Assembly: GCF_016734815.1 (NCBI RefSeq)
Contig: NZ_JAERQF010000012.1
Span: forward strand, 1-64,000
Length of the DNA: 64,000 bases
Reading direction: 5' to 3'
Origin: Hymenobacter rubidus
GTDB taxonomy: Bacteria > Bacteroidota > Bacteroidia > Cytophagales > Hymenobacteraceae
The first letter of the stretch is position 1; each line of letters starts with the position of its first letter. Shown piece by piece: positions 1 to 64,000 of this stretch. The notes beneath the pieces are model-generated. The model ran no database searches. It was given only the letters and a program-made list of their open reading frames with translations, and was not told where the DNA came from. The position numbers and the translations under genes are program-made.

Positions 1-1
1 A

Positions 2-75
2 GGACCTTATCCCGTCAGAACAACGCCTATTCTGACGTGATAAGGTCCTTCGCTGCGCTCAGGATGACAGACGTG
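2..75. repeat. Palindromic REP element (GGACCTTATC family), copy 1
   Basis: Two arms, AGGACCTTATC-CGTCAGAA and TTCTGACG-GATAAGGTCCT, form a long hairpin. They are followed by the tail TTCGCTGCGCTCAGGATGACA. The same arms and tail recur at 41384-41481, where the tail is present on both sides in inverted orientation. This is an intergenic dispersed repeat of the type common in Bacteroidota genomes; no coding role is visible. Confidence 0.75.
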
Positions 76-102
76 TAGGCAAATCAGACTTTCTAAACAG
101 CT

Positions 103-537
103 TCAATAATAAAACACTTCCTGTGCTATGCCTCCGACAAATTCGGTACGCCCAATCATTTTCCCGCTTTCACTCCATAGTGTTTCTACCCCGTGCCGCA
201 GCCCGCTGCGGATGTGGGCGTAAAGCGTGTTGGAGTATAGTTTACCCGAATGGTAGTATATCCGAACTGAACCGCTGACGCTGTCTCGAAACGAGACCTC
301 AATGCGTCGAAAATAAGCTTGCCCCTCGGGAACTTGTTCTCCTTCATTATCGAGATAGATGTTCACTTTGTGCGGCTCATTAATGATGCGTTCCGACGCC
401 AGCATTGCTGCCGAAAGGCCGCTAATTCTTGGGAAAGAGCCAGCAGTCAGCGTGTCCCGCTGGGCTGCACTCAACCGCGGCACCAACAGGACCGCCCCGA
501 CCAAAACGCACCCCTTCACCCGACAAAATGACACCAT
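103..537 (-). CDS. Small secreted protein with MORN-like C-terminus
   Basis: A 144-residue protein starting at an ATG, 10 bp downstream of alaS on the same strand, so it may share the alaS transcript. The N-terminus has a hydrophobic stretch (about residues 10-25, CVLVGAVLLVPRLSAAQ) that looks like a Sec signal peptide ending at AAQ. The C-terminal half (IYYHSGKLYSNTLYA, LRHGVETLWSESGKMIGRTEF) has the alternating G-K and W-x-G-x-L pattern of MORN-variant or YwqK-type repeats, which form small antiparallel beta strands. No enzymatic motif is visible. The reading frame and signal peptide are seen directly; the MORN assignment is inference; the function is unknown. Confidence 0.6.
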   Translation of the reverse strand: MVSFCRVKGCVLVGAVLLVPRLSAAQRDTLTAGSFPRISGLSAAMLASERIINEPHKVNIYLDNEGEQVPEGQAYFRRIEVSFRDSVSGSVRIYYHSGKLYSNTLYAHIRSGLRHGVETLWSESGKMIGRTEFVGGIAQEVFYY

Positions 538-546
538 AGCTCCATT

Positions 547-3225
547 CTATAACAATGATACCAACCCCTCCGCCTTCGCAATGGCCGCCGCCAGCCCGGC
601 CACGTTCTTGCCGCCGGCCGTGGCAAAAAACGGCTGCCCGCCGCCGCCACCCTGGATTTCCTTGGCCAGTTCGCGCACCAGCGTGCTGGCGTTGAGCTTG
701 CCAGCTTTGGCAATTTCGTCGTCCAGCATCACGGCCAGCTGCGGCTTGCCGTCGATTTCGGCGCCCAGCACAGCTACCAGATTCGGCACGGCTTGGCGCA
801 GGTTGAAGGCCAGGGTTTTTAGCGCGTCGGCGCTGCTGGCCTGCACCTGGGCGGCCAGGAAGCGCACGCCGTTCAGGTCCTTCACCTGGCCGATGAGTTG
901 GTCTTTCTGCTGGTTGATGCTTTGCTGGGCGAACTGCTCGATTTGCTTGCGCAGGTTGGCAATTTCCTCGTTTTGCTTTTCAATGCTGGTGATGAGGTGC
1001 TGGGGGTTGCCCAGCGTCTCGCGCACCTGGGCCAGCAGGTCGAGCTGCTGGTCAACGTAGGCTTCGGCCGCGCCGGCCGTCACGGCTTCGATGCGGCGCA
1101 CGCCCGCGCCCACGGCGCTTTCGGCCGTGATTTTGAGGTAGCCGATGCTGCCCGTGTTCTGCACGTGCAAGCCGCCGCACAGCTCCACCGAGTAGTCCTT
1201 ATCGAAGGTGATGACGCGCACGAAGTCGCCGTACTTCTCGCCGAACAAGGCCATGGCGCCCAGGTTCTTAGCCTCGGCAATGGGCACGTTGCGGCGCTCG
1301 TCGAGCGGAATTTGCTGGCGGATACGCTCGTTCACCAGCTGCTCAATCTCGCGCAACTGCTCATCGGTCACTTTGGTGAAGTGCGAGAAGTCGAAGCGCA
1401 GCAGCTTGTCGTTCACCAGCGAGCCTTTTTGCTGCACGTGGGCGCCCAGCACCTGGCGCAGGGCGGCTTGCAGCAAGTGCGTGGCCGTGTGATTGTTCTT
1501 AATAAGGGCACGGCGGGCAGCATCGGGCCGGGCCAGGAACTCAGCTTCCAAATCCTGCGGCAAATCCAGCGTGGTGTGGATGATGAGGTCGTTTTCCTTC
1601 TTGGTGTCAATCACGCGCACCTTGCTCAGGGGCGACTCCAGGTAGCCGGTGTCGCCAATCTGGCCCCCGCTTTCGGCGTAGAACGGGGTTTGGTCGAACA
1701 CCAGCTGGTACTCGGCTTTGCCCTTTTTGTCGACTTTGCGGTAGCGCAGCAGGCGGGCCGTGGCTTCGTCCTGGTCGTAGCCCACAAACACGTTCGGGGC
1801 ATCCGTTTCATTCACGGTCACCCAGTCGCTTTGCTCGGTGTCCTGGGCGTTGCGGCTGCGGCTCTTCTGTTGCTCCAGCTCCTTTTTGAAGCCTTCCTCG
1901 TCCACGCTCAGGCCCTTTTCGCGGGCGATAAGAGCGGTGAGGTCGAGCGGGAAGCCGAAGGTATCGGACAGCTCAAACGCGGTTTTGCCGTCGATGATGC
2001 CGCCGTTGGCGCGGGTGGTTTCCTCCAGGGCGTCGAGGCGGCGCAGGCCGGTTTCCAGCGTTTTCAGGAAGGCAATTTCCTCTTCCTCAATCACGCGCTG
2101 CACGAAGGCCGTCTGGGCTTTTAACTCGGGGAAGATGCCGGCCATCTGCTCGGCCAGCACCGGCACCAGCTTATAGAGGAAGGGCTGCTTCTGATTGAGC
2201 GACGAGAAAGCGTAGCGCACGGCGCGGCGCAGGATGCGGCGGATGACGTAGCCGGCCTTCACGTTGCTCGGCAGCTGGCCGTCGGCAATGGTGAAGGCGA
2301 TGGTGCGGATGTGGTCGGCAATCACGCGGATGGCGATGTCCGTTTTCTCGTTTTCCGTGGTGGGCTGGTCGGTCACTTTAGCGGGCGCGGTGCCGTGGTA
2401 CTCCTTGCCCACTTCCTTGGCAATGAACTGAATGAGCGGCTGGAACACATCGGTATCGTAGTTCGACTTCACGCCCGACACAGCCATCATCAGGCGTTCG
2501 AAGCCCATGCCGGTGTCTACGCTCTGCTCGGGCAGCTTGATGAGGGACTTGTCGGCCAGGCGCTGGAATTCCATGAACACGTTGTTCCAAATTTCCACCA
2601 CCTGCGGGTGGTCGGCGTTCACCAGCTCGCGGCCCGGTTTGGCGGCGCGCTCCTCCTCGGAGCGCAGGTCGATGTGGATTTCGGTGCAGGGGCCGCAGGG
2701 GCCGGTGTCGCCCATCTCCCAGAAGTTGTCCTTCTTATTGCCGGGCAAAATCCGGTCGTCGGTGGTGTATTTACGCCACAGGTTCTGGGTTTCGGTGTCG
2801 GCGGCGGTGCCATCCTTTTGGTCGCCCTCGAAGTAGGTGACATAGAGCCGGTCTTTTTCCAGCTTAAACACCTCGGTCAGCAGCTCCCAGGCCCAGGCAA
2901 TGGCGTCGGTTTTGAAATAGTCGCCGAACGACCAGTTGCCCAGCATCTCGAACATGGTGTGGTGGTAGGTGTCGTAGCCTACTTCCTCCAGGTCGTTGTG
3001 CTTGCCGCTCACGCGCAGGCACTTCTGGGTATCGGCAATGCGCTTGTAGGGCGCGGGCTTGTTGCCCAGAAAATAGTCCTTAAACGGGGCCATGCCCGAG
3101 TTGATGAACAGCAGCGTAGGGTCGTCCTTCACCACAATCGGGGCCGAGGGCACGATGTGGTGGCCTTTAGAAGCGAAGAAATCGAGGAATTGCTGGCGGA
3201 CAGCGGAAGCGGTGGGGAGTGACAT
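547..3225 (-). CDS. alaS: Alanine--tRNA ligase
   Basis: Class II aminoacyl-tRNA synthetase that charges tRNA-Ala and edits Ser/Gly mischarging in the cytoplasm; 892 residues, usual for the family. The catalytic core near the N-terminus shows FINSGMAPFKDYFLG, CLRVSGKHNDLEEVG and HHTMFEMLGNWSFGDYF. The editing domain carries the zinc-site HTATHLL and CGGLHVQNTG (HxxxH and CxxxH) motifs. The C-Ala domain ends with a glycine-rich GGGGGQPFFATAGGK. The frame stays open far upstream, but ATG 3225 (MSLPTASAVRQQFLDFF) is chosen because family homology begins there and longer forms would run into the divergent MerR gene. A TAnnTTTG motif on the minus strand at 3342-3349 may be its promoter. Confidence 0.97.
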   Translation of the reverse strand: MSLPTASAVRQQFLDFFASKGHHIVPSAPIVVKDDPTLLFINSGMAPFKDYFLGNKPAPYKRIADTQKCLRVSGKHNDLEEVGYDTYHHTMFEMLGNWSFGDYFKTDAIAWAWELLTEVFKLEKDRLYVTYFEGDQKDGTAADTETQNLWRKYTTDDRILPGNKKDNFWEMGDTGPCGPCTEIHIDLRSEEERAAKPGRELVNADHPQVVEIWNNVFMEFQRLADKSLIKLPEQSVDTGMGFERLMMAVSGVKSNYDTDVFQPLIQFIAKEVGKEYHGTAPAKVTDQPTTENEKTDIAIRVIADHIRTIAFTIADGQLPSNVKAGYVIRRILRRAVRYAFSSLNQKQPFLYKLVPVLAEQMAGIFPELKAQTAFVQRVIEEEEIAFLKTLETGLRRLDALEETTRANGGIIDGKTAFELSDTFGFPLDLTALIAREKGLSVDEEGFKKELEQQKSRSRNAQDTEQSDWVTVNETDAPNVFVGYDQDEATARLLRYRKVDKKGKAEYQLVFDQTPFYAESGGQIGDTGYLESPLSKVRVIDTKKENDLIIHTTLDLPQDLEAEFLARPDAARRALIKNNHTATHLLQAALRQVLGAHVQQKGSLVNDKLLRFDFSHFTKVTDEQLREIEQLVNERIRQQIPLDERRNVPIAEAKNLGAMALFGEKYGDFVRVITFDKDYSVELCGGLHVQNTGSIGYLKITAESAVGAGVRRIEAVTAGAAEAYVDQQLDLLAQVRETLGNPQHLITSIEKQNEEIANLRKQIEQFAQQSINQQKDQLIGQVKDLNGVRFLAAQVQASSADALKTLAFNLRQAVPNLVAVLGAEIDGKPQLAVMLDDEIAKAGKLNASTLVRELAKEIQGGGGGQPFFATAGGKNVAGLAAAIAKAEGLVSLL

Positions 3226-3341
3226 GAAGCGAGGCGCCAACCCGGAGTTGGCGAATGATGAGAAACCGTTGGATATTCTCCACCAAATAAGCCCGCCACT
3301 GCGCATAGCTGCGAATTTTAGGCTACTTTTCGGAGTATTTG

Positions 3342-3349
3342 CAAAGGTA
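3342..3349 (-). promoter_or_regulatory. Possible -7 box of the alaS promoter
   Basis: On the minus strand this reads TACCTTTG, an exact match to the Bacteroidota -7 consensus TAnnTTTG, about 115 bp upstream of the alaS start. I see no convincing TTTG -33 box at the expected distance, so support is partial. It lies only 5 bp from the start codon of the divergent MerR gene. Confidence 0.35.
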
Positions 3350-3354
3350 GCCCC

Positions 3355-3717
3355 ATGCCCTATAAAGAGCGCAGCATCGAAAAACAATACTTCACCATTG
3401 GCGAAGTGGCCGCCCAGTTCAAGGTGGCCGAGTCGCTGGTGCGCTTCTGGGAAACCGAGTTTGAGGAGTTGCGCCCGCGCCGCAGCAAGAAAGGCAACCG
3501 CCTCTACACCCCGCAGGACATTGAGGTGTTTCGCACCATTTACCACCTGGTGAAGGAGCGCGGCTACACCATCCCCGGTGCCCGCGACATGCTCAAGCAA
3601 AAGGGCCCGCAGCTCAAGGAAAAAATTGACGTGGTGCAGAGCCTGGAGAAAGTCCGCGCGTTTCTGGTAAGCTTGAAGAAGGAGGTGGAGGCGGCGGGGA
3701 AGGCGGACCCGGAATAA
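3355..3717 (+). CDS. MerR family transcriptional regulator
   Basis: A 120-residue DNA-binding protein transcribed divergently from alaS. The N-terminal winged helix-turn-helix is clear at residues 12-50 (YFTIGEVAAQFKVAESLVRFWE, then RRSKKGNRLYTPQDIEVF), followed by a MerR dimerisation helix (about 85-112). The C-terminus is short, with no effector-binding domain and no Cys cluster for metal sensing, so the ligand cannot be read. Small MerR proteins of this type beside alaS are common in Bacteroidota. Whether it controls alaS is not shown by the sequence. Confidence 0.88.
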   Translation: MPYKERSIEKQYFTIGEVAAQFKVAESLVRFWETEFEELRPRRSKKGNRLYTPQDIEVFRTIYHLVKERGYTIPGARDMLKQKGPQLKEKIDVVQSLEKVRAFLVSLKKEVEAAGKADPE

Positions 3718-3721
3718 GTGG

Positions 3722-3826
3722 CCGGCCCCGCTCCCGTGGAGGGGAGAGCCAGACGATTTTTGAATGCAAATTTTACACGCGCCGCCGTGGCTCCCCGCTC
3801 TTTTGGAGAGGGACCGGGGGTGAGGT
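3722..3826. repeat. Intergenic repeat of the LTPGPSPKERG type
   Basis: The gap between the MerR gene and dprA contains CTCCCGTGGAGGGGAGAG, then GCTCTTTTGGAGAGGGACCGGGGGTGAGG. The minus strand of the latter would translate to LTPGPSPKERG, a spurious peptide often seen from intergenic repeats in Bacteroidota annotations. This is recall of a pattern, not a search; no gene is called here. Confidence 0.45.
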
Positions 3827-3832
3827 TACCCA

Positions 3833-4957
3833 ATGAACGATACCCTCTTCCACGAGCTCGCCCTCACGCTTCTACCCGGCATCGGCCCCCAGCTAACGCG
3901 GCAGCTGATGAGCTACGGCGGCTCGGCCAAAAACGTGCTGATGATGCCGCCCGGCAAGCTGCGCCGCATTCCGGGTGTGGGCGAAGCCACCGTCAAAGTC
4001 ATCAGCGGCCAGGACCGGGAAAGCGCGTTTCGCAAGGCCGAGGCAGATTTAAAAAAAGCGGAAAAGGACGGCGTGGAAATCATTTTCTACACCAGCAAAC
4101 GCTTCCCCAGCCGCCTCAAGCTGATTCCCGATGCGCCCGTAATGCTCTATTATAAAGGCACCGCCGACCTGAATGCGCTCAAAACCGTGGCCCTGGTGGG
4201 CACGCGCAAAAACACCGATTACGGCCGCGAGCAAACCGAGCGCATCGTGCAAGGCCTGGTGCCGCACCGGCCGCTGGTGGTGAGTGGCCTGGCCTACGGC
4301 ATCGACATCATCGCGCACCGCGCGGCCCTGCAGGAAGGCCTGGAAACCGTGGGCGTGATGGCTACGGGCCTGGATAGAATTTACCCCCACACCCACCAGA
4401 AAACGGCCGAAAAAATGCGCGAGCAGGGCGGCCTGCTCACCGAGTTTCCCTTCGGCACGCCGCCCGACCGCTACAACTTCCCGGCCCGCAACCGCATCAT
4501 CGCCGGCCTTTCGGATGGCACCGTGGTGGTGGAAGCCGCGATAAAAGGCGGCGCCCTCATTACGGCCGAGCTGGCCCTGAGCTACGACCGCGACGTGCTG
4601 GCCGTGCCCGGCAACCTGGGCTCGCCGGCCTCCGAAGGCTGCAATGCCCTTATCAAGAGCAACAAGGCCGCCATGTACACCGAGCCGCTGGATTTGGAGC
4701 AGCTGCTCAACTGGGACGCGGCCCTGCACCAGTCGGGCAAATTCAAGCCCGTTCCCTCCTATGCGGCCGATGATTTCACGGCCGACGAATTTGCACTGAT
4801 AACCGTGCTGGCTGCCGCGCCCGGCCGCGAGCTGCACATGGACGACCTTGCCTGGAAAGCCCAGATTGCCATTTACGCCGTGGCCTCGCTGCTGCTGGGG
4901 CTGGAGTTCCGGGGCGTGGTGCGGGCGCTGCCGGGGAAGAAGTTTGCACTTATCTGA
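3833..4957 (+). CDS. dprA: DNA-processing protein DprA
   Basis: A 374-residue DprA/Smf protein, which loads RecA on incoming single-stranded DNA during natural transformation. Residues 1-65 form a helix-hairpin-helix-like region (LALTLLPGIGPQLTRQLM, LRRIPGVGEATVKVI). The Rossmann-fold core follows with VALVGTRKNTDYGREQ, VVSGLAYGIDIIAHRAAL, GGLLTEFPFGTPPDRYNFPARNRIIAGLSDG (split here by family motifs FPARNRIIAGLS and EFPFG) and VVVEAAIKGGALITAELAL. The C-terminal 60 residues form the DprA winged helix. It is followed closely by the aminotransferase gene on the same strand. I saw no other competence gene in the window. Confidence 0.95.
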   Translation: MNDTLFHELALTLLPGIGPQLTRQLMSYGGSAKNVLMMPPGKLRRIPGVGEATVKVISGQDRESAFRKAEADLKKAEKDGVEIIFYTSKRFPSRLKLIPDAPVMLYYKGTADLNALKTVALVGTRKNTDYGREQTERIVQGLVPHRPLVVSGLAYGIDIIAHRAALQEGLETVGVMATGLDRIYPHTHQKTAEKMREQGGLLTEFPFGTPPDRYNFPARNRIIAGLSDGTVVVEAAIKGGALITAELALSYDRDVLAVPGNLGSPASEGCNALIKSNKAAMYTEPLDLEQLLNWDAALHQSGKFKPVPSYAADDFTADEFALITVLAAAPGRELHMDDLAWKAQIAIYAVASLLLGLEFRGVVRALPGKKFALI

Positions 4958-5006
4958 CCCACGGAATGGTCGAATTAACTGGATTTTGAAACCGGACGGT
5001 ATCAGC

Positions 5007-5822
5007 ATGGCAAGGCTACTGTACAACGGGGAGATGCTTGCGGATGAAAGCATTCGCCTTTCCCTGCCCAACCGCGGCCTGGCCTTCGGCGACGGCTTTT
5101 TTGAAACCCTGGTTTTCACGGCCGGCCGCCTGCGTCTCGTGGCCGACCACCACGCCCGCATGCGGCAGGCCGCCGCCGCCTGTTACCTCACGCTTCCCGC
5201 CGCCCTGGCCACGCCCGCAGCCTTGGAAACAACCCTAGCTGGACTGGCCCGCGCCAACGGCTTCTCCGCCGCCCGCCTGCGCCTGCAGCTTTGGCGAGCC
5301 GGAGGCGGCCGCTACACCCCCCTCACCGATGCCGTTGAATGGCTGGCCACAGCCGAGCCCTTCGTTGCTGATAATTCGCCCATTGAAAACGCCGATTTTG
5401 CACGGCAAACCCATTCCGTTCACTCCCCGGTGAGCTTTTGCAAGGGACCGCAGGCGTGGATATACGTGCGGGCCGCCCATGAGCGGCAGCAGCGCAGGCT
5501 CGATGAAATCGTCCTCTGCGATGCGGTGGGGCACGTGGCCGAGGCTGGGGCCGCTGCTATTTTTTGGGTTAAAAACAAGGTACTTTTTACTCCGTCACTG
5601 CCCAGCGGCTGCGTGGCGGGGGTACGCCGGGCGCAGGTGCTGCGGGCCGCACGGGCGGCGGGCGTAGCATGCCGGGAAGGGCTGTTCGAACAAAAAGAGT
5701 TGTTGGCGGCCGAGGCGGTTTTCACGGCCAACGTAGCTTCGGTGCGGCCGGTGCTGGCCGTCGGCAGCACGAAGTTTCAGGCCCGCATTCCCGCATTTAT
5801 TGCAGCGCAAACCCCTGCGTAA
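5007..5822 (+). CDS. Aminotransferase class IV family protein
   Basis: A 271-residue PLP fold-type IV protein of the branched-chain aminotransferase / D-amino-acid aminotransferase / aminodeoxychorismate lyase superfamily. Family features: N-terminal NRGLAFGDGFFETLVF, the long DHHARMR helix, and a central FCKGPQAWIYVRAAHERQQ. In this last segment the PLP lysine would be expected within a K-x-L-x-Y-like context. The later segment VGHVAEAGAAAIFWVK corresponds to the E-x-x-x-x-N PLP-phosphate loop. A C-terminal FTANVASVRPVLAVG is also typical. The start at ATG 5007 is 49 bp after dprA and gives a normal family length. PabC-like activity in folate synthesis is possible, but the substrate cannot be read with confidence. 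Confidence 0.82.
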   Translation: MARLLYNGEMLADESIRLSLPNRGLAFGDGFFETLVFTAGRLRLVADHHARMRQAAAACYLTLPAALATPAALETTLAGLARANGFSAARLRLQLWRAGGGRYTPLTDAVEWLATAEPFVADNSPIENADFARQTHSVHSPVSFCKGPQAWIYVRAAHERQQRRLDEIVLCDAVGHVAEAGAAAIFWVKNKVLFTPSLPSGCVAGVRRAQVLRAARAAGVACREGLFEQKELLAAEAVFTANVASVRPVLAVGSTKFQARIPAFIAAQTPA

Positions 5823-6366
5823 CCGTCACCGTGTCCGAAGCAATGGCTGAAGGCGCAAAGCGCATTTGGGAGACCACCCGGATTACTTCTTCCTCCAAAG
5901 CCGCTTCGGCTGCAGGCGAAGGCGCATCAATCGACGCGGCCGCTTCGTCGAGCACCCGGCGGGTGATGCGCACAGCTCCCACGGTGCCCATCGGCCAACA
6001 CCGTCAGCAATGCCCACACGTGGCCCCCTACGCCGGCCCGCAAAGACGTGACAGGGTAACTGGTGTGCTGCTGCTGAAACCGGTAATAGTCGCCGCGGAC
6101 CTGCGAGCGCGCCGGCTCTGCCGCATGTCAGAAACGAGGAAAAACCGGCGAATCAATCGGCAGCACGGCGGGGCTAGCGGCCGGTTTCTTCATGGTTGGC
6201 GAAACTGCTTTTCGCGCCGGCCGCGGCAAAGTCGCCGCAACCGGTCCCTGTACCCGCACCGGCATCCCCGGCGCCGCGTACACTTCGCCGCGCGGCTGGG
6301 CCGCAACGCCAAACGGAGCACCTGAACCAGCGAGAAACGCAGTCAAAACAACCGTTAAGGATTTCA
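5797..6366 (-). pseudogene. Frameshifted TonB C-terminal-domain protein
   Basis: Three minus-strand pieces in different frames together resemble the intact neighbour at 6521-7159. An N-terminal signal-like segment (MKSLTVVLTAFLAGSGAPFGVAAQ) runs from about 6366 to a stop near 6128. A middle piece in another frame (about 5990-6100) reads RAGVGGHVWALLTVLADG, matching LQAGVGGTLYALLTVLPDG of the neighbour. A third piece in a third frame reads GTVGAVRITRRVLDEAA to VVSQMRFAPSAI, matching the last TonB-type strands. At least two frame changes are needed, so this is a decayed copy, or a gene with sequencing errors. It overlaps the 3' end of the aminotransferase gene by about 26 bp. Confidence 0.7.
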
Positions 6367-6520
6367 TATGGTTGAGACAAACGGGCACAAACGTTGTAAT
6401 TGCCGGCTAAAGCTCCGGGAATTTTCTAACTCAAAATGCGGCTATATTATTGCCAGAAATGTCCGTCGCTGCCGGGTGGTTGGGGTAAAGGGGCAGTCAG
6501 CATCACCCTGCATTTTCTTG

Positions 6521-7159
6521 CTACGGCCCAAACCGGTAGAAAATGGTCACGGTATCGACGGCGCTGCGGGTGCCGGCATCGGTGACATCCGTTACCTCGA
6601 TGCCGTCGTTGCTTTCCACGCTTTCGGTTTGGTCGGTGATGTCGGTAATCTCGGCGGCGATGTCTGTGCTTGCGGGGATGGCGGTGCTATCGGTGTCGGT
6701 GCGCGGAAGGGCGGGCTTGAAGCGCAGCTGCCATGCTACCCGCTGCAGCTCGGCGTCAAGCGCCATCACCGCTTTTACGGGCGGCGCGCCGGCCCCCAAG
6801 TCGCGCCGCGTGATGGAAATGCCGCCCACGCGGCCATCGGGCAGCACGGTGAGCAAGGCGTAGAGGGTGCCTCCCACCCCTGCTTGAAGGGCCAGAGCGG
6901 GGTACTGAATGAAATGACGGAAGTACTGACTGAACACCTCCGTGGCGTCCATCCGCTCGGCCGAATCGGCTAGTTGCCAGAAGCGTGGCAGCAAGGGCAG
7001 CACGCCCGTGGGCGCAGCTGGCCCCGCCTGCTGCCCGTCCCGGGCTGTTTTTGCTCGGTTGCCCCTGGGCCCGGCCTTGACGGCCCTTTGTGCGCTAGCC
7101 TCGCCAGTCGCTACCACCCCCAGCACAACCAAAATCAAATAAAAAACCCGACGCCACAT
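6521..7159 (-). CDS. TonB-like C-terminal domain secreted protein
   Basis: A 212-residue protein starting at ATG 7159, with an N-terminal signal or anchor segment (VFYLILVVLGVVATGEASAQ). The segment at about 70-150 (AGVGGTLYALLTVLPDGRVGGIS, then ELQRVAWQLRFKPAL) matches the TonB C-terminal fold, where a VxPdGrV strand is followed by a helix and an xxWxFxPA strand. Between that and the last strand (VDTVTIFYRF) lies an insert of about 45 residues made of repeated T-D and E-I-T-D units, which is not usual. TonB domains contact TonB-dependent receptors in the periplasm. There is no ExbB/D nearby, so the role is unknown. It is the intact paralogue of the pseudogene downstream. Confidence 0.72.
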   Translation of the reverse strand: MWRRVFYLILVVLGVVATGEASAQRAVKAGPRGNRAKTARDGQQAGPAAPTGVLPLLPRFWQLADSAERMDATEVFSQYFRHFIQYPALALQAGVGGTLYALLTVLPDGRVGGISITRRDLGAGAPPVKAVMALDAELQRVAWQLRFKPALPRTDTDSTAIPASTDIAAEITDITDQTESVESNDGIEVTDVTDAGTRSAVDTVTIFYRFGP

Positions 7160-7227
7160 CACTTATTCTTCCTTAAAAGGGCCTTGGCCATCAAGCCGGC
7201 CCGGCCGGTGAGGAATGGCTGTTGGCG

Positions 7228-8022
7228 CTACACCGCCACCGGCGCTTTTATCGCGGGCCAGGGCTCGTAGTGTTCCAGCTTGAAATCCTCGTACGTGAAC
7301 CCGAAAATATCCGTTACCTCCGGGTTGATGCGCATCTGCGGGAGCGAGCGGGGCTCGCGCTCCAGCTGCAGGCGCGCCTGCTCCAGGTGGTTGCTGTAGA
7401 GGTGGGTGTCGCCGCCCGTCCAGATGAATTCGCCGGGCTGCAGGCCCGTCACCTGGGCCACCATCAGGGTGAGCAGCGCGTAGCTGGCAATGTTGAAGGG
7501 CACGCCCAGAAACACGTCGGCCGAGCGCTGGTAGAGCTGGCAGGAGAGCTTGCCGTCGGCCACGTAAAACTGAAACAGGGCGTGGCAGGGCTGCAATTTC
7601 ATCTCGGGCAGCTCGGCCACGTTCCAGGCCGAAACGAGGATGCGGCGCGAGTCGGGCTGGGTCCTGAGCTGCTGGATAATCTGGCTGATTTGGTCGATGT
7701 GGCCGCCGTGGCCATCGGGCCAGGAGCGCCACTGGTGGCCGTACACGGGGCCGAGGTCGCCATTTTCATCAGCCCACTCGTCCCAGATTTTCACGCCGTG
7801 CTCCTTGAGATAGGCAATGTTGGTGTCGCCCCGCAAAAACCACAGCAGCTCGTGAATGATGCTCTTCAAATGCACTTTTTTGGTGGTCACCAACGGGAAC
7901 CCATCGGCCAGATTAAACCGCATCTGCGGGCCGAAGATGGACAGAGTACCGGTACCCGTGCGGTCAGTTTTCACGGTGCCGGTGTCAAGAATTTGGCGGA
8001 GGAGGTCCAGGTATTGGCGCAT
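7228..8022 (-). CDS. thyA: Thymidylate synthase
   Basis: A 264-residue ThyA that converts dUMP and methylene-tetrahydrofolate to dTMP and dihydrofolate. The length equals that of the classical enzyme when ATG 8022 is used; an upstream ATG adds eight residues outside the family core. Key motifs: nucleophile Cys146 in [12 protein letters not shown], the phosphate-binding [42 protein letters not shown] with the dUMP-binding Asn, and the C-terminal IKAPVAV. No dihydrofolate reductase gene is adjacent. The upstream region carries two palindromic repeats. Confidence 0.97.
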
Positions 8023-8096
8023 GGGGTGGAGGTAAATGTCTCCCAAAAATACTGAATCAGGGGACCTCTTTCATTCAGCAGTTATTTAGGCCGTCG

Positions 8097-8213
8097 GTTC
8101 CGCTCGGTCCGACGCCGTAGGCGTCCGACCGGTTGCCGCCCGAACGAGGCGCCAACGGCCGGTGACCGACGACCGGTCGGACGCCTACACCGTCGGACCA
8201 GCAAGCGAGGAAC
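8097..8213. repeat. Long inverted repeat upstream of thyA
   Basis: Left arm about 8097-8133 (GTTCCGCTCGGTCCGACGCC and onward to GACCGGT) pairs with right arm about 8172-8213 (ACCGGTCGGACGCCTAC to AGCGAGGAAC) with few mismatches. This gives a GC-rich cruciform-capable element of about 117 bp. It lies immediately before a second, unrelated palindromic element at 8218-8364. Together they fill most of the gap of about 360 bp between thyA and the terminator at 8380; I see no gene in that gap. Confidence 0.7.
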
Positions 8214-8217
8214 TTCC

Positions 8218-8364
8218 TAGAGCGGTTTTGGGGTCGGTATACAGTCGATGGAAGTAGCGCGAACTGTGTAGTTCGCGTCTCTGCACAGATTGTAAACGTT
8301 GAAACGGCGCGGGCACGCGAACTACAAAGTTCGCGCTACTTCCATCGACTCCGAAACCGCTCTA
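8218..8364. repeat. Palindromic mobile-like element (AGAGCGG family), copy 1
   Basis: An element of about 147 bp with near-perfect inverted ends: TAGAGCGGTTTTGGGGTCGG at the left and CGACTCCGAAACCGCTCTA at the right. A second nested pair of arms is GAAGTAGCGCGAACT and GTTCGCGCTACTTCC. A second copy of the same design lies inside the DUF2809 gene at 13629-13773. Both copies are bounded by TA dinucleotides. No coding capacity is visible. It resembles a MITE or REP-type non-autonomous element; the mobilising enzyme is not in this window. Confidence 0.8.
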
Positions 8365-8379
8365 AAGAGCTTCATAGCC

Positions 8380-8411
8380 AAAAAGCCGCCTCATTGCTGA
8401 AGCGGCTTTTT
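8380..8411. terminator. Bidirectional intrinsic terminator
   Basis: AAAAAGCCGC, a 12-nt loop, then GCGGCTTTTT: a perfect stem with A and T tracts on the two sides. It can stop transcription from the small minus-strand gene at 8444-8641. Confidence 0.85.
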
Positions 8412-8443
8412 AATTCTCAAGCGGCGGCCGAAGCCAGCCGAAA

Positions 8444-8641
8444 CTACATTTTAGCGGTAGTGGGCGCTTTTTCAGCCGGCTTCACAGCGGCGGTTTTGGT
8501 GCCTTTTTTCATGCAGCAGGCGTCGCCGCCTTTGGTGCATTCCTTTTTGGTGGCTTTGGCGTCTTTGCCGGGGCCGGTGTGAGCGAAAGCGGTGGTGCCG
8601 GTTACGGCAAACAGAGCGAGGGCAAGCAGGGATTTTTTCAT
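8444..8641 (-). CDS. Small Cys/Lys-rich secreted protein
   Basis: A 65-residue protein starting at ATG 8641 (MKKSLLALALFAVTGTTAFA), a textbook Sec signal peptide cleaved after AFA at about residue 20. The mature part of about 45 residues contains three cysteines in CTKGGDACC, many lysines and an Ala/Pro/Lys tail. The Cys cluster could bind a metal or form a disulfide. A longer frame upstream to 8845 is ignored because the signal peptide fixes the start. A terminator lies 33 bp downstream. Short proteins of this layout are frequent in Hymenobacter-like genomes; no function is known to me. Confidence 0.72.
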   Translation of the reverse strand: MKKSLLALALFAVTGTTAFAHTGPGKDAKATKKECTKGGDACCMKKGTKTAAVKPAEKAPTTAKM

Positions 8642-8821
8642 GGGAAACGAAGTGGGATGATGGGAAACAAAAGGTGAAAACTCAGGGTTTTCAGGCTCTA
8701 AGATACGTAGCGGCGGCACAAGTTTGCACATGGCCGCATCAGTCGCACCGGTTTCTTTTCGCTCACCAATTGCTGCCCGCGCGGCACCGGCCACGGCCGG
8801 GCCGGCACGGGTGGCCGTCTC

Positions 8822-11140
8822 ATGTCCCTTCGCCGATACGCTCACCTCACCCTGCTCGTGCTGGGCCTGCTCACGGTGTTGAGCGGCTACTTTGTGGCCC
8901 AGCTGCGGTTCAATTACAATTTCAACGACTTCTACCCCGCCGGCGACCCCGACTTGGACTACTACCAGGGCTACACCCAGCGCTTCGGCAACGACAACGA
9001 CTACCTGCTGCTGGGCGTGGAAGCGCCGGCCGGCAAAACGGTGTTTGACCCGGCCTTTCTCGCTCAGGTCAATTCGCTTACCCGCTTGGCGCGGCGCGAG
9101 CCCAACGTGCTACACGTCACCTCCCCCACCACGCTGGCCAACACCGTGGTCGAGGGATTGGGCGTGTTCAGCATTCCCTACCTGCACCCCGAGGCCTACG
9201 CCGCCGACCCCGCCCGCCGCGCCGCCGATTCCACCCTCATCTACCGCACGCCCGGCCTGGTAGGCAACGTGTTCAGCCCCAATGCCCGCGCCCTCACGCT
9301 GGTGTTTCAGCTCACCCCCGACCTCAAAAAGCCGCCGAGCGACTCACTCTTCACGGCGTTGCGTGGCGGCCTCACGCAGCTGGGCATCCCGGAGGCGCGG
9401 GTGCATTTTGCGGGCCGCATCGTGGCGCAGTCGGTGTTTGTGGACCGGCTGAAGTGGGAATTGGTCGTGTTCATGTCGCTGTCGGTGTTGCTGGTCACGG
9501 GGCTGCTGTGGCTCACGTTCCGAACGTGGTGGGGCGTGGTACTGCCGCTGATTGTGGTGCTGGGCGCCATTACTTGGGGCCTGGGCGTGATGTCGGCCTT
9601 TGGCGTCACCATCGATTTGATGACGGCCCTGCTCCCGCTCATGCTGTTCGTGGTAGGCATGAGCGACACTATTCACATCATCAGCCGCTACGTGAGCGAG
9701 CTGGGCTACGGCGCCAGCAAAAAAGATGCCTTGCGCGTCACCATCAAGGAATCGGGGTTCGGGTCGGGGCTCTCGGCGCTGACCACCAGCCTGGGCTTTT
9801 TCACGCTGATGACCAGCACTATCCGGCCCATTCACAACTTCGGACTGTTCACGGGCATTGCCGTTATACTGGCGTTCATCCTCAGTTTCACGCTGTTGCC
9901 GGCCATGCTGGTGCTGCTGGGCAAGCCCCAGCTGCGCGCGCCGCGCCGCCACGGCCACGACTGGGACGGCGTGCTCAGCCGCCTGTTTCGCACCGTGCTG
10001 TTGCGCCGCCGGCTGATTTTTACGCTTAGCGGGCTGGTGCTGGCGGCGGCCATTGGCCTGAGCACACGGGTGCGCATCAATTCCTCGCTGCTTGACGATT
10101 TGTCGAAAAGCGACCCCGTGCGGCAGGATTTCGCCTTTTTCGAGCGGCAGTTTGCCGGCGTGCGCCCATTTGAGCTGGAGCTGAAACCCGCCGGTGGCCG
10201 CGACATCTACGACCTGGCCGTGCTGCGCCAGACCGAGCAAATCGAAGGCTACCTGCAGCACACCTACGGCTTGCGCTTTGCCGCTTCGCCGGTCACGCTG
10301 GTGAAGTCGGTGCGCAAGGCCTTGCACGGCGGCGGCCTGGCCGAATACCGCCTGCCCGCCGACACCACGGAGCTGCAGAGCCTGCGCGGCAAGCTCCGGC
10401 AATTCCGCAAGCGGCCCGAATTCAGCGCCCTGGCCCTGCCCGATGGCACGGCCGGCCGCCTCACCGGGCGCATGGCCGACGTGGGCAGCATCCGGGCCGA
10501 TGCGCTGAACGACGCCCTGCGCCACTACCTGCACACCCGCATCGACAGCACCGTGCTGCGCACCCGCCTCACGGGCTCGTCCAACCTCATCGATAAAAAC
10601 AACGAAAACCTGACCCTGAACATGATTCAGGGCATGGCCATTGATGTGGCCATGGTCACGCTCATCGTGCTGGCCCTTTTCCGCTCCTTCCGCATGACGC
10701 TGGTGGTGCTCATTCCCAACCTGCTGCCCATCGTCATCGTGGCCGGCGTGATGGGCCTGGCCGGCGTGAACATGAAGGTGAGCACGAGCATCATTTTCAC
10801 CATCGCCTTCGGCATTGCCGTCGACGACACCATCCACTTTATCAGCAAGCTGCGCCTCACGCTGGGCAAGGAACCGGATATTTTTCGGGCCGTGCGGCGT
10901 ACGTATCTCCTGGCCGGCAAAGCCGTCATTTCCACGTCCCTAATTCTGGTGGGCGGCTTTTCAACGCTGCTGTTCTCCAAGTTTGACGGCACGTTTTACG
11001 TGGGCCTGCTCATCGGCCTCACGCTGCTGTTCGGCGTGGTGGCCGAGCTCACGCTGCTGCCCCTGCTGATTCTGTATTTCTACAAGCGGCCCAAAGGGCA
11101 GCGCGAGAAACAGCCGCAGGCCTTACAACTGGAACAATAA
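8822..11140 (+). CDS. RND/MMPL family transporter
   Basis: A 772-residue inner-membrane permease of the RND superfamily (HAE3/MMPL type), driven by the proton gradient. An N-terminal TM helix (about 8-28) is followed by a periplasmic loop (YNFNDFYPAGDPDLDYYQGY). Then comes a block of TM helices with LMLFVVGMSDTIHIISRYV (about 275-295) and KESGFGSGLSALTTSLGFFT. A second half repeats this plan with a large periplasmic loop (about 410-590) and FGIAVDDTIHFISKLRL plus AVISTSLILVGGFSTLLFS. The charged residues in the GMSD and GIAVDD helices match proton-relay positions. No membrane-fusion or outer-membrane partner is adjacent. HAE3 proteins often move lipids or hopanoids, but the substrate here is unknown. 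An intrinsic terminator follows at 11241-11280. Confidence 0.9.
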   Translation: MSLRRYAHLTLLVLGLLTVLSGYFVAQLRFNYNFNDFYPAGDPDLDYYQGYTQRFGNDNDYLLLGVEAPAGKTVFDPAFLAQVNSLTRLARREPNVLHVTSPTTLANTVVEGLGVFSIPYLHPEAYAADPARRAADSTLIYRTPGLVGNVFSPNARALTLVFQLTPDLKKPPSDSLFTALRGGLTQLGIPEARVHFAGRIVAQSVFVDRLKWELVVFMSLSVLLVTGLLWLTFRTWWGVVLPLIVVLGAITWGLGVMSAFGVTIDLMTALLPLMLFVVGMSDTIHIISRYVSELGYGASKKDALRVTIKESGFGSGLSALTTSLGFFTLMTSTIRPIHNFGLFTGIAVILAFILSFTLLPAMLVLLGKPQLRAPRRHGHDWDGVLSRLFRTVLLRRRLIFTLSGLVLAAAIGLSTRVRINSSLLDDLSKSDPVRQDFAFFERQFAGVRPFELELKPAGGRDIYDLAVLRQTEQIEGYLQHTYGLRFAASPVTLVKSVRKALHGGGLAEYRLPADTTELQSLRGKLRQFRKRPEFSALALPDGTAGRLTGRMADVGSIRADALNDALRHYLHTRIDSTVLRTRLTGSSNLIDKNNENLTLNMIQGMAIDVAMVTLIVLALFRSFRMTLVVLIPNLLPIVIVAGVMGLAGVNMKVSTSIIFTIAFGIAVDDTIHFISKLRLTLGKEPDIFRAVRRTYLLAGKAVISTSLILVGGFSTLLFSKFDGTFYVGLLIGLTLLFGVVAELTLLPLLILYFYKRPKGQREKQPQALQLEQ

Positions 11141-11240
11141 CGGCATTCATTCCCTGCTGGAATTTCCTCTCGGCTAGCAGCCGTTGGCCTACAGGAAACA
11201 TTCTAAGTGGTGGTCCAGAAGGAAGCGTATTGAATTTAGT

Positions 11241-11280
11241 CCGTCCTGCTGAGCGCAGTCGAAGCATGACGGGCTTTTTT
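11241..11280 (+). terminator. Intrinsic terminator built from a REP-like sequence
   Basis: CCGTCCTGCT and AGCATGACGG pair around GAGCGCAGTCGA and are followed by GCTTTTTT. The sequence TGCTGAGCGCAGTCGAAG is a variant of the TCCTGAGCGCAGCGAAGGA tail seen at 41384, so a dispersed repeat appears to serve as the terminator of the transporter gene. Confidence 0.65.
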
Positions 11281-11344
11281 ACTACGGTTATTTTCGCTCG
11301 ACTGCTTAAAGAGCACGTGAGCATGAATTCACAGAATCGTTTGT

Positions 11345-11352
11345 TAACTTTG
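11345..11352 (+). promoter_or_regulatory. Possible -7 box upstream of the MpaB-type gene
   Basis: TAACTTTG matches TAnnTTTG exactly and ends 18 bp before the ATG at 11371. No clear -33 TTTG is seen at 17-23 nt upstream. Confidence 0.35.
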
Positions 11353-11370
11353 TATTTCAAAGTTCTTTTT

Positions 11371-12198
11371 ATGAAACCGGAATACTTCGTAGCTCCTCAT
11401 TCCATCGTCCGCCGCATTTGGGGGACTGCTGATACGGTGCTGTTCATCTTTGCCGGAGCGGCCGCCGAGTTTGCGCTCAACAAAGCGGTGGACTGGCTGT
11501 ACTTCACCGGGCGCCTGCCGGCCGACCCGCTGGAGCGTTTATTTTCGACCGTTGACTACGCCCGGCGCATTGTTTTTGCCGACCGCGCCGGGGCCGAGCA
11601 GGCCATCGACAGCATTGCGGCCATTCACCGGGCCGTTGAGGCGCGGCGCGGGCAGGCCATTCCCGACTGGGCTTACCGCGACGTGCTGTTCCTGCTCATT
11701 GCCTATTCCATCCGGGCTTTCGAATTGCTGGAACGGCCCCTGACTTTGCCCGAGCGGGAAGAAATAACCGATGTGTTCATTCGCCTGGGACGGCGCATGG
11801 GCATCCCGGCATTGCCCGGTTCTTATCAGGCCTGGACCGTCACCCGCGAGCAGCATCTTACCCAAAACTTGGCCCTAAGCAATTACAGCGCGGACCTTTA
11901 CGTGCAATATCGCAAGCACCTGGGCAGCCCACGCTACGTGCTGCTGCGAGCAGTACAGGGGATGGTGGCGCCACCTTCGGTTCGCCGGATGCTGGGCTTG
12001 GGCACCGGCGCTTGGCTGCGGCCGGCCCTGCTTGCCTACCAACGCACCAAGCGCTTGGACATCAGCCAATGGGCCAAAAATTCCATGCTTCCCCCCGCAT
12101 ACCGGGCCCGCATCAAAGCCCTCGACGCGGCCCCGGCCGCAATGCCAGCTGGCAGTCGCCAGGTTTGTCCCTACCACAAAGCCCAGCGACAGCACTGA
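11371..12198 (+). CDS. Oxygenase MpaB family protein (DUF2236)
   Basis: A 275-residue protein starting at ATG 11371 (MKPEYFVAPHSIVRRIWG), just after a TAnnTTTG motif; earlier in-frame ATGs lie in the repeat-derived terminator region. The order SIVRRIWG, DTVLFIFAGAAAEFALNKAV, FSTVDYARRIVF, DSIAAIHRAVE, WAYRDVLFLLIAYSIRAFELL, GRRMGIPALP follows the mostly helical DUF2236 family. This family includes heme-dependent latex-clearing and peptide-modifying oxygenases. Which histidine would bind heme cannot be decided by eye. Substrate unknown. Confidence 0.7.
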   Translation: MKPEYFVAPHSIVRRIWGTADTVLFIFAGAAAEFALNKAVDWLYFTGRLPADPLERLFSTVDYARRIVFADRAGAEQAIDSIAAIHRAVEARRGQAIPDWAYRDVLFLLIAYSIRAFELLERPLTLPEREEITDVFIRLGRRMGIPALPGSYQAWTVTREQHLTQNLALSNYSADLYVQYRKHLGSPRYVLLRAVQGMVAPPSVRRMLGLGTGAWLRPALLAYQRTKRLDISQWAKNSMLPPAYRARIKALDAAPAAMPAGSRQVCPYHKAQRQH

Positions 12199-12308
12199 TT
12201 CACTGCGGCAGTGCGATGAACAAAACGCCGTCGAAACAGCGCCCCGCTGCGTTGCCAGAACGGGAATGCGGGCAAAATGCGCTATTTTTACTACAAACAA
12301 CCCACTTT

Positions 12309-13232
12309 ATGAAATCAGCTTTTTCCGCGGTTATTACCCGATACTTCGTATTGACGCTGCTGGCGGCGGCCGGACTCTTCGCAACGGCCTGCACGAAAGA
12401 TGCGCCTGAGGTCACCGATTACAGTGCAATTGACGATGGCATCATCAAGCAATACCTCTCCAGCCACAACATCACCACGGCTCAGCAACAGCTTTCCGGG
12501 CTCTACTTCCTGCCCGTTTCAACCAATGCCAACGCCACCAAGATAACCCCGGGCACCATCGTTTCGGTGTTCTATACGGCTCATTTGGTCGACGCCGCTG
12601 GCACGGTGTTCGATGCCTCGTCCCGCCACAACAACGTCCCCATCACCTTCGTCTCGGGCGGCGGCCAGCTGCTGCCGGGCTTCGAAGAAGGCATTTCCCT
12701 GATGCACATCGGCGACAAAGCCGAGCTGCTGATACCCTCCGCGCTGGCTTATGGGTCGTCTACCGCCGGCGGCGCCATCCCGGCCAATTCGGTGCTGCGC
12801 TTTGAAGTAGAAGTGGTCGACTACCAGGTTATCGACGACAATTTAATCAAAAACTACTTGACCACCAACAACATCACCACCGCCCAGAAACAGATTTCCG
12901 GTCTTTACTTTCTGCCCGTAACAACCAACGCGGGGGCCGTACACGCCGCCACCGGCAATACGGTTTCGGTGCTCTATACCGGCCATTTGCTCGATGCGGC
13001 CAGCACCGTATTCGATGCCTCGTCGCTGAACAACAACACCCCGATAACCTTCATTTTAGGCCGTGGCCAGGTAATTCCGGGCTTCGAAGAAGGCATTGCC
13101 CTGATGCACAAAGGCGACCGGGCCGAGCTGCTGCTGCCCTCGGCGCTGGCCTACGGGCCGCAGGGTTCATCCACCAAAATCGGCCCCAATGCCGTGCTGC
13201 GCTTCGAAGTGGAGCTGGTGGATGTGAAGTAG
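12309..13232 (+). CDS. Lipoprotein with two tandem FKBP-type peptidyl-prolyl isomerase domains
   Basis: A 307-residue predicted lipoprotein. The N-terminal signal ends in LFATAC, a plausible lipobox. Two homologous halves follow, each starting with a D-x-I-I-K-x-Y-L-x-x-x-N-I-T-T-A-Q leader and SGLYFLPV. The FKBP fold follows in each: VSVFYTAHLVDAAGTVFDAS and LLPGFEEGISLMHIGDKAELLIPSALAYG in the first half, and VSVLYTGHLLDAASTVFDAS, VIPGFEEGIALMHKGDRAELLLPSALAYG in the second. Active-site positions (Y, D, F, the GFEEGI loop, Y) are largely retained, though the first domain has YTAHL where YTGHL or YTGxL is usual. It probably assists folding in the periplasm or outer membrane. A single-domain paralogue lies at 13924. 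Confidence 0.9.
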   Translation: MKSAFSAVITRYFVLTLLAAAGLFATACTKDAPEVTDYSAIDDGIIKQYLSSHNITTAQQQLSGLYFLPVSTNANATKITPGTIVSVFYTAHLVDAAGTVFDASSRHNNVPITFVSGGGQLLPGFEEGISLMHIGDKAELLIPSALAYGSSTAGGAIPANSVLRFEVEVVDYQVIDDNLIKNYLTTNNITTAQKQISGLYFLPVTTNAGAVHAATGNTVSVLYTGHLLDAASTVFDASSLNNNTPITFILGRGQVIPGFEEGIALMHKGDRAELLLPSALAYGPQGSSTKIGPNAVLRFEVELVDVK

Positions 13233-13334
13233 CACTGCGGAGCAAGCTGGTTTGGGCAATGAAGCGGGCCCGCGCCCGGCTCAATTTCATTGCCACAGGC
13301 CTCAAATGCTTTTAAGGAAACTTCTGAGCGTGCC

Positions 13335-13893
13335 ATGTCCTTGATGACTCTACAGCGTCCTTATTACCTCGGAGCGGCGCTTTTGCTGCTGGTCGAAGCG
13401 TCCATTGCGCTATTATTATTTGTGCATGACAGCTTTGTTCGGCCACACGGCGGCGACTTTCTGGCCGCTATTTTTCTCTTTTGCCTTCTGCGCAGCGTTT
13501 GGGCGTGGCCCGTTTTCAAACCGGAAGTCCTGACGTTATTACTGGCATATGCCGTTGAACTCTCGCAGTCTGTTCATCCGCTGCACTACGTGGGCTGGCA
13601 GCATTCTCAACTGGCTCGCGTGGTCTTACAGCGGTTTCGGAGTCGGTATACAGGCGCTGGAAGTAGCGCGAACTGTGTAGTTCGCGTCCCAGCACCATCT
13701 TATCGAAACGACTGGCGCGGGGGCACGAACTGCAAAGTTCGCGCTACGGTACACCGACCCCGAATCTGCTCTAGGCAGCCAGTTTGAGTGGGCCGACCTG
13801 CTGGCTTACACTGCAGGGGCCGGCTTTGCCGGCAGTTGCGCGGCCGTAACAGACCACAGTGCCCAACTCCGAGCGAAAATTTTTTCATCCTGA
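13335..13893 (+). pseudogene. DUF2809 membrane protein gene interrupted by a palindromic element
   Basis: The first part (from ATG 13335) encodes 98 residues with TM helices and DUF2809 motifs: IALLLFVHDSFVRPHGGDFLAAIFLFCLLRS, written as FVHDSFVRPHGGDFL then a TM helix, and LLAYAVELSQ, VGWQHSQLARVVL. It then runs into the palindromic element at 13629-13773. After the element, in a different frame, GSQFEWADLLAYTAGAGFAGSC continues up to a TGA at 13891-13893. In intact DUF2809 proteins the VVLG-x-x-F-x-W-x-DLLAY motif is continuous. Joining 13628 to 13774 restores an in-frame protein of about 137 residues, the usual family length. The insertion is 145 bp, hence the frame change. Confidence 0.85.
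13629..13773. mobile_element. Palindromic element (AGAGCGG family), copy 2, inserted in DUF2809 gene
   Basis: It has the same architecture as 8218-8364: left end CAGCGGTTTCGGAGTCGGTA, an inner arm GAAGTAGCGCGAACT, a partner arm AAGTTCGCGCTAC, and right end ACCCCGAATCTGCTCTA. It sits exactly between the codons TTA and GGC of the DUF2809 frame and is flanked by TA on both sides, compatible with a TA target duplication. Its right half is more diverged than that of copy 1. Confidence 0.8.
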
Positions 13894-13923
13894 CTTCAGC
13901 ACTGCTTTGCCCCAAAACCAATT

Positions 13924-14418
13924 ATGAAAAACCTGTTTTCCGCCAGCCTCATTCGCACGGCCTTGTTCCTGTTACCTCTTACAGCCGGCTTACTCACGAC
14001 GGCCTGCAAGAAGACGACGAAATCGGACGAGGAAATCATCAAAGAATACCTGGATACCAACAAGATAACGAATGCCCAACGACAAAGCTCCGGTCTATAC
14101 TACGTGCCTACCCTCACCGATGCCACCCAAGTTCAGGCTGTGGCGGGCAAAACGGTTTCGGTGCTCTACACCGGCATGCTGATGGATGGCACCGTATTCG
14201 ATGCCTCGGCGCAGCACGGCAACGTGCCCATCAGTTTTGTACTCGGACGCGGCAAAGTAATCGCGGGCTGGGACGAAGGCATCGCCCTGATGCACAAGGG
14301 CGACAAAGCCCAGTTGCTCATTCCTTCGGCCCTCGGCTACGGCTCAGCGGGTGCTCCGCCTTCTATTCCGGGCGATGCGGTACTGCGGTTCCAGGTCGAG
14401 CTGGTCGATGTGAAATAA
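13924..14418 (+). CDS. FKBP-type peptidyl-prolyl isomerase lipoprotein
   Basis: A 164-residue predicted lipoprotein: signal peptide ending LLTTAC (lipobox), then SDEEIIKEYLDTNKITNAQ and one FKBP domain with VSVLYTGMLMDGTVFDAS, VIAGWDEGIALMHKGDKAQLLIPSALGYG and VLRFQVELVDVK. The W in AGWDEGI corresponds to the conserved pocket tryptophan that the tandem paralogue at 12309 replaces with F. It ends just before a strong terminator at 14424-14459. It shares its leader with the two-domain gene upstream, so these are products of duplication on both sides of the DUF2809 gene. Confidence 0.92.
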   Translation: MKNLFSASLIRTALFLLPLTAGLLTTACKKTTKSDEEIIKEYLDTNKITNAQRQSSGLYYVPTLTDATQVQAVAGKTVSVLYTGMLMDGTVFDASAQHGNVPISFVLGRGKVIAGWDEGIALMHKGDKAQLLIPSALGYGSAGAPPSIPGDAVLRFQVELVDVK

Positions 14419-14423
14419 AAGGT

Positions 14424-14459
14424 CACAAAGGAGCGGAGCAGCAGCTCCGCTCCTTTGTG
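14424..14459. terminator. Bidirectional terminator between convergent genes
   Basis: A perfect 16-bp stem CACAAAGGAGCGGAGC / GCTCCGCTCCTTTGTG with loop AGCA, lying between the convergent FKBP and helicase genes. The terminal T-run is short (CTTT), so it may act as a stability hairpin as well as a terminator. Confidence 0.7.
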
Positions 14460-14477
14460 CTTTACCGCCTTTCCGGC

Positions 14478-17400
14478 TCACCGCACCCGCTTCAGCAGGG
14501 CGGCGTGGTGGGGGGCCCGGCTCAGAACTTCCTCATTGCCCAGCAACACCAGTTGCTGCCGCGCCCGTGTGAGGGCCACGTTGAGTTTGCGGTCGACCTG
14601 TCCGGTTTCGTCCGGCGACACCATTAGTTCCAGCTGGTGCTCGTGGTGGCAGCAGAAACTCACGATAATCACCTCGCGCTGGCTCCCCTGGTAGCGCTCC
14701 ACGGTGTCGACGCTGACCCGCGCCAGGGCCGGCAAACCGAGTTCCACCGCCAGTTGCGCGAGCCGGGCCCGAATGCGGGCCGCTTGGTTGCGGTAGCTGG
14801 CGATAATGCCCAGCGTGGTTTCCGGATTGAAAGCCGCGCCGAAGCCCTGGGCCACGTAAGCCGCCGCCTGCCCCGCCAGCTCCACTTCCTGGGCCGATTC
14901 TTTCATGGACAGGTCCTCCGGCACCCGGCGCGTGGGCACAAACACCACGCGCTGGCGGCTCATTTGGCCCGCAAGGTTAGTAGTAGGTGCCGGCCAGGCG
15001 TCCCGGTCCAGCGGGGCACTTTGCCAGGGCAGTGGGCAGCGCAACTGGCCGTTGTAAAAGTCCTGATTGACGAGGGTGGCCAGCTCCTGGTGCATGCGGT
15101 ATTGGTCGGCCAGCGTGCCGTGGGCGTGGGGCCAATGGGTTTCGGCGCGGCGGAACAGGCGCTCGAAATACGAGTTGCGCAGGTTGGTCAGGCCCAGCTC
15201 GTGGTGCAGCAGCTCGGCGCATTCAGGAGCCACGGCGCTGCTTTCCATTTCCTGGGCCACCACGGCGGGCAGCTGGCGGTGGTCGCCGATGAGAATGAAC
15301 TTGCGCACTTTGGCCAGCAGGGCCAGCATGGGCGCCTCCAGCACCTGGCTGGCCTCGTCCACCACGGCCAGGTCGAACTGCTTTAGCATAAACAGCTCGG
15401 GCTTGCCCAGCAGGCTGGCCACCGTGCCCACGTAGAACGGGCACGTAGTAAGGCGGCCCCGCACCATTTGGCGGCTGGTGCAGTCGCGCAGCATGTTGTC
15501 GAGCAAATATGGCCGGTACATGGGCGCCGTGCCCAGGCGCGAGCCCACCCGAATAAACGGCAGCCCGGCCTGCACCAGCTGCTCGCAGATTTCGTCCACG
15601 GCGCGGTTGGTGTAGGCAGCCAGCAGCACTTGCTTGTCCTCTTTGTACAGGCTCACGGCCAGCTCGCGCAGCACCGAGCGGGTTTTGCCGGTGCCCGGCG
15701 GGCCGCAGAGCACAAACCAATCGGGCGCTGCCAATGCACGGGCCACCACTTCGGTAGCCGTGGTGGCCGGGGCCGCCGCGGCGTTCCAGCCTTCCGGCTC
15801 GCGGGGGCCGGTGCGGGCCAGCAGCCGCTTGCGGCGGTCCGCGGCAAGGGATAAAAACGCCGACAAACCGGCCCACTCCCGCCGAAACGTGTCGTAGGTA
15901 TCCGGCTCCAGTGCCCAATGCGAATGGCCGTGCAGGTAGCGCGGGGCCATGCGGCGGTTGCGCACGCTTAGCACCACTCGGCCGTCGGCACCCAAGTCTT
16001 CAGCCAGCACTGCTTTCACTACCTGGGCATCCAGGACAGACAAACGCTTGCTGTTTTGCTCCAGCCGGGAGCCGGCTTCCACACCGTCAATTTCCGGCGC
16101 TTCGGTGCCTTTGCCAGTTGCGTCAAGGTCGCGCGGCCGGCGTCGGCGGGGGTAGAGAATTAAGGTATCACCTGCCCGGAAGTTCACCTCGCGGCCATTG
16201 GCAGGGCGCTGAAAAATGAGGTGAGGCCCGAGTCCGTCGCGGGCATCGTCGGGGGCATCGCTGTGGTCCTCTACCAGCTCCAGGTCGTCGAGCAAGCTAA
16301 AGTTCTGGTACTTGCGGGCCTGGGGCAACAGCCAGAGGCCCGCCTGCCCGCCGGCATCGCCGGGCCGGGCTTCGTCGCCGAGCAGGGTCAGGCGCATTTC
16401 GCGCGCCGTAAAGCGGGCCAGCTCCAGGCAATAGGCGCGTTCCACGGGGTCGGCGGCAGCCCAGGCGTTGGCCACTTTTTCGGCCTTGGCTTTGCCGAAG
16501 GGCGGCAGTGCCGTCAGGTTGGGGTGTAGCACGGGAGCCAGCAGCTGGGCGGTTTGGAGGGGCCCGGTAGCCCGGGCCAGCTGCAACTCTAGTCCTACCA
16601 GATGGTTGCGAGCCGAGAGCAGCCGGTCAATCAAGTCCTGGTCCTGGTCGACGCGGCGCACGGCGGGCTGGCCACTGGCCGCGTTGGAATACAGAATGCT
16701 GGTGCGGCCCCGCCCGGCCGTTTCGCCATCGGCCCCGAACACCGATTCGAGCAGCAAGCGGTAGAGCTGGGCCTGGGCGGCGTGGTTACTCCACGGCTCG
16801 GCGTGCGGCACCTTGGTGGAGCTTTTCAACTCCACCAAATCGTAGCCGGTGCTACTTTCGTGAAGCAGGTCGAGTCGGCCCTGCAAGCCGTAAGTGGCCG
16901 ACAGAAAAGTGGGTTCCAGAAAGCAGTCGGCCAGCCGCAGGGGCTCCTGCTGATAGCCCGTGCGGCTCTGGGCCACAAAGCCCTGGGCCCGGGTATCGCG
17001 CAGGGTGCAGTGGTGGCGGCGTAGGTCGTTCAGCAACTCGGGCACGCCGGTACGGGTCTGAAACTCCGGCAGCGTGCTGATGGCCAATGGCGCCGAACGA
17101 AACAGCTTCCCACGGAAAAACTTCTCTACGTTGAACTCAGCAGCTTCGGCATCGGTGGCAGCTGGCTCAGGTTCATCGGCACCGCTGGATACCAAGGATT
17201 TTGCCAGGGCAGCTTGTTCGGCCTGCCGGGCGGCGTGGCTCACTTCTTCGTCCAGCAGCAGGTTTACGAGGTTTCCCAGCACCAGGGGCCGCGAGATTTC
17301 GTCGGGCGAAAACGCATTTAGCAACGCCCATTCGGGAATGGTGCCGTCTTTCTGGGCACACTCAGCAATGGTCGTCACGCTCACCAGATAGTCGGGCTCG

Positions 17401-18047
17401 AGCACTACGCGCCGCACCCGAGCGCTGCCATCGGCCAGCAGCACGGGGCCGATGAGGTGCAGCGTGGGATGCAGCGCATCGGCCAGGGGCAGCACATTGT
17501 TGTAAGCCGGCGGCAGCACTAGCCGAAACGGTCCGGTAGGCAGACCTTCTGCGGGGGCAGCAACCTCGGCGGTCAACTCAGCGGCCGCCAGATTGACGTG
17601 CAGCACATGCACGCGCCAGGCGGTGCCAGGCCGTGCCGCCGCAAGGGGCACGAACGGCTTTTCCACCACCGGCTCGCCAGCGACGGCGCGGGCCTCCCGC
17701 AGCGTGGGCCCCTGGTAGGCGCTGCCCGTGAGGTGCAACACCAACGCCGCCACGGCCGCAAAGCCGCTGGCTACCTCGGCCGCAGTGCCCGCGTAGCTTT
17801 CGTGCAACACCAGGTTGGCCACGAGGCGCAGGGCTTGCAATTGCTGGCGCAGCCCGGTGGGCAACTCGTGGGCGTACGCCACCTGCCCAATGGCCTGATT
17901 CAGGTCAATAAACGGGGTTTCGCGCTGCTTGCAGGCGTCGCGGAGAATGGTTTCGAGCAATTTGCGCAGCTTGGGCAGTTGGTCGGCGGGCGCGGCAGCG
18001 GGCGCGTTGGCCAAGGCGGCAAGGGTCGAATAGTAATGGGTAGGCAT
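14478..18047 (-). CDS. Dna2-like nuclease-helicase with HEPN/DUF4145-like N-terminus
   Basis: A 1189-residue multidomain protein from ATG 18047. Residues about 20-110 look like a DUF4145/HEPN-type helical bundle (KLRKLLETILRDACKQRE, LRLVANLVLHES with R74 and H82). Residues about 370-435 carry a PD-(D/E)XK nuclease core: GRLDLL (D393) and DLVELKSS (E406, K408), followed by a QAQLYRLLL helix. The SF1 helicase, UPF1/Dna2-like, starts near 765: Walker A GPPGTGKT (782-789), TNRAVDEI, VVDEAS (about 880), GDHRQLPAVV, DQYRMHQELA and the C-terminal VDTVERYQGSQREVIIVS and LNVALTRARQQLVLLGN. It would act on nucleic acid in the cytoplasm. There is no adjacent nuclease, methylase or reverse transcriptase, so it is a stand-alone gene. 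Repair or phage defence are both possible. Confidence 0.88.
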   Translation of the reverse strand: MPTHYYSTLAALANAPAAAPADQLPKLRKLLETILRDACKQRETPFIDLNQAIGQVAYAHELPTGLRQQLQALRLVANLVLHESYAGTAAEVASGFAAVAALVLHLTGSAYQGPTLREARAVAGEPVVEKPFVPLAAARPGTAWRVHVLHVNLAAAELTAEVAAPAEGLPTGPFRLVLPPAYNNVLPLADALHPTLHLIGPVLLADGSARVRRVVLEPDYLVSVTTIAECAQKDGTIPEWALLNAFSPDEISRPLVLGNLVNLLLDEEVSHAARQAEQAALAKSLVSSGADEPEPAATDAEAAEFNVEKFFRGKLFRSAPLAISTLPEFQTRTGVPELLNDLRRHHCTLRDTRAQGFVAQSRTGYQQEPLRLADCFLEPTFLSATYGLQGRLDLLHESSTGYDLVELKSSTKVPHAEPWSNHAAQAQLYRLLLESVFGADGETAGRGRTSILYSNAASGQPAVRRVDQDQDLIDRLLSARNHLVGLELQLARATGPLQTAQLLAPVLHPNLTALPPFGKAKAEKVANAWAAADPVERAYCLELARFTAREMRLTLLGDEARPGDAGGQAGLWLLPQARKYQNFSLLDDLELVEDHSDAPDDARDGLGPHLIFQRPANGREVNFRAGDTLILYPRRRRPRDLDATGKGTEAPEIDGVEAGSRLEQNSKRLSVLDAQVVKAVLAEDLGADGRVVLSVRNRRMAPRYLHGHSHWALEPDTYDTFRREWAGLSAFLSLAADRRKRLLARTGPREPEGWNAAAAPATTATEVVARALAAPDWFVLCGPPGTGKTRSVLRELAVSLYKEDKQVLLAAYTNRAVDEICEQLVQAGLPFIRVGSRLGTAPMYRPYLLDNMLRDCTSRQMVRGRLTTCPFYVGTVASLLGKPELFMLKQFDLAVVDEASQVLEAPMLALLAKVRKFILIGDHRQLPAVVAQEMESSAVAPECAELLHHELGLTNLRNSYFERLFRRAETHWPHAHGTLADQYRMHQELATLVNQDFYNGQLRCPLPWQSAPLDRDAWPAPTTNLAGQMSRQRVVFVPTRRVPEDLSMKESAQEVELAGQAAAYVAQGFGAAFNPETTLGIIASYRNQAARIRARLAQLAVELGLPALARVSVDTVERYQGSQREVIIVSFCCHHEHQLELMVSPDETGQVDRKLNVALTRARQQLVLLGNEEVLSRAPHHAALLKRVR

Positions 18048-18123
18048 CGGAAGGTAGAAAACGGAGGCCGGACTTATAAAAGTAAGGGATTCCGGCCCAA
18101 TAATTGAACCGCCTTTCTTGCCG

Positions 18124-18587
18124 CTAGCGCACGCTGGCAAGCCCTTTGGGGGCCAGCAAGGCGCCTTCTTCGTACGTGTTGAGGTAGAATATCATGGGCT
18201 CCTTCCGGCCTTCCCTCCTCACGGCATACACATCGAGCTGGCCTTCGTTGTCGATGCCGCCATTGGCTAGCATGAAGGCACAGCAGCTTCCCTGGCACTC
18301 AATATCAAGCGTTTCGCCGCGCGGGCCCAGCAGCGCATTGCGGTAGCGCTGCTAATTGCGCAACCCGGCTTACCGGCCCCCGCCTACCCGCACCGGGTTA
18401 TTTGCCGTAAAGCCGTAGGTCTCGTCCTGGCTGACGTGCTGCACCACAAAAGGCAGTACCGTACCGCCGGCCCGCTCGTGCAGGCCTTCCGACACGGCGC
18501 CGCCGTACGTGGGCGGGGTTTTCATGCGGGTGGTTTCACAGCCCCACAGGCCAAGAGCCAACAACAGCAGCCAGTCACTTTTTTCAT
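18124..18587 (-). pseudogene. Decayed lipoprotein gene (YGFTANNPVRVGG family)
   Basis: From ATG 18587 the start reads MKKVTG, but the coherent lipoprotein frame (SDWLLLLALGLWGCETTRMK) is one base off within an A-run, so one A seems missing. The frame then gives ETYGFTANNPVRVGGGR followed by TAA (18370-18372), five codons, TAG (18352-18354). It resumes with QRYRNALLGPRGETLDIECQ, GSCCAFMLANGG, LDVYAVRREG, MIFYLNTYEEGALLAPKGL to TAG at 18124. This matches a Bacteroidota lipoprotein family with the order YGxTxxNPxKVGG, RxxNALxGPxGE, GSCCxF, IYxNMYDxG. I recall this family as sometimes mislabelled 2-dehydro-3-deoxyphosphooctonate aldolase. Two nonsense codons and one homopolymer frameshift make it a pseudogene. 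Confidence 0.75.
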
Positions 18588-18603
18588 TTTTTTTGTTTCG
18601 TTG

Positions 18604-19218
18604 ATGCGCACACGATTCGTTCCACAAGGTACCAGCAGGCAGAGTGCCGCTCCTGTTCCGTTGTTTTCCAACCTGTCGGGCTGGGCATTGTTTAGCTTTT
18701 TGAGCCTGGCAACGGCCTTCTTGCCCGCGCAGGCCCAGGTTGTGACGCCCGACAGCCGTTTGCCCGGCCTGTTACAGGAGCGGGCCATCCTCACCCGCCG
18801 CTACGCCGAAGCCAGCGCCCAGCGCCACAGCCTGTTTGGCAACAAGCCCTCCAAGAAGGACCTGCAAGAGGTAGTAGACGCCCTTCAGGGCATCGTAGAC
18901 AAGGACCAGCAAATTGTGGATGTCCTCAACGAAACGGCGCGCCAGGCCGAAACCACTTCCGTGCGGCTGGCGGCCACGGCTACTCACCTCGAAACCAGCA
19001 GCCGCGACGACCGCAACCTTACCGCCCAACGCCTTGCGGAGCTGGAAAACGAAGCCCAAAACCTGCGCCAGCGCGACAAGCAACAGCTGGCCCGCCAGCG
19101 CGACCTGCAAGCGGAAGTGAGCGAAGCCAAGCAAGGCCGGTTTGTGCGCGATGCCCTCATTGCGGCCCTGGCCGTGGCTTGCGCCGGATTGGCCCTGGCC
19201 CGCAGGCGCCGCCGCTAG
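18604..19218 (+). CDS. Secreted coiled-coil protein with C-terminal membrane anchor
   Basis: A 204-residue protein from ATG 18604, divergent from the broken lipoprotein gene. A hydrophobic signal segment (WALFSFLSLATAFLPAQAQ, about residues 27-46) is followed by a long charged helical region (about 60-175, rich in E, R, Q, A with heptad-like spacing). A TM helix (DALIAALAVACAGLALA) and RRRRR at the C-terminus close it. The layout suggests a periplasmic coiled coil anchored in the inner membrane. No domain recognised. It is followed after 15 bp by the Imm51-like gene, so co-transcription is possible. Confidence 0.65.
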   Translation: MRTRFVPQGTSRQSAAPVPLFSNLSGWALFSFLSLATAFLPAQAQVVTPDSRLPGLLQERAILTRRYAEASAQRHSLFGNKPSKKDLQEVVDALQGIVDKDQQIVDVLNETARQAETTSVRLAATATHLETSSRDDRNLTAQRLAELENEAQNLRQRDKQQLARQRDLQAEVSEAKQGRFVRDALIAALAVACAGLALARRRRR

Positions 19219-19233
19219 CCGTACTTTCACGCC

Positions 19234-19593
19234 ATGTCTTCCCCTTTTCCCTTCCAGGTTACGGCCGCGCCGGCCGCGCTATCCGCCGATTTTCCACTGG
19301 TCATTTTCGCCGACGTGGGTGGTTTGGAGGACTACTACACACTTTTTCAGCACTTTGGCTTTGGGGGCACGGCCGAGTCCTGGGTCGAGCACATCCAGAC
19401 CATTATCGAAGAGCACGAGCCGGGCCTGCTCGATGAGCTGGAATTTGCCGAAGGCGGCCACACGTTTGTGGCCTACGCCACCGGGCAGGCGGCCGTCGAC
19501 CAGTTTCTGGCCTGTGTCCTCCCCTACTTCGGGGCCCTGCCCAGCCTGCGCAAGTACCTTAGCCAAGCCGACCCGGAAGACTTTTTCGCGTGA
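19234..19593 (+). CDS. Imm51-like immunity family protein
   Basis: A 119-residue acidic cytoplasmic protein with no signal peptide. The order LVIFADVGGLEDYYTLFQHFGFGG, SWVEHIQTIIEEHEPGLLDELEFAEGGHTFVAYATGQAAVDQFL, given here in pieces (FADVGGLEDYY; ESWVEHIQTI; LEFAEGGHTF), resembles the Imm51 family: an early D-x-G, an H/E-x-x-G-F-G-G turn with W, and an F-D-x-E-x-G-x-F strand. Imm51 proteins neutralise polymorphic toxins, yet no toxin is nearby; it may be an orphan immunity gene. It is convergent with mtgA, 34 bp apart. The family call is by eye only. Confidence 0.5.
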   Translation: MSSPFPFQVTAAPAALSADFPLVIFADVGGLEDYYTLFQHFGFGGTAESWVEHIQTIIEEHEPGLLDELEFAEGGHTFVAYATGQAAVDQFLACVLPYFGALPSLRKYLSQADPEDFFA

Positions 19594-19627
19594 GTATGCC
19601 GCTGGCTTCACCCGCGAAATCCAGGGT

Positions 19628-20389
19628 TTACTTCAGCATGCCGGCCACATAGGTAGTGCCTCCCAGGCGGCGCATGTTGCGCATCACCCGCAGCTGCTTG
19701 GCCCGCGCCACCGGGCCGGGGTTGCTGGCCCGGAAGCGGAGTGGGTTGGGCAGCACACCGGCCAGTAGCGCTGCCTCGGCGGCGGATACCTCGCTGGCCG
19801 ACTTGCCAAAGTAGCGCTGGCTGGCCGCTTCCACGCCAAAAGTGCAGTCGCCCATTTCGGCCACGCTCAGGTACATTTCCATGATGCGTCGCTTGTTCCA
19901 CAAAAACTCAATCAATACCGTGAAATAGGCCTCGGCGGCCTTTCGCACGTAGCTACGGCCCTGCCAGAGAAACACGTTTTTGGCCACTTGCTGCGAGATG
20001 GTGCTGCCGCCCACGATGTGGGTGCCGTCGCCGTTCCAGTTGCGTTTAGCAGCTTTGGCCAGGGCATCAAAGTCGAAACCGTGGTGAAGGAGGAAGCGTT
20101 GGTCTTCGGCAGCTACCAGGGCCAGGGGCACGGTGGGCGCTACCTCATCGAGGGTGCGGAACTGGTAGCGGATGTGCCGGGGCTCTTCCTGAATGCCGTA
20201 GTAGCCCAACCCCACCGGCGCGTGCGCCCGGCGGTCGAGCATGAGCCAGGTGGCGGGCGGCGGCACCCAACGGTAGAGCAGCACCCAGGCCACCGAGGTC
20301 AGAAACAGCGCGGCCACTACTTGTAGCAGGAGGCGGCTGGCCTTCTTCAGTAAAACCGAAACGTCAGGAATAAGCTTAGTAGCGGACAT
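19628..20389 (-). CDS. mtgA: Monofunctional peptidoglycan glycosyltransferase MtgA
   Basis: A 253-residue GT51 enzyme polymerising glycan strands from lipid II in the periplasm. ATG 20389 (MSATKLIPDV) is chosen, giving an N-terminal TM anchor at about 20-40. Motifs: ALVAAEDQRFLLHHGFD with catalytic Glu95, GGSTISQQVAKNVFLW, RKAAEAYFTVLIEFLWNKRRIMEMYLS (key parts EFLWNKRRI and EMYLSVAEMG), FGVEAASQRYFGKSASEVSAAEAALLAG in part, and PNPLRF. No transpeptidase domain is present, so it is the stand-alone MtgA type rather than PBP1. Confidence 0.94.
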   Translation of the reverse strand: MSATKLIPDVSVLLKKASRLLLQVVAALFLTSVAWVLLYRWVPPPATWLMLDRRAHAPVGLGYYGIQEEPRHIRYQFRTLDEVAPTVPLALVAAEDQRFLLHHGFDFDALAKAAKRNWNGDGTHIVGGSTISQQVAKNVFLWQGRSYVRKAAEAYFTVLIEFLWNKRRIMEMYLSVAEMGDCTFGVEAASQRYFGKSASEVSAAEAALLAGVLPNPLRFRASNPGPVARAKQLRVMRNMRRLGGTTYVAGMLK

Positions 20390-20546
20390 TGGGGCAAAAG
20401 TAGGTCCGTTCGCGGGGTTTCGGCTTTCCCGCCTACCTTGTCGGCTGCTTTCTGCCCAGCCCGCTCCGGGCGGCGGTGCCACCCCAAACCGGTGCGCTGC
20501 ACTTACTGCGTATATCGGTTCGTTCCCTGTCTATAGTTCTGCTTTT

Positions 20547-21182
20547 ATGGCCCGCCTGCTTCCGCTTTTTCCGCTCAACCTCGTCGTTTTTCCGGGTGAA
20601 AAGCTTAACCTGCACATTTTTGAGCCCCGCTACCGCCAGCTTGTGCACGAGTGCATTGAGCAAAATACCACCTTCGGCATTCCACCCTACCTCGACAATT
20701 CCCTGAGTGAGCTGGGCACCGAAATGCGCCTCATCAGCGTGGAGCAAACCTATTCCAGCGGCGAGCTCGACATTCGAACCAAGGGCGTGGGCGTGTTTCG
20801 CATCAACAAGTTTTACCGTCAGACTCCCGGCAAGCTCTACGCCGGCGGCCTCATCGAAACCGTGACGCAGGACGAAGTGGCCGACCCGCTGCTGCGCACC
20901 ATCATCACCAAACAAGTACGGCAGCTCTACGAAGCCCTGGGCTTGCGCAAGCTGCTGCTGGAGCTGGCCCCCGACTATTGCATCTTCGACGTGGCCCACC
21001 ACATCGGCTTCAGCACCGAGCAGGAATACCAGCTTCTGGCCACCACCAGCGAGCAGGAGCGCCAGGAAATGGTGCGCGACCACCTCGATACCATTCTGCC
21101 GGTCGTCCTTGAAACCGAGCGGCTCAAAGAGCGGGTTCGTTTGAATGGACATTTCAAAAACCTCACCCCGCCCAATTTTTAA
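20547..21182 (+). CDS. LON substrate-binding domain protein
   Basis: A 211-residue protein beginning LLPLFPLNLVVFPGEKLNLHIFEPRY (in pieces: LFPLNLVVFPGE, LHIFEPRYRQLV), the hallmark of the N-terminal domain of Lon protease. It has neither the AAA+ nor the peptidase domain. The C-terminal half is helical (RLKERVRLNGHFKNLTPPNF). Stand-alone LON-domain proteins are widespread in Bacteroidota; a role as an adaptor or in protein quality control is inferred only. Divergent from mtgA. Confidence 0.88.
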   Translation: MARLLPLFPLNLVVFPGEKLNLHIFEPRYRQLVHECIEQNTTFGIPPYLDNSLSELGTEMRLISVEQTYSSGELDIRTKGVGVFRINKFYRQTPGKLYAGGLIETVTQDEVADPLLRTIITKQVRQLYEALGLRKLLLELAPDYCIFDVAHHIGFSTEQEYQLLATTSEQERQEMVRDHLDTILPVVLETERLKERVRLNGHFKNLTPPNF

Positions 21183-21371
21183 TTGCAGCGCATTGCAGAT
21201 GACGCTATCTGCGAAGTGCATGCGACCGTTGACGGACAATTGGTCGGATGCTTAGGGCGGCGGACCGGGGCCCAATCACTTTTGATACGTTGTTGCTGCC
21301 ACATAGCAGTTTCAGCCCGTCATGTATAGCAAAAGTCAGCCTGCTTTATTTTTACAGTACCCATTCACCAC

Positions 21372-21408
21372 AAAAAAAGGCCTATACTATGTAGTACAGG
21401 CCTTTTTT
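21372..21408. terminator. Bidirectional intrinsic terminator
   Basis: AAAAAAAGGCCT, a 14-nt loop ATACTATGTAGTAC (itself partly self-complementary), then AGGCCTTTTTT. It serves the convergent LON-domain gene and M48 gene. Confidence 0.85.
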
Positions 21409-21423
21409 AGGAGTCAGCCAAGC

Positions 21424-22236
21424 TTAATTCCGCAGCCCGGCCGGCACCCCCTGCGGGAACTCCGCAGTAATTTCTTTTTGCAGCTCGCCAATGCGGTTGC
21501 CGGGGTCGGGGTGCGTGCTCAGGAATTCGGGAGTAGAGCTGCGGCCCCCTTGTTCCTCCAGCATTTTCATCACCTGAATCATGGCACGCGGGTCGTAGCC
21601 GGCCTTGGGCGTAAAATCGACCGCCAGCTTGTCGGCTTCGAGTTCGTCGTTACGACCAAAGCGCAGGCTGATGACCTTGGCAATGGCCGCGGCCACCGCC
21701 GCTTTGGCCACCGAGCTGCCGGGGCTGTTGGGGTCGTAAGAAGCAATGGTGGCCGCACCGGCCAGGCCCTGGGTCAGGTTCGACTTAGCCACCTGCGCGG
21801 CTGAGTGCCGGCCCACCACATGGCCAATTTCGTGGGCCAACACCCCCGCCAGTTGGGCTTCCGACGTCAGGTTTTTCATCAAGCCCTGCGTGATAAAAAC
21901 CTGCCCACCGGGCAGCGCAAAGGCATTGATGGTCTGGTCATCGGCCAGCAGGTGAAACTGAAACCGGTAAGGCGTTTTGCTGGCCGCGGTGCTGGCCACA
22001 ATTTTTTGGCCCACCTGCTGCACTTCGGCAGTGGCACGGGCATCGGGGCTTTCGCCGCCGTATTGGGCCGCCATCTCGGGAGCAGCTTGCAAGCCCAGGG
22101 CTATTTCCTGGTCGGCGCTCATGTTGACGTGCTGCGTCTCGCCGGTCACTTCATTCTTAGAAGTGTGGAAAAAATAGCTAAACAAGGACACCGCCGCCAC
22201 AATGATGGCAATGATGAAGCGGAGATTCAGTCGCAT
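21424..22236 (-). CDS. M48 family metalloprotease
   Basis: A 270-residue zinc protease. An N-terminal membrane/signal helix (residues 6-22) precedes the peptidase domain. Zinc ligands are H135 and H139 in LAHEIGHVVGRHSA, with catalytic E136 and the third ligand at about E198 or E200 in GRNDELEADKLA. The segment NAFALPGGQVFITQGLM is typical of the BepA/LoiP-type periplasmic M48C group. The C-terminal LSTHPDPGNRI also belongs to this family. It likely degrades misassembled envelope proteins. It is cotranscribable with the L,D-transpeptidase upstream (about 120 bp gap). Confidence 0.93.
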   Translation of the reverse strand: MRLNLRFIIAIIVAAVSLFSYFFHTSKNEVTGETQHVNMSADQEIALGLQAAPEMAAQYGGESPDARATAEVQQVGQKIVASTAASKTPYRFQFHLLADDQTINAFALPGGQVFITQGLMKNLTSEAQLAGVLAHEIGHVVGRHSAAQVAKSNLTQGLAGAATIASYDPNSPGSSVAKAAVAAAIAKVISLRFGRNDELEADKLAVDFTPKAGYDPRAMIQVMKMLEEQGGRSSTPEFLSTHPDPGNRIGELQKEITAEFPQGVPAGLRN

Positions 22237-22357
22237 AGAAAAGGGACATAAAAAGTGAGAAGTTGCAGCCGCAGCGCTTGCCCTCGACTGTCGGGGTTAG
22301 CCCGGTTCGCTTTTAACGCACCCTTTGCGTTCGGGTTATTCCGAATGAGCCATTGGC

Positions 22358-23146
22358 TTAGCGCAGGCCTGCGTATGCGGCCACAGCGGTGTCCATATTC
22401 AGCCACCGTGAGCGGAATTCCGCCCCCGCCGGCCCGTGCAAATACAGCACGCTCCCGCCTTTGATGGCCTTCACAATGGCGGCTGTTTCGGCCACGGGCA
22501 GGGCCGGGCAGCCCTGGCTACGGCCCAGGCGGCCGTGGGCTTTCACAAAATCATCGCATACGTATTCGGCGCCGTGCACCACCACGGCCCGGCTCTCGGC
22601 GTTGGTATTGTAGCCGGGGTCGAGGCCAGTTAGCTTGAGAGAAAGGCCGTGCTTGCCCATGTAGGTGGTTGGGGCTGTGCGGTAGAAGCCCAGGCTGCTC
22701 ATCTCCGAGCCGTCCTTGTTGGAAAATGCCATAGGAACGTCGGCTCCACTCGCTTTGCCGTGGGCCACCAGCGTGTGGAACAGCACTTTGGCTTTGTCCA
22801 CGTCAATCACCCACAGGCGTTTTTGCTGGCTCGGGCGGCTAAAATCGATGAGGGTCAGCACCGATGAGTTGCGGTAAGGCTTCGGGCTTGTCGGCCGCAG
22901 GTTGTAGTAGCCCACCAAGCCCTCCCGAAACACCGCCAGCGGCAGCCCCTGCTCCCCCAGCCCAAGCCGGTTGTATAACGTAGCGGCCTGTCGCTCAAAA
23001 GCGGTCTGGAAATAGGCCCGCCGGGCCGAGGCCGGCAAAGCCGCCAGTGCCGCATTGGGTACCTGCTGCGCCACCACTTGGTGCACCGGGAGCCACAACG
23101 CTCCGGCAAGTAGGCCAGCCAGCAAGGCCTTCATCCGTTTTTTCAT
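22358..23146 (-). CDS. Murein L,D-transpeptidase catalytic-domain protein (YkuD_2 type)
   Basis: A 262-residue secreted protein from ATG 23146 (MKKRMKALLAGLLAGALWLP), signal peptide to about residue 27. The catalytic region has VVHGAEYV with H191 and GRLGRSQGCPALP with Cys213, the HG...S/R-x-GC-x-A/R pattern of YkuD-type L,D-transpeptidases. The preceding LWVIDVDKAKVLFHTLVAHGK and SNKDGSEMSSLGFY match the PF13645 subfamily. It would cross-link or modify peptidoglycan in the periplasm. The neighbouring M48 protease and mtgA make this a cell-envelope cluster. Confidence 0.9.
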   Translation of the reverse strand: MKKRMKALLAGLLAGALWLPVHQVVAQQVPNAALAALPASARRAYFQTAFERQAATLYNRLGLGEQGLPLAVFREGLVGYYNLRPTSPKPYRNSSVLTLIDFSRPSQQKRLWVIDVDKAKVLFHTLVAHGKASGADVPMAFSNKDGSEMSSLGFYRTAPTTYMGKHGLSLKLTGLDPGYNTNAESRAVVVHGAEYVCDDFVKAHGRLGRSQGCPALPVAETAAIVKAIKGGSVLYLHGPAGAEFRSRWLNMDTAVAAYAGLR

Positions 23147-23269
23147 ATCAATCAATAGCGGTAATAATCATATTTTAACAATTCCAAGATGGGCTCTCAA
23201 CAACCCTTCGCCAAATTTAATGCTTAGTTTCGTCAGAAATCTGGCCATTCCAGCGCCTTTTTTACTCTG

Positions 23270-23695
23270 ATGTCAAATCTATTCTCGTTGCCTTCCCATC
23301 GGCAAGCTTGCCGGGCCGGGGCCTTGGCCATAGCCACTGGCCTGGCGAGTTGCGGCCACTCGCTGCCGCAGCTACCCGGCTTTGATGCCGTGGCATGGCG
23401 CGCCGACCCGTACGCCTGCCGCGACCAACGCCGCACTGCCGTGCCGGTCCTCACCCGGGAAAAAGAAAAACTATACGAGGCCCGCGCCGATGACGTTACG
23501 GCCCTGCTGGGCCCGCCCGACGAGGAAGAGTTGCGCGCCGGCACCGAAAAGGTATATTATTATTACCTCGAGCCCGGTACCCAATGTGCGCCGACGCATC
23601 GCCGCTCAGGAGCTGCCTGCATCAGCCTGCGGTTTGGGCCGCTGGGCACCGTCACCGAGGTGCTGACTGACCCCCTAACCACTTCCGCCCGGTAG
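23270..23695 (+). CDS. Small lipoprotein with BamE/SmpA-like C-terminus
   Basis: A 141-residue protein with a signal peptide ending IATGLASC (lipobox, Cys at about 28). The mature part has LYEARADDVTALLGPPDEEELRAG, KVYYYYLEPGTQC and LRFGPLGTVTEV. The sequence helix, LGxPD turn, strand ending xYYY, then a G-x-V-x-E-V strand recalls the SmpA/OmlA/BamE fold; this is inference from pattern. An extra Cys pair (CAPTH and ACIS) could form a disulfide. It is followed by a strong terminator. Confidence 0.6.
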   Translation: MSNLFSLPSHRQACRAGALAIATGLASCGHSLPQLPGFDAVAWRADPYACRDQRRTAVPVLTREKEKLYEARADDVTALLGPPDEEELRAGTEKVYYYYLEPGTQCAPTHRRSGAACISLRFGPLGTVTEVLTDPLTTSAR

Positions 23696-23699
23696 AAAC

Positions 23700-23733
23700 A
23701 AAACCGCCCGCCAGGTAGCTGGCGGGCGGTTTT
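23700..23733. terminator. Bidirectional intrinsic terminator
   Basis: AAAACCGCCCGCCAG / GTAG / CTGGCGGGCGGTTTT: a perfect 15-bp stem, placed between the convergent lipoprotein and small secreted-protein genes. Confidence 0.9.
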
Positions 23734-23751
23734 GCGAGTGTAGTAGGGTGA

Positions 23752-24156
23752 TTATCCCAATCCGTTACCGGTGTTGGCAGGGGCGGCAGCGGGCTGTTCG
23801 TTTTCCTGTTGCAACTGGCTAAGCTGCGACGGCGTGAGGATGCGGCTGCACTCCTGTTCGAACTGGGCTTCGAGTTCGGCGGCTTTGGCAGCACGAGTGG
23901 CCGCATCGTTGCGGTACTCCTGTTCGATGCTGTTCATGCCCGCCAGGCGGGTGCGGTTGAGCGGTAGCAACTTCAAAAACTGCCCTTCGTTGAGGTGCAG
24001 GCGGTTGGTCATTTCACGGGTAACAGTCACAGCTTTATCAGCCGATTGTTTGCCCATGGTAGGATGCTCCGAGAGGCGGTCGGCCATCTGTGCTTTTGCC
24101 GAAAAAGAAGCAAAAGCCAGGCAGAGCGTAAACAGGAGATAGGACGGCTTGAACAT
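23752..24156 (-). CDS. Small periplasmic helical protein
   Basis: A 134-residue protein with a clear signal peptide (SYLLFTLCLAFASFSAKAQ). The mature part is helical (VTREMTNRLHLNEGQFLKLLPLN, AAELEAQFEQECSRILTPSQLSQLQQ, in pieces), with an LNEGQ and LTPSQL arrangement like that of Spy/CpxP-type periplasmic proteins. The gene at 36977-37351 has the same plan (LTRALAQCIHFNEAQYLAVKQL, LLQPQQLVAYQ), so the two appear to be paralogues. No known partner. Function unknown. Confidence 0.65.
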   Translation of the reverse strand: MFKPSYLLFTLCLAFASFSAKAQMADRLSEHPTMGKQSADKAVTVTREMTNRLHLNEGQFLKLLPLNRTRLAGMNSIEQEYRNDAATRAAKAAELEAQFEQECSRILTPSQLSQLQQENEQPAAAPANTGNGLG

Positions 24157-24286
24157 AAAAAACGTTGTTTGTCAGGAAAGGTGCTGGGGCTTTGCTTTGC
24201 TGTGAACGCACGCAAGTTAACGTTTAGTTTCTGTTCAGTCTAACTTTTTTTATAAAATCCAGGACGGGAGCGCCAGGATGGCCAAT

Positions 24287-24315
24287 AAAAAACGGCCCAG
24301 TACAGGGCCGTTTTT
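24287..24315. terminator. Bidirectional intrinsic terminator
   Basis: AAAAAACGGCCC, loop AGTACA, GGGCCGTTTTT. It is positioned 36 bp downstream of the DUF4199 gene (minus strand), with further T-rich sequence. Confidence 0.85.
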
Positions 24316-24350
24316 AGATTTTTCTAAGAAGTAAAAGCGAAGGCCAGAGG

Positions 24351-24821
24351 CTAATCCAAACTGGCGATGGGCTGGTGCTCAGCGCTTTTGAAGTACTGCA
24401 TGGCAATGAGGGAGGTAATGACGCCGGCCATGGTGCCCAGCAGAATGATGCCTAGCCCACCAATGAGCACGCCCAGGTCGGCCCCGAACAAATCGCGCGC
24501 CTGAATCTGCTGAACGGCGCGTTGGCTAATGCCGCCCAGCAACCAGAAAAACGCGCCAAGCAGCACCGAAGCCACCAAAGCCGTGATGATGCCCGTGCCA
24601 AAGCCCTGCAGGTAGCCCATGTGGTAGCCCCGCGCCCGCTTGAGCCGCTTGATGGCCAGCACAACGCCCGCAGCCAGAATCACAACGTCCAGGGTACCCG
24701 CCTCAATATTGTCGAGAAACCCCGCCATTGCGGCAATGCCCGTGTACACTATCAGCACAACGGCCGTGAGCAGGCCCATGTGCACGCCGTTTTTTTCTGA
24801 GGTCAATTCAGTTTCAGCCAT
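24351..24821 (-). CDS. DUF4199 membrane protein
   Basis: A 156-residue integral membrane protein with four hydrophobic segments: about 15-38, 45-60, 75-95 and 117-142. The pairing of a charged RLKRARGYHMGYLQGFGTG loop with a following TM helix is characteristic of DUF4199, a Bacteroidota membrane family of unknown role. ATG 24821 is preferred to an in-frame TTG two codons upstream. Confidence 0.8.
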   Translation of the reverse strand: MAETELTSEKNGVHMGLLTAVVLIVYTGIAAMAGFLDNIEAGTLDVVILAAGVVLAIKRLKRARGYHMGYLQGFGTGIITALVASVLLGAFFWLLGGISQRAVQQIQARDLFGADLGVLIGGLGIILLGTMAGVITSLIAMQYFKSAEHQPIASLD

Positions 24822-25104
24822 GACCAAAAGGGATTAAAGGTGAAAGAAAAGGCCGGCCACGCCGGTGTTCTGTGTTCTGCCCGTTATATACTTGCTTCGG
24901 AGGCCAGATGTTGTGCTTGGTCGGTTTTTCGTGCCGGAAAGAGGGCCATGCCGAATAAGCGGCACTTTTTGCCACGCAGGTCCGTTATTTTCGGTGGCCG
25001 GGCCACAGTTTTTCCCGCCCGGATTTCTGCGGGGGTGCTGTTGCGTAATTTTGTACGGCGGCGCGCCGTTGCGCCGCCACCGTAAGCTACTATTTTCTGA
25101 CTGA

Positions 25105-26727
25105 ATGATTTCGACCACCAATGTGAGCCTGCGCTATGGCAAGCGCATCCTGTTTGAAGACGTTACCGCCAAATTCCTACCCGGCAACTGCTACGGCCTC
25201 ATCGGCGCCAACGGGGCGGGCAAATCCACGTTCCTGAAAATCCTATCGGGCGAGATGGAGCCCAATACCGGCTCCGTGGAAATGCCGGCGGGCCAGCGCC
25301 TGGCAGTCCTGAAGCAGAACCAGTTCGCTTACGACGACCAGCCCGTGCTGCAAACCGTGATTCAGGGCCACCAGCGCCTGTATGCGGTGATGCAGGAAAA
25401 GGACGCCCTCTACGCCAAAGCCGATTTTTCGGATGCCGACGGCGAGCGCGCCGCCGTGCTCGAAGGCGAGTTTGCCGACCTTGAAGGCTGGAATGCCGAA
25501 TACGAGGCCGCCGAGCTGCTGTCGGGCTTGGGCATTGTGGAAAGCAAGCACCACGCGTTGATGGCTGACCTGGGGGCCAGCGAAAAAGTACGCGTACTGC
25601 TGGCCCAGGCCCTGTTTGGCAACCCCGACGTGCTGCTGCTCGACGAACCCACCAACAACCTCGACGCCGAGAGCGTGCTCTGGCTCGAAAACTTCCTCGA
25701 CTCGTTTCAGAACACGGTCATTGTGGTGAGCCACGACCGCCACTTCCTCGACGCCGTGTGCAACTACATGGCCGATTTGGACTTCGGCAAAATCACGATG
25801 TACCCCGGCAACTACACCTTCTGGTACGAAAGCAGCCAGTTGGCCCTGCGTCAGCGCCAAGACGCCAACAAAAAGACCGAAGACCGCCGCAAAGAGCTGG
25901 AAGAATTCGTGCGCCGCTTCTCGGCCAATGCGTCGAAATCGAAACAGGCCACCAGCCGCCAGAAGCTACTGCAAAAGCTGACCCTGGAAGACATCAAGCC
26001 CAGCTCGCGGCGCTACCCGTACATCGCCTTCAAATCGGAGCGCGAGCCCGGCAACCAGCTGCTGAGCGTGGAAAACCTGAGTGCTAAAGTAGACGGGCAG
26101 ACCATTTTCAAGAATGTCAGCTTCACGCTGGATAAAAAGGACAAGGTGGCCATTGTGGGCCGCGACGACCGGGCCGCTTCCCTCCTCTTTGACATTTTGT
26201 TCGGTGAGGCCAAAACCCTGACCGGCGAATACAAATGGGGCACCACCATCACGCCGAGCTATTTCCCGAAGGAAAACAACAACTATTTCCAGTCGGGTGA
26301 ATTAAACCTGGTGGATTGGCTGCGTCAATATTCCGTGGAAAAAGACGAAAGCTTTGTGCGCGGCTGGCTGGGCCGGATGCTGTTTTCGGGCGAGGAGTCG
26401 CAGAAGAAATCCAACGTGCTGAGCGGGGGCGAAAAAGTGCGCTGCATGCTCTCGAAAATGATGCTGGAAGGCGGCAACGTGCTCGTGCTCGACGACCCCA
26501 CGAACCACTTGGACCTGGAAAGCATTACGGCTCTGAACAACGCCCTGCGCGACTATCCGGGCTCCCTGTTGTTTGCCTCCCATGACTTACAATTCATTGA
26601 GACGGTGGCCAACCGTATTATTGAATTGACGCCGGACGGCATCATCGACCGGCGCATGAATTACGAAGAATACCTGGCCGACGAAACACTAAAAGCGCAG
26701 CGCCAGAAAATGTATCATTTGGCATAA
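25105..26727 (+). CDS. ABC-F family ATPase (YbiT-like)
   Basis: A 540-residue soluble protein with two ABC domains and no membrane part; ABC-F proteins act on the ribosome. Domain 1: Walker A GANGAGKST (34-42), a divergent signature LGASEKVRVLLAQALF, and Walker B DVLLLDEPTNNLD. An arm/linker helix follows (ANKKTEDRRKELEEFVRRF). In domain 2 the Walker A position reads IVGRDDRAASLLF and lacks the Lys and Ser/Thr, while LSGGEKVRCMLSKMML and VLVLDDPTNHLD are normal. The degenerate second P-loop suggests one site is not catalytic. The gap of about 280 bp upstream (24822-25104) holds no gene that I can see. Confidence 0.92.
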   Translation: MISTTNVSLRYGKRILFEDVTAKFLPGNCYGLIGANGAGKSTFLKILSGEMEPNTGSVEMPAGQRLAVLKQNQFAYDDQPVLQTVIQGHQRLYAVMQEKDALYAKADFSDADGERAAVLEGEFADLEGWNAEYEAAELLSGLGIVESKHHALMADLGASEKVRVLLAQALFGNPDVLLLDEPTNNLDAESVLWLENFLDSFQNTVIVVSHDRHFLDAVCNYMADLDFGKITMYPGNYTFWYESSQLALRQRQDANKKTEDRRKELEEFVRRFSANASKSKQATSRQKLLQKLTLEDIKPSSRRYPYIAFKSEREPGNQLLSVENLSAKVDGQTIFKNVSFTLDKKDKVAIVGRDDRAASLLFDILFGEAKTLTGEYKWGTTITPSYFPKENNNYFQSGELNLVDWLRQYSVEKDESFVRGWLGRMLFSGEESQKKSNVLSGGEKVRCMLSKMMLEGGNVLVLDDPTNHLDLESITALNNALRDYPGSLLFASHDLQFIETVANRIIELTPDGIIDRRMNYEEYLADETLKAQRQKMYHLA

Positions 26728-26827
26728 AGCGTTTGAAGAATTGGGAACGAAGAATGAGAAATTCTTTTTACTCATGGGCCATTAATTCTTCATTCCAGCT
26801 ATTTACCTGTTCCTTTTCATTTCATTC

Positions 26828-27658
26828 ATGAAACGTTATTTGTTTCCGTTGCTGCTAGCCGGGGCGGCTTTTTTGCCAACTCGCCAGGCGTTTGCTCAGG
26901 ACAAGCCCGTGCTGAATACGGCACCGCCCAGCCCTCCCGCAGCGCAGCCGCGCCCTGTGGAGCCAGTGCCCGCCACGCCAGCGCCTGCCCCCCCTGCGCC
27001 GGAGCCCGTTTACGCACCTTCGGCCCCCGCGCCCCAGCCCACGCCGGATGCGCCGTCGGGCCTCAATTTTCCAAACCGCAACGCTACCAAAGCAGGTGGT
27101 GCGGAAGACAAGCCGCCAACGAAAAAGTTTATTTATACGAACTTAGGACTAGGATATTCTTCAATAGATGGTATCGGTAATTTTACTGTCAGCCTGGCAC
27201 CGGCCCTTGGGTATCGGCTGACTGATAAGTTTGCTATTGGTCCAGGTATTTCATATTCGTACAATAACTATTCGCTTTCGCCAGAAACGTTTATTAGAAC
27301 TTATGGTCGCCCCTATCCATCTCCTACAGGTACGCTTACCGCAAGTGGAGCGAATGACATTTCAAGCAGCAGTTTAGGCTTTAAAGTCTTTGCGCAATAC
27401 ATCTTTTACAAAGAGTTTTTCTTTCACGGCGAATACGAAGTAACCAATGCTCAATTAGTTGGTTACGACAGCTACAACTACTTGGTCAAAATTAATCGCA
27501 CAGTCAATTCTCCGTTAGCAGGCATCGGTTACCGCTCCTATTTTGGCGAGAAAGCAGCTCTTGACATTTTGGGACTTTATAATTTTGGCAGCTCCGCTTT
27601 TTCGCTTTATCCGGGCTTAAATCTTCGCTTTTGCTTTTTATATAACATTGGAAAGTAA
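26828..27658 (+). CDS. Outer-membrane beta-barrel protein with proline-rich linker
   Basis: A 276-residue protein with a signal peptide (LFPLLLAGAAFLPTRQAFAQ). A Pro/Ala-rich linker (about 30-80) is followed by a barrel-like domain of alternating aromatic and polar strands (KFIYTNLGLGYSS, LAPALGYRLTDKFAIGPGISYSY, YIFYKEFFFHGEYEV, LYPGLNLRFCFLYNIGK). Family members usually end in an aromatic residue, whereas here the end is GK. The DNA changes sharply near 27120: the linker is very GC-rich and the barrel is visibly AT-rich with different codon use. This suggests the barrel was acquired by recombination or evolves separately. Confidence 0.75.
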   Translation: MKRYLFPLLLAGAAFLPTRQAFAQDKPVLNTAPPSPPAAQPRPVEPVPATPAPAPPAPEPVYAPSAPAPQPTPDAPSGLNFPNRNATKAGGAEDKPPTKKFIYTNLGLGYSSIDGIGNFTVSLAPALGYRLTDKFAIGPGISYSYNNYSLSPETFIRTYGRPYPSPTGTLTASGANDISSSSLGFKVFAQYIFYKEFFFHGEYEVTNAQLVGYDSYNYLVKINRTVNSPLAGIGYRSYFGEKAALDILGLYNFGSSAFSLYPGLNLRFCFLYNIGK

Positions 27659-27680
27659 AACGACCATTTTTCTCAAACAC

Positions 27681-27714
27681 AAAAAAGCCACGCTGTTTCC
27701 AGCGCGGCTTTTTT
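27681..27714. terminator. Bidirectional intrinsic terminator
   Basis: AAAAAAGCCACGCTG and CAGCGCGGCTTTTTT form a stem with one mismatch. It lies between the convergent barrel gene and the lmo0937-type gene. Confidence 0.85.
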
Positions 27715-27742
27715 GTGTTTTTAAGTTAACGCAGGCCTGTAA

Positions 27743-27901
27743 TTACACCGCGCTTCGCCCGCTGATAACGCGGAGCAAAACGGCAATAATGGCAATTACC
27801 AGCAGGACGTGAATGATGCCGCCCGTGAAGAAGCCGCCGAAGAAGCTTACTGCCCAAATGATGACAAGAATGACGGCGATGATATACAGGAGGTTGCCCA
27901 T
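27743..27901 (-). CDS. lmo0937 family membrane peptide
   Basis: A 52-residue protein from ATG 27901 (MGNLLYIIAVILVIIWAVSFF), with two hydrophobic helices separated by GGFFTGGIIHVLL and ending in LLRVISGRSAV. This composition and length define the small lmo0937/DUF5670 membrane family, often stress-induced and multicopy in Bacteroidota. A longer frame upstream lacks family similarity. Confidence 0.85.
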   Translation of the reverse strand: MGNLLYIIAVILVIIWAVSFFGGFFTGGIIHVLLVIAIIAVLLRVISGRSAV

Positions 27902-28053
27902 GGCTTTGGAGGAAAAAAGAGAATGAAGAGAAGGTGAAAAAGTGGTTGAGAAGTGTCTCTGAGGCATTGTACGGGGGTATCTGAAATAAGGATATCATTA
28001 ATGAAAAATATTTCTCAAACCGCAAACAAAAAGGCGCTTCCCGAGTGGAGGCG

Positions 28054-28061
28054 TAGCTTTG
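28054..28061 (+). promoter_or_regulatory. Possible -7 box upstream of the HBD gene
   Basis: TAGCTTTG matches TAnnTTTG, 57 bp before the ATG at 28119. No TTTG -33 box at the right distance is evident. Confidence 0.3.
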
Positions 28062-28118
28062 TTGCGGGGTATTTGCACCCCGGTAAGTGATTTCCCACCC
28101 TCTCTTTTCCCGATAGTT

Positions 28119-29006
28119 ATGAACGTCGCCGTAATTGGCTCCGGCACCATGGGCAATGGCATTGCCCACGTGTTTGCCCAGCACGGTTTTTCCGTGGCCC
28201 TCATCGACATCCACCAACCGGCGCTGGACCGCGCCCTGGGCACCATCACCAAAAACCTGGACCGCCAGGTGGCCAAAGCCACCCTGAGTGAAGACGATAA
28301 AGCCGCCACCCTGGGCCGCCTGAAAACCTATACCTCGCTGGAAGCGGGCGTGGCCGGGGTGGGCCTGGTGGTAGAAGCCGCCACCGAAAACGTGGACCTG
28401 AAGCTGCAAATTTTCCGCGACCTGGACCAATATGCGCCGAAAGACGCCATCCTGGCCTCGAACACCTCGTCGATTTCCATCACCAAAATTGCGGCTGTCA
28501 CCAAGCGCCCGGAGCTGGTAATTGGTATGCATTTTATGAACCCGGTGCCGGTAATGAAGCTGGTGGAAGTAATTCGCGGCTACGCAACTTCCGATGCCGT
28601 GACGCAGCAGGTGATGGACCTGTCGCGCCAGCTGGGCAAAACGCCGACCGAGGTGAACGACTACCCCGGTTTCGTGGCCAACCGCATTCTGATGCCGATG
28701 ATAAACGAGGCCATCATCACGCTGTTTGAGGGCGTGGCCGGCGTGGAGGAAATAGATACCGTGATGAAGCTCGGCATGGCCCACCCGATGGGTCCCTTGC
28801 AACTGGCCGATTTTATTGGGCTGGATGTGTGCCTGGCCATTCTGCGGGTGCTGCACGAAGGTTTGGGGAATCCCAAATACGCTCCCTGCCCACTGCTGGT
28901 AAACATGGTGATGGCCGGCCGCCTGGGCGTGAAATCGGGCGAAGGTTTCTATCAGTATATAGCTGGCTCGAAGGAGTTGGTGGTGGCGGCGCGGTTCCGG
29001 AAGTAA
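28119..29006 (+). CDS. 3-hydroxybutyryl-CoA dehydrogenase
   Basis: A 295-residue NAD(P)-dependent 3-hydroxyacyl-CoA dehydrogenase. The N-terminal Rossmann fold shows VIGSGTMGNGIAHVFAQHG; the middle has LVVEAATENVDLK and ASNTSSISIT. The catalytic His lies in IGMHFMNPVPVMKLVEVI and the partner Asn/Glu in NDYPGFVANRILMPMINEA. The C-terminal domain (MAHPMGPLQLADFIGLDVCL, LVNMVMAGRLGVKSGEGFY) completes the fold. No enoyl-CoA hydratase domain is fused, so it is the short HBD type. The start at ATG 28119 places the glycine-rich loop at residue 7 as usual. It may work with acyl-CoA metabolism genes such as icmF at 45555. Confidence 0.95.
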   Translation: MNVAVIGSGTMGNGIAHVFAQHGFSVALIDIHQPALDRALGTITKNLDRQVAKATLSEDDKAATLGRLKTYTSLEAGVAGVGLVVEAATENVDLKLQIFRDLDQYAPKDAILASNTSSISITKIAAVTKRPELVIGMHFMNPVPVMKLVEVIRGYATSDAVTQQVMDLSRQLGKTPTEVNDYPGFVANRILMPMINEAIITLFEGVAGVEEIDTVMKLGMAHPMGPLQLADFIGLDVCLAILRVLHEGLGNPKYAPCPLLVNMVMAGRLGVKSGEGFYQYIAGSKELVVAARFRK

Positions 29007-29090
29007 AGCGCGGAGTTTTGGGGAGGGAGCAAAGTTTCGCAGAGAGGATACTTTCTGCGAAACTTTGCTCCCTCCCCGAAACTCCGCGCT
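29007..29090. repeat. Near-perfect 37-bp inverted repeat
   Basis: Left arm 29007-29043 begins AGCGCGGAGTTTTGGGGAGG; right arm 29054-29090 ends CCCCGAAACTCCGCGCT. The arms run AGCGCGGAGTTTxGGGGAGGG and on through AGCAAAGTTTCGCAGA, with one T/C mismatch and a 10-nt loop. It starts on the base after the stop codon of the HBD gene. There is no T-run, so it is more likely a REP-type palindrome than a classical terminator. Confidence 0.8.
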
Positions 29091-29158
29091 ATGTAAGGAA
29101 ATAACCTGCGCCACGTCTACCGCGTTGTTATCAAACACAACGAATCAATTTCCTACCC

Positions 29159-29695
29159 ATGCAAAAAGCAACATTTGGCGCCGGCTGCTTCTGGTGCGTC
29201 GAGGCCGTATTTCAGAATTTGAAAGGCGTTGAAAAAGTGGTTTCCGGCTACGCCGGCGGCCGCATCGCCAACCCGACGTATAAGGAAGTGTGCAGCGGCC
29301 TCACGGGGCACAATGAGGTTATCGACATCACCTTCGACCCGGCCGTTATCAGCTACAAGGAGCTGCTCGAAATCTTCTGGAAAACCCACGACCCCACCAC
29401 CCTCAACCGCCAGGGCAACGACGTGGGCACGCAGTACCGCTCGGGCATCTACTACCACAACGAGGAGCAGAAGCAGCTGGCCGAGGAGTATAAAAAGAGG
29501 CTCAACGACAACCACGCCTTCCCCAACCCCGTGGTGACGGAGATTCTGCCCGCCCCCACCTTCTACCCCGCCGAAAACTACCACCAGAACTATTTTAACC
29601 TGCACGGCCACGAGCCCTACTGCCAGTTTGTGGCCCGCCCCAAAGTGGATAAGGTGAAGGCGCTGTTTGGCGAGAAACTGAAGGCTGGAGTATAA
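29159..29695 (+). CDS. msrA: Peptide-methionine (S)-S-oxide reductase
   Basis: A 178-residue MsrA with the active-site GCFWC motif (C10, C13), [24 protein letters not shown], and [37 protein letters not shown]. Cys10 would be the nucleophile; no signal peptide, so cytoplasmic. Resolving Cys candidates are C13, C47 (KEVCSG) and C155 (PYCQF). It repairs oxidised methionine in proteins. MsrB is not adjacent. Confidence 0.96.
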
Positions 29696-29731
29696 CTGTC
29701 ATTCCGAGCGCAGCGAGGAATCTGAGAAATG

Positions 29732-29764
29732 AAAAAGGCCGCTTCGTAAGAAGCAGCCTTTTTT
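29732..29764 (+). terminator. Intrinsic terminator after msrA
   Basis: AAAAAGGC-CTTC, loop GTAA, GAAG-GCCTTTTTT with small internal mismatches. It directly follows a fragment CATTCCGAGCGCAGCGAGGAA that resembles the dispersed REP tail. Confidence 0.8.
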
Positions 29765-29880
29765 GTAGGGGCGGGGTCGTACCCGGAGGGCTTGTCCCCG
29801 CCCGTCGTTGAACGGAATCGTTCAGCCGGTACAAACGTCCGGGCGGGGGCAAACCCTCCGGGTACGACCCGGCCCCTACA
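29765..29880. repeat. Inverted repeat (GTAGGGGCGGGGTCGTACCC type)
   Basis: Left arm GTAGGGGCGGGGTCGTACCC continues GGAGGGCTTGTCCCCGCCCG; right arm CGGGCGGGGGCAAACCCTCC continues GGGTACGACCCGGCCCCTAC. Few mismatches, centre about 36 nt. It lies between msrA and dapD, whose stop codon begins at the next base. This is another dispersed palindrome, recognisable as a type common in Bacteroidota. Confidence 0.75.
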
Positions 29881-30705
29881 TTATACACTCACCCCAAAGT
29901 CACGCAGCGCATCGTTCAACGACGTTTTCAAGTCCGTACTCGGCTTACGCTGGCCGATGATGAGGGCGCACGGCACCTGGTATTCGCCGGCCGGAAACTG
30001 CTTGGCAATGGAGCCCGGAATGACCACCGAACGCGGCGGCACGTAGCCGCGGTATTCTTTGGGCTCGGGGCCGGTTACGTCGATGATTTTGGTGCTGCCG
30101 GTGATGGTGACGCCCGCGCCAATTACGGCCTCCTTGCCGATGCGGCAGCCCTCCACGAGGATGCTGCGCGAACCGATGAAGGCCCCGTCTTCGATGATGA
30201 CAGGGGCCGCCTGCACGGGCTCCAGCACGCCGCCGAGGCCCACGCCGCCGCTTAGGTGCACGCCTTTACCCACCTGGGCGCAGCTGCCCACGGTGGCCCA
30301 GGTGTCCACCATCGTGCCCTCGCCCACGTAGGCGCCGATGTTGGTGTAGCTGGGCATGAGGATGACGCCGGGGGCCAGAAACGCGCCGTAGCGGGCCACG
30401 GCGGGCGGCACCACGCGCACCTGCTGGCCGGCGTAGTCGGTTTTGAGCAGCATTTTGTCGTGGTACTCGAATGGGCCGACTTCCTGCGTGCTCATCTGGC
30501 GGATGGGGAAGTAGAGAATCACGGCCTTCTTCACCCATTCGTTGATGGTCCACTCGCCGCCGTCTTCGGTGGGCGGGGTGGCCACGCGCAGGCGGCCTTT
30601 GTCCAGCTCTTCGATGACGTGCTCGATGGCGGCTTTGGTTTCGGGGGTTTGCAGCAAGGTGCGGTCGGCCCAGGCGGCTTCAATTTGGGTTTGCAGGTCG
30701 GACAT
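29881..30705 (-). CDS. dapD: 2,3,4,5-tetrahydropyridine-2,6-dicarboxylate N-succinyltransferase
   Basis: A 274-residue DapD, succinylating tetrahydrodipicolinate in lysine/diaminopimelate synthesis. The N-terminal helical domain is followed by a left-handed parallel beta helix of hexapeptide repeats (GAFLAPGVILMPSYTNIGAYVGEGTMVD in part, VHLSGGVGLGGVLEP, PVIIEDGAFIGSRSILVEGCRIGKEAVIGAG in part). The ends and length fit the E. coli-type enzyme. It is divergent from the glycosyltransferase. Confidence 0.96.
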   Translation of the reverse strand: MSDLQTQIEAAWADRTLLQTPETKAAIEHVIEELDKGRLRVATPPTEDGGEWTINEWVKKAVILYFPIRQMSTQEVGPFEYHDKMLLKTDYAGQQVRVVPPAVARYGAFLAPGVILMPSYTNIGAYVGEGTMVDTWATVGSCAQVGKGVHLSGGVGLGGVLEPVQAAPVIIEDGAFIGSRSILVEGCRIGKEAVIGAGVTITGSTKIIDVTGPEPKEYRGYVPPRSVVIPGSIAKQFPAGEYQVPCALIIGQRKPSTDLKTSLNDALRDFGVSV

Positions 30706-30743
30706 GAGGATACAGAATTCACAATGTTTCGCCGGGGACGTCC

Positions 30744-32039
30744 ATGGCGGTCGGAAAGCCGCAAAACTACCACGTGAGCCCCAGCATTGGCGACTGGCAA
30801 CCCAAAAACCGGCATCTTTGGCTTGTGCTTGGCTCGGCTACTTCCCCTTTTGTGGTGCTTTTGGCATCGGTCCTGAAACCGACGGATGATACCCGGATGC
30901 GGGGGAAATTCGCCGAAACCCTGCTTGAACGGCCCCATACGCAGGTTCACATTGCGGGCCGGGCGCCAGCAGTTCCGGACTCCGGCCAAGGCTCATCAGC
31001 GAAACTTCGCGTTGCCCAACACTCCATTTTCCAAGGCTCCCGCCTGAGCTTGGCCCGCCTGACAGCCCAGTGGCGCTACTGGCAATTGCTACGGCGCCTA
31101 CGCCCAGCTCTGGTTATCGTGCATGCTCCGGAGCTGCTGCCCTTGACACTTATGTGGCAGCGGTTAGCCGCAGGTCGGCATTTTCTGTACGACATCCGCG
31201 AAAACTACGCGCTGAATGTTTCAACCCAAGGAGTGTACACCGGCCTGTTGCGCCGCGGGCTGGCAGCCGGGCTGCGCTGGGTAGAAGCACAGGCGGCGCG
31301 GCGGGCAGCAGGTATTATTCTGGCCGAGGAAAGCTACGCCGCGGAGTTGCCGTTTCTATCCGACCTGCCGGCAGGCCGCGTGGTGGTTCTGGAAAACAAA
31401 TACCAGCCGACCTCCGCCGAAATCCTGCCCCGCGAGCCGCACACGCTTCCCTCACCACATGAGCCCTTGCGGCTCTTGTTTTCGGGCACTATCTCGAAGC
31501 TCAATGGCCTATGGGAAGCCGTGGAGGTGGCAGAAGCCCTCCACCACGGCTGCGGCTGGCCTGGCGGGGTGGTGCTTACCATCGTTGGGTTTTGCCAGCA
31601 GCCAGAGTTGCTGCGGGAGCTGCAGGAGCGCATTTCCGAACTGGGTTTTATCCGGTTGATTGGAGGGGCAGCCCTGGTTCCGCATACCGAAATTGTGGCC
31701 GAGATTGGACGTAGCCACCTGGGATTGGCCCTCTACCGGCCGCACCCCAGCACGGAACGGTGCCGGCCCACCAAGCTGTTTGAGTACCTCGCGCACGGCC
31801 TGCCGGTGCTGGTGCCCGCCAATCCGCTTTGGCAAACGCTCATTCAGCAGCACGATGCCGGCCTCACATTTGACCTAAATGCTCCTTCTCCCTCCAACGC
31901 CGTTGCCGCGCTGCTCAAGGAGCTAATGGCCCGCACCAAACTGGCCGGCCGGCATTTTTACCGCAATGGCGTCCCGGCCAGTGTGCTCTGGGCAGAAGAG
32001 GGCAAAAAATTGTGGCATTTGCTGGATACTGTCGTTTAA
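30744..32039 (+). CDS. Glycosyltransferase family 4-like protein
   Basis: Up to 431 residues with a GT-B fold. The N-terminal half includes VLKPTDDTRMRGKFAETLL, VHIAGR, PALVIVHAPELLPLTLMW and LYDIRENYALN. The C-terminal half includes PLRLLFSGTISKLNGLWEAVEVAE, LTIVGF, and the nucleotide-sugar site GLALYRPHPSTERCRPTKLFEYLAHGLPVLV (key ERCRPTKLFEYLA with E-x7-E spacing). The first 30-35 residues look unlike the family. A GTG near 30853, just before LLASVLKPTDDTRM, is an alternative start, so the N-terminus is uncertain. Substrate unknown; possibly cell-surface polysaccharide. Confidence 0.8.
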   Translation: MAVGKPQNYHVSPSIGDWQPKNRHLWLVLGSATSPFVVLLASVLKPTDDTRMRGKFAETLLERPHTQVHIAGRAPAVPDSGQGSSAKLRVAQHSIFQGSRLSLARLTAQWRYWQLLRRLRPALVIVHAPELLPLTLMWQRLAAGRHFLYDIRENYALNVSTQGVYTGLLRRGLAAGLRWVEAQAARRAAGIILAEESYAAELPFLSDLPAGRVVVLENKYQPTSAEILPREPHTLPSPHEPLRLLFSGTISKLNGLWEAVEVAEALHHGCGWPGGVVLTIVGFCQQPELLRELQERISELGFIRLIGGAALVPHTEIVAEIGRSHLGLALYRPHPSTERCRPTKLFEYLAHGLPVLVPANPLWQTLIQQHDAGLTFDLNAPSPSNAVAALLKELMARTKLAGRHFYRNGVPASVLWAEEGKKLWHLLDTVV

Positions 32040-32150
32040 CCTGCCACCTTTGCCCCCATTTTGCGTCTTCCGCTCTAGTGCCGGGCGCACTACAACCGCC
32101 AATTTTCGCCTTTTCTCACCCCGAATTCCCACCCATCTCTTCTCTCCATC

Positions 32151-33161
32151 ATGGCTACTTTACGTCACGCTTACCTTGCCGGAGTCGGCCATTACGTCCC
32201 CAGCCGGGTTGTTACCAACGCCGAGCTGGAACCGATGCTTAACACCTCCGACGCCTGGATTCAGGAGCGCACCGGCATTCGGGAGCGGCGCTGGTTTGCC
32301 GAAGGCACCGACACCACCGCCAACATGGGCGCCAACGCTGCCCGCAAAGCCCTGGAAATGGCGGGCCTTGAGCCCAACGACGTGCAGCTCATCGTATTCG
32401 CCACCCTCTCGCCCGACTACTTTTTCCCCGGCTCCGGCGTGCTCCTGCAGCGCGAACTGGGCATGACCAACAACTGCCCCGCCCTCGACGTGCGCAACCA
32501 GTGCTCAGGTTTTATCTACGGCCTGTCGGTGGCCGACCAGTTCGTCCGTACCGGCATGTACGACACGGTGCTGGTGGTGGGCTCCGAAATTCATTCCTCC
32601 GGCCTCGACAAGACGCCCGAAGGCCGCGGCGTATCCGTTATTTTTGGTGATGGCGCCGGAGCTGTGGTGCTGCGGCCCAGCACCACCGAAGGTCAGGGCA
32701 TTCTCAGCACCCACCTGCACGCCCAGGGCGAGTACGCCGAGGAGCTAATTGTGAAAGAGCCCAGCTCGAACCGCGACAACCGCAACCAGCGCATGATGGA
32801 AAAGAAGGAGGACCTCTACCCCTACATGAACGGCCAGAACGTGTTCAAGCACGCCGTGGTGCGCTTTCCGCAGGTCATCAAGGAGGCCCTCGACCAGAAC
32901 GGCTACCAGTCCACCGATGTCGATATGCTCATCCCTCACCAGGCCAACCTGCGCATCACCCAATACGTGCAGCAGAAAATGGGCCTGACCGACGACAAGG
33001 TGTTCAGCAACATTCAGCGCTACGGCAACACCACCGCCGCTTCCGTGCCCATTGCCCTGAGCGAGGCGGTGCAGGAAGGCAAAATCAAGCGCGGCGACCT
33101 AGTGTGTCTCGCCGCGTTTGGCTCCGGCTTCACCTGGGCCTCGGCCCTGATTAAATGGTAG
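32151..33161 (+). CDS. fabH: 3-oxoacyl-ACP synthase III (FabH family)
   Basis: A 336-residue thiolase-fold enzyme. Catalytic triad Cys118 (RNQCSGFIYG), His263 (IPHQANLRI), Asn293 (RYGNTTAAS), plus the C-terminal LAAFGSGFTWASALIKW. An insert at about 190-225 (KEPSSNRDNRNQRMMEKKED) is larger than in E. coli FabH but common in Bacteroidota homologues. It condenses acetyl- or branched acyl-CoA with malonyl-ACP to start fatty-acid synthesis. Because no other fab gene is adjacent, a specialised KAS III-like role cannot be excluded. Confidence 0.9.
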   Translation: MATLRHAYLAGVGHYVPSRVVTNAELEPMLNTSDAWIQERTGIRERRWFAEGTDTTANMGANAARKALEMAGLEPNDVQLIVFATLSPDYFFPGSGVLLQRELGMTNNCPALDVRNQCSGFIYGLSVADQFVRTGMYDTVLVVGSEIHSSGLDKTPEGRGVSVIFGDGAGAVVLRPSTTEGQGILSTHLHAQGEYAEELIVKEPSSNRDNRNQRMMEKKEDLYPYMNGQNVFKHAVVRFPQVIKEALDQNGYQSTDVDMLIPHQANLRITQYVQQKMGLTDDKVFSNIQRYGNTTAASVPIALSEAVQEGKIKRGDLVCLAAFGSGFTWASALIKW

Positions 33162-33164
33162 ATT

Positions 33165-33258
33165 TTTGAGCTGTTAGCCAATAGCGGTTAGCTATTAGAT
33201 TATGTTCAATAAAAAGCCAGCAGCTAGCAGCTGATGGCTAAAAGCTAACAGCTAGCAA
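33165..33258. repeat. Imperfect palindrome made of AGCTGTTAGC units
   Basis: Left side GAGCTGTTAGCCAATAGCGG and right side GGCTAAAAGCTAACAGCTAGC pair over several short blocks around ATTAGATTATGTTCAATAAAAAG. A similar motif set (GTTGTCAGTTGTTAGCT / AGCTAACAACTGACAAC) is seen at 36833-36910. Intergenic; likely a REP-like repeat. Confidence 0.55.
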
Positions 33259-33260
33259 GA

Positions 33261-33920
33261 ATGACCATTACCGAGGAAAACTACCTAAAAGCCATTTACA
33301 AGCTGGCGGAAGCTGAGCCGGAAACCGCCGGCGTGAGCACCAATCGCATTGCGGCCGCTCTAACGACCCGGGCGGCCTCCGTCACCGATATGCTGCGCCG
33401 GCTGGCTGAGAAAGGCCTCCTCAACTACGAGAAATACCGGGGCGTGCAGCTCACGACCGAAGGCCAGCGTCTGGCTTTGCTCACCATCCGCAAGCATCGG
33501 CTGTGGGAAGTGTTCTTGGTGCAGCAGCTGGGCTTTAGCTGGGACGAGGTGCACGAAGTGGCCGAGGAGCTTGAACACGTGCAGTCGCCGCTGCTCATGC
33601 GCCGACTCGATGCCTTTCTGGGTCACCCCGCCCTCGACCCCCACGGCGACCCCATTCCGGCCGAAGACGGCGCCGTGCGCCGTCCCGCTACCCGCCTGCT
33701 GGCCGACCTGTGCGCGGGCGAGCACGGCACGCTGGCCGCCGTCAAAAACACCTCGGCTCCCTTCCTGCAATACCTGGACAAGGTAGGCTTGCAACTCGGC
33801 GCACTGGTTGAAGTGCTGGACAAAGTAGCGTTTGATAACTCGTTTGAAATCTGCATTAATCGTAAACGCACCGCATTAATTTCAGCCGAAGTCAGCTGCA
33901 ATTTGTTAGTAACGGAATGA
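33261..33920 (+). CDS. DtxR/MntR-type metal-dependent transcriptional regulator
   Basis: A 219-residue protein with an N-terminal winged HTH (TITEENYLKAIYKLAE, VSTNRIAAALTTRAASVTDMLRRLAEKGLL in part). The metal-binding dimerisation domain contains RKHRLWEVFLVQQLGFSWDEVHEVAEELEHV, whose H, E and E-x-x-H/E-x-x-x-E-x-x-E-H positions are the DtxR metal ligands. A C-terminal SH3/FeoA-like portion follows (about 140-219). Its stop overlaps the mnmE start (ATGA), so the two are probably co-transcribed, although its likely targets (iron or manganese uptake) are not in this window. Confidence 0.9.
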   Translation: MTITEENYLKAIYKLAEAEPETAGVSTNRIAAALTTRAASVTDMLRRLAEKGLLNYEKYRGVQLTTEGQRLALLTIRKHRLWEVFLVQQLGFSWDEVHEVAEELEHVQSPLLMRRLDAFLGHPALDPHGDPIPAEDGAVRRPATRLLADLCAGEHGTLAAVKNTSAPFLQYLDKVGLQLGALVEVLDKVAFDNSFEICINRKRTALISAEVSCNLLVTE

Positions 33921-35329
33921 CGCCGCTTTTCACCGATACCATTGTAGCGCTTTCCACACCGCCGGGCGCGGGCGCGCTGGCCATTATCCGCCTTTCGGGG
34001 CCCGCTGCTGTACCCATCACGGCCGCTGTGTTCTCGAAAAAGGCCTTGGCTGACGCTCCCGGCAACACCTTGCACTACGGCACGCTGCGCGACCCCACCA
34101 CGGGCGAAACCCTCGACGAAGTAGTGATGAGTCTGTTTCGAGCCCCCCGCTCTTTTACTCGCGAAGACGTGATTGAAATCAGCTGCCACGGCTCCGACTA
34201 CGTGGTGCGGCAGGTGTTGGCCCTGCTCCTGCGCCAGGGTGCCCGGCTGGCCGAAGCCGGCGAGTTCACGAAGCGCGCCTTCCTCAACGGTGCCTTGGAC
34301 CTGGCGCAGGCCGAAGCCGTCGCCGACCTCATCGCCGCCGACTCTGCACTCAGCCACCGCGTGGCGCTTAACCAATTGCGGGGCGGCTTCTCGCAGGAAT
34401 TGCGCGAGCTGCGGGCCCGGCTCATCAAGTTTGCGGCGCTGCTGGAGCTGGAGTTGGATTTCGGCGAAGAAGACGTCGAATTTGCCGACCGCAGCGGCCT
34501 GGCCCAACTGCTGGCCGAGGTGCGTGGCGTGGTGCTGGGCCTGCTGCGCTCTTTTGAGCTTGGCAACGTCATCAAAAACGGCATTACCGCCGTCATTGCC
34601 GGGCGGCCCAACGCCGGCAAGTCGACCCTGCTCAATGCTTTGCTGCGCGAGGAACGCGCCATTGTGTCGGCCATTCCGGGCACCACCCGCGACTTTATTG
34701 AAGACGAAGTGAGTCTCGACGGCCTGCGTTTCCGCTTTGTGGACACGGCCGGCCTGCGCGACAACCCGGCCGATGAAGTGGAAGCCATTGGCGTGCAGCG
34801 CACGCGCCAGCGGGTGCGGCAGGCGGCCTTGCTGCTGTATCTGTTCGATTTGACCGAAATGACGCCCGCCGAGGTGCAAGCCGAAATCAATGAGCTTACC
34901 ACCGGCCTGGACTTGCCGGTTTTAGCCATCGGCAACAAAACCGACCTGGCCACGCCAGACACCCTGGCTTCCTTTGACACGGATACCCCAACGGGCTCGC
35001 CGCTAACTGTGCCCGTGGTGTTGGTAGCCGCCGGCCAAAACCAGGGCTTGGAGGCGCTGCAAACGACCCTGGTGGCCCAGGTGCGCGGCGCGGCGCTGGA
35101 AAACACGGCCTCTGCCACCATCGTCACCAACGTACGCCACGCCAGGGCGTTGGAAATGGCCGCCAGTCACCTCGCCGCCGTCCAGGCGGGCCTCGATACC
35201 GGACGAGGCACGGAGCTGCTGGCGGCCGACCTGCGCCACGCTCTGGCGGCTTTGGGCGAAATCACGGGCGAGATATCTTCTGAAGATTTGCTCACCAGCA
35301 TATTCACACAGTTTTGCATTGGCAAGTGA
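33917..35329 (+). CDS. mnmE: tRNA uridine-5-carboxymethylaminomethyl modification GTPase MnmE
   Basis: A 470-residue GTPase that with MnmG modifies U34 of certain tRNAs. N-terminal folate-binding domain TIVALSTPPGAGALAIIRLSG in part (STPPGAGALAIIRLSGP); helical domain; G domain with GRPNAGKSTLLNALL, switch GTTRDFIED, DTAGLR, and NKTD. The C-terminus ends FCIGK, the diagnostic Cys motif. Start at ATG 33917 overlapping the DtxR gene. Confidence 0.97.
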   Translation: MTPLFTDTIVALSTPPGAGALAIIRLSGPAAVPITAAVFSKKALADAPGNTLHYGTLRDPTTGETLDEVVMSLFRAPRSFTREDVIEISCHGSDYVVRQVLALLLRQGARLAEAGEFTKRAFLNGALDLAQAEAVADLIAADSALSHRVALNQLRGGFSQELRELRARLIKFAALLELELDFGEEDVEFADRSGLAQLLAEVRGVVLGLLRSFELGNVIKNGITAVIAGRPNAGKSTLLNALLREERAIVSAIPGTTRDFIEDEVSLDGLRFRFVDTAGLRDNPADEVEAIGVQRTRQRVRQAALLLYLFDLTEMTPAEVQAEINELTTGLDLPVLAIGNKTDLATPDTLASFDTDTPTGSPLTVPVVLVAAGQNQGLEALQTTLVAQVRGAALENTASATIVTNVRHARALEMAASHLAAVQAGLDTGRGTELLAADLRHALAALGEITGEISSEDLLTSIFTQFCIGK

Positions 35330-35534
35330 GCGTAGCTGGACAAGCATTTGCCTGCCTCTGCTCACAATCGACGCAAACGTTGCCAAGCAAGCTCACTCCT
35401 TGTATATGAGCCTATTTACCCCCACCGCCTGCCGCCTCTTTTATCCTGAATGTGGCCCTTAATCTAAGAAAATTTCCCGGCTTACAGTGTATGCGTTAGT
35501 TTCGCACTCTATTCCCCTAATACTCCTCCCGCCC

Positions 35535-36824
35535 ATGGCAGAAACTGCTGAACTCATCCTCGACGGCAAGTCCATCACCTTGCCCGTTATTGAAGGCACC
35601 GAACACGAAAAAGCGTTTGACATCGGCAAGCTGCGCGACCAAACCGGTTACGTTACCCTCGATTCGGGCTACAAAAACACCGGCGCCACCAAAAGCGCTA
35701 TCACCTTCCTCGACGGCGAAGAAGGCATCCTGCGCTACCGTGGCTATCCCATTGAGCAGCTGGCCGAAAAGTCGAGCTTCCTGGAAGTAGCTTACCTGCT
35801 GATTTACGGCGCCCTGCCGACCACTGCCGAGTTGGATAACTTTAGCGGCCAAATCACCAAGCACACGCTGGTGCACGAGGACATGCGCAAGATTTTCGAC
35901 GGCTTCCCCTCGGCCACGCACCCCATGGCCATCCTGTCGTCGCTCATCTGCGCCCTCACCGGCTTCTATCCGCAGAGCGTGTCGCCCGACCTCAGCCCCG
36001 AGGAACTGGACCTGAACGTGATTCGCCTGATGGCGAAAATGCCGACCATTGCGGCCTGGACCTATAAAAACAACATGGGCCATCCGTTGAACTACCCGCG
36101 CAACGACATGGACTATTGCGCGAACTTCCTCTACATGATGTTCAGCTTCCCCACCGAGAAGTACGAAATCAACCCGGTAGTGGTAAGTGCCCTCAACAAG
36201 CTCCTGATTCTGCACGCCGACCACGAGCAAAACTGCTCTACCAGCACCGTACGCCTCGTGGGCTCAGCCAACGCCAGCCTGTATGGCTCGGTTTCGGCCG
36301 GCATCAACGCCTTGTGGGGCCCGCTGCACGGCGGTGCCAACCAGGAAGTGATTGAAATGCTGGAAGCCATTGAGGCTGATGGCGGCGACACCAGCAAGTT
36401 CATCGCCAAAGCTAAGGACAAGAACGACTCGTTCCGCCTCATGGGCTTCGGCCACCGCGTATACAAGAACTTCGACCCGCGCGCCAAAATTATCAAAAAG
36501 GCTGCCGACGAAGTGCTGCAAGCCCTCGGCATGCAGGACAGCCCCCTGCTGAAAATCGCGCAGGAGCTGGAGCAAGCCGCCCTGACGGACCAGTACTTCA
36601 TCGACCGCAAGCTGTACCCGAACGTGGACTTTTACTCGGGCATCATCTACAAAGCCCTGGGCATCCCCACCGAGATGTTCACGGTCATGTTCGCCCTGGG
36701 CCGCCTCCCCGGCTGGATTGCCCAGTGGAAAGAGATGCGCGAAAACAAAGAGCCCATCGGCCGCCCGCGCCAGATTTACACCGGCGAGCTGGAGCGCGAC
36801 TACACCGAAATCGGTGCCCGCTAG
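35535..36824 (+). CDS. gltA: Citrate synthase
   Basis: A 429-residue type II citrate synthase, TCA entry (oxaloacetate + acetyl-CoA to citrate). ATG 35535 (MAETAELILDG) is used. Motifs: GILRYRGYPIEQLAE, LHADHEQNCSTSTVRLVGS, LWGPLHGGANQEVIEML, MGFGHRVYKNFDPRA, and VDFYSGIIYKALGIP. The His and Asp of the active site fall in the HADHEQNCST, PLHGGAN and VDFYSG segments. TAGTTTCG at 35497-35504, one base off TAnnTTTG, with TTTC 21 nt upstream is a weak promoter candidate. Confidence 0.97.
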   Translation: MAETAELILDGKSITLPVIEGTEHEKAFDIGKLRDQTGYVTLDSGYKNTGATKSAITFLDGEEGILRYRGYPIEQLAEKSSFLEVAYLLIYGALPTTAELDNFSGQITKHTLVHEDMRKIFDGFPSATHPMAILSSLICALTGFYPQSVSPDLSPEELDLNVIRLMAKMPTIAAWTYKNNMGHPLNYPRNDMDYCANFLYMMFSFPTEKYEINPVVVSALNKLLILHADHEQNCSTSTVRLVGSANASLYGSVSAGINALWGPLHGGANQEVIEMLEAIEADGGDTSKFIAKAKDKNDSFRLMGFGHRVYKNFDPRAKIIKKAADEVLQALGMQDSPLLKIAQELEQAALTDQYFIDRKLYPNVDFYSGIIYKALGIPTEMFTVMFALGRLPGWIAQWKEMRENKEPIGRPRQIYTGELERDYTEIGAR

Positions 36825-36832
36825 CGTTTTAG

Positions 36833-36910
36833 TTGCTCGTTGTCAGTTGTTAGCTCGTGCTGGTATTGTCATTAGAAGCTAACAACTGACAACGAGCAAC
36901 TAACAACTAG
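36833..36910. repeat. Inverted repeat after gltA
   Basis: TAGTTGCTCGTTGTCAGTTG and TTAGCT on the left pair with AGCTAACAACTGACAACGAG and CAACTA on the right, with a spacer of about 25 nt. Same family as the palindrome at 33165-33258. Confidence 0.65.
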
Positions 36911-36921
36911 AATGGCAAAAC

Positions 36922-36951
36922 AAAAAGCCCGCTCTTCGAAGCGGGCTTTTT
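36922..36951. terminator. Bidirectional intrinsic terminator
   Basis: AAAAAGCCCGCT and AAGCGGGCTTTTT enclose a short CTTCG loop. It lies between convergent gltA and the small secreted-protein gene. Confidence 0.9.
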
Positions 36952-36976
36952 CGTGTCCGGCCGGGGAGCACCTCCC

Positions 36977-37351
36977 CTATTTGATGCGGTGCGCGGTAAA
37001 ATTGCTGCGAAGGGCTTGATAAGCGACCAGTTGCTGGGGCTGTAGCAGGTTGGCCAACTCGTTTTCGTAGCGCTGCTGGGCAATGGCGAGCTGGGTGTCC
37101 CGCTCTTCTGCGCCTGCCCCGTTGAGCAGAATTTCCAGGTCGCGGCGCTCGGTCAGCATCTGCAGGTGTAGTTGCTTCACGGCCAGGTACTGGGCCTCGT
37201 TGAAGTGGATGCATTGCGCCAAGGCCCGGGTGAGCGTCGTGGCCCGGGTTATCATGGCCGCCGAATAAGCGCCTTCGCCGGGACCTGCGGCCGCTACTGG
37301 TGCCGCACCTACTCCCGAAGCAATGCAAATGGCCAGAAAGAGATTTTTCAT
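36977..37351 (-). CDS. Small periplasmic helical protein, paralogue of the 23752 gene
   Basis: A 124-residue protein with a signal peptide (LFLAICIASGVGAAPVAAA). The mature part is helical and carries RALAQCIHFNEAQYLAVKQL and RYENELANLLQPQQLVAYQAL, spaced as in the 23752-24156 protein. Spy/CpxP-like by general layout only. The upstream region 37352-37679 is AT-rich and may hold its promoter. Confidence 0.65.
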   Translation of the reverse strand: MKNLFLAICIASGVGAAPVAAAGPGEGAYSAAMITRATTLTRALAQCIHFNEAQYLAVKQLHLQMLTERRDLEILLNGAGAEERDTQLAIAQQRYENELANLLQPQQLVAYQALRSNFTAHRIK

Positions 37352-37679
37352 GGAATTTAGGGATAATGGTTAAAAATGATGTCTTGAAGGCCAACGCTGC
37401 TGTCATTGGTCATTTCAAACGTAGTCACAAATATTTATTGGATGAAAAAACATTTTTATGGCACTTTTTTAATTAGAACATTCTTCTCCCATACGATAAA
37501 ATCCTCATTAATAACGTGTTGCTATTTAACAAAAAATCTTGTCATGAGGTAAAAAAAAAGCCCGCCAACGGGCGAGCCATATTTTTTTACCCCACAAATG
37601 CTATTAAATTTTCACTTACCTAAAGTATAGCTTTAGGTAAACTCTAATCCTGGTAAGCTGCACTCACTCGCCAGCCAAG
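37352..37679. other. AT-rich intergenic region with hairpins
   Basis: This gap of about 330 bp has no supported gene. It is much richer in A+T than its surroundings. It holds the minus-strand terminator at 37551-37577 and a perfect palindrome TTACCTAAAG-TATAG-CTTTAGGTAA at 37616-37640. The upstream promoter of the small secreted protein at 36977 must lie in its left part. Confidence 0.6.
37551..37577 (-). terminator. Intrinsic terminator of the OmpA/PD40 gene
   Basis: On the minus strand: CGCCCG, TTGG, CGGGC followed by nine T residues. Located about 100 bp downstream of the stop at 37680. Confidence 0.7.
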
Positions 37680-39656
37680 TTAAAGAATGTGCAATTCGAT
37701 GCGCCGGTTCAGTTGGCGGTGCGCCTCAGTGTCGTTCGCAGCGAGGGGATGGCCTTCGCCGTAGCCTTTTGAACGCAGGCGACTGACCGCTATGCCGTGG
37801 GTAGACAGGTATTCGACCACCGACTGGGCCCGGCGCTGCGAAAGCTGGATGTTGGATTCGGGGGTTCCCACGTTGTCGGTGTAGCCAGATACCTCAATCT
37901 GCACGTCGCGGTACTGCTGCAGGAACTCAATCAGGCGGTTGAGCTCGGTGCGGGACTGCGGCTTCAAGTCGTATTTATTGGTATCGAAAAACAGGTTGTT
38001 GAGCACCACGCTCCGGCCGGAGCGCACCGGCTCTAGGTAGATATCCAACGCCGTGGGGTTGAAAGCGTGCTGGTTGGTGTAGTCGAAGCTAAGGCTTTTG
38101 AGCAGGTATTTGTCGGCCGAGGCGTACATGGCATAGTGGTGGCCTTCGTTGAGCACCACGATGTAGTCGCCATACTCGGGGTCGGAGGTTACGAACTGCG
38201 TGAGGGCATCGGTGTCGAGGTCGTAGAGCTTGACCGCAGCCTTGAGCGGCTTTTTGGTCGTGGCATCAAACACACGCCCTTGGGTGTAAGTACTGGTTTC
38301 GCGGGCCTTCACGGGCGGGGGCACTGCGAAGCCAAATAACTCAACGGGCCGCTCCCGGGCCAGGCGGTAGCCGGCGGCGGGCTCATCGGAGGCGCGGCTG
38401 CGCGAGCAAAAGCCTTTTTGGTTATCGGAAGTCACGAAAAGGGAAGCCTCGTTCTCGAAGGTATTGAGCGGGTAGCCGAGGTTGCGCGGCTCGCTCCAGT
38501 TGCCGGCCGGGTTTCGCTCGCAACGAAACACATCCAGGCCGCCCATGCCGACCAACCCATCGGTGACGTAGTAAAGGGTGGTGCCGCTGGCGTGAATGAA
38601 CGGGGCCATGTCCTTGCCGGGCGTGTTCACGGGGGTGCCCAGGTTCTGGGCGGGGCTCCAGTTGCCGTCGGGCTGCAGCGTGGTTACGTAAATATCTTCC
38701 TGGCCCTGTCCGCCGCGGCGGGTGGAGGTGAAGTACAGCGTGCGGCCATCGGCCGAGAGCGAGGGCTGCGAGTCCCACTCCGTAGAGTTCACGTTCAGGC
38801 CCAGGTTCATGGGCGGGCTCCAGTTGTTGCCGGTGCGGCGCGAAATGTACAGGTCGCAGTTGCCGATGGCCTTGGGCCGGTCGCAGGAGGCAAACACCAG
38901 CGTTTTGCCATCGCCGGAAATCGTGCCGGCCCCCTCGTTGTAGCTGGAGTTGATGGCAGGTGAAATGGGCACGGGTTCGCCCAGGCTGCCGTCTTTGTTT
39001 TGGCGGCTCACATACAGGTCTTCGCCGCTGCTGGCCGCCGGGCGCCCGGTAAACAGCAGAAAGCGGTTGTCGGCCGTTAGCGCCGGAAAATACTGAAACT
39101 TAAAGGCATTGAGCGGCGCCGGCAGCGGCACCGGCGCGTCGCCCACGGGGTGTTTCATGGCATCGAGCGCAAACTCGCAGGTGAGCAGATTCCGCTGCGA
39201 CTTAGTCATGTTCTTCTGCGTCTTGGGCGCCACTTTCATCAGTTGCCGATAGGCGTCGAGCGCAGTTTGGTATTCGCCGTAGCTCAACGCCAGGTCGCCC
39301 AAGAGCTGATATTCAGAGGCGTGCACGGGGTCGGCAGGCACTTTGGCCAGGCCGTCGCGGTAGGCAGCCAGCGCGCCCTTATTGTCGCCCATGGCTTTGA
39401 GCAAGGAGCCCTTTAGCAGAAATGCCTCCCCGAACGACGGAAACTTCTGGTTGAGTTGGGTAAGTGTTTCAACGGCTTTGCTGAAGTCCCGGTCCTTGGT
39501 TTGCTGCTGGGCTTTTTCCAGCAGGCTGCGGGCCTTGGTGTTGGCGGGCGTCTGCACTTTGGGCGGAAGCTGGGCCCAGCCCGTTTCGGCTGAGGCCAGC
39601 GCAAGCAGCCACACCATTCCGAGGCGCACGGCCCCCAACACTGAAATGCGACGCAT
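37680..39656 (-). CDS. OmpA family protein with TPR and PD40 repeats
   Basis: A 658-residue secreted protein from ATG 39656. Signal peptide (LGMVWLLALASAETGWAQ), then two to three TPR-like units (about 45-170), then a PD40/WD40-like beta-propeller (about 190-460). Propeller examples are YFPALTADNRFLLFTGR, GAGTISGDGKTLVFASC, SQPSLSADGRTLYFTSTRRGG and MAPFIHASGTTLYYVTDG. A carboxypeptidase-regulatory-like beta domain follows (about 485-560, YTQGRVFDATTKKPLKAAV). A C-terminal OmpA peptidoglycan-binding domain (about 560-658) has FFDTNKYDLKPQS, VSGYTDNVGTPESNIQLSQRRA and NRRIEL. This architecture is typical of Bacteroidota envelope and gliding-associated proteins. It is 8 bp from queE. Confidence 0.92.
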   Translation of the reverse strand: MRRISVLGAVRLGMVWLLALASAETGWAQLPPKVQTPANTKARSLLEKAQQQTKDRDFSKAVETLTQLNQKFPSFGEAFLLKGSLLKAMGDNKGALAAYRDGLAKVPADPVHASEYQLLGDLALSYGEYQTALDAYRQLMKVAPKTQKNMTKSQRNLLTCEFALDAMKHPVGDAPVPLPAPLNAFKFQYFPALTADNRFLLFTGRPAASSGEDLYVSRQNKDGSLGEPVPISPAINSSYNEGAGTISGDGKTLVFASCDRPKAIGNCDLYISRRTGNNWSPPMNLGLNVNSTEWDSQPSLSADGRTLYFTSTRRGGQGQEDIYVTTLQPDGNWSPAQNLGTPVNTPGKDMAPFIHASGTTLYYVTDGLVGMGGLDVFRCERNPAGNWSEPRNLGYPLNTFENEASLFVTSDNQKGFCSRSRASDEPAAGYRLARERPVELFGFAVPPPVKARETSTYTQGRVFDATTKKPLKAAVKLYDLDTDALTQFVTSDPEYGDYIVVLNEGHHYAMYASADKYLLKSLSFDYTNQHAFNPTALDIYLEPVRSGRSVVLNNLFFDTNKYDLKPQSRTELNRLIEFLQQYRDVQIEVSGYTDNVGTPESNIQLSQRRAQSVVEYLSTHGIAVSRLRSKGYGEGHPLAANDTEAHRQLNRRIELHIL

Positions 39657-39664
39657 AGACGAGG

Positions 39665-40333
39665 TTACGGGATGTCGAGGTATTTGTGAGTCTGGAGCGA
39701 TACCTGCCAGCGGGGGTGCTGCTTCACGTATTCCACCAGTTCGGGGGTCATGCGGGCGGCGCGGCTCCATTCGGGCTGCAAGTATAGGCGAGTGGTGGCG
39801 GGCACCAAGGCCGCGTGCTCCTCCGCCCAGGCAAAATCGTGGCTGTTGAAGACGACAACCTTGAGCTCGTGCGCTGCTGCCAGCACTTCGGGCAACGGGG
39901 CCTTGAATTTTTTAGGCGACAAACACACCCAGTCCCAAGTGCCCGACAGCGGGTGCGCGCCCGAGGTTTCGAGCCAGGTGCGGCAGCCAGCAGCGTGCAG
40001 GGCCTCGGTGAGGGGGCCCAGGTTGTGCATGAGCGGCTCGCCGCCAGTCACGACCACGTCGCGGCCGGGGTGGGCCAGCACCGCTTCTACCAGCTGCGCT
40101 ACCGTTTGGCGGGGGTGCGCATCGGCATCCCACGACTCTTTCACGTCGCACCATACGCAGCCCACGTCGCAGCCGCCCAGCCGGATAAAGTAGGCCGCCC
40201 GTCCCGTATTATAGCCTTCGCCCTGAATGGTGTAAAACTGCTCCATCACGGGCAATTGCACGCCGGTAGCGGAAGGGGCACTTTCCTGAGAAGGTGCAAT
40301 TAAGTCGGGGGAAAGTAACGTCACGGAAATCAT
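39665..40333 (-). CDS. queE: 7-carboxy-7-deazaguanine synthase
   Basis: A 222-residue radical SAM enzyme of queuosine/7-deazaguanine synthesis. FeS-binding cysteines C55, C59, C62 lie in GCDVGCVWCDVK (C-x3-C-x2-C). QGEGYNTGRAAYFIRLGG precedes them and VVVTGGEPLMHN (SAM-binding GGE) follows; CLSPKKFKAPLP and LQPEW are further family marks. The first 25 residues (about to VQLPVMEQ) are an unusual N-terminal extension, and Met30 is an alternative start. No other que genes are in view. Confidence 0.92.
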   Translation of the reverse strand: MISVTLLSPDLIAPSQESAPSATGVQLPVMEQFYTIQGEGYNTGRAAYFIRLGGCDVGCVWCDVKESWDADAHPRQTVAQLVEAVLAHPGRDVVVTGGEPLMHNLGPLTEALHAAGCRTWLETSGAHPLSGTWDWVCLSPKKFKAPLPEVLAAAHELKVVVFNSHDFAWAEEHAALVPATTRLYLQPEWSRAARMTPELVEYVKQHPRWQVSLQTHKYLDIP

Positions 40334-40449
40334 AACTAAAAGGCGTCAGAAAGCGAAGCAACCTGAACGCCAGCCAGGAGACATACCGTTCCCAAGGCCG
40401 GACTTTAAAAGTACAGCTAACTCCCAGCTTAACCAAATATTGCTAAAAA

Positions 40450-41364
40450 TCAGTTTGCCGCTTTCGGGTAGATTTCGCCCTTGGCGGCCCGTAAAGTATT
40501 CAGCAAAAGCATGGCAATGGTCATGGGGCCCACACCGCCGGGCACCGGCGTAATAGCTGAGGCCAGCGGCGCTACCTCCGTAAAGTTCACATCGCCTTTC
40601 AGCGTGTAGCCGCTTTTTTTGCTGGCATCGGCCACGCGGGTGGTGCCCACGTCGATGACCACCGCGCCGGGCCGTATCATATCGGCCGTCACGAACTCGG
40701 GCCGACCGATGGCCGCCACCACGATATCGGCCGTACGGCAGATTTCAGCCAGGTTCTGGGTGCGGGAATGGCACAAAGTAACGGTGCAATTAGCCGTATC
40801 CAAGTTTTTGGCCAGCAATATACTAACTGGTGTTCCAACAATATTGGAGCGGCCAATGACCACGGCATGCTTGCCGCTGGTTTTGATGCCCTGGCGAGCC
40901 AGCAGCTCAACGATTCCTGAGGGCGTGGCAGGCAGCAGGGCGGGCAGGCCAGCCACCATCCGGCCGATGTTCATGGGGTGAAAGCCGTCCACGTCTTTCT
41001 CGGGCCGGATGGCTTCGATGACCTTTTCGGGGTCGATGTGCTTCGGCAGCGGCAGCTGCACGATGAAGCCGTCGATTTCGGGGTTGTGGTTCAACTCATC
41101 GACTTTGGCCAGCAGCTCGGCCTCGGTGATGTCGTCCTCGTAGCGCAGCAGCGTGGAGGCAAAGCCCACCCGCTCGCAGGCCAGCACCTTGTTGCGCACA
41201 TAGGTTTCGGAGCCGCCGTCGTGGCCCACCAGAATGGCGGCGAGGTGGGGCACCTTTTGGCCAGCGGCTTTCAGGGCCGCTACTTCGGTGGCGATTTCGG
41301 CTTTGATGTCTTCGGCGGTTTGTTTGCCGTCGATGAGGTTGGATGTGGTGGTGGTTGAGTTCAT
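40450..41364 (-). CDS. folD: Methylenetetrahydrofolate dehydrogenase / cyclohydrolase
   Basis: A 304-residue bifunctional FolD interconverting methylene- and formyl-tetrahydrofolate. Motifs: [13 protein letters not shown] with catalytic Lys59, [28 protein letters not shown], the Rossmann [17 protein letters not shown], and C-terminal [18 protein letters not shown]. Length and ends are normal. It is followed upstream by a palindromic REP element separating it from lepA. Confidence 0.97.
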
Positions 41365-41383
41365 TGTTTACTTGTCATCCTGA

Positions 41384-41481
41384 GCGCAGCGAAGGACCTT
41401 ATCACGTCCGCGCCGCTCAATCAAATGGAATCCCGAGAATGCAGCCGTGATAAGGTCCTTCGCTGCGCTCAGGATGACAAA
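41384..41481. repeat. Palindromic REP element (GGACCTTATC family), copy 2
   Basis: Perfect outer arms: TCATCCTGAGCGCAGCGAAG on the left (41376 on) and CTTCGCTGCGCTCAGGATGA on the right. Each is followed inward by GACCTTATCAC / GTGATAAGGTC, with a spacer of about 40 nt. The same arms are at 2-75. It sits between folD and lepA. Confidence 0.85.
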
Positions 41482-41483
41482 AT

Positions 41484-41511
41484 AAAAAAGGCGGCCCGAA
41501 AGCCGCCTTTA
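41484..41511. terminator. Intrinsic terminator of lepA
   Basis: AAAAAAGGCGGC, loop CCGAAA, GCCGCCTTTA. On the minus strand it reads GGCGGC hairpin followed by six T, directly after the lepA stop at 41517. Confidence 0.9.
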
Positions 41512-41516
41512 TCAAA

Positions 41517-43304
<1,788 letters not shown>

Positions 43305-43415
43305 AGAGGGCGGTTTTTCAGAGGGCGAAGGTACGAACCACCGGGCGCAAAAGCCAGAGACGAAGGGAAAGGACGTCGGTTGGCAAACGAGAACTACAAT
43401 ATGGGTATAGCTGCT

Positions 43416-43423
43416 TAGTTTTG
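43416..43423 (+). promoter_or_regulatory. Possible -7 box upstream of the 43462 gene
   Basis: TAGTTTTG matches TAnnTTTG; it ends 38 bp before the ATG. No correctly spaced TTG -33 was found. Confidence 0.35.
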
Positions 43424-43461
43424 TCGATTCCCCTATTTCGAACGAGTACTTAAACCTGTCC

Positions 43462-44316
43462 ATGCAACCGGAAGCCACTGCAACAACCATTGACTCGCGA
43501 CTCAACGACAAGCGTAAGTTTCTCATTTCGGCCCTCAACGGCACAGGGCTGTATGTGCTGGCGTATTACCTGGTGTGGGGCCTGCACGAGGCGGCGAAGT
43601 TTGGCATTTCCAGTTTTTATCATTTGCGGGGCAAGTGGGACCCCAGCCGGATTACTTACACCATAGCGGATAACGAATGGTGGCGCACCGCCGTGGTGGC
43701 CGTGTATGGCATGGGCCCGGCCGTGTGCTTGGCGGCCGGCCTAGTGGCTTTTTGGTGGTATTGGAAAAAGGAACGGGCCCGCCGCGGGCAGTTTAAATTA
43801 TTTCTCCTCTGGATTGCTCTGCACGCTTGCAACGCGGTATTTGGGGCGCTGCTGGCCGACACGTTTACCCATTCCGGCTTCTGGTACGTGCCCGACTGGC
43901 TGATAAACCTTGGAAATGCTGTGGATGTAATCCTCGCGCTACTGGCCGGCATGACGCAGCTGGCGCTGGGCTACTTTGCCGCCGTTGCCTTTCTGCAAGC
44001 GCATGACTCAAAAACGGTGATGCGCTACTCCAACCGCCAATGGATGGTGTTGAGTACGCTGGTAGCGCCTTGGGTAGTGGGCAGCCTTTTCATTAGCGCA
44101 ACGAAGGGGACTTATTTAACCGTCCAGGAGGGCTTGCACATGCTCATGATGGTTTTATTGCTAATTCCCCTGGCGCTGGGCTGCCTCAACGAAACGTTTG
44201 AATCGACGGTAAGGCGGGCGCAGGCCACCCACGTTGTTTGGGGCTTGGTGGTCTTGGCTGTGGTGGTGGCGCTGGTTTGGCGTGTGGTGCTGAGCCCCCC
44301 GGTAATGTTTGGGTGA
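43462..44316 (+). CDS. Multi-pass membrane protein of unknown function
   Basis: A 284-residue protein with about seven hydrophobic segments: about 22-45, 75-95, 112-135, 150-178, 190-212, 222-240 and 255-275. One soluble stretch ([23 protein letters not shown], about 53-75) probably faces the periplasm. A pair of histidines ([15 protein letters not shown]) and Asp/Glu in the helices could be functional. I do not recognise the family. Divergent from lepA. Confidence 0.65.
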
Positions 44317-44369
44317 TTCCTGCATTCCATATGACATAATTATGTAGAAACGATTACTCGCTCTCGAAA

Positions 44370-44406
44370 CGCCCCAGCAATCTTGCCGGGGCGTTTTTCG
44401 TACCTT
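44370..44406. terminator. Terminator joined to a repeated 22-bp cassette, copy 1
   Basis: CGCCCC-GC / GC-GGGGCG stem followed by TTTTTCGTACCTT. The 22 bases GCCGGGGCGTTTTTCGTACC-TT (44385-44406) recur identically at 45476-45497. The trailing TACCTTAG is close to TAnnTTTG and stands 25 bp before the Uma2 start, so the unit may act as both terminator and promoter. Confidence 0.55.
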
Positions 44407-44432
44407 AGTAACCCGCCATTATCCGATTCGCT

Positions 44433-45035
44433 ATGAACCCGCTCTTTGCCGACGAACCCCTGGTGCTGGACGACCCCTACATGAGCCGCATGAGTGAGGC
44501 CGAGTTTTTCGACTTCTGCCAGCAGCACCGCAAGTGGCGCATCGAGCGCAACGCCCAGCAAGAAATTCTAGTCGCGGCTTCTGTTGGCTTGCTCAGGAGC
44601 CGGCGTGGCGCCCACCTTATCGGTCAACTTGGTATGTGGTGGAACCAACATCCCGAAACCGGCGAAATCTTCGATTCTAACGCCGGCTTCACGCTGCCCA
44701 ACGGCGCGGTGCGCTCGCCCGATGCCTCGTGGGTGCCGGCCGCACAGTGGAACGCGCTGAGCTTGGAGCAGCAGGAGAAATTCGCGCACGTGTGCCCGGC
44801 GTTTGTGGTGGAGTTGCGGTCCAAAACCGACTCGCTACGCGTGCTGCTGGCCAAGATGGAAGAGTACCGCGAGAACGGCACCGCGCTGAGCTGGCTGCTG
44901 TCCTGCGACGACGAAACGGCCTATATTTTCCGGGCTGAAGAACCAGGCTATGAGACACTGGAAGGGTTTGAGCGGGAGTTGTCGGGCGAGGACGTACTGG
45001 TGGGGTTTGGGCTGGATTTGCGGAAACTGCGGTAA
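44433..45035 (+). CDS. Uma2 family endonuclease-like protein
   Basis: A 200-residue Uma2 (DUF820) protein with a restriction-endonuclease-like fold. N-terminal SEAEFFDFCQQHRKWRIERN is followed by FDSNAGFTLPNGAVRSPDASWVP and CPAFVVELRSKTDSLRVLLAKMEEYRENG. The PD-(D/E)XK-type residues are the D of SPDASWV and the E of VELRS with the following K/S. LSWLLSCDDETAYIFR completes the fold. Uma2 proteins are multicopy in many bacteria, and their biological role is unclear. Cytoplasmic. Confidence 0.88.
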   Translation: MNPLFADEPLVLDDPYMSRMSEAEFFDFCQQHRKWRIERNAQQEILVAASVGLLRSRRGAHLIGQLGMWWNQHPETGEIFDSNAGFTLPNGAVRSPDASWVPAAQWNALSLEQQEKFAHVCPAFVVELRSKTDSLRVLLAKMEEYRENGTALSWLLSCDDETAYIFRAEEPGYETLEGFERELSGEDVLVGFGLDLRKLR

Positions 45036-45069
45036 TTTTTCTTAGCCCTATTGCCTAATAGACTTCACT

Positions 45070-45453
45070 GTGAATCTTACTGATGGGCTTAGGAATTGGC
45101 TGAATACAGTCTTTGAGAAAAAGACTGTCCCACGTCGTGAGGAACTGCTACAAATGGTGCTAGCTGGAGCCGCTACTTTGGGTTTGCCCCAAAGAGATAT
45201 TCAGAACGCGCAGGAAATGTTAGATTATGATGAGTACCAACTTGGCTTTGACATTATTGTCGTACAGTTGCATGAATTTGAAATAGAAATAACCGAACAA
45301 TACTTTCTCCTTCTTGAGCAAGTAGCAAATCGGTTACAAATTCCAGCAACCAAGTATGTTTTTGTAAAGGAATTGATACGGTCACCGAAGCACATTCCTA
45401 AACCGGTAAGCGACAAGCTCAGTTTACTGCTACAGATGCTCAAGGAGCAATAG
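45070..45453 (+). CDS. MafI-like immunity family protein
   Basis: A 127-residue protein from a GTG start at 45070. AT-rich compared with the flanking genes, and with different codon use. [23 protein letters not shown] then [26 protein letters not shown] resemble the MafI family pattern of a D/E-rich helix, an A-x-E/D-x-L-x-x-QL-x-E-x-x-I-x-I-T segment and a final helix. MafI proteins protect against MafB-type toxins; no toxin is seen here. The call is by pattern only. It is followed by a strong terminator. Confidence 0.5.
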
Positions 45454-45460
45454 CCACTAA

Positions 45461-45497
45461 GCCCCGGCCGACCCCGCCGGGGCGTTTTTCGTACCTT
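45461..45497. terminator. Terminator joined to the 22-bp cassette, copy 2
   Basis: GCCCCGGC, CGACCCC, GCCGGGGC, then GTTTTTCGTACCTT. The right arm and tail (45476-45497) equal those at 44385-44406. It precedes icmF by about 58 bp and a short piece (TGAAAGTTCGCGCTAC) of the AGAGCGG-family palindrome arm. Confidence 0.75.
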
Positions 45498-45554
45498 CGT
45501 GTACGTTTTCCACCCTCACGGATGCGGACTGAAAGTTCGCGCTACTCCCCAACT

Positions 45555-48500
45555 ATGCACCCCGCTCCCACCGCGCCCTATAAGCCCCAAAACCACGTTC
45601 GCATCGTCACCGCCGCCGCACTGTTCGACGGCCACGACGCGGCTATCAACATCATGCGCCGCATTATTCAGAGCAGCGGCGCGGAGGTGATTCACCTCGG
45701 GCACAACCGCTCGGTGCAGGAAATCGTGGACTGCGCCATTCAGGAGGATGCGCAGGCCATTGCCATTACCAGCTACCAGGGCGGGCACAACGAGTACTTC
45801 AAGTACATGCACGACCTGCTGAAGGAGCGCGGCGCGGGCCACATCAAAATCTTCGGCGGCGGCGGCGGCGTGATTCTGCCCACCGAGATTGCCGAGTTGA
45901 TGGGCTACGGCATCACCCGCATCTACTCGCCAGACGATGGTCGGGCCATGGGCCTGCAGGGCATGATTAACGACTTGCTGGAAAGTGCGGATTTCCCGAC
46001 GGGTGAGAACCTGAACGGCGAGGCGGGCCACGTGAAAGAGAAGGATGCCCGCAGCATCGGCCGTCTAATTTCGGCGGCGGAGAATTTCCCGGAGGAGTTT
46101 GAGCGGGTGAAAGGCCAGCTGGTGGCCGACTTCCAAGAGAACGAGGCCGACCAGAACCAGATGCTGGCTTCCAAGTCCTCCGCTCCTATTCTCGGTATCA
46201 CAGGTACGGGCGGCGCAGGCAAATCAAGCTTGGTGGATGAGCTGGTGCGGCGGTTTCTGATGGACTTTCCGGACAAGACCATTGCCATTATTTCCGTGGA
46301 CCCCAGCAAGCGCAAGACCGGCGGGGCGCTGCTCGGCGACCGGATTCGAATGAATGCCATCAACTCGCCCAGGGTGTACATGCGCAGCCTGGCCACGCGC
46401 CAGAGCAACCTCGCGCTCTCGCGCTACGTGCAGGACGCCGTGGACGTGGTGCGCGCCGCCAACTATAATTTGATTATCCTCGAAACATCCGGCATCGGCC
46501 AGTCCGACACCGAAATCATCGAGCACTCCGACGCCAGCCTCTACGTGATGACGCCGGAGTACGGCGCGGCCACGCAGCTGGAGAAAATCGACATGCTCGA
46601 TTTTGCCGACGTGATTGCGCTGAACAAGTTCGACAAGCGCGGGGCCCTGGATGCGCTGCGCGACGTGCGCAAGCAGTACCAGCGCAACCACGGCCTCTGG
46701 GACACGCCCACAGACCAGATGCCGGTGTTCGGTACGATTGCATCCCAGTTCAACGACCCGGGCATGAACCGGCTGTACCGGGCGGTGCTCAAGATGCTGG
46801 AAACCAAAACCGGGGCCACCTTCGCCTCCCACCTGGAAACCAGCGCCGAGGATTCGGAGAAGATTTACATCATCCCGCCGCACCGCACGCGCTACCTCTC
46901 GGAGATTGCCGAGAGCAACCGCGCTTACGACCAGCGCGTGAAGGAGCAGGCAAATATTGCCGAGGTAGCCGGAGCGTTTGCGAAGCTGGAGCAGCACTAC
47001 CGCGACGAGAAAAAGAGCAGCGACAGTATGGTGGGCGAGTTCGAGAAGAACAAGCAAACCCAGTTGCGCCGCCTCGACGCCGACAGCCAGGCTATTCTGG
47101 AAAACTGGGAAAACACCTTGCAGAACTACCGCAACCCGGAGTACGTGTACTCGGTGCGGGGCAAGGAAATCCGGGTGCAGACGCACACCAAGTCGCTGTC
47201 GGGAAATATGATTCCGAAGGTTTCGGTGCCGCGCTACACGGGCTGGGGCGACCGCCTGCGCTGGGCCATGCAGGAGAATTTCCCCGGCGAATTCCCCTAC
47301 ACGGCCGGCGTGTTCCCCTTCAAGCGCGAAGGCGAGGACCCGACCCGCATGTTTGCCGGTGAGGGCGGACCGGAGCGCACCAACCGCCGCTTCCACTACG
47401 TGAGCATGGGCCTGCCCGCCAAGCGCCTGAGCACGGCCTTCGACTCGGTGACGCTTTACGGCGAAGACCCCGATTTGCGGCCCGACATCTACGGCAAAAT
47501 TGGCAACGCGGGCGTGAGCATCGCCTGCCTCGACGATGCCAAAAAGCTCTACTCGGGCTTCAACCTGGCCAACCCCAGCACCTCGGTTTCGATGACGATA
47601 AACGGCCCGGCGGCTACGCTGGCGGCATTTTTTATGAATGCGGCCATCGACCAGCAGTGCGAGCTGTACATTAAGGAGCATGAGTTGACGGACGAAGTCA
47701 ATGCCAAAATCGACGCGCTGTTTGCGGCTAAGGGTCAGCCCCGGCCCCGCTACCAGGGTGAGCTGCCGGCCGGCAACGACGGCCTCGGCCTGCTCCTGCT
47801 CGGCGTGACGGGCGAGGACGTGCTGCCCGCCGACGTGTACGCCGCCATCAAGGCCAAGACGCTGACGCAGGTGCGCGGCACCGTGCAGGCCGACATTCTG
47901 AAGGAAGACCAGGCCCAGAACACCTGCATTTTCAGCACCGAGTTTGCGCTGCGCCTGATGGGCGACGTGCAGGAATACTTCATCCGGCACGCGGTGCGGA
48001 ATTTCTACTCGGTGTCGATTTCGGGCTACCACATTGCCGAGGCGGGCGCCAACCCCATTACGCAGCTGGCCCTGACGCTGAGCAACGGCTTCACGTTCGT
48101 GGAGTACTACGTGAGCCGGGGCATGAGCGTGAACGACTTCGCGCCGAACCTGAGCTTCTTCTTTTCCAACGGCATCGACCCGGAGTACGCCGTGATTGGG
48201 CGGGTGGCGCGCCGCATCTGGGCCAAGGCCATGAAGCTGAAGTACGGCGCCGACGCCCGCAGCCAGATGCTGAAGTACCACATCCAGACCTCGGGCCGCA
48301 GCCTGCACGCCCAGGAAATCGACTTCAACGACATCCGCACCACGTTGCAGGCGCTGTATGCCATCTACGACAACTGCAACTCCCTGCACACCAATGCCTA
48401 CGACGAGGCCATCACCACGCCCACCGAGGAATCGGTGCGCCGGGCCATGGCCATTCAGCTCATCATCAACCGCGAGCTGGGCCTGGCCAAAAACGAAAAC

Positions 48501-48974
48501 CCGCTGCAAGGCTCCTTCATCATCGAGGAGCTGACCGACCTGGTGGAAGAGGCGGTGCTGCTCGAATTTGACCGCATCACGGAGCGCGGCGGCGTGCTCG
48601 GGGCCATGGAAACCATGTACCAGCGCGGCAAAATCCAGGAGGAAAGCATGCACTACGAGATGCTGAAGCACACGGGCGAGTACCCCATCATCGGGGTGAA
48701 TACCTTCCTTTCGTCGAAGGGCTCGCCCACGGTGGTGCCGGCCGAAGTCATCCGGGCCACGGAGGAGGAAAAGCAGTACCAAATCGAGATGCTCAACATC
48801 CTGCACGCCCGCAACGCCGACCAGACCGACACCCGCCTCAAGCGCCTGCAACAAGTGGCCGTGCGCAACGAAAACCTGTTCGAGGAGCTGATGGAAACAG
48901 TGAAATTCTGCTCACTCGGCCAGATTACGAACGCGCTGTTTGAGGTCGGCGGCCAGTACCGGCGGAATATGTAG
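45555..48974 (+). CDS. icmF: Fused isobutyryl-CoA mutase / G-protein chaperone
   Basis: An 1139-residue adenosylcobalamin-dependent acyl-CoA mutase with its own GTPase, interconverting isobutyryl- and n-butyryl-CoA (or pivalyl/isovaleryl relatives). N-terminal B12-binding domain: [11 protein letters not shown] with the cobalt-binding His27 and [11 protein letters not shown]. The MeaB-like G domain at about 210-480 has [17 protein letters not shown] (P-loop 216-224), [20 protein letters not shown] and [13 protein letters not shown]. The mutase barrel has [30 protein letters not shown] in part, the IcmF signature, and [20 protein letters not shown]. Start ATG 45555 ([10 protein letters not shown]). 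Confidence 0.95.
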
Positions 48975-48999
48975 GGTTACCAAATCTGAAATTCACTAT

Positions 49000-49044
49000 C
49001 TCACAGATGTTAATAACTTCTACTAAATTATCAACATCTGTGAG
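49000..49044. promoter_or_regulatory. Inverted repeat between icmF and the AT-rich orphan
   Basis: CTCACAGATGTTAATAA and TTATCAACATCTGTGAG form 17-bp arms with one mismatch and an 11-nt loop. It lies 26 bp after the icmF stop and 38 bp before the next ATG. It could be a terminator hairpin for icmF, although no T-run follows at once, or an operator for the orphan gene. Confidence 0.55.
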
Positions 49045-49081
49045 CCTTAAAAACGCATATTTTTTTCTAAAGTAGAGCAGT

Positions 49082-49591
49082 ATGGATTTTACAAATTTAA
49101 ACTCATTTGGAGCGCCACAAATTTATCAGCCTAAAAATCGGGCGGTATTATCATACGAATCTTTAGAAAGTATGATATCGTATTGGAAACGTAATTATAA
49201 GAATGTACTTGAAGTAAAATTTGTCGCACCTGAAACACGGATTAATTGGGAATACACAATTATTCGATGTACTTATATGGTTAAATTCTTGAAAACACTT
49301 TATTCAAAATGCCCTGACAAAAGAATTTACAACGTAACGTTCGTATGGAAACCTTTTTGGAAAGAGACGACCTTTGCCATTGAGGACGATTCAGCCAACT
49401 ATACTTTTATTGTTAAATCTGGATTTTTTGTCCGTGATTTTGACTACAGCAATGTCATACCACAACAGCTTCATATTGAAAGTGGTAAATTTCTTGACAA
49501 ATTAATAGCGCAGTTATTAAATGAATTACCGCTCGAAGATTCCAATAGAATTTTAGCGCGCTTCGACTCTATCAAAGCCGAAGAGAATTGA
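49082..49591 (+). CDS. AT-rich orphan protein
   Basis: A 169-residue cytoplasmic-looking protein with no signal peptide or TM helix. It is rich in aromatic residues (SYWKRNYKNVLEVKFV, WEYTIIRCTYMVKFLKTLY, VTFVWKPFWKETTFAIEDD). Its DNA is strikingly AT-rich with A/T-ending codons, unlike every neighbour, which suggests recent transfer. I do not recognise the family. The alternating strands and helices and small size fit an accessory-island protein such as an immunity or anti-phage partner, but nothing in the sequence proves it. Confidence 0.6.
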   Translation: MDFTNLNSFGAPQIYQPKNRAVLSYESLESMISYWKRNYKNVLEVKFVAPETRINWEYTIIRCTYMVKFLKTLYSKCPDKRIYNVTFVWKPFWKETTFAIEDDSANYTFIVKSGFFVRDFDYSNVIPQQLHIESGKFLDKLIAQLLNELPLEDSNRILARFDSIKAEEN

Positions 49592-50014
49592 TTTCTTCTA
49601 CCAGTTTCTCGATTTATATGAGCATATTTGATTTACTTATCGGTAATTCATCTACTTAACGTCCTGTCTTTTCATCCTAGCCGTATTGACTTAACGGGAC
49701 AATTCCTACACTTACCGGCCCAACTGCTCCGCAATGTTCCGCGCGTCAATGGCCACTTCTTCAGCCTCCTCAGCCACTCAAGAGGCGGCGGGGGCGCTGG
49801 GAGCGGGCAGTTCCCAGACACTTCAAGCTTCCTCAGCGGCGTCGAGAGGCACCCAGGGCACGGGGGCGGGCGTTTGGGCCGGGCGGGGGCACCTCAAGCT
49901 TCGGCAGCGGATGGCCTATTTCCCGGAATCTTTGCATCTTTGCGCAACTTCCGGCGGCTGGGCATAGTTACAGTCCAAGGCAGGAAGGACTTGCGTCCCT
50001 CCTGCTGGCTACGG
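49592..50014. other. Repeat-rich gene-free region
   Basis: No supported gene. The left half is transitional in composition. The part from 49760 on consists of GC-rich repeat pieces: TTCCCAGACACTTCAAGCTT followed by CAGCGGC, and then GGGCACGGGGGCGGGCGTTT. Related pieces occur at 50329-50412 and 51603-51680. Direct repeat B1 begins at 49896. Confidence 0.6.
49811..49890 (+). repeat. GC-rich repeat A, copy 1
   Basis: Begins TTCCCAGACAC and ends around GGGCGTTTGGGCCGGGCGGG. Copy 2 is at about 50329-50412 and copy 3 at about 51603-51680. All three share TTCCCAGA-ACA, AGCTT, AGCGGC, GGCA-CCAAGGGCACGG and GGGCG-TTTGGGG-CGGGC with local changes. More degenerate relatives are at 51121-51165 and 52905-52940. 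Confidence 0.6.
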
Positions 50015-50143
50015 TTAGTGTTGCAGCACCACATAAGTGGCAGCGGCTAACACCAGCCACCGGCCAAACTGCGCAAGCAGCTTCACCGGGAGCCTGACGA
50101 CGATTACCACGTAATCACCGTCGCTGTTTGGTTTGTTCTCCAT
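50015..50143 (-). CDS. 42-residue single-helix peptide, copy 1
   Basis: ATG at 50143, TAA at 50015-50017. The peptide begins MENKPNSDGDYVVIVVRLPV and continues KLLAQFGRWLVLAAATYVVLQH. A polar N-terminus is followed by two amphipathic or hydrophobic stretches, the second (FGRWLVLAAATYVVL) able to span a membrane. The second repeat copy (51289-51417) encodes the same 42 residues with a synonymous TAT/TAC change in the Tyr codon. That is weak but real evidence that it is translated. A hairpin lies just upstream. No family recognised; it could be a toxic or membrane-acting small peptide, which is inference only. Confidence 0.5.
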   Translation of the reverse strand: MENKPNSDGDYVVIVVRLPVKLLAQFGRWLVLAAATYVVLQH

Positions 50144-50179
50144 CGTCTTCAATGTAATGGGAGGGACAAATCACCCACT

Positions 50180-50218
50180 TCTCGAAGCCCGTGGTTTGCC
50201 GACCACGGGCTTCGCTCG
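50180..50218. terminator. Hairpin inside direct repeat B, copy 1
   Basis: GAAGCCCGTGGT, loop TTGCCG, ACCACGGGCTTC, a perfect 12-bp stem followed by GCTCGTTTT on the plus strand. Positioned upstream of the 42-residue frame on the minus strand and conserved in copy 2 (about 51457-51488). Confidence 0.55.
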
Positions 50219-50328
50219 TTTTAGCCGAAGCCAAATGGAGCACCGTGGTTGGCGGGAGACTACCGCACAGTGCGGCAAAGCTACTTCGATTGGCTGAAAC
50301 GGCAACCTCTCGCCCCTATCCAGCGCAA

Positions 50329-50412
50329 TTCCCAGAGACAGTCCCAGCTTCTTCAGCGGCTTCGAGAGACGCCAAGGGCACGGCGGGCGGGCGCTGGGGG
50401 CGGGCGGCGGTG
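50329..50412 (+). repeat. GC-rich repeat A, copy 2
   Basis: TTCCCAGAGACAGTCCCAGC followed by AGCGGCTTCGAGAGACGCCA and AGGGCACGGCGGGCGGGCGC. It immediately follows repeat B copy 1, as copy 3 follows repeat B copy 2, so B-A behaves as a unit. Confidence 0.6.
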
Positions 50413-50432
50413 GGAACAAACAACAAAGCGGC

Positions 50433-50467
50433 CCGGTTGTCTGATTGGACAACCGGACTTACTTTTG
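50433..50467 (+). promoter_or_regulatory. Promoter and palindromic operator of the toxin-antitoxin pair
   Basis: -33 element TTG at 50437-50439, spacer of 20 nt, -7 element TACTTTTG at 50460-50467 (exact TAnnTTTG). A perfect palindrome CCGGTTGTC-TGATTG-GACAACCGG (50433-50456) covers the -33 box, the expected place for autoregulatory binding by the HTH antitoxin. The -7 box ends 4 bp before the toxin ATG, so transcription probably starts at or next to the start codon (leaderless mRNA). Confidence 0.8.
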
Positions 50468-50471
50468 CCCG

Positions 50472-50822
50472 ATGGCCAAAAAGCGCGAACTGTTCTTCTT
50501 CAAAAACTATTTCCGCGACTTCTATGCCAGCCAGAGCGAGAAAGTCAAGAAGAAGATTCTATGGACGCTGCGGGTGGTGGAAGACCTGGACCAGATTCCT
50601 GAACTGTACTTCAAGCACCTGACTGGCACCGATGGCCTGTATGAAATCAGGGTGCAGGTCGGAAGCGACATCTTTCGCATCTTCTGCTTCTTCGATGCGG
50701 GCAATCTGGTGGTCGTGGGCCACGGCTTCGCCAAGAAAACGCAGAAAACGCCGCAAGCAGAGTTGGACAAAGCCCACAAAGTCAAAGCCGAATATCATGA
50801 AAGTCAACGAAAATCTTACTAG
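50472..50822 (+). CDS. RelE/HigB-type toxin (phage Gp49-like)
   Basis: A 116-residue basic protein from ATG 50472 (MAKKRELFFFKNYFRDFY). The series KVKKKILWTLRVVEDLDQIPELYFKHLTGTDGLYEIRVQ (in pieces: ILWTLRVVEDLDQIP; YFKHLTGTDGLYEIRVQ) then FRIFCFFDAGNLVVVGHGFAKKTQKTPQ matches the HigB/Gp49 (DUF891) family: an E-x-R strand, an R-x-F/Y-C strand, an hVhLhGFxKKxxKTP motif. The likely activity is ribosome-dependent mRNA cleavage. The toxin-first order is typical of higBA. It overlaps the antitoxin gene by 26 bp. Confidence 0.92.
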   Translation: MAKKRELFFFKNYFRDFYASQSEKVKKKILWTLRVVEDLDQIPELYFKHLTGTDGLYEIRVQVGSDIFRIFCFFDAGNLVVVGHGFAKKTQKTPQAELDKAHKVKAEYHESQRKSY

Positions 50823-51099
50823 CCTGGACCAATTCATTGAGCAGGAACACGGCGCTATTGGCACGAAGCAACGCGAAGAATTTGAGGCCGGCTATGAAAC
50901 GTTCAAGCTAGGTGTGCTTTTGCAACAGGCGCGTCAGGCTAAAGGGCTGACGCAAGCGCAGCTGGCCGAGCGCTCCGGCACGGATAAGGCCTATATCTCC
51001 AAGTTGGAGAATGATTTGAAGGATGTGCGGCTGTCAACCTTGCAGCGCATTATTGCCGATGGACTGGGCGGGCACCTGGAGTTTTCAATAAAATACTAA
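50797..51099 (+). CDS. HTH (XRE/HigA-type) antitoxin
   Basis: A 100-residue protein from ATG 50797. Residues about 38-92 form a helix-turn-helix (LGVLLQQARQAKGLTQAQLAERSGTDKAYISKLENDLKDV in pieces: LLQQARQAKGLTQAQLAER; YISKLENDLKDVRLSTL). The N-terminal 35 residues are acidic and probably neutralise the toxin. It is expected to repress the operon through the palindrome at 50433-50456. The pair lies exactly between direct repeats B1 and B2. Confidence 0.93.
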   Translation: MKVNENLTSLDQFIEQEHGAIGTKQREEFEAGYETFKLGVLLQQARQAKGLTQAQLAERSGTDKAYISKLENDLKDVRLSTLQRIIADGLGGHLEFSIKY

Positions 51100-51170
51100 C
51101 TCTAGGTACCGGTTTTACCGCTTCCCCAGCGGAATTAAGCGGCGCCGGGGGCACGCGCAGGAGGTACGCG

Positions 51171-51565
51171 AAGCTTCGGCAGCGGCGGCAGTTTTCCCGG
51201 AATCTTTGCATCTTTGCGCAACTTCCGGCGGCTGAGCGCAGTTACAGCCCAAGGCAGGAAGGACTTGCGTCCCTCCTGCTGGCTACGGTTAGTGTTGCAG
51301 CACCACGTAAGTGGCAGCGGCTAACACCAGCCACCGGCCAAACTGCGCAAGCAGCTTCACCGGGAGCCTGACGACGATTACCACGTAATCACCGTCGCTG
51401 TTTGGTTTGTTCTCCATCGTCTTCAATGTAATGGGAGGGACAAATCACCCACTTCTCGAAGCCCGTGGTTTGCCGACCACGGGCTTCGCTCGTTTCAGCC
51501 GAAGCCAAATGGAGCACCGTGGTTGGCGGGAGACTACCGCACAGTGCGGCAAAGCTACTTCGATT
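51171..51565. repeat. Direct repeat B, copy 2 (about 395 bp)
   Basis: From AAGCTTCGGCAGCGG to GCAAAGCTACTTCGATT, same orientation as copy 1 at 49896-50291. From the shared AAGGCAGGAAGGACTTGCGT on, I see only two base changes in about 310 bp: CACATAAGT/CACGTAAGT and GTTTTAGCC/GTTTCAGCC. The distance from copy 1 start to copy 2 start is 1275 bp. Confidence 0.9.
51289..51417 (-). CDS. 42-residue single-helix peptide, copy 2
   Basis: ATG at 51417, TAA at 51289-51291; the same 42 residues as the frame at 50015-50143. The start context (CTTCAATGTAATGGGAGGGAC read on the other strand) is identical in both copies. No other gene lies on this strand within the repeat. See copy 1 for description. Confidence 0.5.
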   Translation of the reverse strand: MENKPNSDGDYVVIVVRLPVKLLAQFGRWLVLAAATYVVLQH

Positions 51566-51863
51566 AGACGGAATGGCATTCTCTCGTTTCACTGTACTTA
51601 GCTTCCCAGACACGCCCAGCTTGCCAAGCGGCTCTAAGCGGCGCCAAGGGCACGGGAGCGGGCGTTTGGGGCCGGGCAGGTCTATCGTATCAACATCGTC
51701 TTGAATCGTATCAAATCGTATCACTCACCACTTGGAGCCGGGCGCGGCGGCGCGACGCGGCCCGCTTCGGCAGCGGCTTTGGGGACGCGGGGCATTTATC
51801 CTACCTTGTGAGGGCTACATCTCGCGTCCGCTGGATGAGCGCACTACCTCAACACCTCGCAAC
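51418..51863. other. Gene-free stretch upstream of the oxidoreductase
   Basis: It contains the right part of repeat B copy 2 with its hairpin (about 51457-51488), repeat A copy 3 (51603-51680), and three spaced ATCGTATCA units at about 51683-51722. A further GC-rich repeat-like segment with CGGCAGCGGCTTTGGGGACG follows (51735-51790). I see no supported gene; the promoter of the oxidoreductase must lie near its right end. Confidence 0.6.
51603..51680 (+). repeat. GC-rich repeat A, copy 3
   Basis: TTCCCAGACACGCCCAGCTT, then AGCGGCGCCAAGGGCACGGG and GCGGGCGTTTGGGGCCGGGC. It follows repeat B copy 2 at the same relative place as copy 2 follows repeat B copy 1. Confidence 0.6.
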
Positions 51864-52865
51864 ATGAAGGCATTTGTACTAACGCGTTATGGCAGCAACA
51901 AAGAGATACAGGCCGCCGAGATGCCGGAGCCGCTGGTAAAAGCGGATGATGTGTTGATTCAGGTGAAAGCGGCCAGCGTCAATCCGGTGGATTTCAAAAT
52001 CAGGGACGGGCAACTCAAACAGGTGTTGCCACTGCGCTTCCCGCATATTTTGGGCAACGATGCGGCCGGCGTGGTGGCACGGATTGGGGCGAATGTGACG
52101 CAGTTTAAGCCCGGCGACGAGGTATATGCCCGGGTCGACGTGGACCGAATGGGGGCTTTTGCCGAATATGTGGCGGTGAACGAAGCGGCCGTGGCCCCCA
52201 AACCAACGAGCAGCACTATGGAAGAGGCCGCTGCCATGCCGCTAGTGGCCCTCACGGCTTGGCAAACGCTGCGCGACGTGGGCAAGCTGCAACCCGGGCA
52301 ACGGGTGTTCATTCACGCCGGTTCGGGCGGTGTGGGCACGGTGGCCATTCAGCTGGCGAAACACTGGGGGGCCTTTGTGGCCACTACCACGAGCACGGCC
52401 AATGTGGAGTGGGTGCAAAAGCTGGGGGCCGACCTGGTCATCGACTACAAAAAAGAGGCGTTTGAAAACGTACTGGCGGGGTACGACCTCGTGTTGGACA
52501 CGCTGGGCGGCGAAGCGCTGGATAAGTCTTTCCAGGTGTTGAAAGCCGGCGGCAAAGTCGTTTCCGTGGCCGGGCCGCCCGACCCGCAGTTTGCCAAAGA
52601 ACAGGGCATGAATTGGTTTTTGCAGCAGGTGATACGGCTGCTCAGCTTCCGCGTCCGCCGGCTCGCGAAAAAGAACCAGGCCAGTTATTCCTTCCTGCTG
52701 ATGCACCCGAGCGGCGCGCAGCTGCGCGAGCTTGGAGCGCTCCTGGACGCCGGCATCGTACGCCCGGTGGTTGACCGGGTGTTCCCGTTTGAAGCCACCA
52801 AAGAAGCGTTGGAATACCTTGAAACCGGACGGGCCAAGGGCAAAGTCGTGGTTCGAATGAGCTGA
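51864..52865 (+). CDS. NADP-dependent quinone oxidoreductase-like MDR protein
   Basis: A 333-residue medium-chain dehydrogenase/reductase of the zinc-free quinone oxidoreductase group. GroES-like N-terminus: LIQVKAASVNPVDFKIRDG, FPHILGNDAAGVVARIG, FKPGDEVYARV. Rossmann segment: VFIHAGSGGVGTVAIQLAKHWGA and ADLVIDYKKEAF, LVLDTLGGEALDKSF. No structural-zinc Cys cluster is present. ATG 51864 (MKAFVLTRYG) gives the standard start. Likely reduces quinones or enones with NADPH. Confidence 0.92.
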   Translation: MKAFVLTRYGSNKEIQAAEMPEPLVKADDVLIQVKAASVNPVDFKIRDGQLKQVLPLRFPHILGNDAAGVVARIGANVTQFKPGDEVYARVDVDRMGAFAEYVAVNEAAVAPKPTSSTMEEAAAMPLVALTAWQTLRDVGKLQPGQRVFIHAGSGGVGTVAIQLAKHWGAFVATTTSTANVEWVQKLGADLVIDYKKEAFENVLAGYDLVLDTLGGEALDKSFQVLKAGGKVVSVAGPPDPQFAKEQGMNWFLQQVIRLLSFRVRRLAKKNQASYSFLLMHPSGAQLRELGALLDAGIVRPVVDRVFPFEATKEALEYLETGRAKGKVVVRMS

Positions 52866-53079
52866 TTATGCGGCAATGCATGACCTGGCGTGGGGGCAGG
52901 AATTTTGCGCGACGCCGCGGCCCGCTGCGGCAGCGGTGGGATGCTTTAGGAGCGTAAGAAGCGCTTTCCCAAAGCCCGGCTGTAACCCTGCGCCGGCCGG
53001 GCTAGTATGCCGCAGCTAACTCGTTGCCGGGTTGGGCGTGCTTTGCCTGATTCCAGCCTCTTATCACGGCCATTGCTTT

Positions 53080-53673
53080 ATGATTGACCATTTCACCGAA
53101 TTAGATAGGACCAAGCTGTTTCTGCTGTACCATCTGAACCCCGTGCATCCCAAAGCGCCGCCGGTACCCAAGGGGCCGTTGCTGCGGGTGGTCATTATCC
53201 GGCACGGCGAAAAGCCCACCGAGGGCGACAACCTTTCGGCCGAAGGGCTGGCCCGGGCGCTGGCCCTGCCCGACGTGCTTAATGAGCTGCTGCCCCGGCC
53301 CCCGGATTTCACCTACGTGCCGTGCATCGGCACCGACAAAGAGGAAACCACCCGCGTGCGGATGATGCAAACCGTGCTGCCCTACGCCGTGCAGCACAAC
53401 CTGACCATCAACAGCGACTACGCACCCGACGAAATCAAGGGCCTCGCGAAAGAGCTGCGGCGCCTCCGCGGCACCGTGCTGCTGGTGTGGGAGCACCACA
53501 ACATTGTGAAAATAGCCGAGGCCCTGGGCATCGAAGAACCCCAGCAGTGGCCCGACGATGACTACGACAGCATCTGGAGCATCACGTTCAAAAAAGGCCG
53601 CCCCAAGGGGAAAGCCCGGCAGCCGGTGCTCAAAAAGAGCCGCCAGGGCATTGAGCCGGCGGCCGGTTCGTAG
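53080..53673 (+). CDS. Histidine phosphatase superfamily-like protein
   Basis: A 197-residue cytoplasmic protein. RVVIIRHGEKPTEGDNLSAEG contains the RHG nucleophile motif (R41, H42, G43) followed by the EKP variant and LSAEGLARALALP. The second half has LRGTVLLVWEHHNIVKIAEALG, where the catalytic second His lies. The C-terminus is basic (KKGRPKGKARQPVLKKSRQG). This subgroup is small and uncharacterised to my knowledge; the substrate is unknown. The ATG at 53080 is used; shorter starts are possible. Confidence 0.78.
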   Translation: MIDHFTELDRTKLFLLYHLNPVHPKAPPVPKGPLLRVVIIRHGEKPTEGDNLSAEGLARALALPDVLNELLPRPPDFTYVPCIGTDKEETTRVRMMQTVLPYAVQHNLTINSDYAPDEIKGLAKELRRLRGTVLLVWEHHNIVKIAEALGIEEPQQWPDDDYDSIWSITFKKGRPKGKARQPVLKKSRQGIEPAAGS

Positions 53674-53737
53674 TCCGAGCCCCTGTCGGTGCGCGGCCCG
53701 CGCCCTCCCCCTTTCACCTCCTCTGCTTCCGGTAATC

Positions 53738-54475
53738 ATGCGGATGAACACGCTGCGCAATACGGTGCTGGGCTGGCTGCTGGCCGGCCTCGGCGCCTGC
53801 TCCCCAAACGCTACTTCGGAAGTGCGGGTGGAAGGCAAAACCACCGCCGATGGTCACCAATACACCCTGTTTTATCCCCAGGGCCTGGCCGTGCGGGTGA
53901 TGACCGTGCGGCCGGACGTGGCCGACGGCCGCTACCAGCTCAGCGTGGCCGCCGCCTACACCGATTTGGACACCGGCCAGCCCCTCGACCTGCTGGTGAG
54001 CAACGGCCGCCTGCGCCAGGCCCGGGCCCAGGTGGGCTTTCTGGATGGCGTGCTCACCCTGCTCGGCGACTCGCTCACCATTGCCCGAATTCCCATGGGC
54101 CAGTCGCCGCCCCTGGCGGAGCTGGAGCGCGTGGGCAGCCACCGGGGCACGGTGCTGCTACAGGAGCTGCTGGTATTTGAGGGCCGGAACCTGCGTGCCG
54201 CCGGCGGGGCCGTTTTCCAGCGTCGGGCCCTGGTGGAGCTGGCGGGCCGCCGGTTTGTGGTGGTGGAAAGTACTTCGGATGCGATGACCATGCAGCAGTT
54301 TGCCGACGACCTGCTGGAGCTGGGCGCCCGCAACACCCTGTACCTGGACATGGGCGGCTGGGACGAAGGCTGGTACAAAACCGGCCCCCAGGTGGTGAAG
54401 CTGGGCCACCGCCGCACCGACACGGCCCGGCAGTCGAACTGGCTGGCGTTTGTGAAGCGGGATTCGGCCGATTGA
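53738..54475 (+). CDS. Phosphodiester glycosidase-like lipoprotein
   Basis: A 245-residue predicted lipoprotein: TVLGWLLAGLGACSP (lipobox LGAC). The mature part has VRVMTVRPD, LLVSNGRLRQARAQVGFLDGVLTLLG in part, and the C-terminal [53 protein letters not shown], cited in parts (FADDLLELGARNTLYLDMGG). The last segment resembles the L-x-x-LGa-x-x-AL-x-LDGGgS motif of the NAGPA phosphodiester glycosidase family, with DMGG replacing DGGG. Family call by pattern; activity is doubtful given the variant motif. Confidence 0.55.
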   Translation: MRMNTLRNTVLGWLLAGLGACSPNATSEVRVEGKTTADGHQYTLFYPQGLAVRVMTVRPDVADGRYQLSVAAAYTDLDTGQPLDLLVSNGRLRQARAQVGFLDGVLTLLGDSLTIARIPMGQSPPLAELERVGSHRGTVLLQELLVFEGRNLRAAGGAVFQRRALVELAGRRFVVVESTSDAMTMQQFADDLLELGARNTLYLDMGGWDEGWYKTGPQVVKLGHRRTDTARQSNWLAFVKRDSAD

Positions 54476-54510
54476 ACAACACCCCCGCCCAACCGGGCTG
54501 ACGCGCTTTC

Positions 54511-55350
54511 TTACCGGGGCACCACATCAAACCGCGCCCGGTACACGGTGGTATCGGCGGGGCCGAAAAGGATACGGCGGTTGGCTTTCTCTTTCAGCTC
54601 AAAGTCGCCGTTGAGGGTGAATTTTACCTCCGTCACCTTGTAGCCGGTGTGCGTGGTGACGACAGCGCGGTAGAGGCTGTCTTTCCGGATGGGCGTCAGC
54701 AGCAGGTCGGAATCCCAGCTCAGGGGCTTGTCGCGGCCGCGCAGGCCCACTTGCTGCACGTTGGGGTGGCCGCTCACGTCGAGCAGGTACACCACGGTTT
54801 TGTCGTGGGCTGGCTGCACGCAGCCGGGCAGCAACAGTGCCGCCACGGCCAGCGCAACCAAGCCAGGCCGGAGGCGCGGCACCGCCGGTTTCGTCAGCAA
54901 ATAGTCGAGCCCGAAGCGGCCGGAACCCAGCACCAATGCCGGCAAAGCGGCCCACAGAAAGCCGGCAGCCGGCAGCATGTTCCACAGCCCTTGCTGCCAT
55001 TGCTGCATAAACATGGCCACCAGCATGGTGCAGCACACTAGCAATGCGGCCGGCCGCGTGAGCAGCCCCAGCACCAGCAGCACGCCGCCGATGGCTTCGC
55101 TGAAGGCCCCCATCCAGGCGAAGAAATTGGGAAACAGCGCGAAGATGCCCCCGTAGGCCGCCACATCCTGCGGAAACCAGAAGGCCACCTCAAACAAGCC
55201 CAGGTTGTTGTCGGGCGGCGACCAGGGCAGGCCGAATTTGGCGGCCCCGAAATTGGCGGCCAGCAGGTAGCCGCACACGATGCGCGGGAGGGCAAGCAGG
55301 GCGTCCTGCCACCAATGTGGCAGGGTGAGGGGGCGACAAAGCTGACGCAT
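54511..55350 (-). CDS. DoxX-like membrane protein fused to a lipoprotein-like beta domain
   Basis: A 279-residue protein. Residues about 15-150 have four TM helices and DoxX features (LPRIVCGYLLAANFGAAKFG, FSEAIGGVLLVLGLLTRPAALLVCCTMLVAMF in part, FLWAALPALVLGSGRFGLDYLL). A further helix runs into VALAVAALLLPGCVQP, which looks like a lipoprotein signal with a lipobox LPGC. The C-terminal 90 residues (YLLDVSGHPNVQQVGLRG, LTPIRKDSLYRAVVTTHTGYKVTEVKFTLNGDFE in part) form a beta-rich module like starch-binding or esterase N-terminal domains. The fusion is continuous in frame with no stop. Confidence 0.7.
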   Translation of the reverse strand: MRQLCRPLTLPHWWQDALLALPRIVCGYLLAANFGAAKFGLPWSPPDNNLGLFEVAFWFPQDVAAYGGIFALFPNFFAWMGAFSEAIGGVLLVLGLLTRPAALLVCCTMLVAMFMQQWQQGLWNMLPAAGFLWAALPALVLGSGRFGLDYLLTKPAVPRLRPGLVALAVAALLLPGCVQPAHDKTVVYLLDVSGHPNVQQVGLRGRDKPLSWDSDLLLTPIRKDSLYRAVVTTHTGYKVTEVKFTLNGDFELKEKANRRILFGPADTTVYRARFDVVPR

Positions 55351-55543
55351 AAAAAAGGGAGGAAATGAGCCGCAGGGCCTGGGCCCAGGCAGCGCCTGAT
55401 GAACCCGACAAAGGTGAAGCGTCGGGTTGGGCGCCGGGGCTCAAATCATCCGTTGGCCCGTCTCAACTTATAATTTGGGGCAGATTGGCTGCATTGGAGG
55501 GCTATTTTGAGACTAGCCCGGGCGCGTGGTGCTATCTTCCCTT

Positions 55544-56362
55544 ATGCATCACCAGGAATTTGAGCCCCCGGCGGCGTTAGCCGAAACCATCAAGTGCCTG
55601 TGGTATGACCGGCTGGAATTCGGGGCAGCGCCCACGGCCTTCGAGGTTCAGCCGGACGGCTACGCGGAAATCATCTTTTACTTCGGCAGCCCCTGCGGCG
55701 TGGCTACCCCGGCGGGCGTGCAGAGGCTGCCCTCCCCTTTTATGGTGGGGCTACTCAACCAGCCGGCGCATTTCTACGCGCAAAACCGGCTGGAAATCAT
55801 CGGCATTCGGTGTTTCCCCTGGACGGTATTCGACCTGCTTGGCCTGCCGCCCGCGCAGGATGGCGTGCGCGTGATGCGGCACCCCATTGCCGGGCTGCAG
55901 GCGCCTTTGGCGCAGTGGTTGGAGGCCGGAAAAATTGCCGAAGCCCTGGCGGAGGTGAAACGGTATTTCCTGCAACGCCACCCCGATGCCGCCCCCGGCC
56001 CGCTGCTGGCGAAAGCCGGCGGGGCCATGCGCGCCGCCGGCGGCACCCTGCCGGTGAGCCAGGTGGCCGCGGCGGCCCACGCCACGGTGCGCACCCTGGA
56101 ACGAAGGTTTAAGCAAGCGGCAGGCTACACGGTGAAAGACATATCTAGCCTGATGCGGTTCGAACAGGCCCGCAACCACTTGTGGCACCATCCGTCGGCC
56201 AGCCTGGCCGGCCTGGCGCACGAGCTGGGCTACACCGACCAGGCCCACCTGAGCCGGGAATTCAAGCGTTACAGCGGCACCACGCCCGCCGCCTTTGCCC
56301 GCAAAGCCCGGAGCCGGCAGCAGGCGGTAAGCCCCGATTTTGTCGCGTTTCTACAAGACTAA
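55544..56362 (+). CDS. AraC family transcriptional regulator
   Basis: A 272-residue regulator. N-terminal sensor part of the DUF6597/AraC-associated type (EFEPPAALAETIKCLWYDRL, VQPDGYAEIIFYFGSP, FMVGLLNQPAHFYAQNRLEIIGIRCFPWTVFDLLG in pieces). C-terminal double HTH: VSQVAAAAHATVRTLERRFKQAAGYTVKDI and SLAGLAHELGYTDQAHLSREFKRYSGTTPAAF in pieces, with the canonical ARxxL / GYxDQxHLxRxFK. The next gene starts 27 bp downstream on the same strand, so it probably regulates or is co-expressed with the FAD monooxygenase. Confidence 0.92.
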   Translation: MHHQEFEPPAALAETIKCLWYDRLEFGAAPTAFEVQPDGYAEIIFYFGSPCGVATPAGVQRLPSPFMVGLLNQPAHFYAQNRLEIIGIRCFPWTVFDLLGLPPAQDGVRVMRHPIAGLQAPLAQWLEAGKIAEALAEVKRYFLQRHPDAAPGPLLAKAGGAMRAAGGTLPVSQVAAAAHATVRTLERRFKQAAGYTVKDISSLMRFEQARNHLWHHPSASLAGLAHELGYTDQAHLSREFKRYSGTTPAAFARKARSRQQAVSPDFVAFLQD

Positions 56363-56389
56363 GGAACGAGGCCGCCAGAGCTTTGTGGC

Positions 56390-57928
56390 ATGAAAACCAC
56401 TCTGAAAAGCGCGGGCTCCACCCCCAATCAACCGATTATTTACGACGTCATTATTGCCGGGGCCGGGCCGGTGGGGTTGTTCCTGGCCTGCGAGCTGGGC
56501 CTGGCCGGCTGCTCGGTGCTGCTGCTGGAAAAAGCCGAAAACCCGCACTCGCCCCTAAAGCAGCGGCCCTTTGGTATCCGGGGCCTCAACGCCCCTTCGG
56601 TGGAAGCGCTGCACCGCCGGGGACTGCTGCAGGAGCTAGAGCTGCACAAGCGCCTCAAAAACCCGCACCAGAACACCGAACCAGAAACCCGTCGCCAGGC
56701 CGGGCACTTCGCCGGCATCCCCTTTTATGAGGCCGATGTTGACCCCAAGCAGTGGCCCTACCGCTTGCCCAGCGCCACCGCAACCAGCCTCTTATCGGAA
56801 CTGGCTGAGTTGGAAACGGTGCTCACGCGCCGCGCCGAAGCCCTGGGCGTTGAAATCAGGCGCGGGCTTGGGGTGACGGGCTTAGAGCAATCCGAAGCTG
56901 GCGTTACGGTGCAGGCCGATGTCCACACTTTCGCGGGCCAGTGGCTGGTGGGCTGCGATGGCGGCCGGAGCGTGGTGCGCAAGCTGGGCGGATTTGAGTT
57001 TGCCGGCACCGAGCCCGAGTTCACCGGCTATACCGCTCAGGTGAACCTGGCCGACCCCGAGAAGCTCCGCCCTGGCCGCAACCTGACCCCCACCGGTATG
57101 TACCTGCAGTCGCAGCCCGGCTACCTCATCATTCAAGATTTTGACGGCGGCACATTCCACACTTCCGGCCAGCCCGTCACGCGTGAGCACGTGCAGGCGG
57201 TGCTCCGCCGCATCTCCGGCACCGACGTCACCATCAGCGCCCTGCATCTGGCCACCACCTGGACCGACCGGGCCCGGCAGGCCACCTCTTACCGCCACGG
57301 CCGGGTGCTGCTGGCCGGCGATGCCGCGCATATTCATTCGCCGCTGGGCGGCCAAGGGCTCAACCTGGGCCTGGGCGATGCCCTGAACCTGGGCTGGAAG
57401 CTGGCGGCCACCCTCCGCGGGCAAGCGCCGGCCGGGCTGCTGGACAGCTACTGCACCGAGCGCTACCCCATTGGCGCGTGCGTGCTGGACTGGTCCCGCG
57501 CCCAAGTGGCCCTCATGAGCCCCCAGGGCCGTGCGCTACATGCCATCGTCCGCGACTTGCTGGCCACGCGCGACGGGGCCACCTATTTCGCCGGCCGTGT
57601 CTGGGGCATCGGCACGCACTACGACCTCGGCGCGGTCCACCCGCTGGCCGGCCACAGCGCGCCCAACTTCGCTTTCGACGACGGCACGACGCTAGGCGAC
57701 CTCTTGCAAGATGGCCAGGGCCTACTGCTTGATTTTGAAGATAATGCCTCGCTGAAAACCGCGACGGAGGCGTATGGCGGCCAACTGAAGTATGCGGCCC
57801 GTCAGGCGCAGGCGCAGCTGGGCTTAAGCGCGGTGCTCATCCGGCCCGACGGTGTGGTGGCTTGGGCAGCGGATGAAATCCCTGATGCGAGCGCATTCCA
57901 ACAAGCGGCGGCCCGCTGGTTTGCCTGA
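56390..57928 (+). CDS. FAD-dependent aromatic monooxygenase
   Basis: A 512-residue class A flavoprotein monooxygenase (PHBH fold, PheA/TfdB/Rox-like). FAD motif DVIIAGAGPVGLFLACELGLAG at about 19-40; LVGCDGGRSVVRKLG (the DG motif); VLLAGDAAHIHSPLGGQGLNLGLGDALNLGWKLA (GD motif) at about 307-340. The C-terminal thioredoxin-like part (about 425-512: DLLQDGQGLLLDFEDNAS, VLIRPDGVVAWAADE) lacks a CxxC. Members hydroxylate phenols, polyketides or rifampicin. Pairing with an AraC regulator suggests an inducible detoxification or catabolic step; substrate unknown. Confidence 0.9.
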   Translation: MKTTLKSAGSTPNQPIIYDVIIAGAGPVGLFLACELGLAGCSVLLLEKAENPHSPLKQRPFGIRGLNAPSVEALHRRGLLQELELHKRLKNPHQNTEPETRRQAGHFAGIPFYEADVDPKQWPYRLPSATATSLLSELAELETVLTRRAEALGVEIRRGLGVTGLEQSEAGVTVQADVHTFAGQWLVGCDGGRSVVRKLGGFEFAGTEPEFTGYTAQVNLADPEKLRPGRNLTPTGMYLQSQPGYLIIQDFDGGTFHTSGQPVTREHVQAVLRRISGTDVTISALHLATTWTDRARQATSYRHGRVLLAGDAAHIHSPLGGQGLNLGLGDALNLGWKLAATLRGQAPAGLLDSYCTERYPIGACVLDWSRAQVALMSPQGRALHAIVRDLLATRDGATYFAGRVWGIGTHYDLGAVHPLAGHSAPNFAFDDGTTLGDLLQDGQGLLLDFEDNASLKTATEAYGGQLKYAARQAQAQLGLSAVLIRPDGVVAWAADEIPDASAFQQAAARWFA

Positions 57929-58047
57929 ACGTATTCAGCCCCAAACTTCTCTGGCGCGCTACCAGAAATCAACAAGGGAGTTGCCACATTGAGCCCTCGC
58001 CTCACCCAAATAAATGGTTGAAAAATACCCAACCGGCCGTTTGGGGC

Positions 58048-58077
58048 TTGGCGCGCAGAGTGCCGGGCCTACTTTTG
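58048..58077 (+). promoter_or_regulatory. Bacteroidota-type promoter of the acyl-CoA synthetase gene
   Basis: TTG at 58048-58050, spacer 19 nt, TACTTTTG at 58070-58077 (exact TAnnTTTG). The spacing is optimal. Start codon 51 bp downstream at 58129. The best complete promoter match in the window besides that of the toxin-antitoxin pair. Confidence 0.7.
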
Positions 58078-58128
58078 AAGGAATAACCACTTCTCTAACG
58101 GCGCAAGCCGACGCTTCCCTCCCCTTTT

Positions 58129-60066
58129 ATGCCGGGCTACCGCAACCTCGACGACATCCTCACCCTTGAGCAAACCCCGCTGGCGGCCCAGCCGGTGCCC
58201 GCCCACACCCTGGCCCTGCTGGAGCGCGGCCGCGACCGCAACCCGGCGGCGCTGGCCCTGCGCTTCGTGTTCAGCGGCGAGCGGCCCACCGAGTCGGTCG
58301 ATTTCAGCTACGCGCAGTTGGTGCAGCGCTGCTACCAGACGGCCAACATGCTGCACGAGATGGGCGTGGGGCCCACCGACGTGGTGTCGTACCTGTTGCC
58401 CAACCTGCCCGAAACGCACTTCACGCTCTGGGGCGGGCAGGCGGCCGGCATCGTCAACCCGCTGAACCCGCTGCTGGAGCCGGCCCAGATTGCCGAAATC
58501 CTGAACGCGGCCGGCACCAAGGTGCTGGTCACGCTGCGTGCTTTCCCCAAAACCGACATCTGGCAGAAGGTACAGGCCGTGGCTCCGCTGGTGCCCTCGC
58601 TGCGCACGGTCATTGCCGTCGATTTGCTGCACTACCTACCTGCAGCGCAGCGGCTGCTACTTGGCGGGCTGCGGCTGGTGCAGCCCAAGCTGAGGTTGCC
58701 GGGCATTCGGGTGATGGATTTTGCTGAAGCCAGCCGCCGCCAGGCGTCGGACCGACTGGTGTCGGGCCGGCAGCTCGCGCCCACCGATGTGGCCTGCTAC
58801 TTCCACACCGGCGGCACCACGGGCACGCCCAAAATCGCGCCCCTCACCCACTACAATATTACGAGTACAACCTACGCCTCCTCGCAGCTGCTGGGCGGCG
58901 AGGCCGCGCCCGAGCGGCTGGTGTTCTTCTGCGGGCTGCCGCTGTTCCACGTCAATGGCGTGGTGGTGACGGGCAGCGTGCCGTGGCTGCTGGGCCACAC
59001 GGTGGTGCTGGGCAGCCCGGCGGGCTACCGGGGGCCGGGCATTCTCGATAACTTCTGGCCGCTGGTGGCGCACTACCGCATCTCGCTGTTCAGCGGCGTG
59101 CCCACTATTTTCAGCAAGCTGCTCACGCTGCCCGTGGAGGGGCACGATTTGAGCTCGTTGCGCTACGCCATCTGCGGGGCCGCACCGCTGCCCGTGGAGC
59201 TGCTGCGGGCCTTCGAGCAGCGCACCAAGCTGCGGCTGGTGGAAGGCTACGGCTTCACCGAGGGCAGCTGCATCAGCGTGGTGGGGCCGCTGGCGGGGGC
59301 GCCCATGCCGGGCAGCATCGGCCTGCGCGTGCCCTACCAGGACGTGCGCATTGTGGTGCTCGACGAGCAAACCGGCGCGTTCCAGCGCTTTGCCGAGCCC
59401 GAGGAAAGCGGCGTGATGGTGGTGCGGGGCAGCAATATCTTCCACGGCTACCTGCAGCCCGAGCACAACAAAGGCATCTGGGTGGACACCGGCGATGGCC
59501 AGGGCCCCTACTACAACACCGGCGACCTGGGCCGGATGGACGCGCAGGCCGGCTTCTACATCACGGGCCGCAAAAAGGAGCTCATCATCCGCGGCGGCCA
59601 CAACATCGACCCCAAGGTGATAGAGGACGCCCTGATGGCCCACCCCGCCGTGGCCCTGGCGGCCGCCATCGGCAGCCCCGATGCCCACGCCGGCGAGCTG
59701 CCCGTGGCCTACGTGACCCTAAAGCCCAACCAAACGGTGTCGGAAGCCGAGCTGCGCTCCTTCGCCGAAACCCACATTCCCGAGCGCGCCGCCTGGCCCA
59801 AGCAGGTGTACACGGCCGCCGAGCTGCCGCTCACGGCCATCGGCAAAATCTTTAAGCCGGCCCTGGCCAAGCAGGAAATCAGCCGGGTGTATGCGCGCCA
59901 GCTGGCGGCAGTGCCGAACCTGACCGTGGACGCCCTCACCGTGCGCGACGACCGGCAGCGGGGCCTGGTGGCCGACATCACGGTTTCGGGCGCGGCCACC
60001 GACGAGCAAGTTGCCCAAGCCCTGCTCGGCCTGGCCGTGCCCTACGACGTGCGCCGGCTGGCCTAA
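58129..60066 (+). CDS. Acyl-CoA synthetase (AMP-forming)
   Basis: A 645-residue ANL-superfamily enzyme. P-loop YFHTGGTTGTPKIAPLTH (about 224-241), LFHVNGVVVTG, adenylation motif VEGYGFTEGS, YYNTGDLGRMDAQAGFYITGRKKELIIRGGHNIDP in pieces (TGDLG; GRKKELIIRGGHNI), and the catalytic Lys in LTAIGKIFKPAL (about 576). A C-terminal extension of about 60 residues follows the usual end. No signal peptide; it activates a fatty or organic acid as acyl-CoA. In this family proteins starting YRNLDDI are annotated simply as acyl-CoA synthetase. Could feed 3-hydroxyacyl-CoA or IcmF steps, but that is inference. Confidence 0.92.
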   Translation: MPGYRNLDDILTLEQTPLAAQPVPAHTLALLERGRDRNPAALALRFVFSGERPTESVDFSYAQLVQRCYQTANMLHEMGVGPTDVVSYLLPNLPETHFTLWGGQAAGIVNPLNPLLEPAQIAEILNAAGTKVLVTLRAFPKTDIWQKVQAVAPLVPSLRTVIAVDLLHYLPAAQRLLLGGLRLVQPKLRLPGIRVMDFAEASRRQASDRLVSGRQLAPTDVACYFHTGGTTGTPKIAPLTHYNITSTTYASSQLLGGEAAPERLVFFCGLPLFHVNGVVVTGSVPWLLGHTVVLGSPAGYRGPGILDNFWPLVAHYRISLFSGVPTIFSKLLTLPVEGHDLSSLRYAICGAAPLPVELLRAFEQRTKLRLVEGYGFTEGSCISVVGPLAGAPMPGSIGLRVPYQDVRIVVLDEQTGAFQRFAEPEESGVMVVRGSNIFHGYLQPEHNKGIWVDTGDGQGPYYNTGDLGRMDAQAGFYITGRKKELIIRGGHNIDPKVIEDALMAHPAVALAAAIGSPDAHAGELPVAYVTLKPNQTVSEAELRSFAETHIPERAAWPKQVYTAAELPLTAIGKIFKPALAKQEISRVYARQLAAVPNLTVDALTVRDDRQRGLVADITVSGAATDEQVAQALLGLAVPYDVRRLA

Positions 60067-60103
60067 TGCCCGCGTGGGCATGCCTGCCGACCTTTGCCGG
60101 CCC

Positions 60104-60718
60104 ATGCAGCACCTTCTTGACCTCACTACCTGGAACCGGCGCGAGCATTTTGCTTTCTTTTCCGCGTTCGAGGCGCCTTTTTTTGGCCGCGTGGCCACCG
60201 TCGACTCCACCCGCGCCCGGGCCGATGCCAAGCGGCTGGGCGGGGCGTTTTTCCTGTATTACCTGCACCCGGCCCTGCACACCGTGAACCATGTGGCAGG
60301 CTTTCGCTACCGCATCGAGAGATGCAGCGCGAAGGCAAAAACCTGCACGTGGGCCTGACCCGCGAGGAGCTGCAGAGGGCCTGCGGCTAAGGCCCCTTGC
60401 CACCGTGGAAAACACGTACAGCCACGCCCAGGGCACCACCGTGCAGCTGCCCCACGGCGCCTATCCCGGCGGCGAAGAAGTGCTCGACCTGTGCGAGCAG
60501 TACGGCGTTCCGTTCATCTCCTTTTTCTCGCTGGCGCACGGCCTGCCCAAGGCCGGCAACAAACTGACCGAACTGGCCCGCAAGCACACCGCCACCGAAG
60601 CCCAGCTGAACCTTGCCTGGCTGCTGCCCATTGCGGGCGCGTCGTCGTGGGCCCACCTGCGCGAGAACCTCAAGCCGAAATCCAGCTCAGCGCCGAAGAC
60701 ATGGCGTATCTGGACTAG
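60104..60718 (+). pseudogene. Chimeric remnant: CAT-like acetyltransferase N-terminus joined to a broken aldo/keto reductase
   Basis: From ATG 60104 the frame encodes TTWNRREHFAFFSAFEAPFF, GRVATVDSTRARADAKRLGG and FFLYYLHPALHTVNHVAGFR-YRIE. This is the N-terminal third of a CatA-type acetyltransferase. At 60317-60321 (GAGAG) homology switches to aldo/keto reductase: EMQREGKNLHVGLTREELQRACG then a TAA. In a second frame ATVENTYSHAQ, EEVLDLCEQYGVPFISFFSL, LARKHTATEAQLNLAWLL and GASSWAHLRENL follow. In a third frame AEIQLSAEDMAYLD ends at TAG 60716-60718. The catalytic His of the acetyltransferase and the catalytic Tyr/Lys of the reductase are absent. So a deletion and at least two frameshifts made this relic. 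Confidence 0.75.
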
Positions 60719-60906
60719 CCGTTGGGCGGCCGCCGGGCCGGCAGGTCCCCGGCAGCCAGCGCCAAGCCAGTGCACACGGTGCCCCGGCGGGTGGCCGGCA
60801 TCGTGCAATGGAACGAAGCATCCCTTAGGCGCTTTAACGAGTCGTTGGGGCGTAAAAGGATGCTTTTTTCACGTATGACGACAACCCGTATTTTTTCGCC
60901 AAAAGC

Positions 60907-60914
60907 TATTTTTG
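60907..60914 (+). promoter_or_regulatory. Possible -7 box overlapping the start region of the OmpA gene
   Basis: TATTTTTG matches TAnnTTTG and ends 5 bp before ATG 60920, which would give a leaderless or nearly leaderless mRNA. No good -33 box is seen. This argues for the 60920 start over longer in-frame starts. Confidence 0.4.
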
Positions 60915-60919
60915 CCCGC

Positions 60920-61981
60920 ATGAAACGCAGCTTATGGTACGGCATCGGCTGCCTGCTGCTGGCAGGCCCGGTGCAAGCCCAATCCCTGACGGGCGTATGG
61001 CAGGGCGTAGAAGCCGAAACCAGCCAGCCCGACAAATACTGGCCGTCGGTGTTGCGGCTACAGCAGAGCAAGGACAGTTCGGTGTTTGGGGTGCTGTACG
61101 AGGAAGTAGGGGGCCAACCGGACGTTTCCGTCACGTTCCAGATGCAGGGAACCCGTACGGGCGCGGGCCTGCGCCTGGAACACGGCACCAAGCTGAACGA
61201 AACCGGCCGCACGCTCACCAGCTACTGGTGCGACGGTGCCATCACCTTCGCCTACGACCCGGCGCTGGAAAAGCTGACCGGCCACGCCACCTACCGCCCG
61301 GTGGGCGACTGCAGCGTGGGCACCCTCACGCTCTACCGCGTCAAGCTAAAATCAGCCAGCACAGTGCCCAATGGGGTAGAAACCAGCATCCGCGTTTCGG
61401 GGCGCAATGTGCTCTGGTACACCGATGTGAGCCTGAAGCAGCCCGTCAACACGGGCAATACCTACCGCACCGCTCTCAGCAAAACCACGACTTTTTACCT
61501 CACGCAGGGCTACTACCCCACCAGCCAGCGTGCGGTGGTGCCCATCACCATTCGCGTGACGGGCACCCCGCCCAAAGCAGCCCCGCCGAAGCCCCGCCCC
61601 GATACGGCGCAGGCAACGCAACGCCCGCTGCCGACCCCGCCGCTGGTGGCCGAAACGCCCGTGGTGCTGCCCACCGTGCTGTTTCGGGTGGGTACGCCGG
61701 AGCTTCTGCCCGAGTCGGGCCCGGCCCTCGACCAATTGGCCACCGCGCTTAAAAGCCGGCCGACTATGAAGCTCCAGATTGCGGGCCATGCCGACCGCGT
61801 GGGCGAGCCCGACAAAAACCAGGTACTCTCGGAGCAGCGCGCCGAAGCCGTGAAAGCCTACCTGGTGAAGGCCGGCATTGCCGCCGAGCGCATCAGCACC
61901 GTTGGCTACGGCGACACCCGGCCGCTTTACCCCTCGCCCGATGCCCGCAACCGCCGCGTGGAAGTTGCCGAAATAAAGTAG
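60920..61981 (+). CDS. OmpA family protein
   Basis: A 353-residue secreted protein with signal peptide (LWYGIGCLLLAGPVQAQ). The N-terminal half begins SLTGVWQGVEAET and carries a lipocalin- or calycin-like beta region (about 20-140) with a possible disulfide between CDG (about 108) and GDCS. A middle domain of about 80 residues and a Pro-rich linker (PPKAAPPKPRPDTAQATQRP) follow. The C-terminal OmpA domain (about 245-353) has LLPESGPALDQLATALKS, IAGHADRVGEPDKNQVLSEQRAEAVKAYLVK in pieces, and NRRVEV, which bind peptidoglycan. Outer-membrane or periplasmic location. Confidence 0.88.
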   Translation: MKRSLWYGIGCLLLAGPVQAQSLTGVWQGVEAETSQPDKYWPSVLRLQQSKDSSVFGVLYEEVGGQPDVSVTFQMQGTRTGAGLRLEHGTKLNETGRTLTSYWCDGAITFAYDPALEKLTGHATYRPVGDCSVGTLTLYRVKLKSASTVPNGVETSIRVSGRNVLWYTDVSLKQPVNTGNTYRTALSKTTTFYLTQGYYPTSQRAVVPITIRVTGTPPKAAPPKPRPDTAQATQRPLPTPPLVAETPVVLPTVLFRVGTPELLPESGPALDQLATALKSRPTMKLQIAGHADRVGEPDKNQVLSEQRAEAVKAYLVKAGIAAERISTVGYGDTRPLYPSPDARNRRVEVAEIK

Positions 61982-62093
61982 CGGCCATCCCCCCCGCCTG
62001 GCATAGCCGGGCCGTTGGCTAGGCGGGTACTAAACTTGCGGCGCCATTCATTTGCAGCATCGTTTTGGTTGCTGCCCTCACCCTCACCCAAGC

Positions 62094-62915
62094 ATGAATT
62101 TATTCCGCCCCCTGGGAGTTGCCGCTGCGCTGTTGCTGGCGGGCCCAAGCTGTGTTTGGGCCCAGGCCCCGACGACCTGGAACAACAAGCAGTGCGCGGT
62201 GGTGCTGACCTACGACGACGCCATTGACGTGGACCTGGACAACGTGGTGCCGGCGCTGGATTCCCTGAAATTTCGCGGGACGTTCTACCTCATCGGTTCC
62301 TCGCCCGTGGTGGCCCGCCGCCTGAAGGAATGGCGCCAGGCCGCTGCCCGGGGGCACGAGCTGGGCAACCACGCGCTTTTCCACCCCTGCGACGGCAGCC
62401 TGCCCGGCCGCGGCTTCGTCACGCCCGACCACGACCTGAGCAAGTACACCGTGGGCCGCGCCGCCGACGAAATACGGGCCAACAACACCTTGCTCCGGGC
62501 CATTGACGGCAAAACCGCCCGCACCTTCGCCTACCCCTGCGGCGACCTGCAGATTGGCGGCGTTCCGTTCTACAACCAGCTGAAACAGGATTTCGTGGCC
62601 GCCCGGGGCGTCACGCCCGGCCTGCAAACCGCCGCGCAAGTGGCCCTCGACAACGTGGCCGCTTACTCCATCAACGGGCAGCCGGGCCAGTACCTGATTG
62701 ATTTGGTGAAGCAGGCCCAGCAGTCGCACACGCTGCTGGTGTTTCTGTTCCACGGCGTGGGCGGCGGGCACCCGCTCAACGTCGCTTTGCCCGCGCACCG
62801 GCAGCTGCTGCGCTACCTCAAGGCGCACGAAAAGGAAATCTGGGTAGCCCCGATGGTGGATGTGGCCGAAAAAATCAAGCTTGAGCAGGCCGCCGGCGCT
62901 GCCCGGAAACAGTAG
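62094..62915 (+). CDS. Polysaccharide deacetylase family protein
   Basis: A 273-residue secreted protein, signal peptide LGVAAALLLAGPSCVWAQ. NodB fold: CAVVLTYDDAIDVDLDNVVPALDSLKFRGTFYL in pieces (VVLTYDDA with the D-D catalytic/metal pair), RGHELGNHALFHPC with the H-x3-H metal ligands, and RTFAYPCGD. The final HGVGGGHPLN motif supplies the second histidine. Likely removes N- or O-acetyl groups from an envelope or environmental polysaccharide in the periplasm. ATG 62094. Confidence 0.9.
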   Translation: MNLFRPLGVAAALLLAGPSCVWAQAPTTWNNKQCAVVLTYDDAIDVDLDNVVPALDSLKFRGTFYLIGSSPVVARRLKEWRQAAARGHELGNHALFHPCDGSLPGRGFVTPDHDLSKYTVGRAADEIRANNTLLRAIDGKTARTFAYPCGDLQIGGVPFYNQLKQDFVAARGVTPGLQTAAQVALDNVAAYSINGQPGQYLIDLVKQAQQSHTLLVFLFHGVGGGHPLNVALPAHRQLLRYLKAHEKEIWVAPMVDVAEKIKLEQAAGAARKQ

Positions 62916-62935
62916 TTGCCTCTTTCATCCTGGCC

Positions 62936-63493
62936 ATGCCCCACTTCCTCATCCACAAGCCCTACGGCTACCTCAGCCAGTTTGCGGGCGAGGCCAAGAA
63001 GAAAAAGCTGGGCGAATTCCACAATTTTCCCGAAGGCATCATGGCCATTGGCCGGCTCGACGAGGACAGCGAAGGCCTGCTCCTGCTCACCACCGACGGC
63101 CGCATGAGCGAGCGGGTGCGCAGCCGGAAAGTGGAGAAAGAATACTATTGCCAGGTCGACGGCCTGATGACAAACGAGGCCATCGCGCTGCTGCAAGCCG
63201 GCGTCGAAATCGGAATTCACGGCGTGAAATACCAGACCAGCCCCTGCGCCGCCCGTCGCCTCAACCCTCCGCCTGCCTTCGCACCCCGCACCCGCAAAAT
63301 CCGCGACGACCGCCACGGCCCCACTTCCTGGGTGTCCATCACCCTCACCGAGGGCAAGTACCGCCAGATTCGGAAGATGACGGCCGCCGTGGGCTTCCCA
63401 ACGCTCCGGCTGGTGCGGGTGCGGGTGGCCGGCATCTGGCTAGGAGATTTGGCGGCCGGTGAGGTGCGGGAGGTGGCGGATTTTGGGCTGTAG
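62936..63493 (+). CDS. rluE: Pseudouridine synthase, RluE/RsuA-like
   Basis: A 185-residue RsuA-family enzyme without the S4 domain, as in RluE, which modifies 23S rRNA. HFLIHKPYGYLSQF at the N-terminus; catalytic Asp in MAIGRLDEDSEGLLLLTTDGR; RKVEKEYYCQVDG; VSITLTEGKYRQIRKMTAAVGFPTLRLVRVRV in pieces; final GEVREV. The stop codon lies inside the left arm of the palindrome at 63489-63567. The exact target base is not readable, so the symbol is by family similarity. Confidence 0.85.
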   Translation: MPHFLIHKPYGYLSQFAGEAKKKKLGEFHNFPEGIMAIGRLDEDSEGLLLLTTDGRMSERVRSRKVEKEYYCQVDGLMTNEAIALLQAGVEIGIHGVKYQTSPCAARRLNPPPAFAPRTRKIRDDRHGPTSWVSITLTEGKYRQIRKMTAAVGFPTLRLVRVRVAGIWLGDLAAGEVREVADFGL

Positions 63494-63567
63494 CGTGGAC
63501 GCTGCGAGTCCGCGCCTGAGCGAACCGCCTGCCAAACGATGCCCGGACTCGCAGCGTCCACGCTACA
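63489..63567. repeat. Palindrome overlapping the rluE stop codon
   Basis: TGTAGCGTGGACGCTGCGAG plus TCCG on the left, CGGA plus CTCGCAGCGTCCACGCTACA on the right: a perfect outer stem of 24 bp around a 31-nt centre. The stop codon TAG of rluE is contained in the left arm. On the other strand the right arm ends just before the stop of the peptidase gene, so both convergent genes end in this element. Another dispersed palindrome type. Confidence 0.85.
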
Positions 63568-63569
63568 GC

Positions 63570-64000
63570 TTACTTCACTGCCACGGGCTTGGAGCCGGCT
63601 TTCTTCTCGTCCACGAATTTCACGTTGTCGTAATAATACCGCTCAATCACCTTCTGATACGGGTCAACGCCGGCTTTGGCAGGCTTTTCGTTCACCACGA
63701 AGTTGAGGGTGGTTTCGGGCGTGGTGATTTTTACTTTCTTCAGGTACAAGGGCTTGCCGCGCACGTCCCAGGCTTCGCCATCCGATTTATCGGGCCCGAA
63801 AACGCCAACTTCGAGGTAGTCGGCCATCGGGATGGACTTTTCGTTGCCGAGGCTGTCGGCGCGCAGCTTGTCGGCCTTGATGGTGAGGCTGACGTCGTAC
63901 TTGCCATCGGGGCGCGGCGTGTAGGTGGCGGTTTTCAGCTCGTTTTTATAGAGCGTAATGGTTTCGAACATGTCGCGCAATAAGTATTGCAACGAGTCGG
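63570..64000 (-). CDS. C-terminal part of a large M1-type aminopeptidase (runs off the window)
   Basis: The minus-strand frame is open to the end of the window (DSLQYLLRDMFETITLYKNE at the edge) and ends at 63570, so about 142 C-terminal residues are seen. The sequence YTPRPDGKYDVSLTIKADKLR, PMADYLEVGVFGPDK, GKPLYLKKVKITTPETTLNFVVNEKPAKAGVDPYQKVIERYYYDNV in pieces (VDPYQKVIERYYYDNVKFV) matches the C-terminal beta domain of the long Bacteroidota M1 peptidases that carry ABC-permease-like membrane helices. The catalytic HEXXH domain lies outside the window. Confidence 0.7.
   Translation of the reverse strand, partial: DSLQYLLRDMFETITLYKNELKTATYTPRPDGKYDVSLTIKADKLRADSLGNEKSIPMADYLEVGVFGPDKSDGEAWDVRGKPLYLKKVKITTPETTLNFVVNEKPAKAGVDPYQKVIERYYYDNVKFVDEKKAGSKPVAVK

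Follow-up and report, generated by a model that had tools for sequence, protein, structure and literature searches.

The question raised by this locus is what kind of mobile element has split a DUF2809 gene of Hymenobacter rubidus, and what the insertion has meant for the gene product. In the window, i.e., the whole 64,000-nucleotide stretch of DNA that was analysed, the gene contains a 147-bp palindromic element in which terminal inverted repeats (TIRs) of IS630 type enclose two inverted REP units (a REPIN). We consider it likely, with a probability of about 0.8, that IS630-type ends with a captured REPIN were spread by DDE transposition and that one copy broke the DUF2809 gene. The features are as follows, in window coordinates.

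13335..13628, + strand: 5′ part of the DUF2809 gene, 98 codons from the start to the target TA (Pfam PF10990, E 1.2e-11)
13774..13893, + strand: 3′ part of the DUF2809 gene (GSQFEWADLLAYTAG... to stop), now out of frame; in frame only with 145 bp removed
13335..13787, + strand: present ORF, 98 native residues followed by 52 encoded by the element and the out-of-frame flank
13627..13773, + strand: composite element (IS630-type MITE with REPIN core), 147 bp with both TAs; copies aligned with flanks, borders from the reading frame
13627..13628, no strand: left TA target duplication (frame test with one, none and two TAs)
13772..13773, no strand: right TA target duplication (same test)
13627..13651, + strand: left TIR, 25 bp including the TA; pattern match with 2 mismatches, related TIRs at IS630 transposase loci
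13749..13773, − strand: right TIR, 25 bp including the TA; pattern match with 2 mismatches, related TIRs at IS630 transposase loci
13663..13686, + strand: REP unit 1 (GTAG foot plus CGCGAACT/AGTTCGCG hairpin), exact pattern match
13724..13747, − strand: REP unit 2, inverted arm forming the REPIN with unit 1
8218..8364, + strand: second composite element in the window, of another loop type (L022); sequence match, alignment and TIR pattern

The borders of the insertion could be read from the coding sequence. The present ORF, whose start is placed at an upstream TTG in the ORF list, meets no immediate closure; the shifted frame stays open across the whole element and ends at 13787. Excision of 13629-13773 (145 bp, 1 mod 3), which corresponds to the element and one TA, joined ...LARVVL to GSQFEWADLLAYTAGAG... 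/ GSQFEWADLLAYTAGAGFAG... with a stop at 13891-13893, and restored a DUF2809 protein with the conserved VLGSxFEWxDxLAYT motif. Removal of 147 bp, with no TA kept, gave VVWQPV followed by a stop, and removal of 143 bp, with both TAs kept, gave VVL followed by a stop. Since the motif common to the homologues reappears only when a single TA is left, one TA belongs to the target, and the TA duplication is shown by the coding sequence itself. The first-pass annotation had proposed that this excision rejoins VVL and restores DUF2809, that the insertion changes the frame, and that a TA duplication should be looked for. The frame test bore out the excision to the base, the net insert of 145 bp leaves the downstream half out of frame, and the frame demands exactly one TA in the empty site. 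The DUF2809 copy thus serves as a base-exact empty site in which the reading frame demonstrates target duplication.

The DUF2809 gene had a match in 24 of 61 genomes, including its own, and homologous loci were fetched for 19 of the remaining 23 (identity 43%–59%). The uninterrupted gene that the annotation had advised looking for in relatives was found at all 19 loci, which are ungapped across the insertion site; none of them carries the element at this place, whereas its presence in all relatives, with a conserved frame, is what the annotation would have counted against its own reading. No REP unit was detected at ≤ 4 mismatches in these 19 loci or in locus L179, and a scan of genome contigs for an empty site of the same species returned only one relative, a Hymenobacter MAG that was 44% identical. 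In one homologue from another species (L060; G012 C1, around 787147), a TGA stop lies within the same FEW motif. Since only 24 of 61 genomes have a match and this homologue contains a stop, the gene looks dispensable. Paired IS630-type ends are also present at L060, downstream of the homologue. In the window, DUF2809 is flanked by two FKBP-type isomerase genes (12297-13232, with two FKBP stretches, and 13924-14418).

With respect to the protein, the Pfam match lies before the break and covers profile positions 1-70 of 86. An ExxQ motif (ELSQ) is retained upstream of the break, and the conserved FEWADLLAYTAG segment downstream is lost. An excerpt of a study of the lipocone superfamily (PMC12419801) assigns DUF2809 to this superfamily (Skillet-DUF2809) and describes an ExxQ motif in helix 3 along with aspartate positions of the active site in helix 4. 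The window gene resembles this family, as excerpted, in its Pfam DUF2809 match and in ELSQ as the ExxQ, whereas it is broken before the segment that we take, by our own reading, for helix 4 with the predicted active-site aspartate, namely FEWADLLAYTAG. Because this conserved segment, taken for catalytic helix 4, is removed, loss of DUF2809 function is likely. The shift of frame, which takes off the C-terminal FEWADLLAYTAG part, would most likely have inactivated a dispensable lipocone-type membrane protein.

Alternatively, the gene might still be functional with the element as a tolerated tail, as the frame is open over the whole element and PMC3733652, in its available part, mentions palindromic insertions that keep the frame in Rickettsia ORFs. 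The Rickettsia palindromic elements described there are similar in that a palindromic insert lies inside a coding sequence; however, the window insert does not keep the frame (net 145 bp) and has IS630-type ends. With a net insert of 1 mod 3, all residues after VVL are replaced, and the lost segment is conserved in homologues and is, by our reading of the partly available PMC12419801, the helix with the active-site aspartate. A tolerated tail is therefore highly improbable, and inactivation of the DUF2809 protein remains the preferred reading. The disruption of DUF2809 is by itself ordinary; the part worth following is the composite nature of the element, together with the contrast between TIR-borne and free REPINs.

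The element consists of inverted arms at 13663-13697 and 13713-13747, giving a REPIN core at 13663-13747 between the two TIRs. The palindrome was stronger than expected by chance (DNA fold z = −5.7; equally good folds in 0 of 200 shuffles), and the only Rfam match on the hairpin was a plant miRNA at 22.3 bits against a cut-off of 88 (E 0.044). A search of the own genome with a 201-bp query returned 90 matches, many places matching on both strands owing to the palindrome. No plasmid copy of the element was matched. Among the fetched stretches, 56 distinct TIR-bearing copies from the own genome were collected; no transposase gene lies inside the window's 147 bp. The ends were TA/TA in 47 of these 56 copies, preceded by Y in 55 and followed by R in 54. 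As a rule, members of the IS630 family duplicate a TA target.

IS630 transposase genes (PF13358) were found at five places in the own genome. At one of them (L097), a pair of TIRs with a span of 1014 bp encloses two ORFs, 139 and 188 aa long, and this transposase had a match in 43 of 120 genomes of the genus. Across the genus, 30 IS630 transposase loci were fetched, one of which was L097 again. Paired related TIRs 942-1046 bp apart were present at 27 of the 30 loci at ≤ 7 mismatches (17 at ≤ 5 and 7 at ≤ 3); none of the 30 loci gave a pair with the reversed pattern or with any of twenty shuffled ones. Thus, the ends of the element resemble those of the 1-kb IS630 (Tc1/mariner-like) elements of the genus. 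At L133, for example, the ends are each 1 mismatch from the degenerate pattern, an A-run is visible by eye where the two ORFs meet, and the transposase has a DDE_3 domain (E 1.5e-31). Plasmid matches annotated as 'IS630 family transposase' occurred in Hymenobacter sp. BRD128 and H. canadensis. Counted by eye, the L097 TIRs agree with the window TIRs at no more than roughly 20 and 18 of 25 bases, so that the L097 transposase is a candidate mobiliser only. An IS5-type transposase was also considered as the source and rejected: the sole PF01609 locus (C55, L105/L116) with a TIR-like site close by had no second TIR at ≤ 5 mismatches.

The core is built of two inverted REPs of GTAGCGCGAACT type, with the form GTAG-CGCGAACT-nnnn-AGTTCGCG and GTAG at the foot of the hairpin. 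In the own genome, this pattern matched 122 times forward and 124 times in reverse at ≤ 2 mismatches (246 in total, with some units counted on both strands), and the reversed pattern matched 0 times. The element had a match (E ≤ 1e-8) in 59 of 120 genomes of the genus, including its own, often to the core alone. These features are shared with the GTAG-REPs and REPINs described in the available parts of PMC2817692, PMC3116915, PMC3733652 and PMC6006769, i.e., a GTAG foot, a hairpin, an inverted doublet and a high copy number.

REPINs are proposed to be moved by RAYT proteins (PMC3116915, as excerpted), and genes of this type were found with the same REPs in other Hymenobacter species. A first set of 50 Y1 loci comprised the 30 best Pfam matches, which were of IS200 type, and 20 picked weaker matches. 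REPs were present at 0 of the 30 IS200-type loci, and paired REPs lay on both sides at 7 of the 20 weaker ones, one of which had been chosen for an adjoining core match. With the RAYT of locus L245 as a query, 30 loci, including its own, were fetched. At ≥ 68% identity, the same REPs lay on either side of the RAYT at 11 of 12 loci, and these 11 include the seven from the Y1 set; among more distant RAYTs (56%–62% identity), REPs lay on both sides at 4 of 18 loci and not at the other 14. The L245 RAYT, with its motifs NHVH, WQ and YVVNNP, is similar to TnpAREP subclass 2.4, for which the excerpted table in PMC6006769 gives NH[IFV]H, WQ and YIxNNP in Cyanobacteria and Bacteroidetes; it differs in having V where the table has I, and the assignment is by motif reading only.

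In the own genome, a RAYT search at E ≤ 1e-5 gave one match, 29% identical and with no REPs nearby, and a Y1_Tnp search at E ≤ 1e-3 gave one match (L178) at a locus without these REPs. The latter was rejected as the cognate RAYT, with no REP unit at ≤ 5 mismatches in its 3345-bp locus and, by eye, another type of palindrome flanking it. A RAYT could have been missed because the assembly consists of 87 contigs. The window element is thus like GTAG-REPINs with a RAYT, as far as those are described in the excerpted sources, in that the repeats flank a RAYT, here in other Hymenobacter species; in contrast to them, no close RAYT was found in its own genome, and the copies that form families lie inside ends of DDE-transposon type.

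This last point was derived from a comparison of TIR-borne and free REPINs. From 100 exact REP units listed in the own genome, 67 places were obtained, of which 28 lie by a TIR at ≤ 3 mismatches and 39 do not. Twenty places were fetched as being without a strict TIR: six proved to be bordered by a diverged TIR, on one flank or on both, and at the other 14 no TIR was suitably positioned. The pooled cores were 49 TIR-borne and 20 free, with five one-ended cores left out and an artefact (L017) excluded from the free group. At ≥ 85% identity, 45 of 49 TIR-borne cores had a partner loop of the same class, as against 0 of 20 free REPINs (40 versus 0 at 90%, 33 versus 0 at 95%), a comparison that favours related TIR-borne copies because some of these had been collected for their similarity to the window's element; by eye, only 9 of 47 have the window's loop type. 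In 1000 subsamples of 20 TIR-borne cores, a mean of 16.8 and a minimum of 11 had a partner. Flanking inverted repeats exceeding 40 shuffles were detected at 0 of 20 free cores, in a test of limited sensitivity that also missed two of six TIR-borne controls (L010 and L025). The loop families inside IS630-type ends, with none among the sampled free REPINs, provide a natural setting in which to ask whether hitchhiking can let such repeats persist longer than their own enzyme.

These results bear on an alternative in which a plain REPIN was inserted by a RAYT and the flanking inverted repeats are merely the outer part of its palindrome. The core is indeed of RAYT type, and free copies without IS630-type TIRs occur in the own and other genomes. 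However, the frame-proven TA duplication and the YTAR flanks at the outer ends contradict this explanation, the TIRs are akin to IS630 ends, the own genome yielded no close RAYT, and the sampled free REPINs form no loop families; it appears scarcely tenable. Instead, we prefer a sequence of events in which a REPIN made of inverted GTAG-REPs, with its cognate RAYT in other Hymenobacter species, would have been captured between IS630-type ends. Judging from which cores form families, it would then have been multiplied, as a passenger between these ends, by an IS630 DDE transposase acting in trans. The miniature transposon would have entered a YTAR target in DUF2809 with duplication of the TA, as the frame and the homologues indicate. 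The annotation had described a REP/MITE-type element in a coding sequence: the entry of a mobile palindromic element holds, and the identification needs to be changed, as the element is neither a REP nor a MITE alone but an IS630-type MITE carrying a GTAG-REPIN.

The same arrangement was found beyond H. rubidus. Of 20 places picked from other genomes for near full-length matches, 16, which belong to nine genomes, had a REPIN between paired TIRs, with ≤ 8 mismatches allowed per end and weak cases such as L318 doubtful; the remaining four had one end or none. The spacers between TIR and core differ between genomes, the left one being about 1 base in L303 and about 20 in L315. Because of this difference, several events joining TIRs and cores are suggested, although one event followed by change would also fit. 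Among 20 core-match places from 12 genomes, none had paired IS630-type ends at ≤ 8 mismatches, and two (L168 and L170) had a one-sided end at 7 mismatches. At two places, L161 (G103 C9:412520-412910) and L174 (G050 C3:4427680-4428070), the core lies between a different inverted repeat, of TTGCTGTTACGCA type, which pairs at 13 of 13 positions in L174 and 15 of 17 in L161 and beats all 40 shuffles; the inverted repeat at L170 beats its 40 shuffles by one point only. The TTGCTGTTACGCA-type repeat is regarded here as a second kind of transposon end carrying a REPIN.

An ordinary IS630 MITE in which a REP-like core arose, with free REPINs being MITEs that lost their ends, would be another explanation. 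IS630-derived MITEs are known in several bacteria (PMC2817692, in the available part), and many intact TIR-bearing copies are present in the own genome. On the other hand, in other species the same core is present on either side of RAYT genes, many genomes of the genus contain free cores, the core lies between unrelated inverted repeats in two other genomes (L161 and L174), and the TIR-core spacers vary. These observations make such an origin improbable and argue for the capture of a REPIN between IS630-type ends. The excerpted PMC2817692 names Correia elements and RUP as IS630-derived MITEs, which the window element resembles in being short and non-coding, with IS630-related inverted ends and a TA target duplication; in contrast to their description in that excerpt, it holds a complete RAYT-type REPIN as cargo.

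A TIR-borne core (L018) and a free REPIN (L191) have identical loops (39 of 39 bases), and the whole cores differ at 2 of 87 positions. Because of this identity, cores appear to have been exchanged or captured. A broader proposal, to which we give even odds, is that REPINs can change their mobilising enzyme: those lacking their HUH-type RAYT may have been captured repeatedly in Hymenobacter, by transposon ends of more than one type, and may now be maintained and amplified by DDE cut-and-paste, with cores still exchanged between free and transposon-borne forms. In the open-licence literature, no REP or MITE report was found for Hymenobacter, and a search by title and start of the abstract found no report of a REPIN inside IS630-type or MITE ends. 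A 2013 survey, in its available part, lists GTAG repeats in Proteobacteria, Cyanobacteria, Chloroflexi and PVC, and names Bacteroidetes only for CGTC repeats.

The first-pass annotation had also remarked that such elements are seen mostly between genes, which agrees with the insertion context: among 29 element places with long flanks (30 rows, with one artefact spanning two neighbouring elements dropped), only that of the window could be placed in a Pfam-recognised gene, in a test restricted to joined-flank ORFs of at least 100 aa. There were 16 such ORFs, 14 of which were sent to Pfam; the other two were the window's own ORF, whose left part was tested separately, and L286_1031, which is the artefact just mentioned. 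A Pfam domain was seen in only one of the 14 (L293, residues 82-393), and it lies wholly on one side of the site. At the remaining 14 of the 29 places, the joined flanks contained no ORF of at least 100 aa.

Several copies showed rearrangements. Relative to their ends, L014-L017 carry the central loop in the orientation opposite to that in window 13627-13773 (orientation by eye, loop identity computed), as recombination between the inverted REP arms would give. Five copies of 90-100 bp (L027, L038, L046, L124 and L125) keep both IS630-type ends and a single REP hairpin, and apparently arose through loss of the loop and one REP. In L023 (G000 C11:81170-82020, element 253-599), a second MITE-like element with GGACTTACGCAGTTG ends and GCCCCAGCGGGGCG palindromes is nested inside the first, and by eye the nested type of palindrome also occurs around the genome's own IS200-type Y1 gene (L178).
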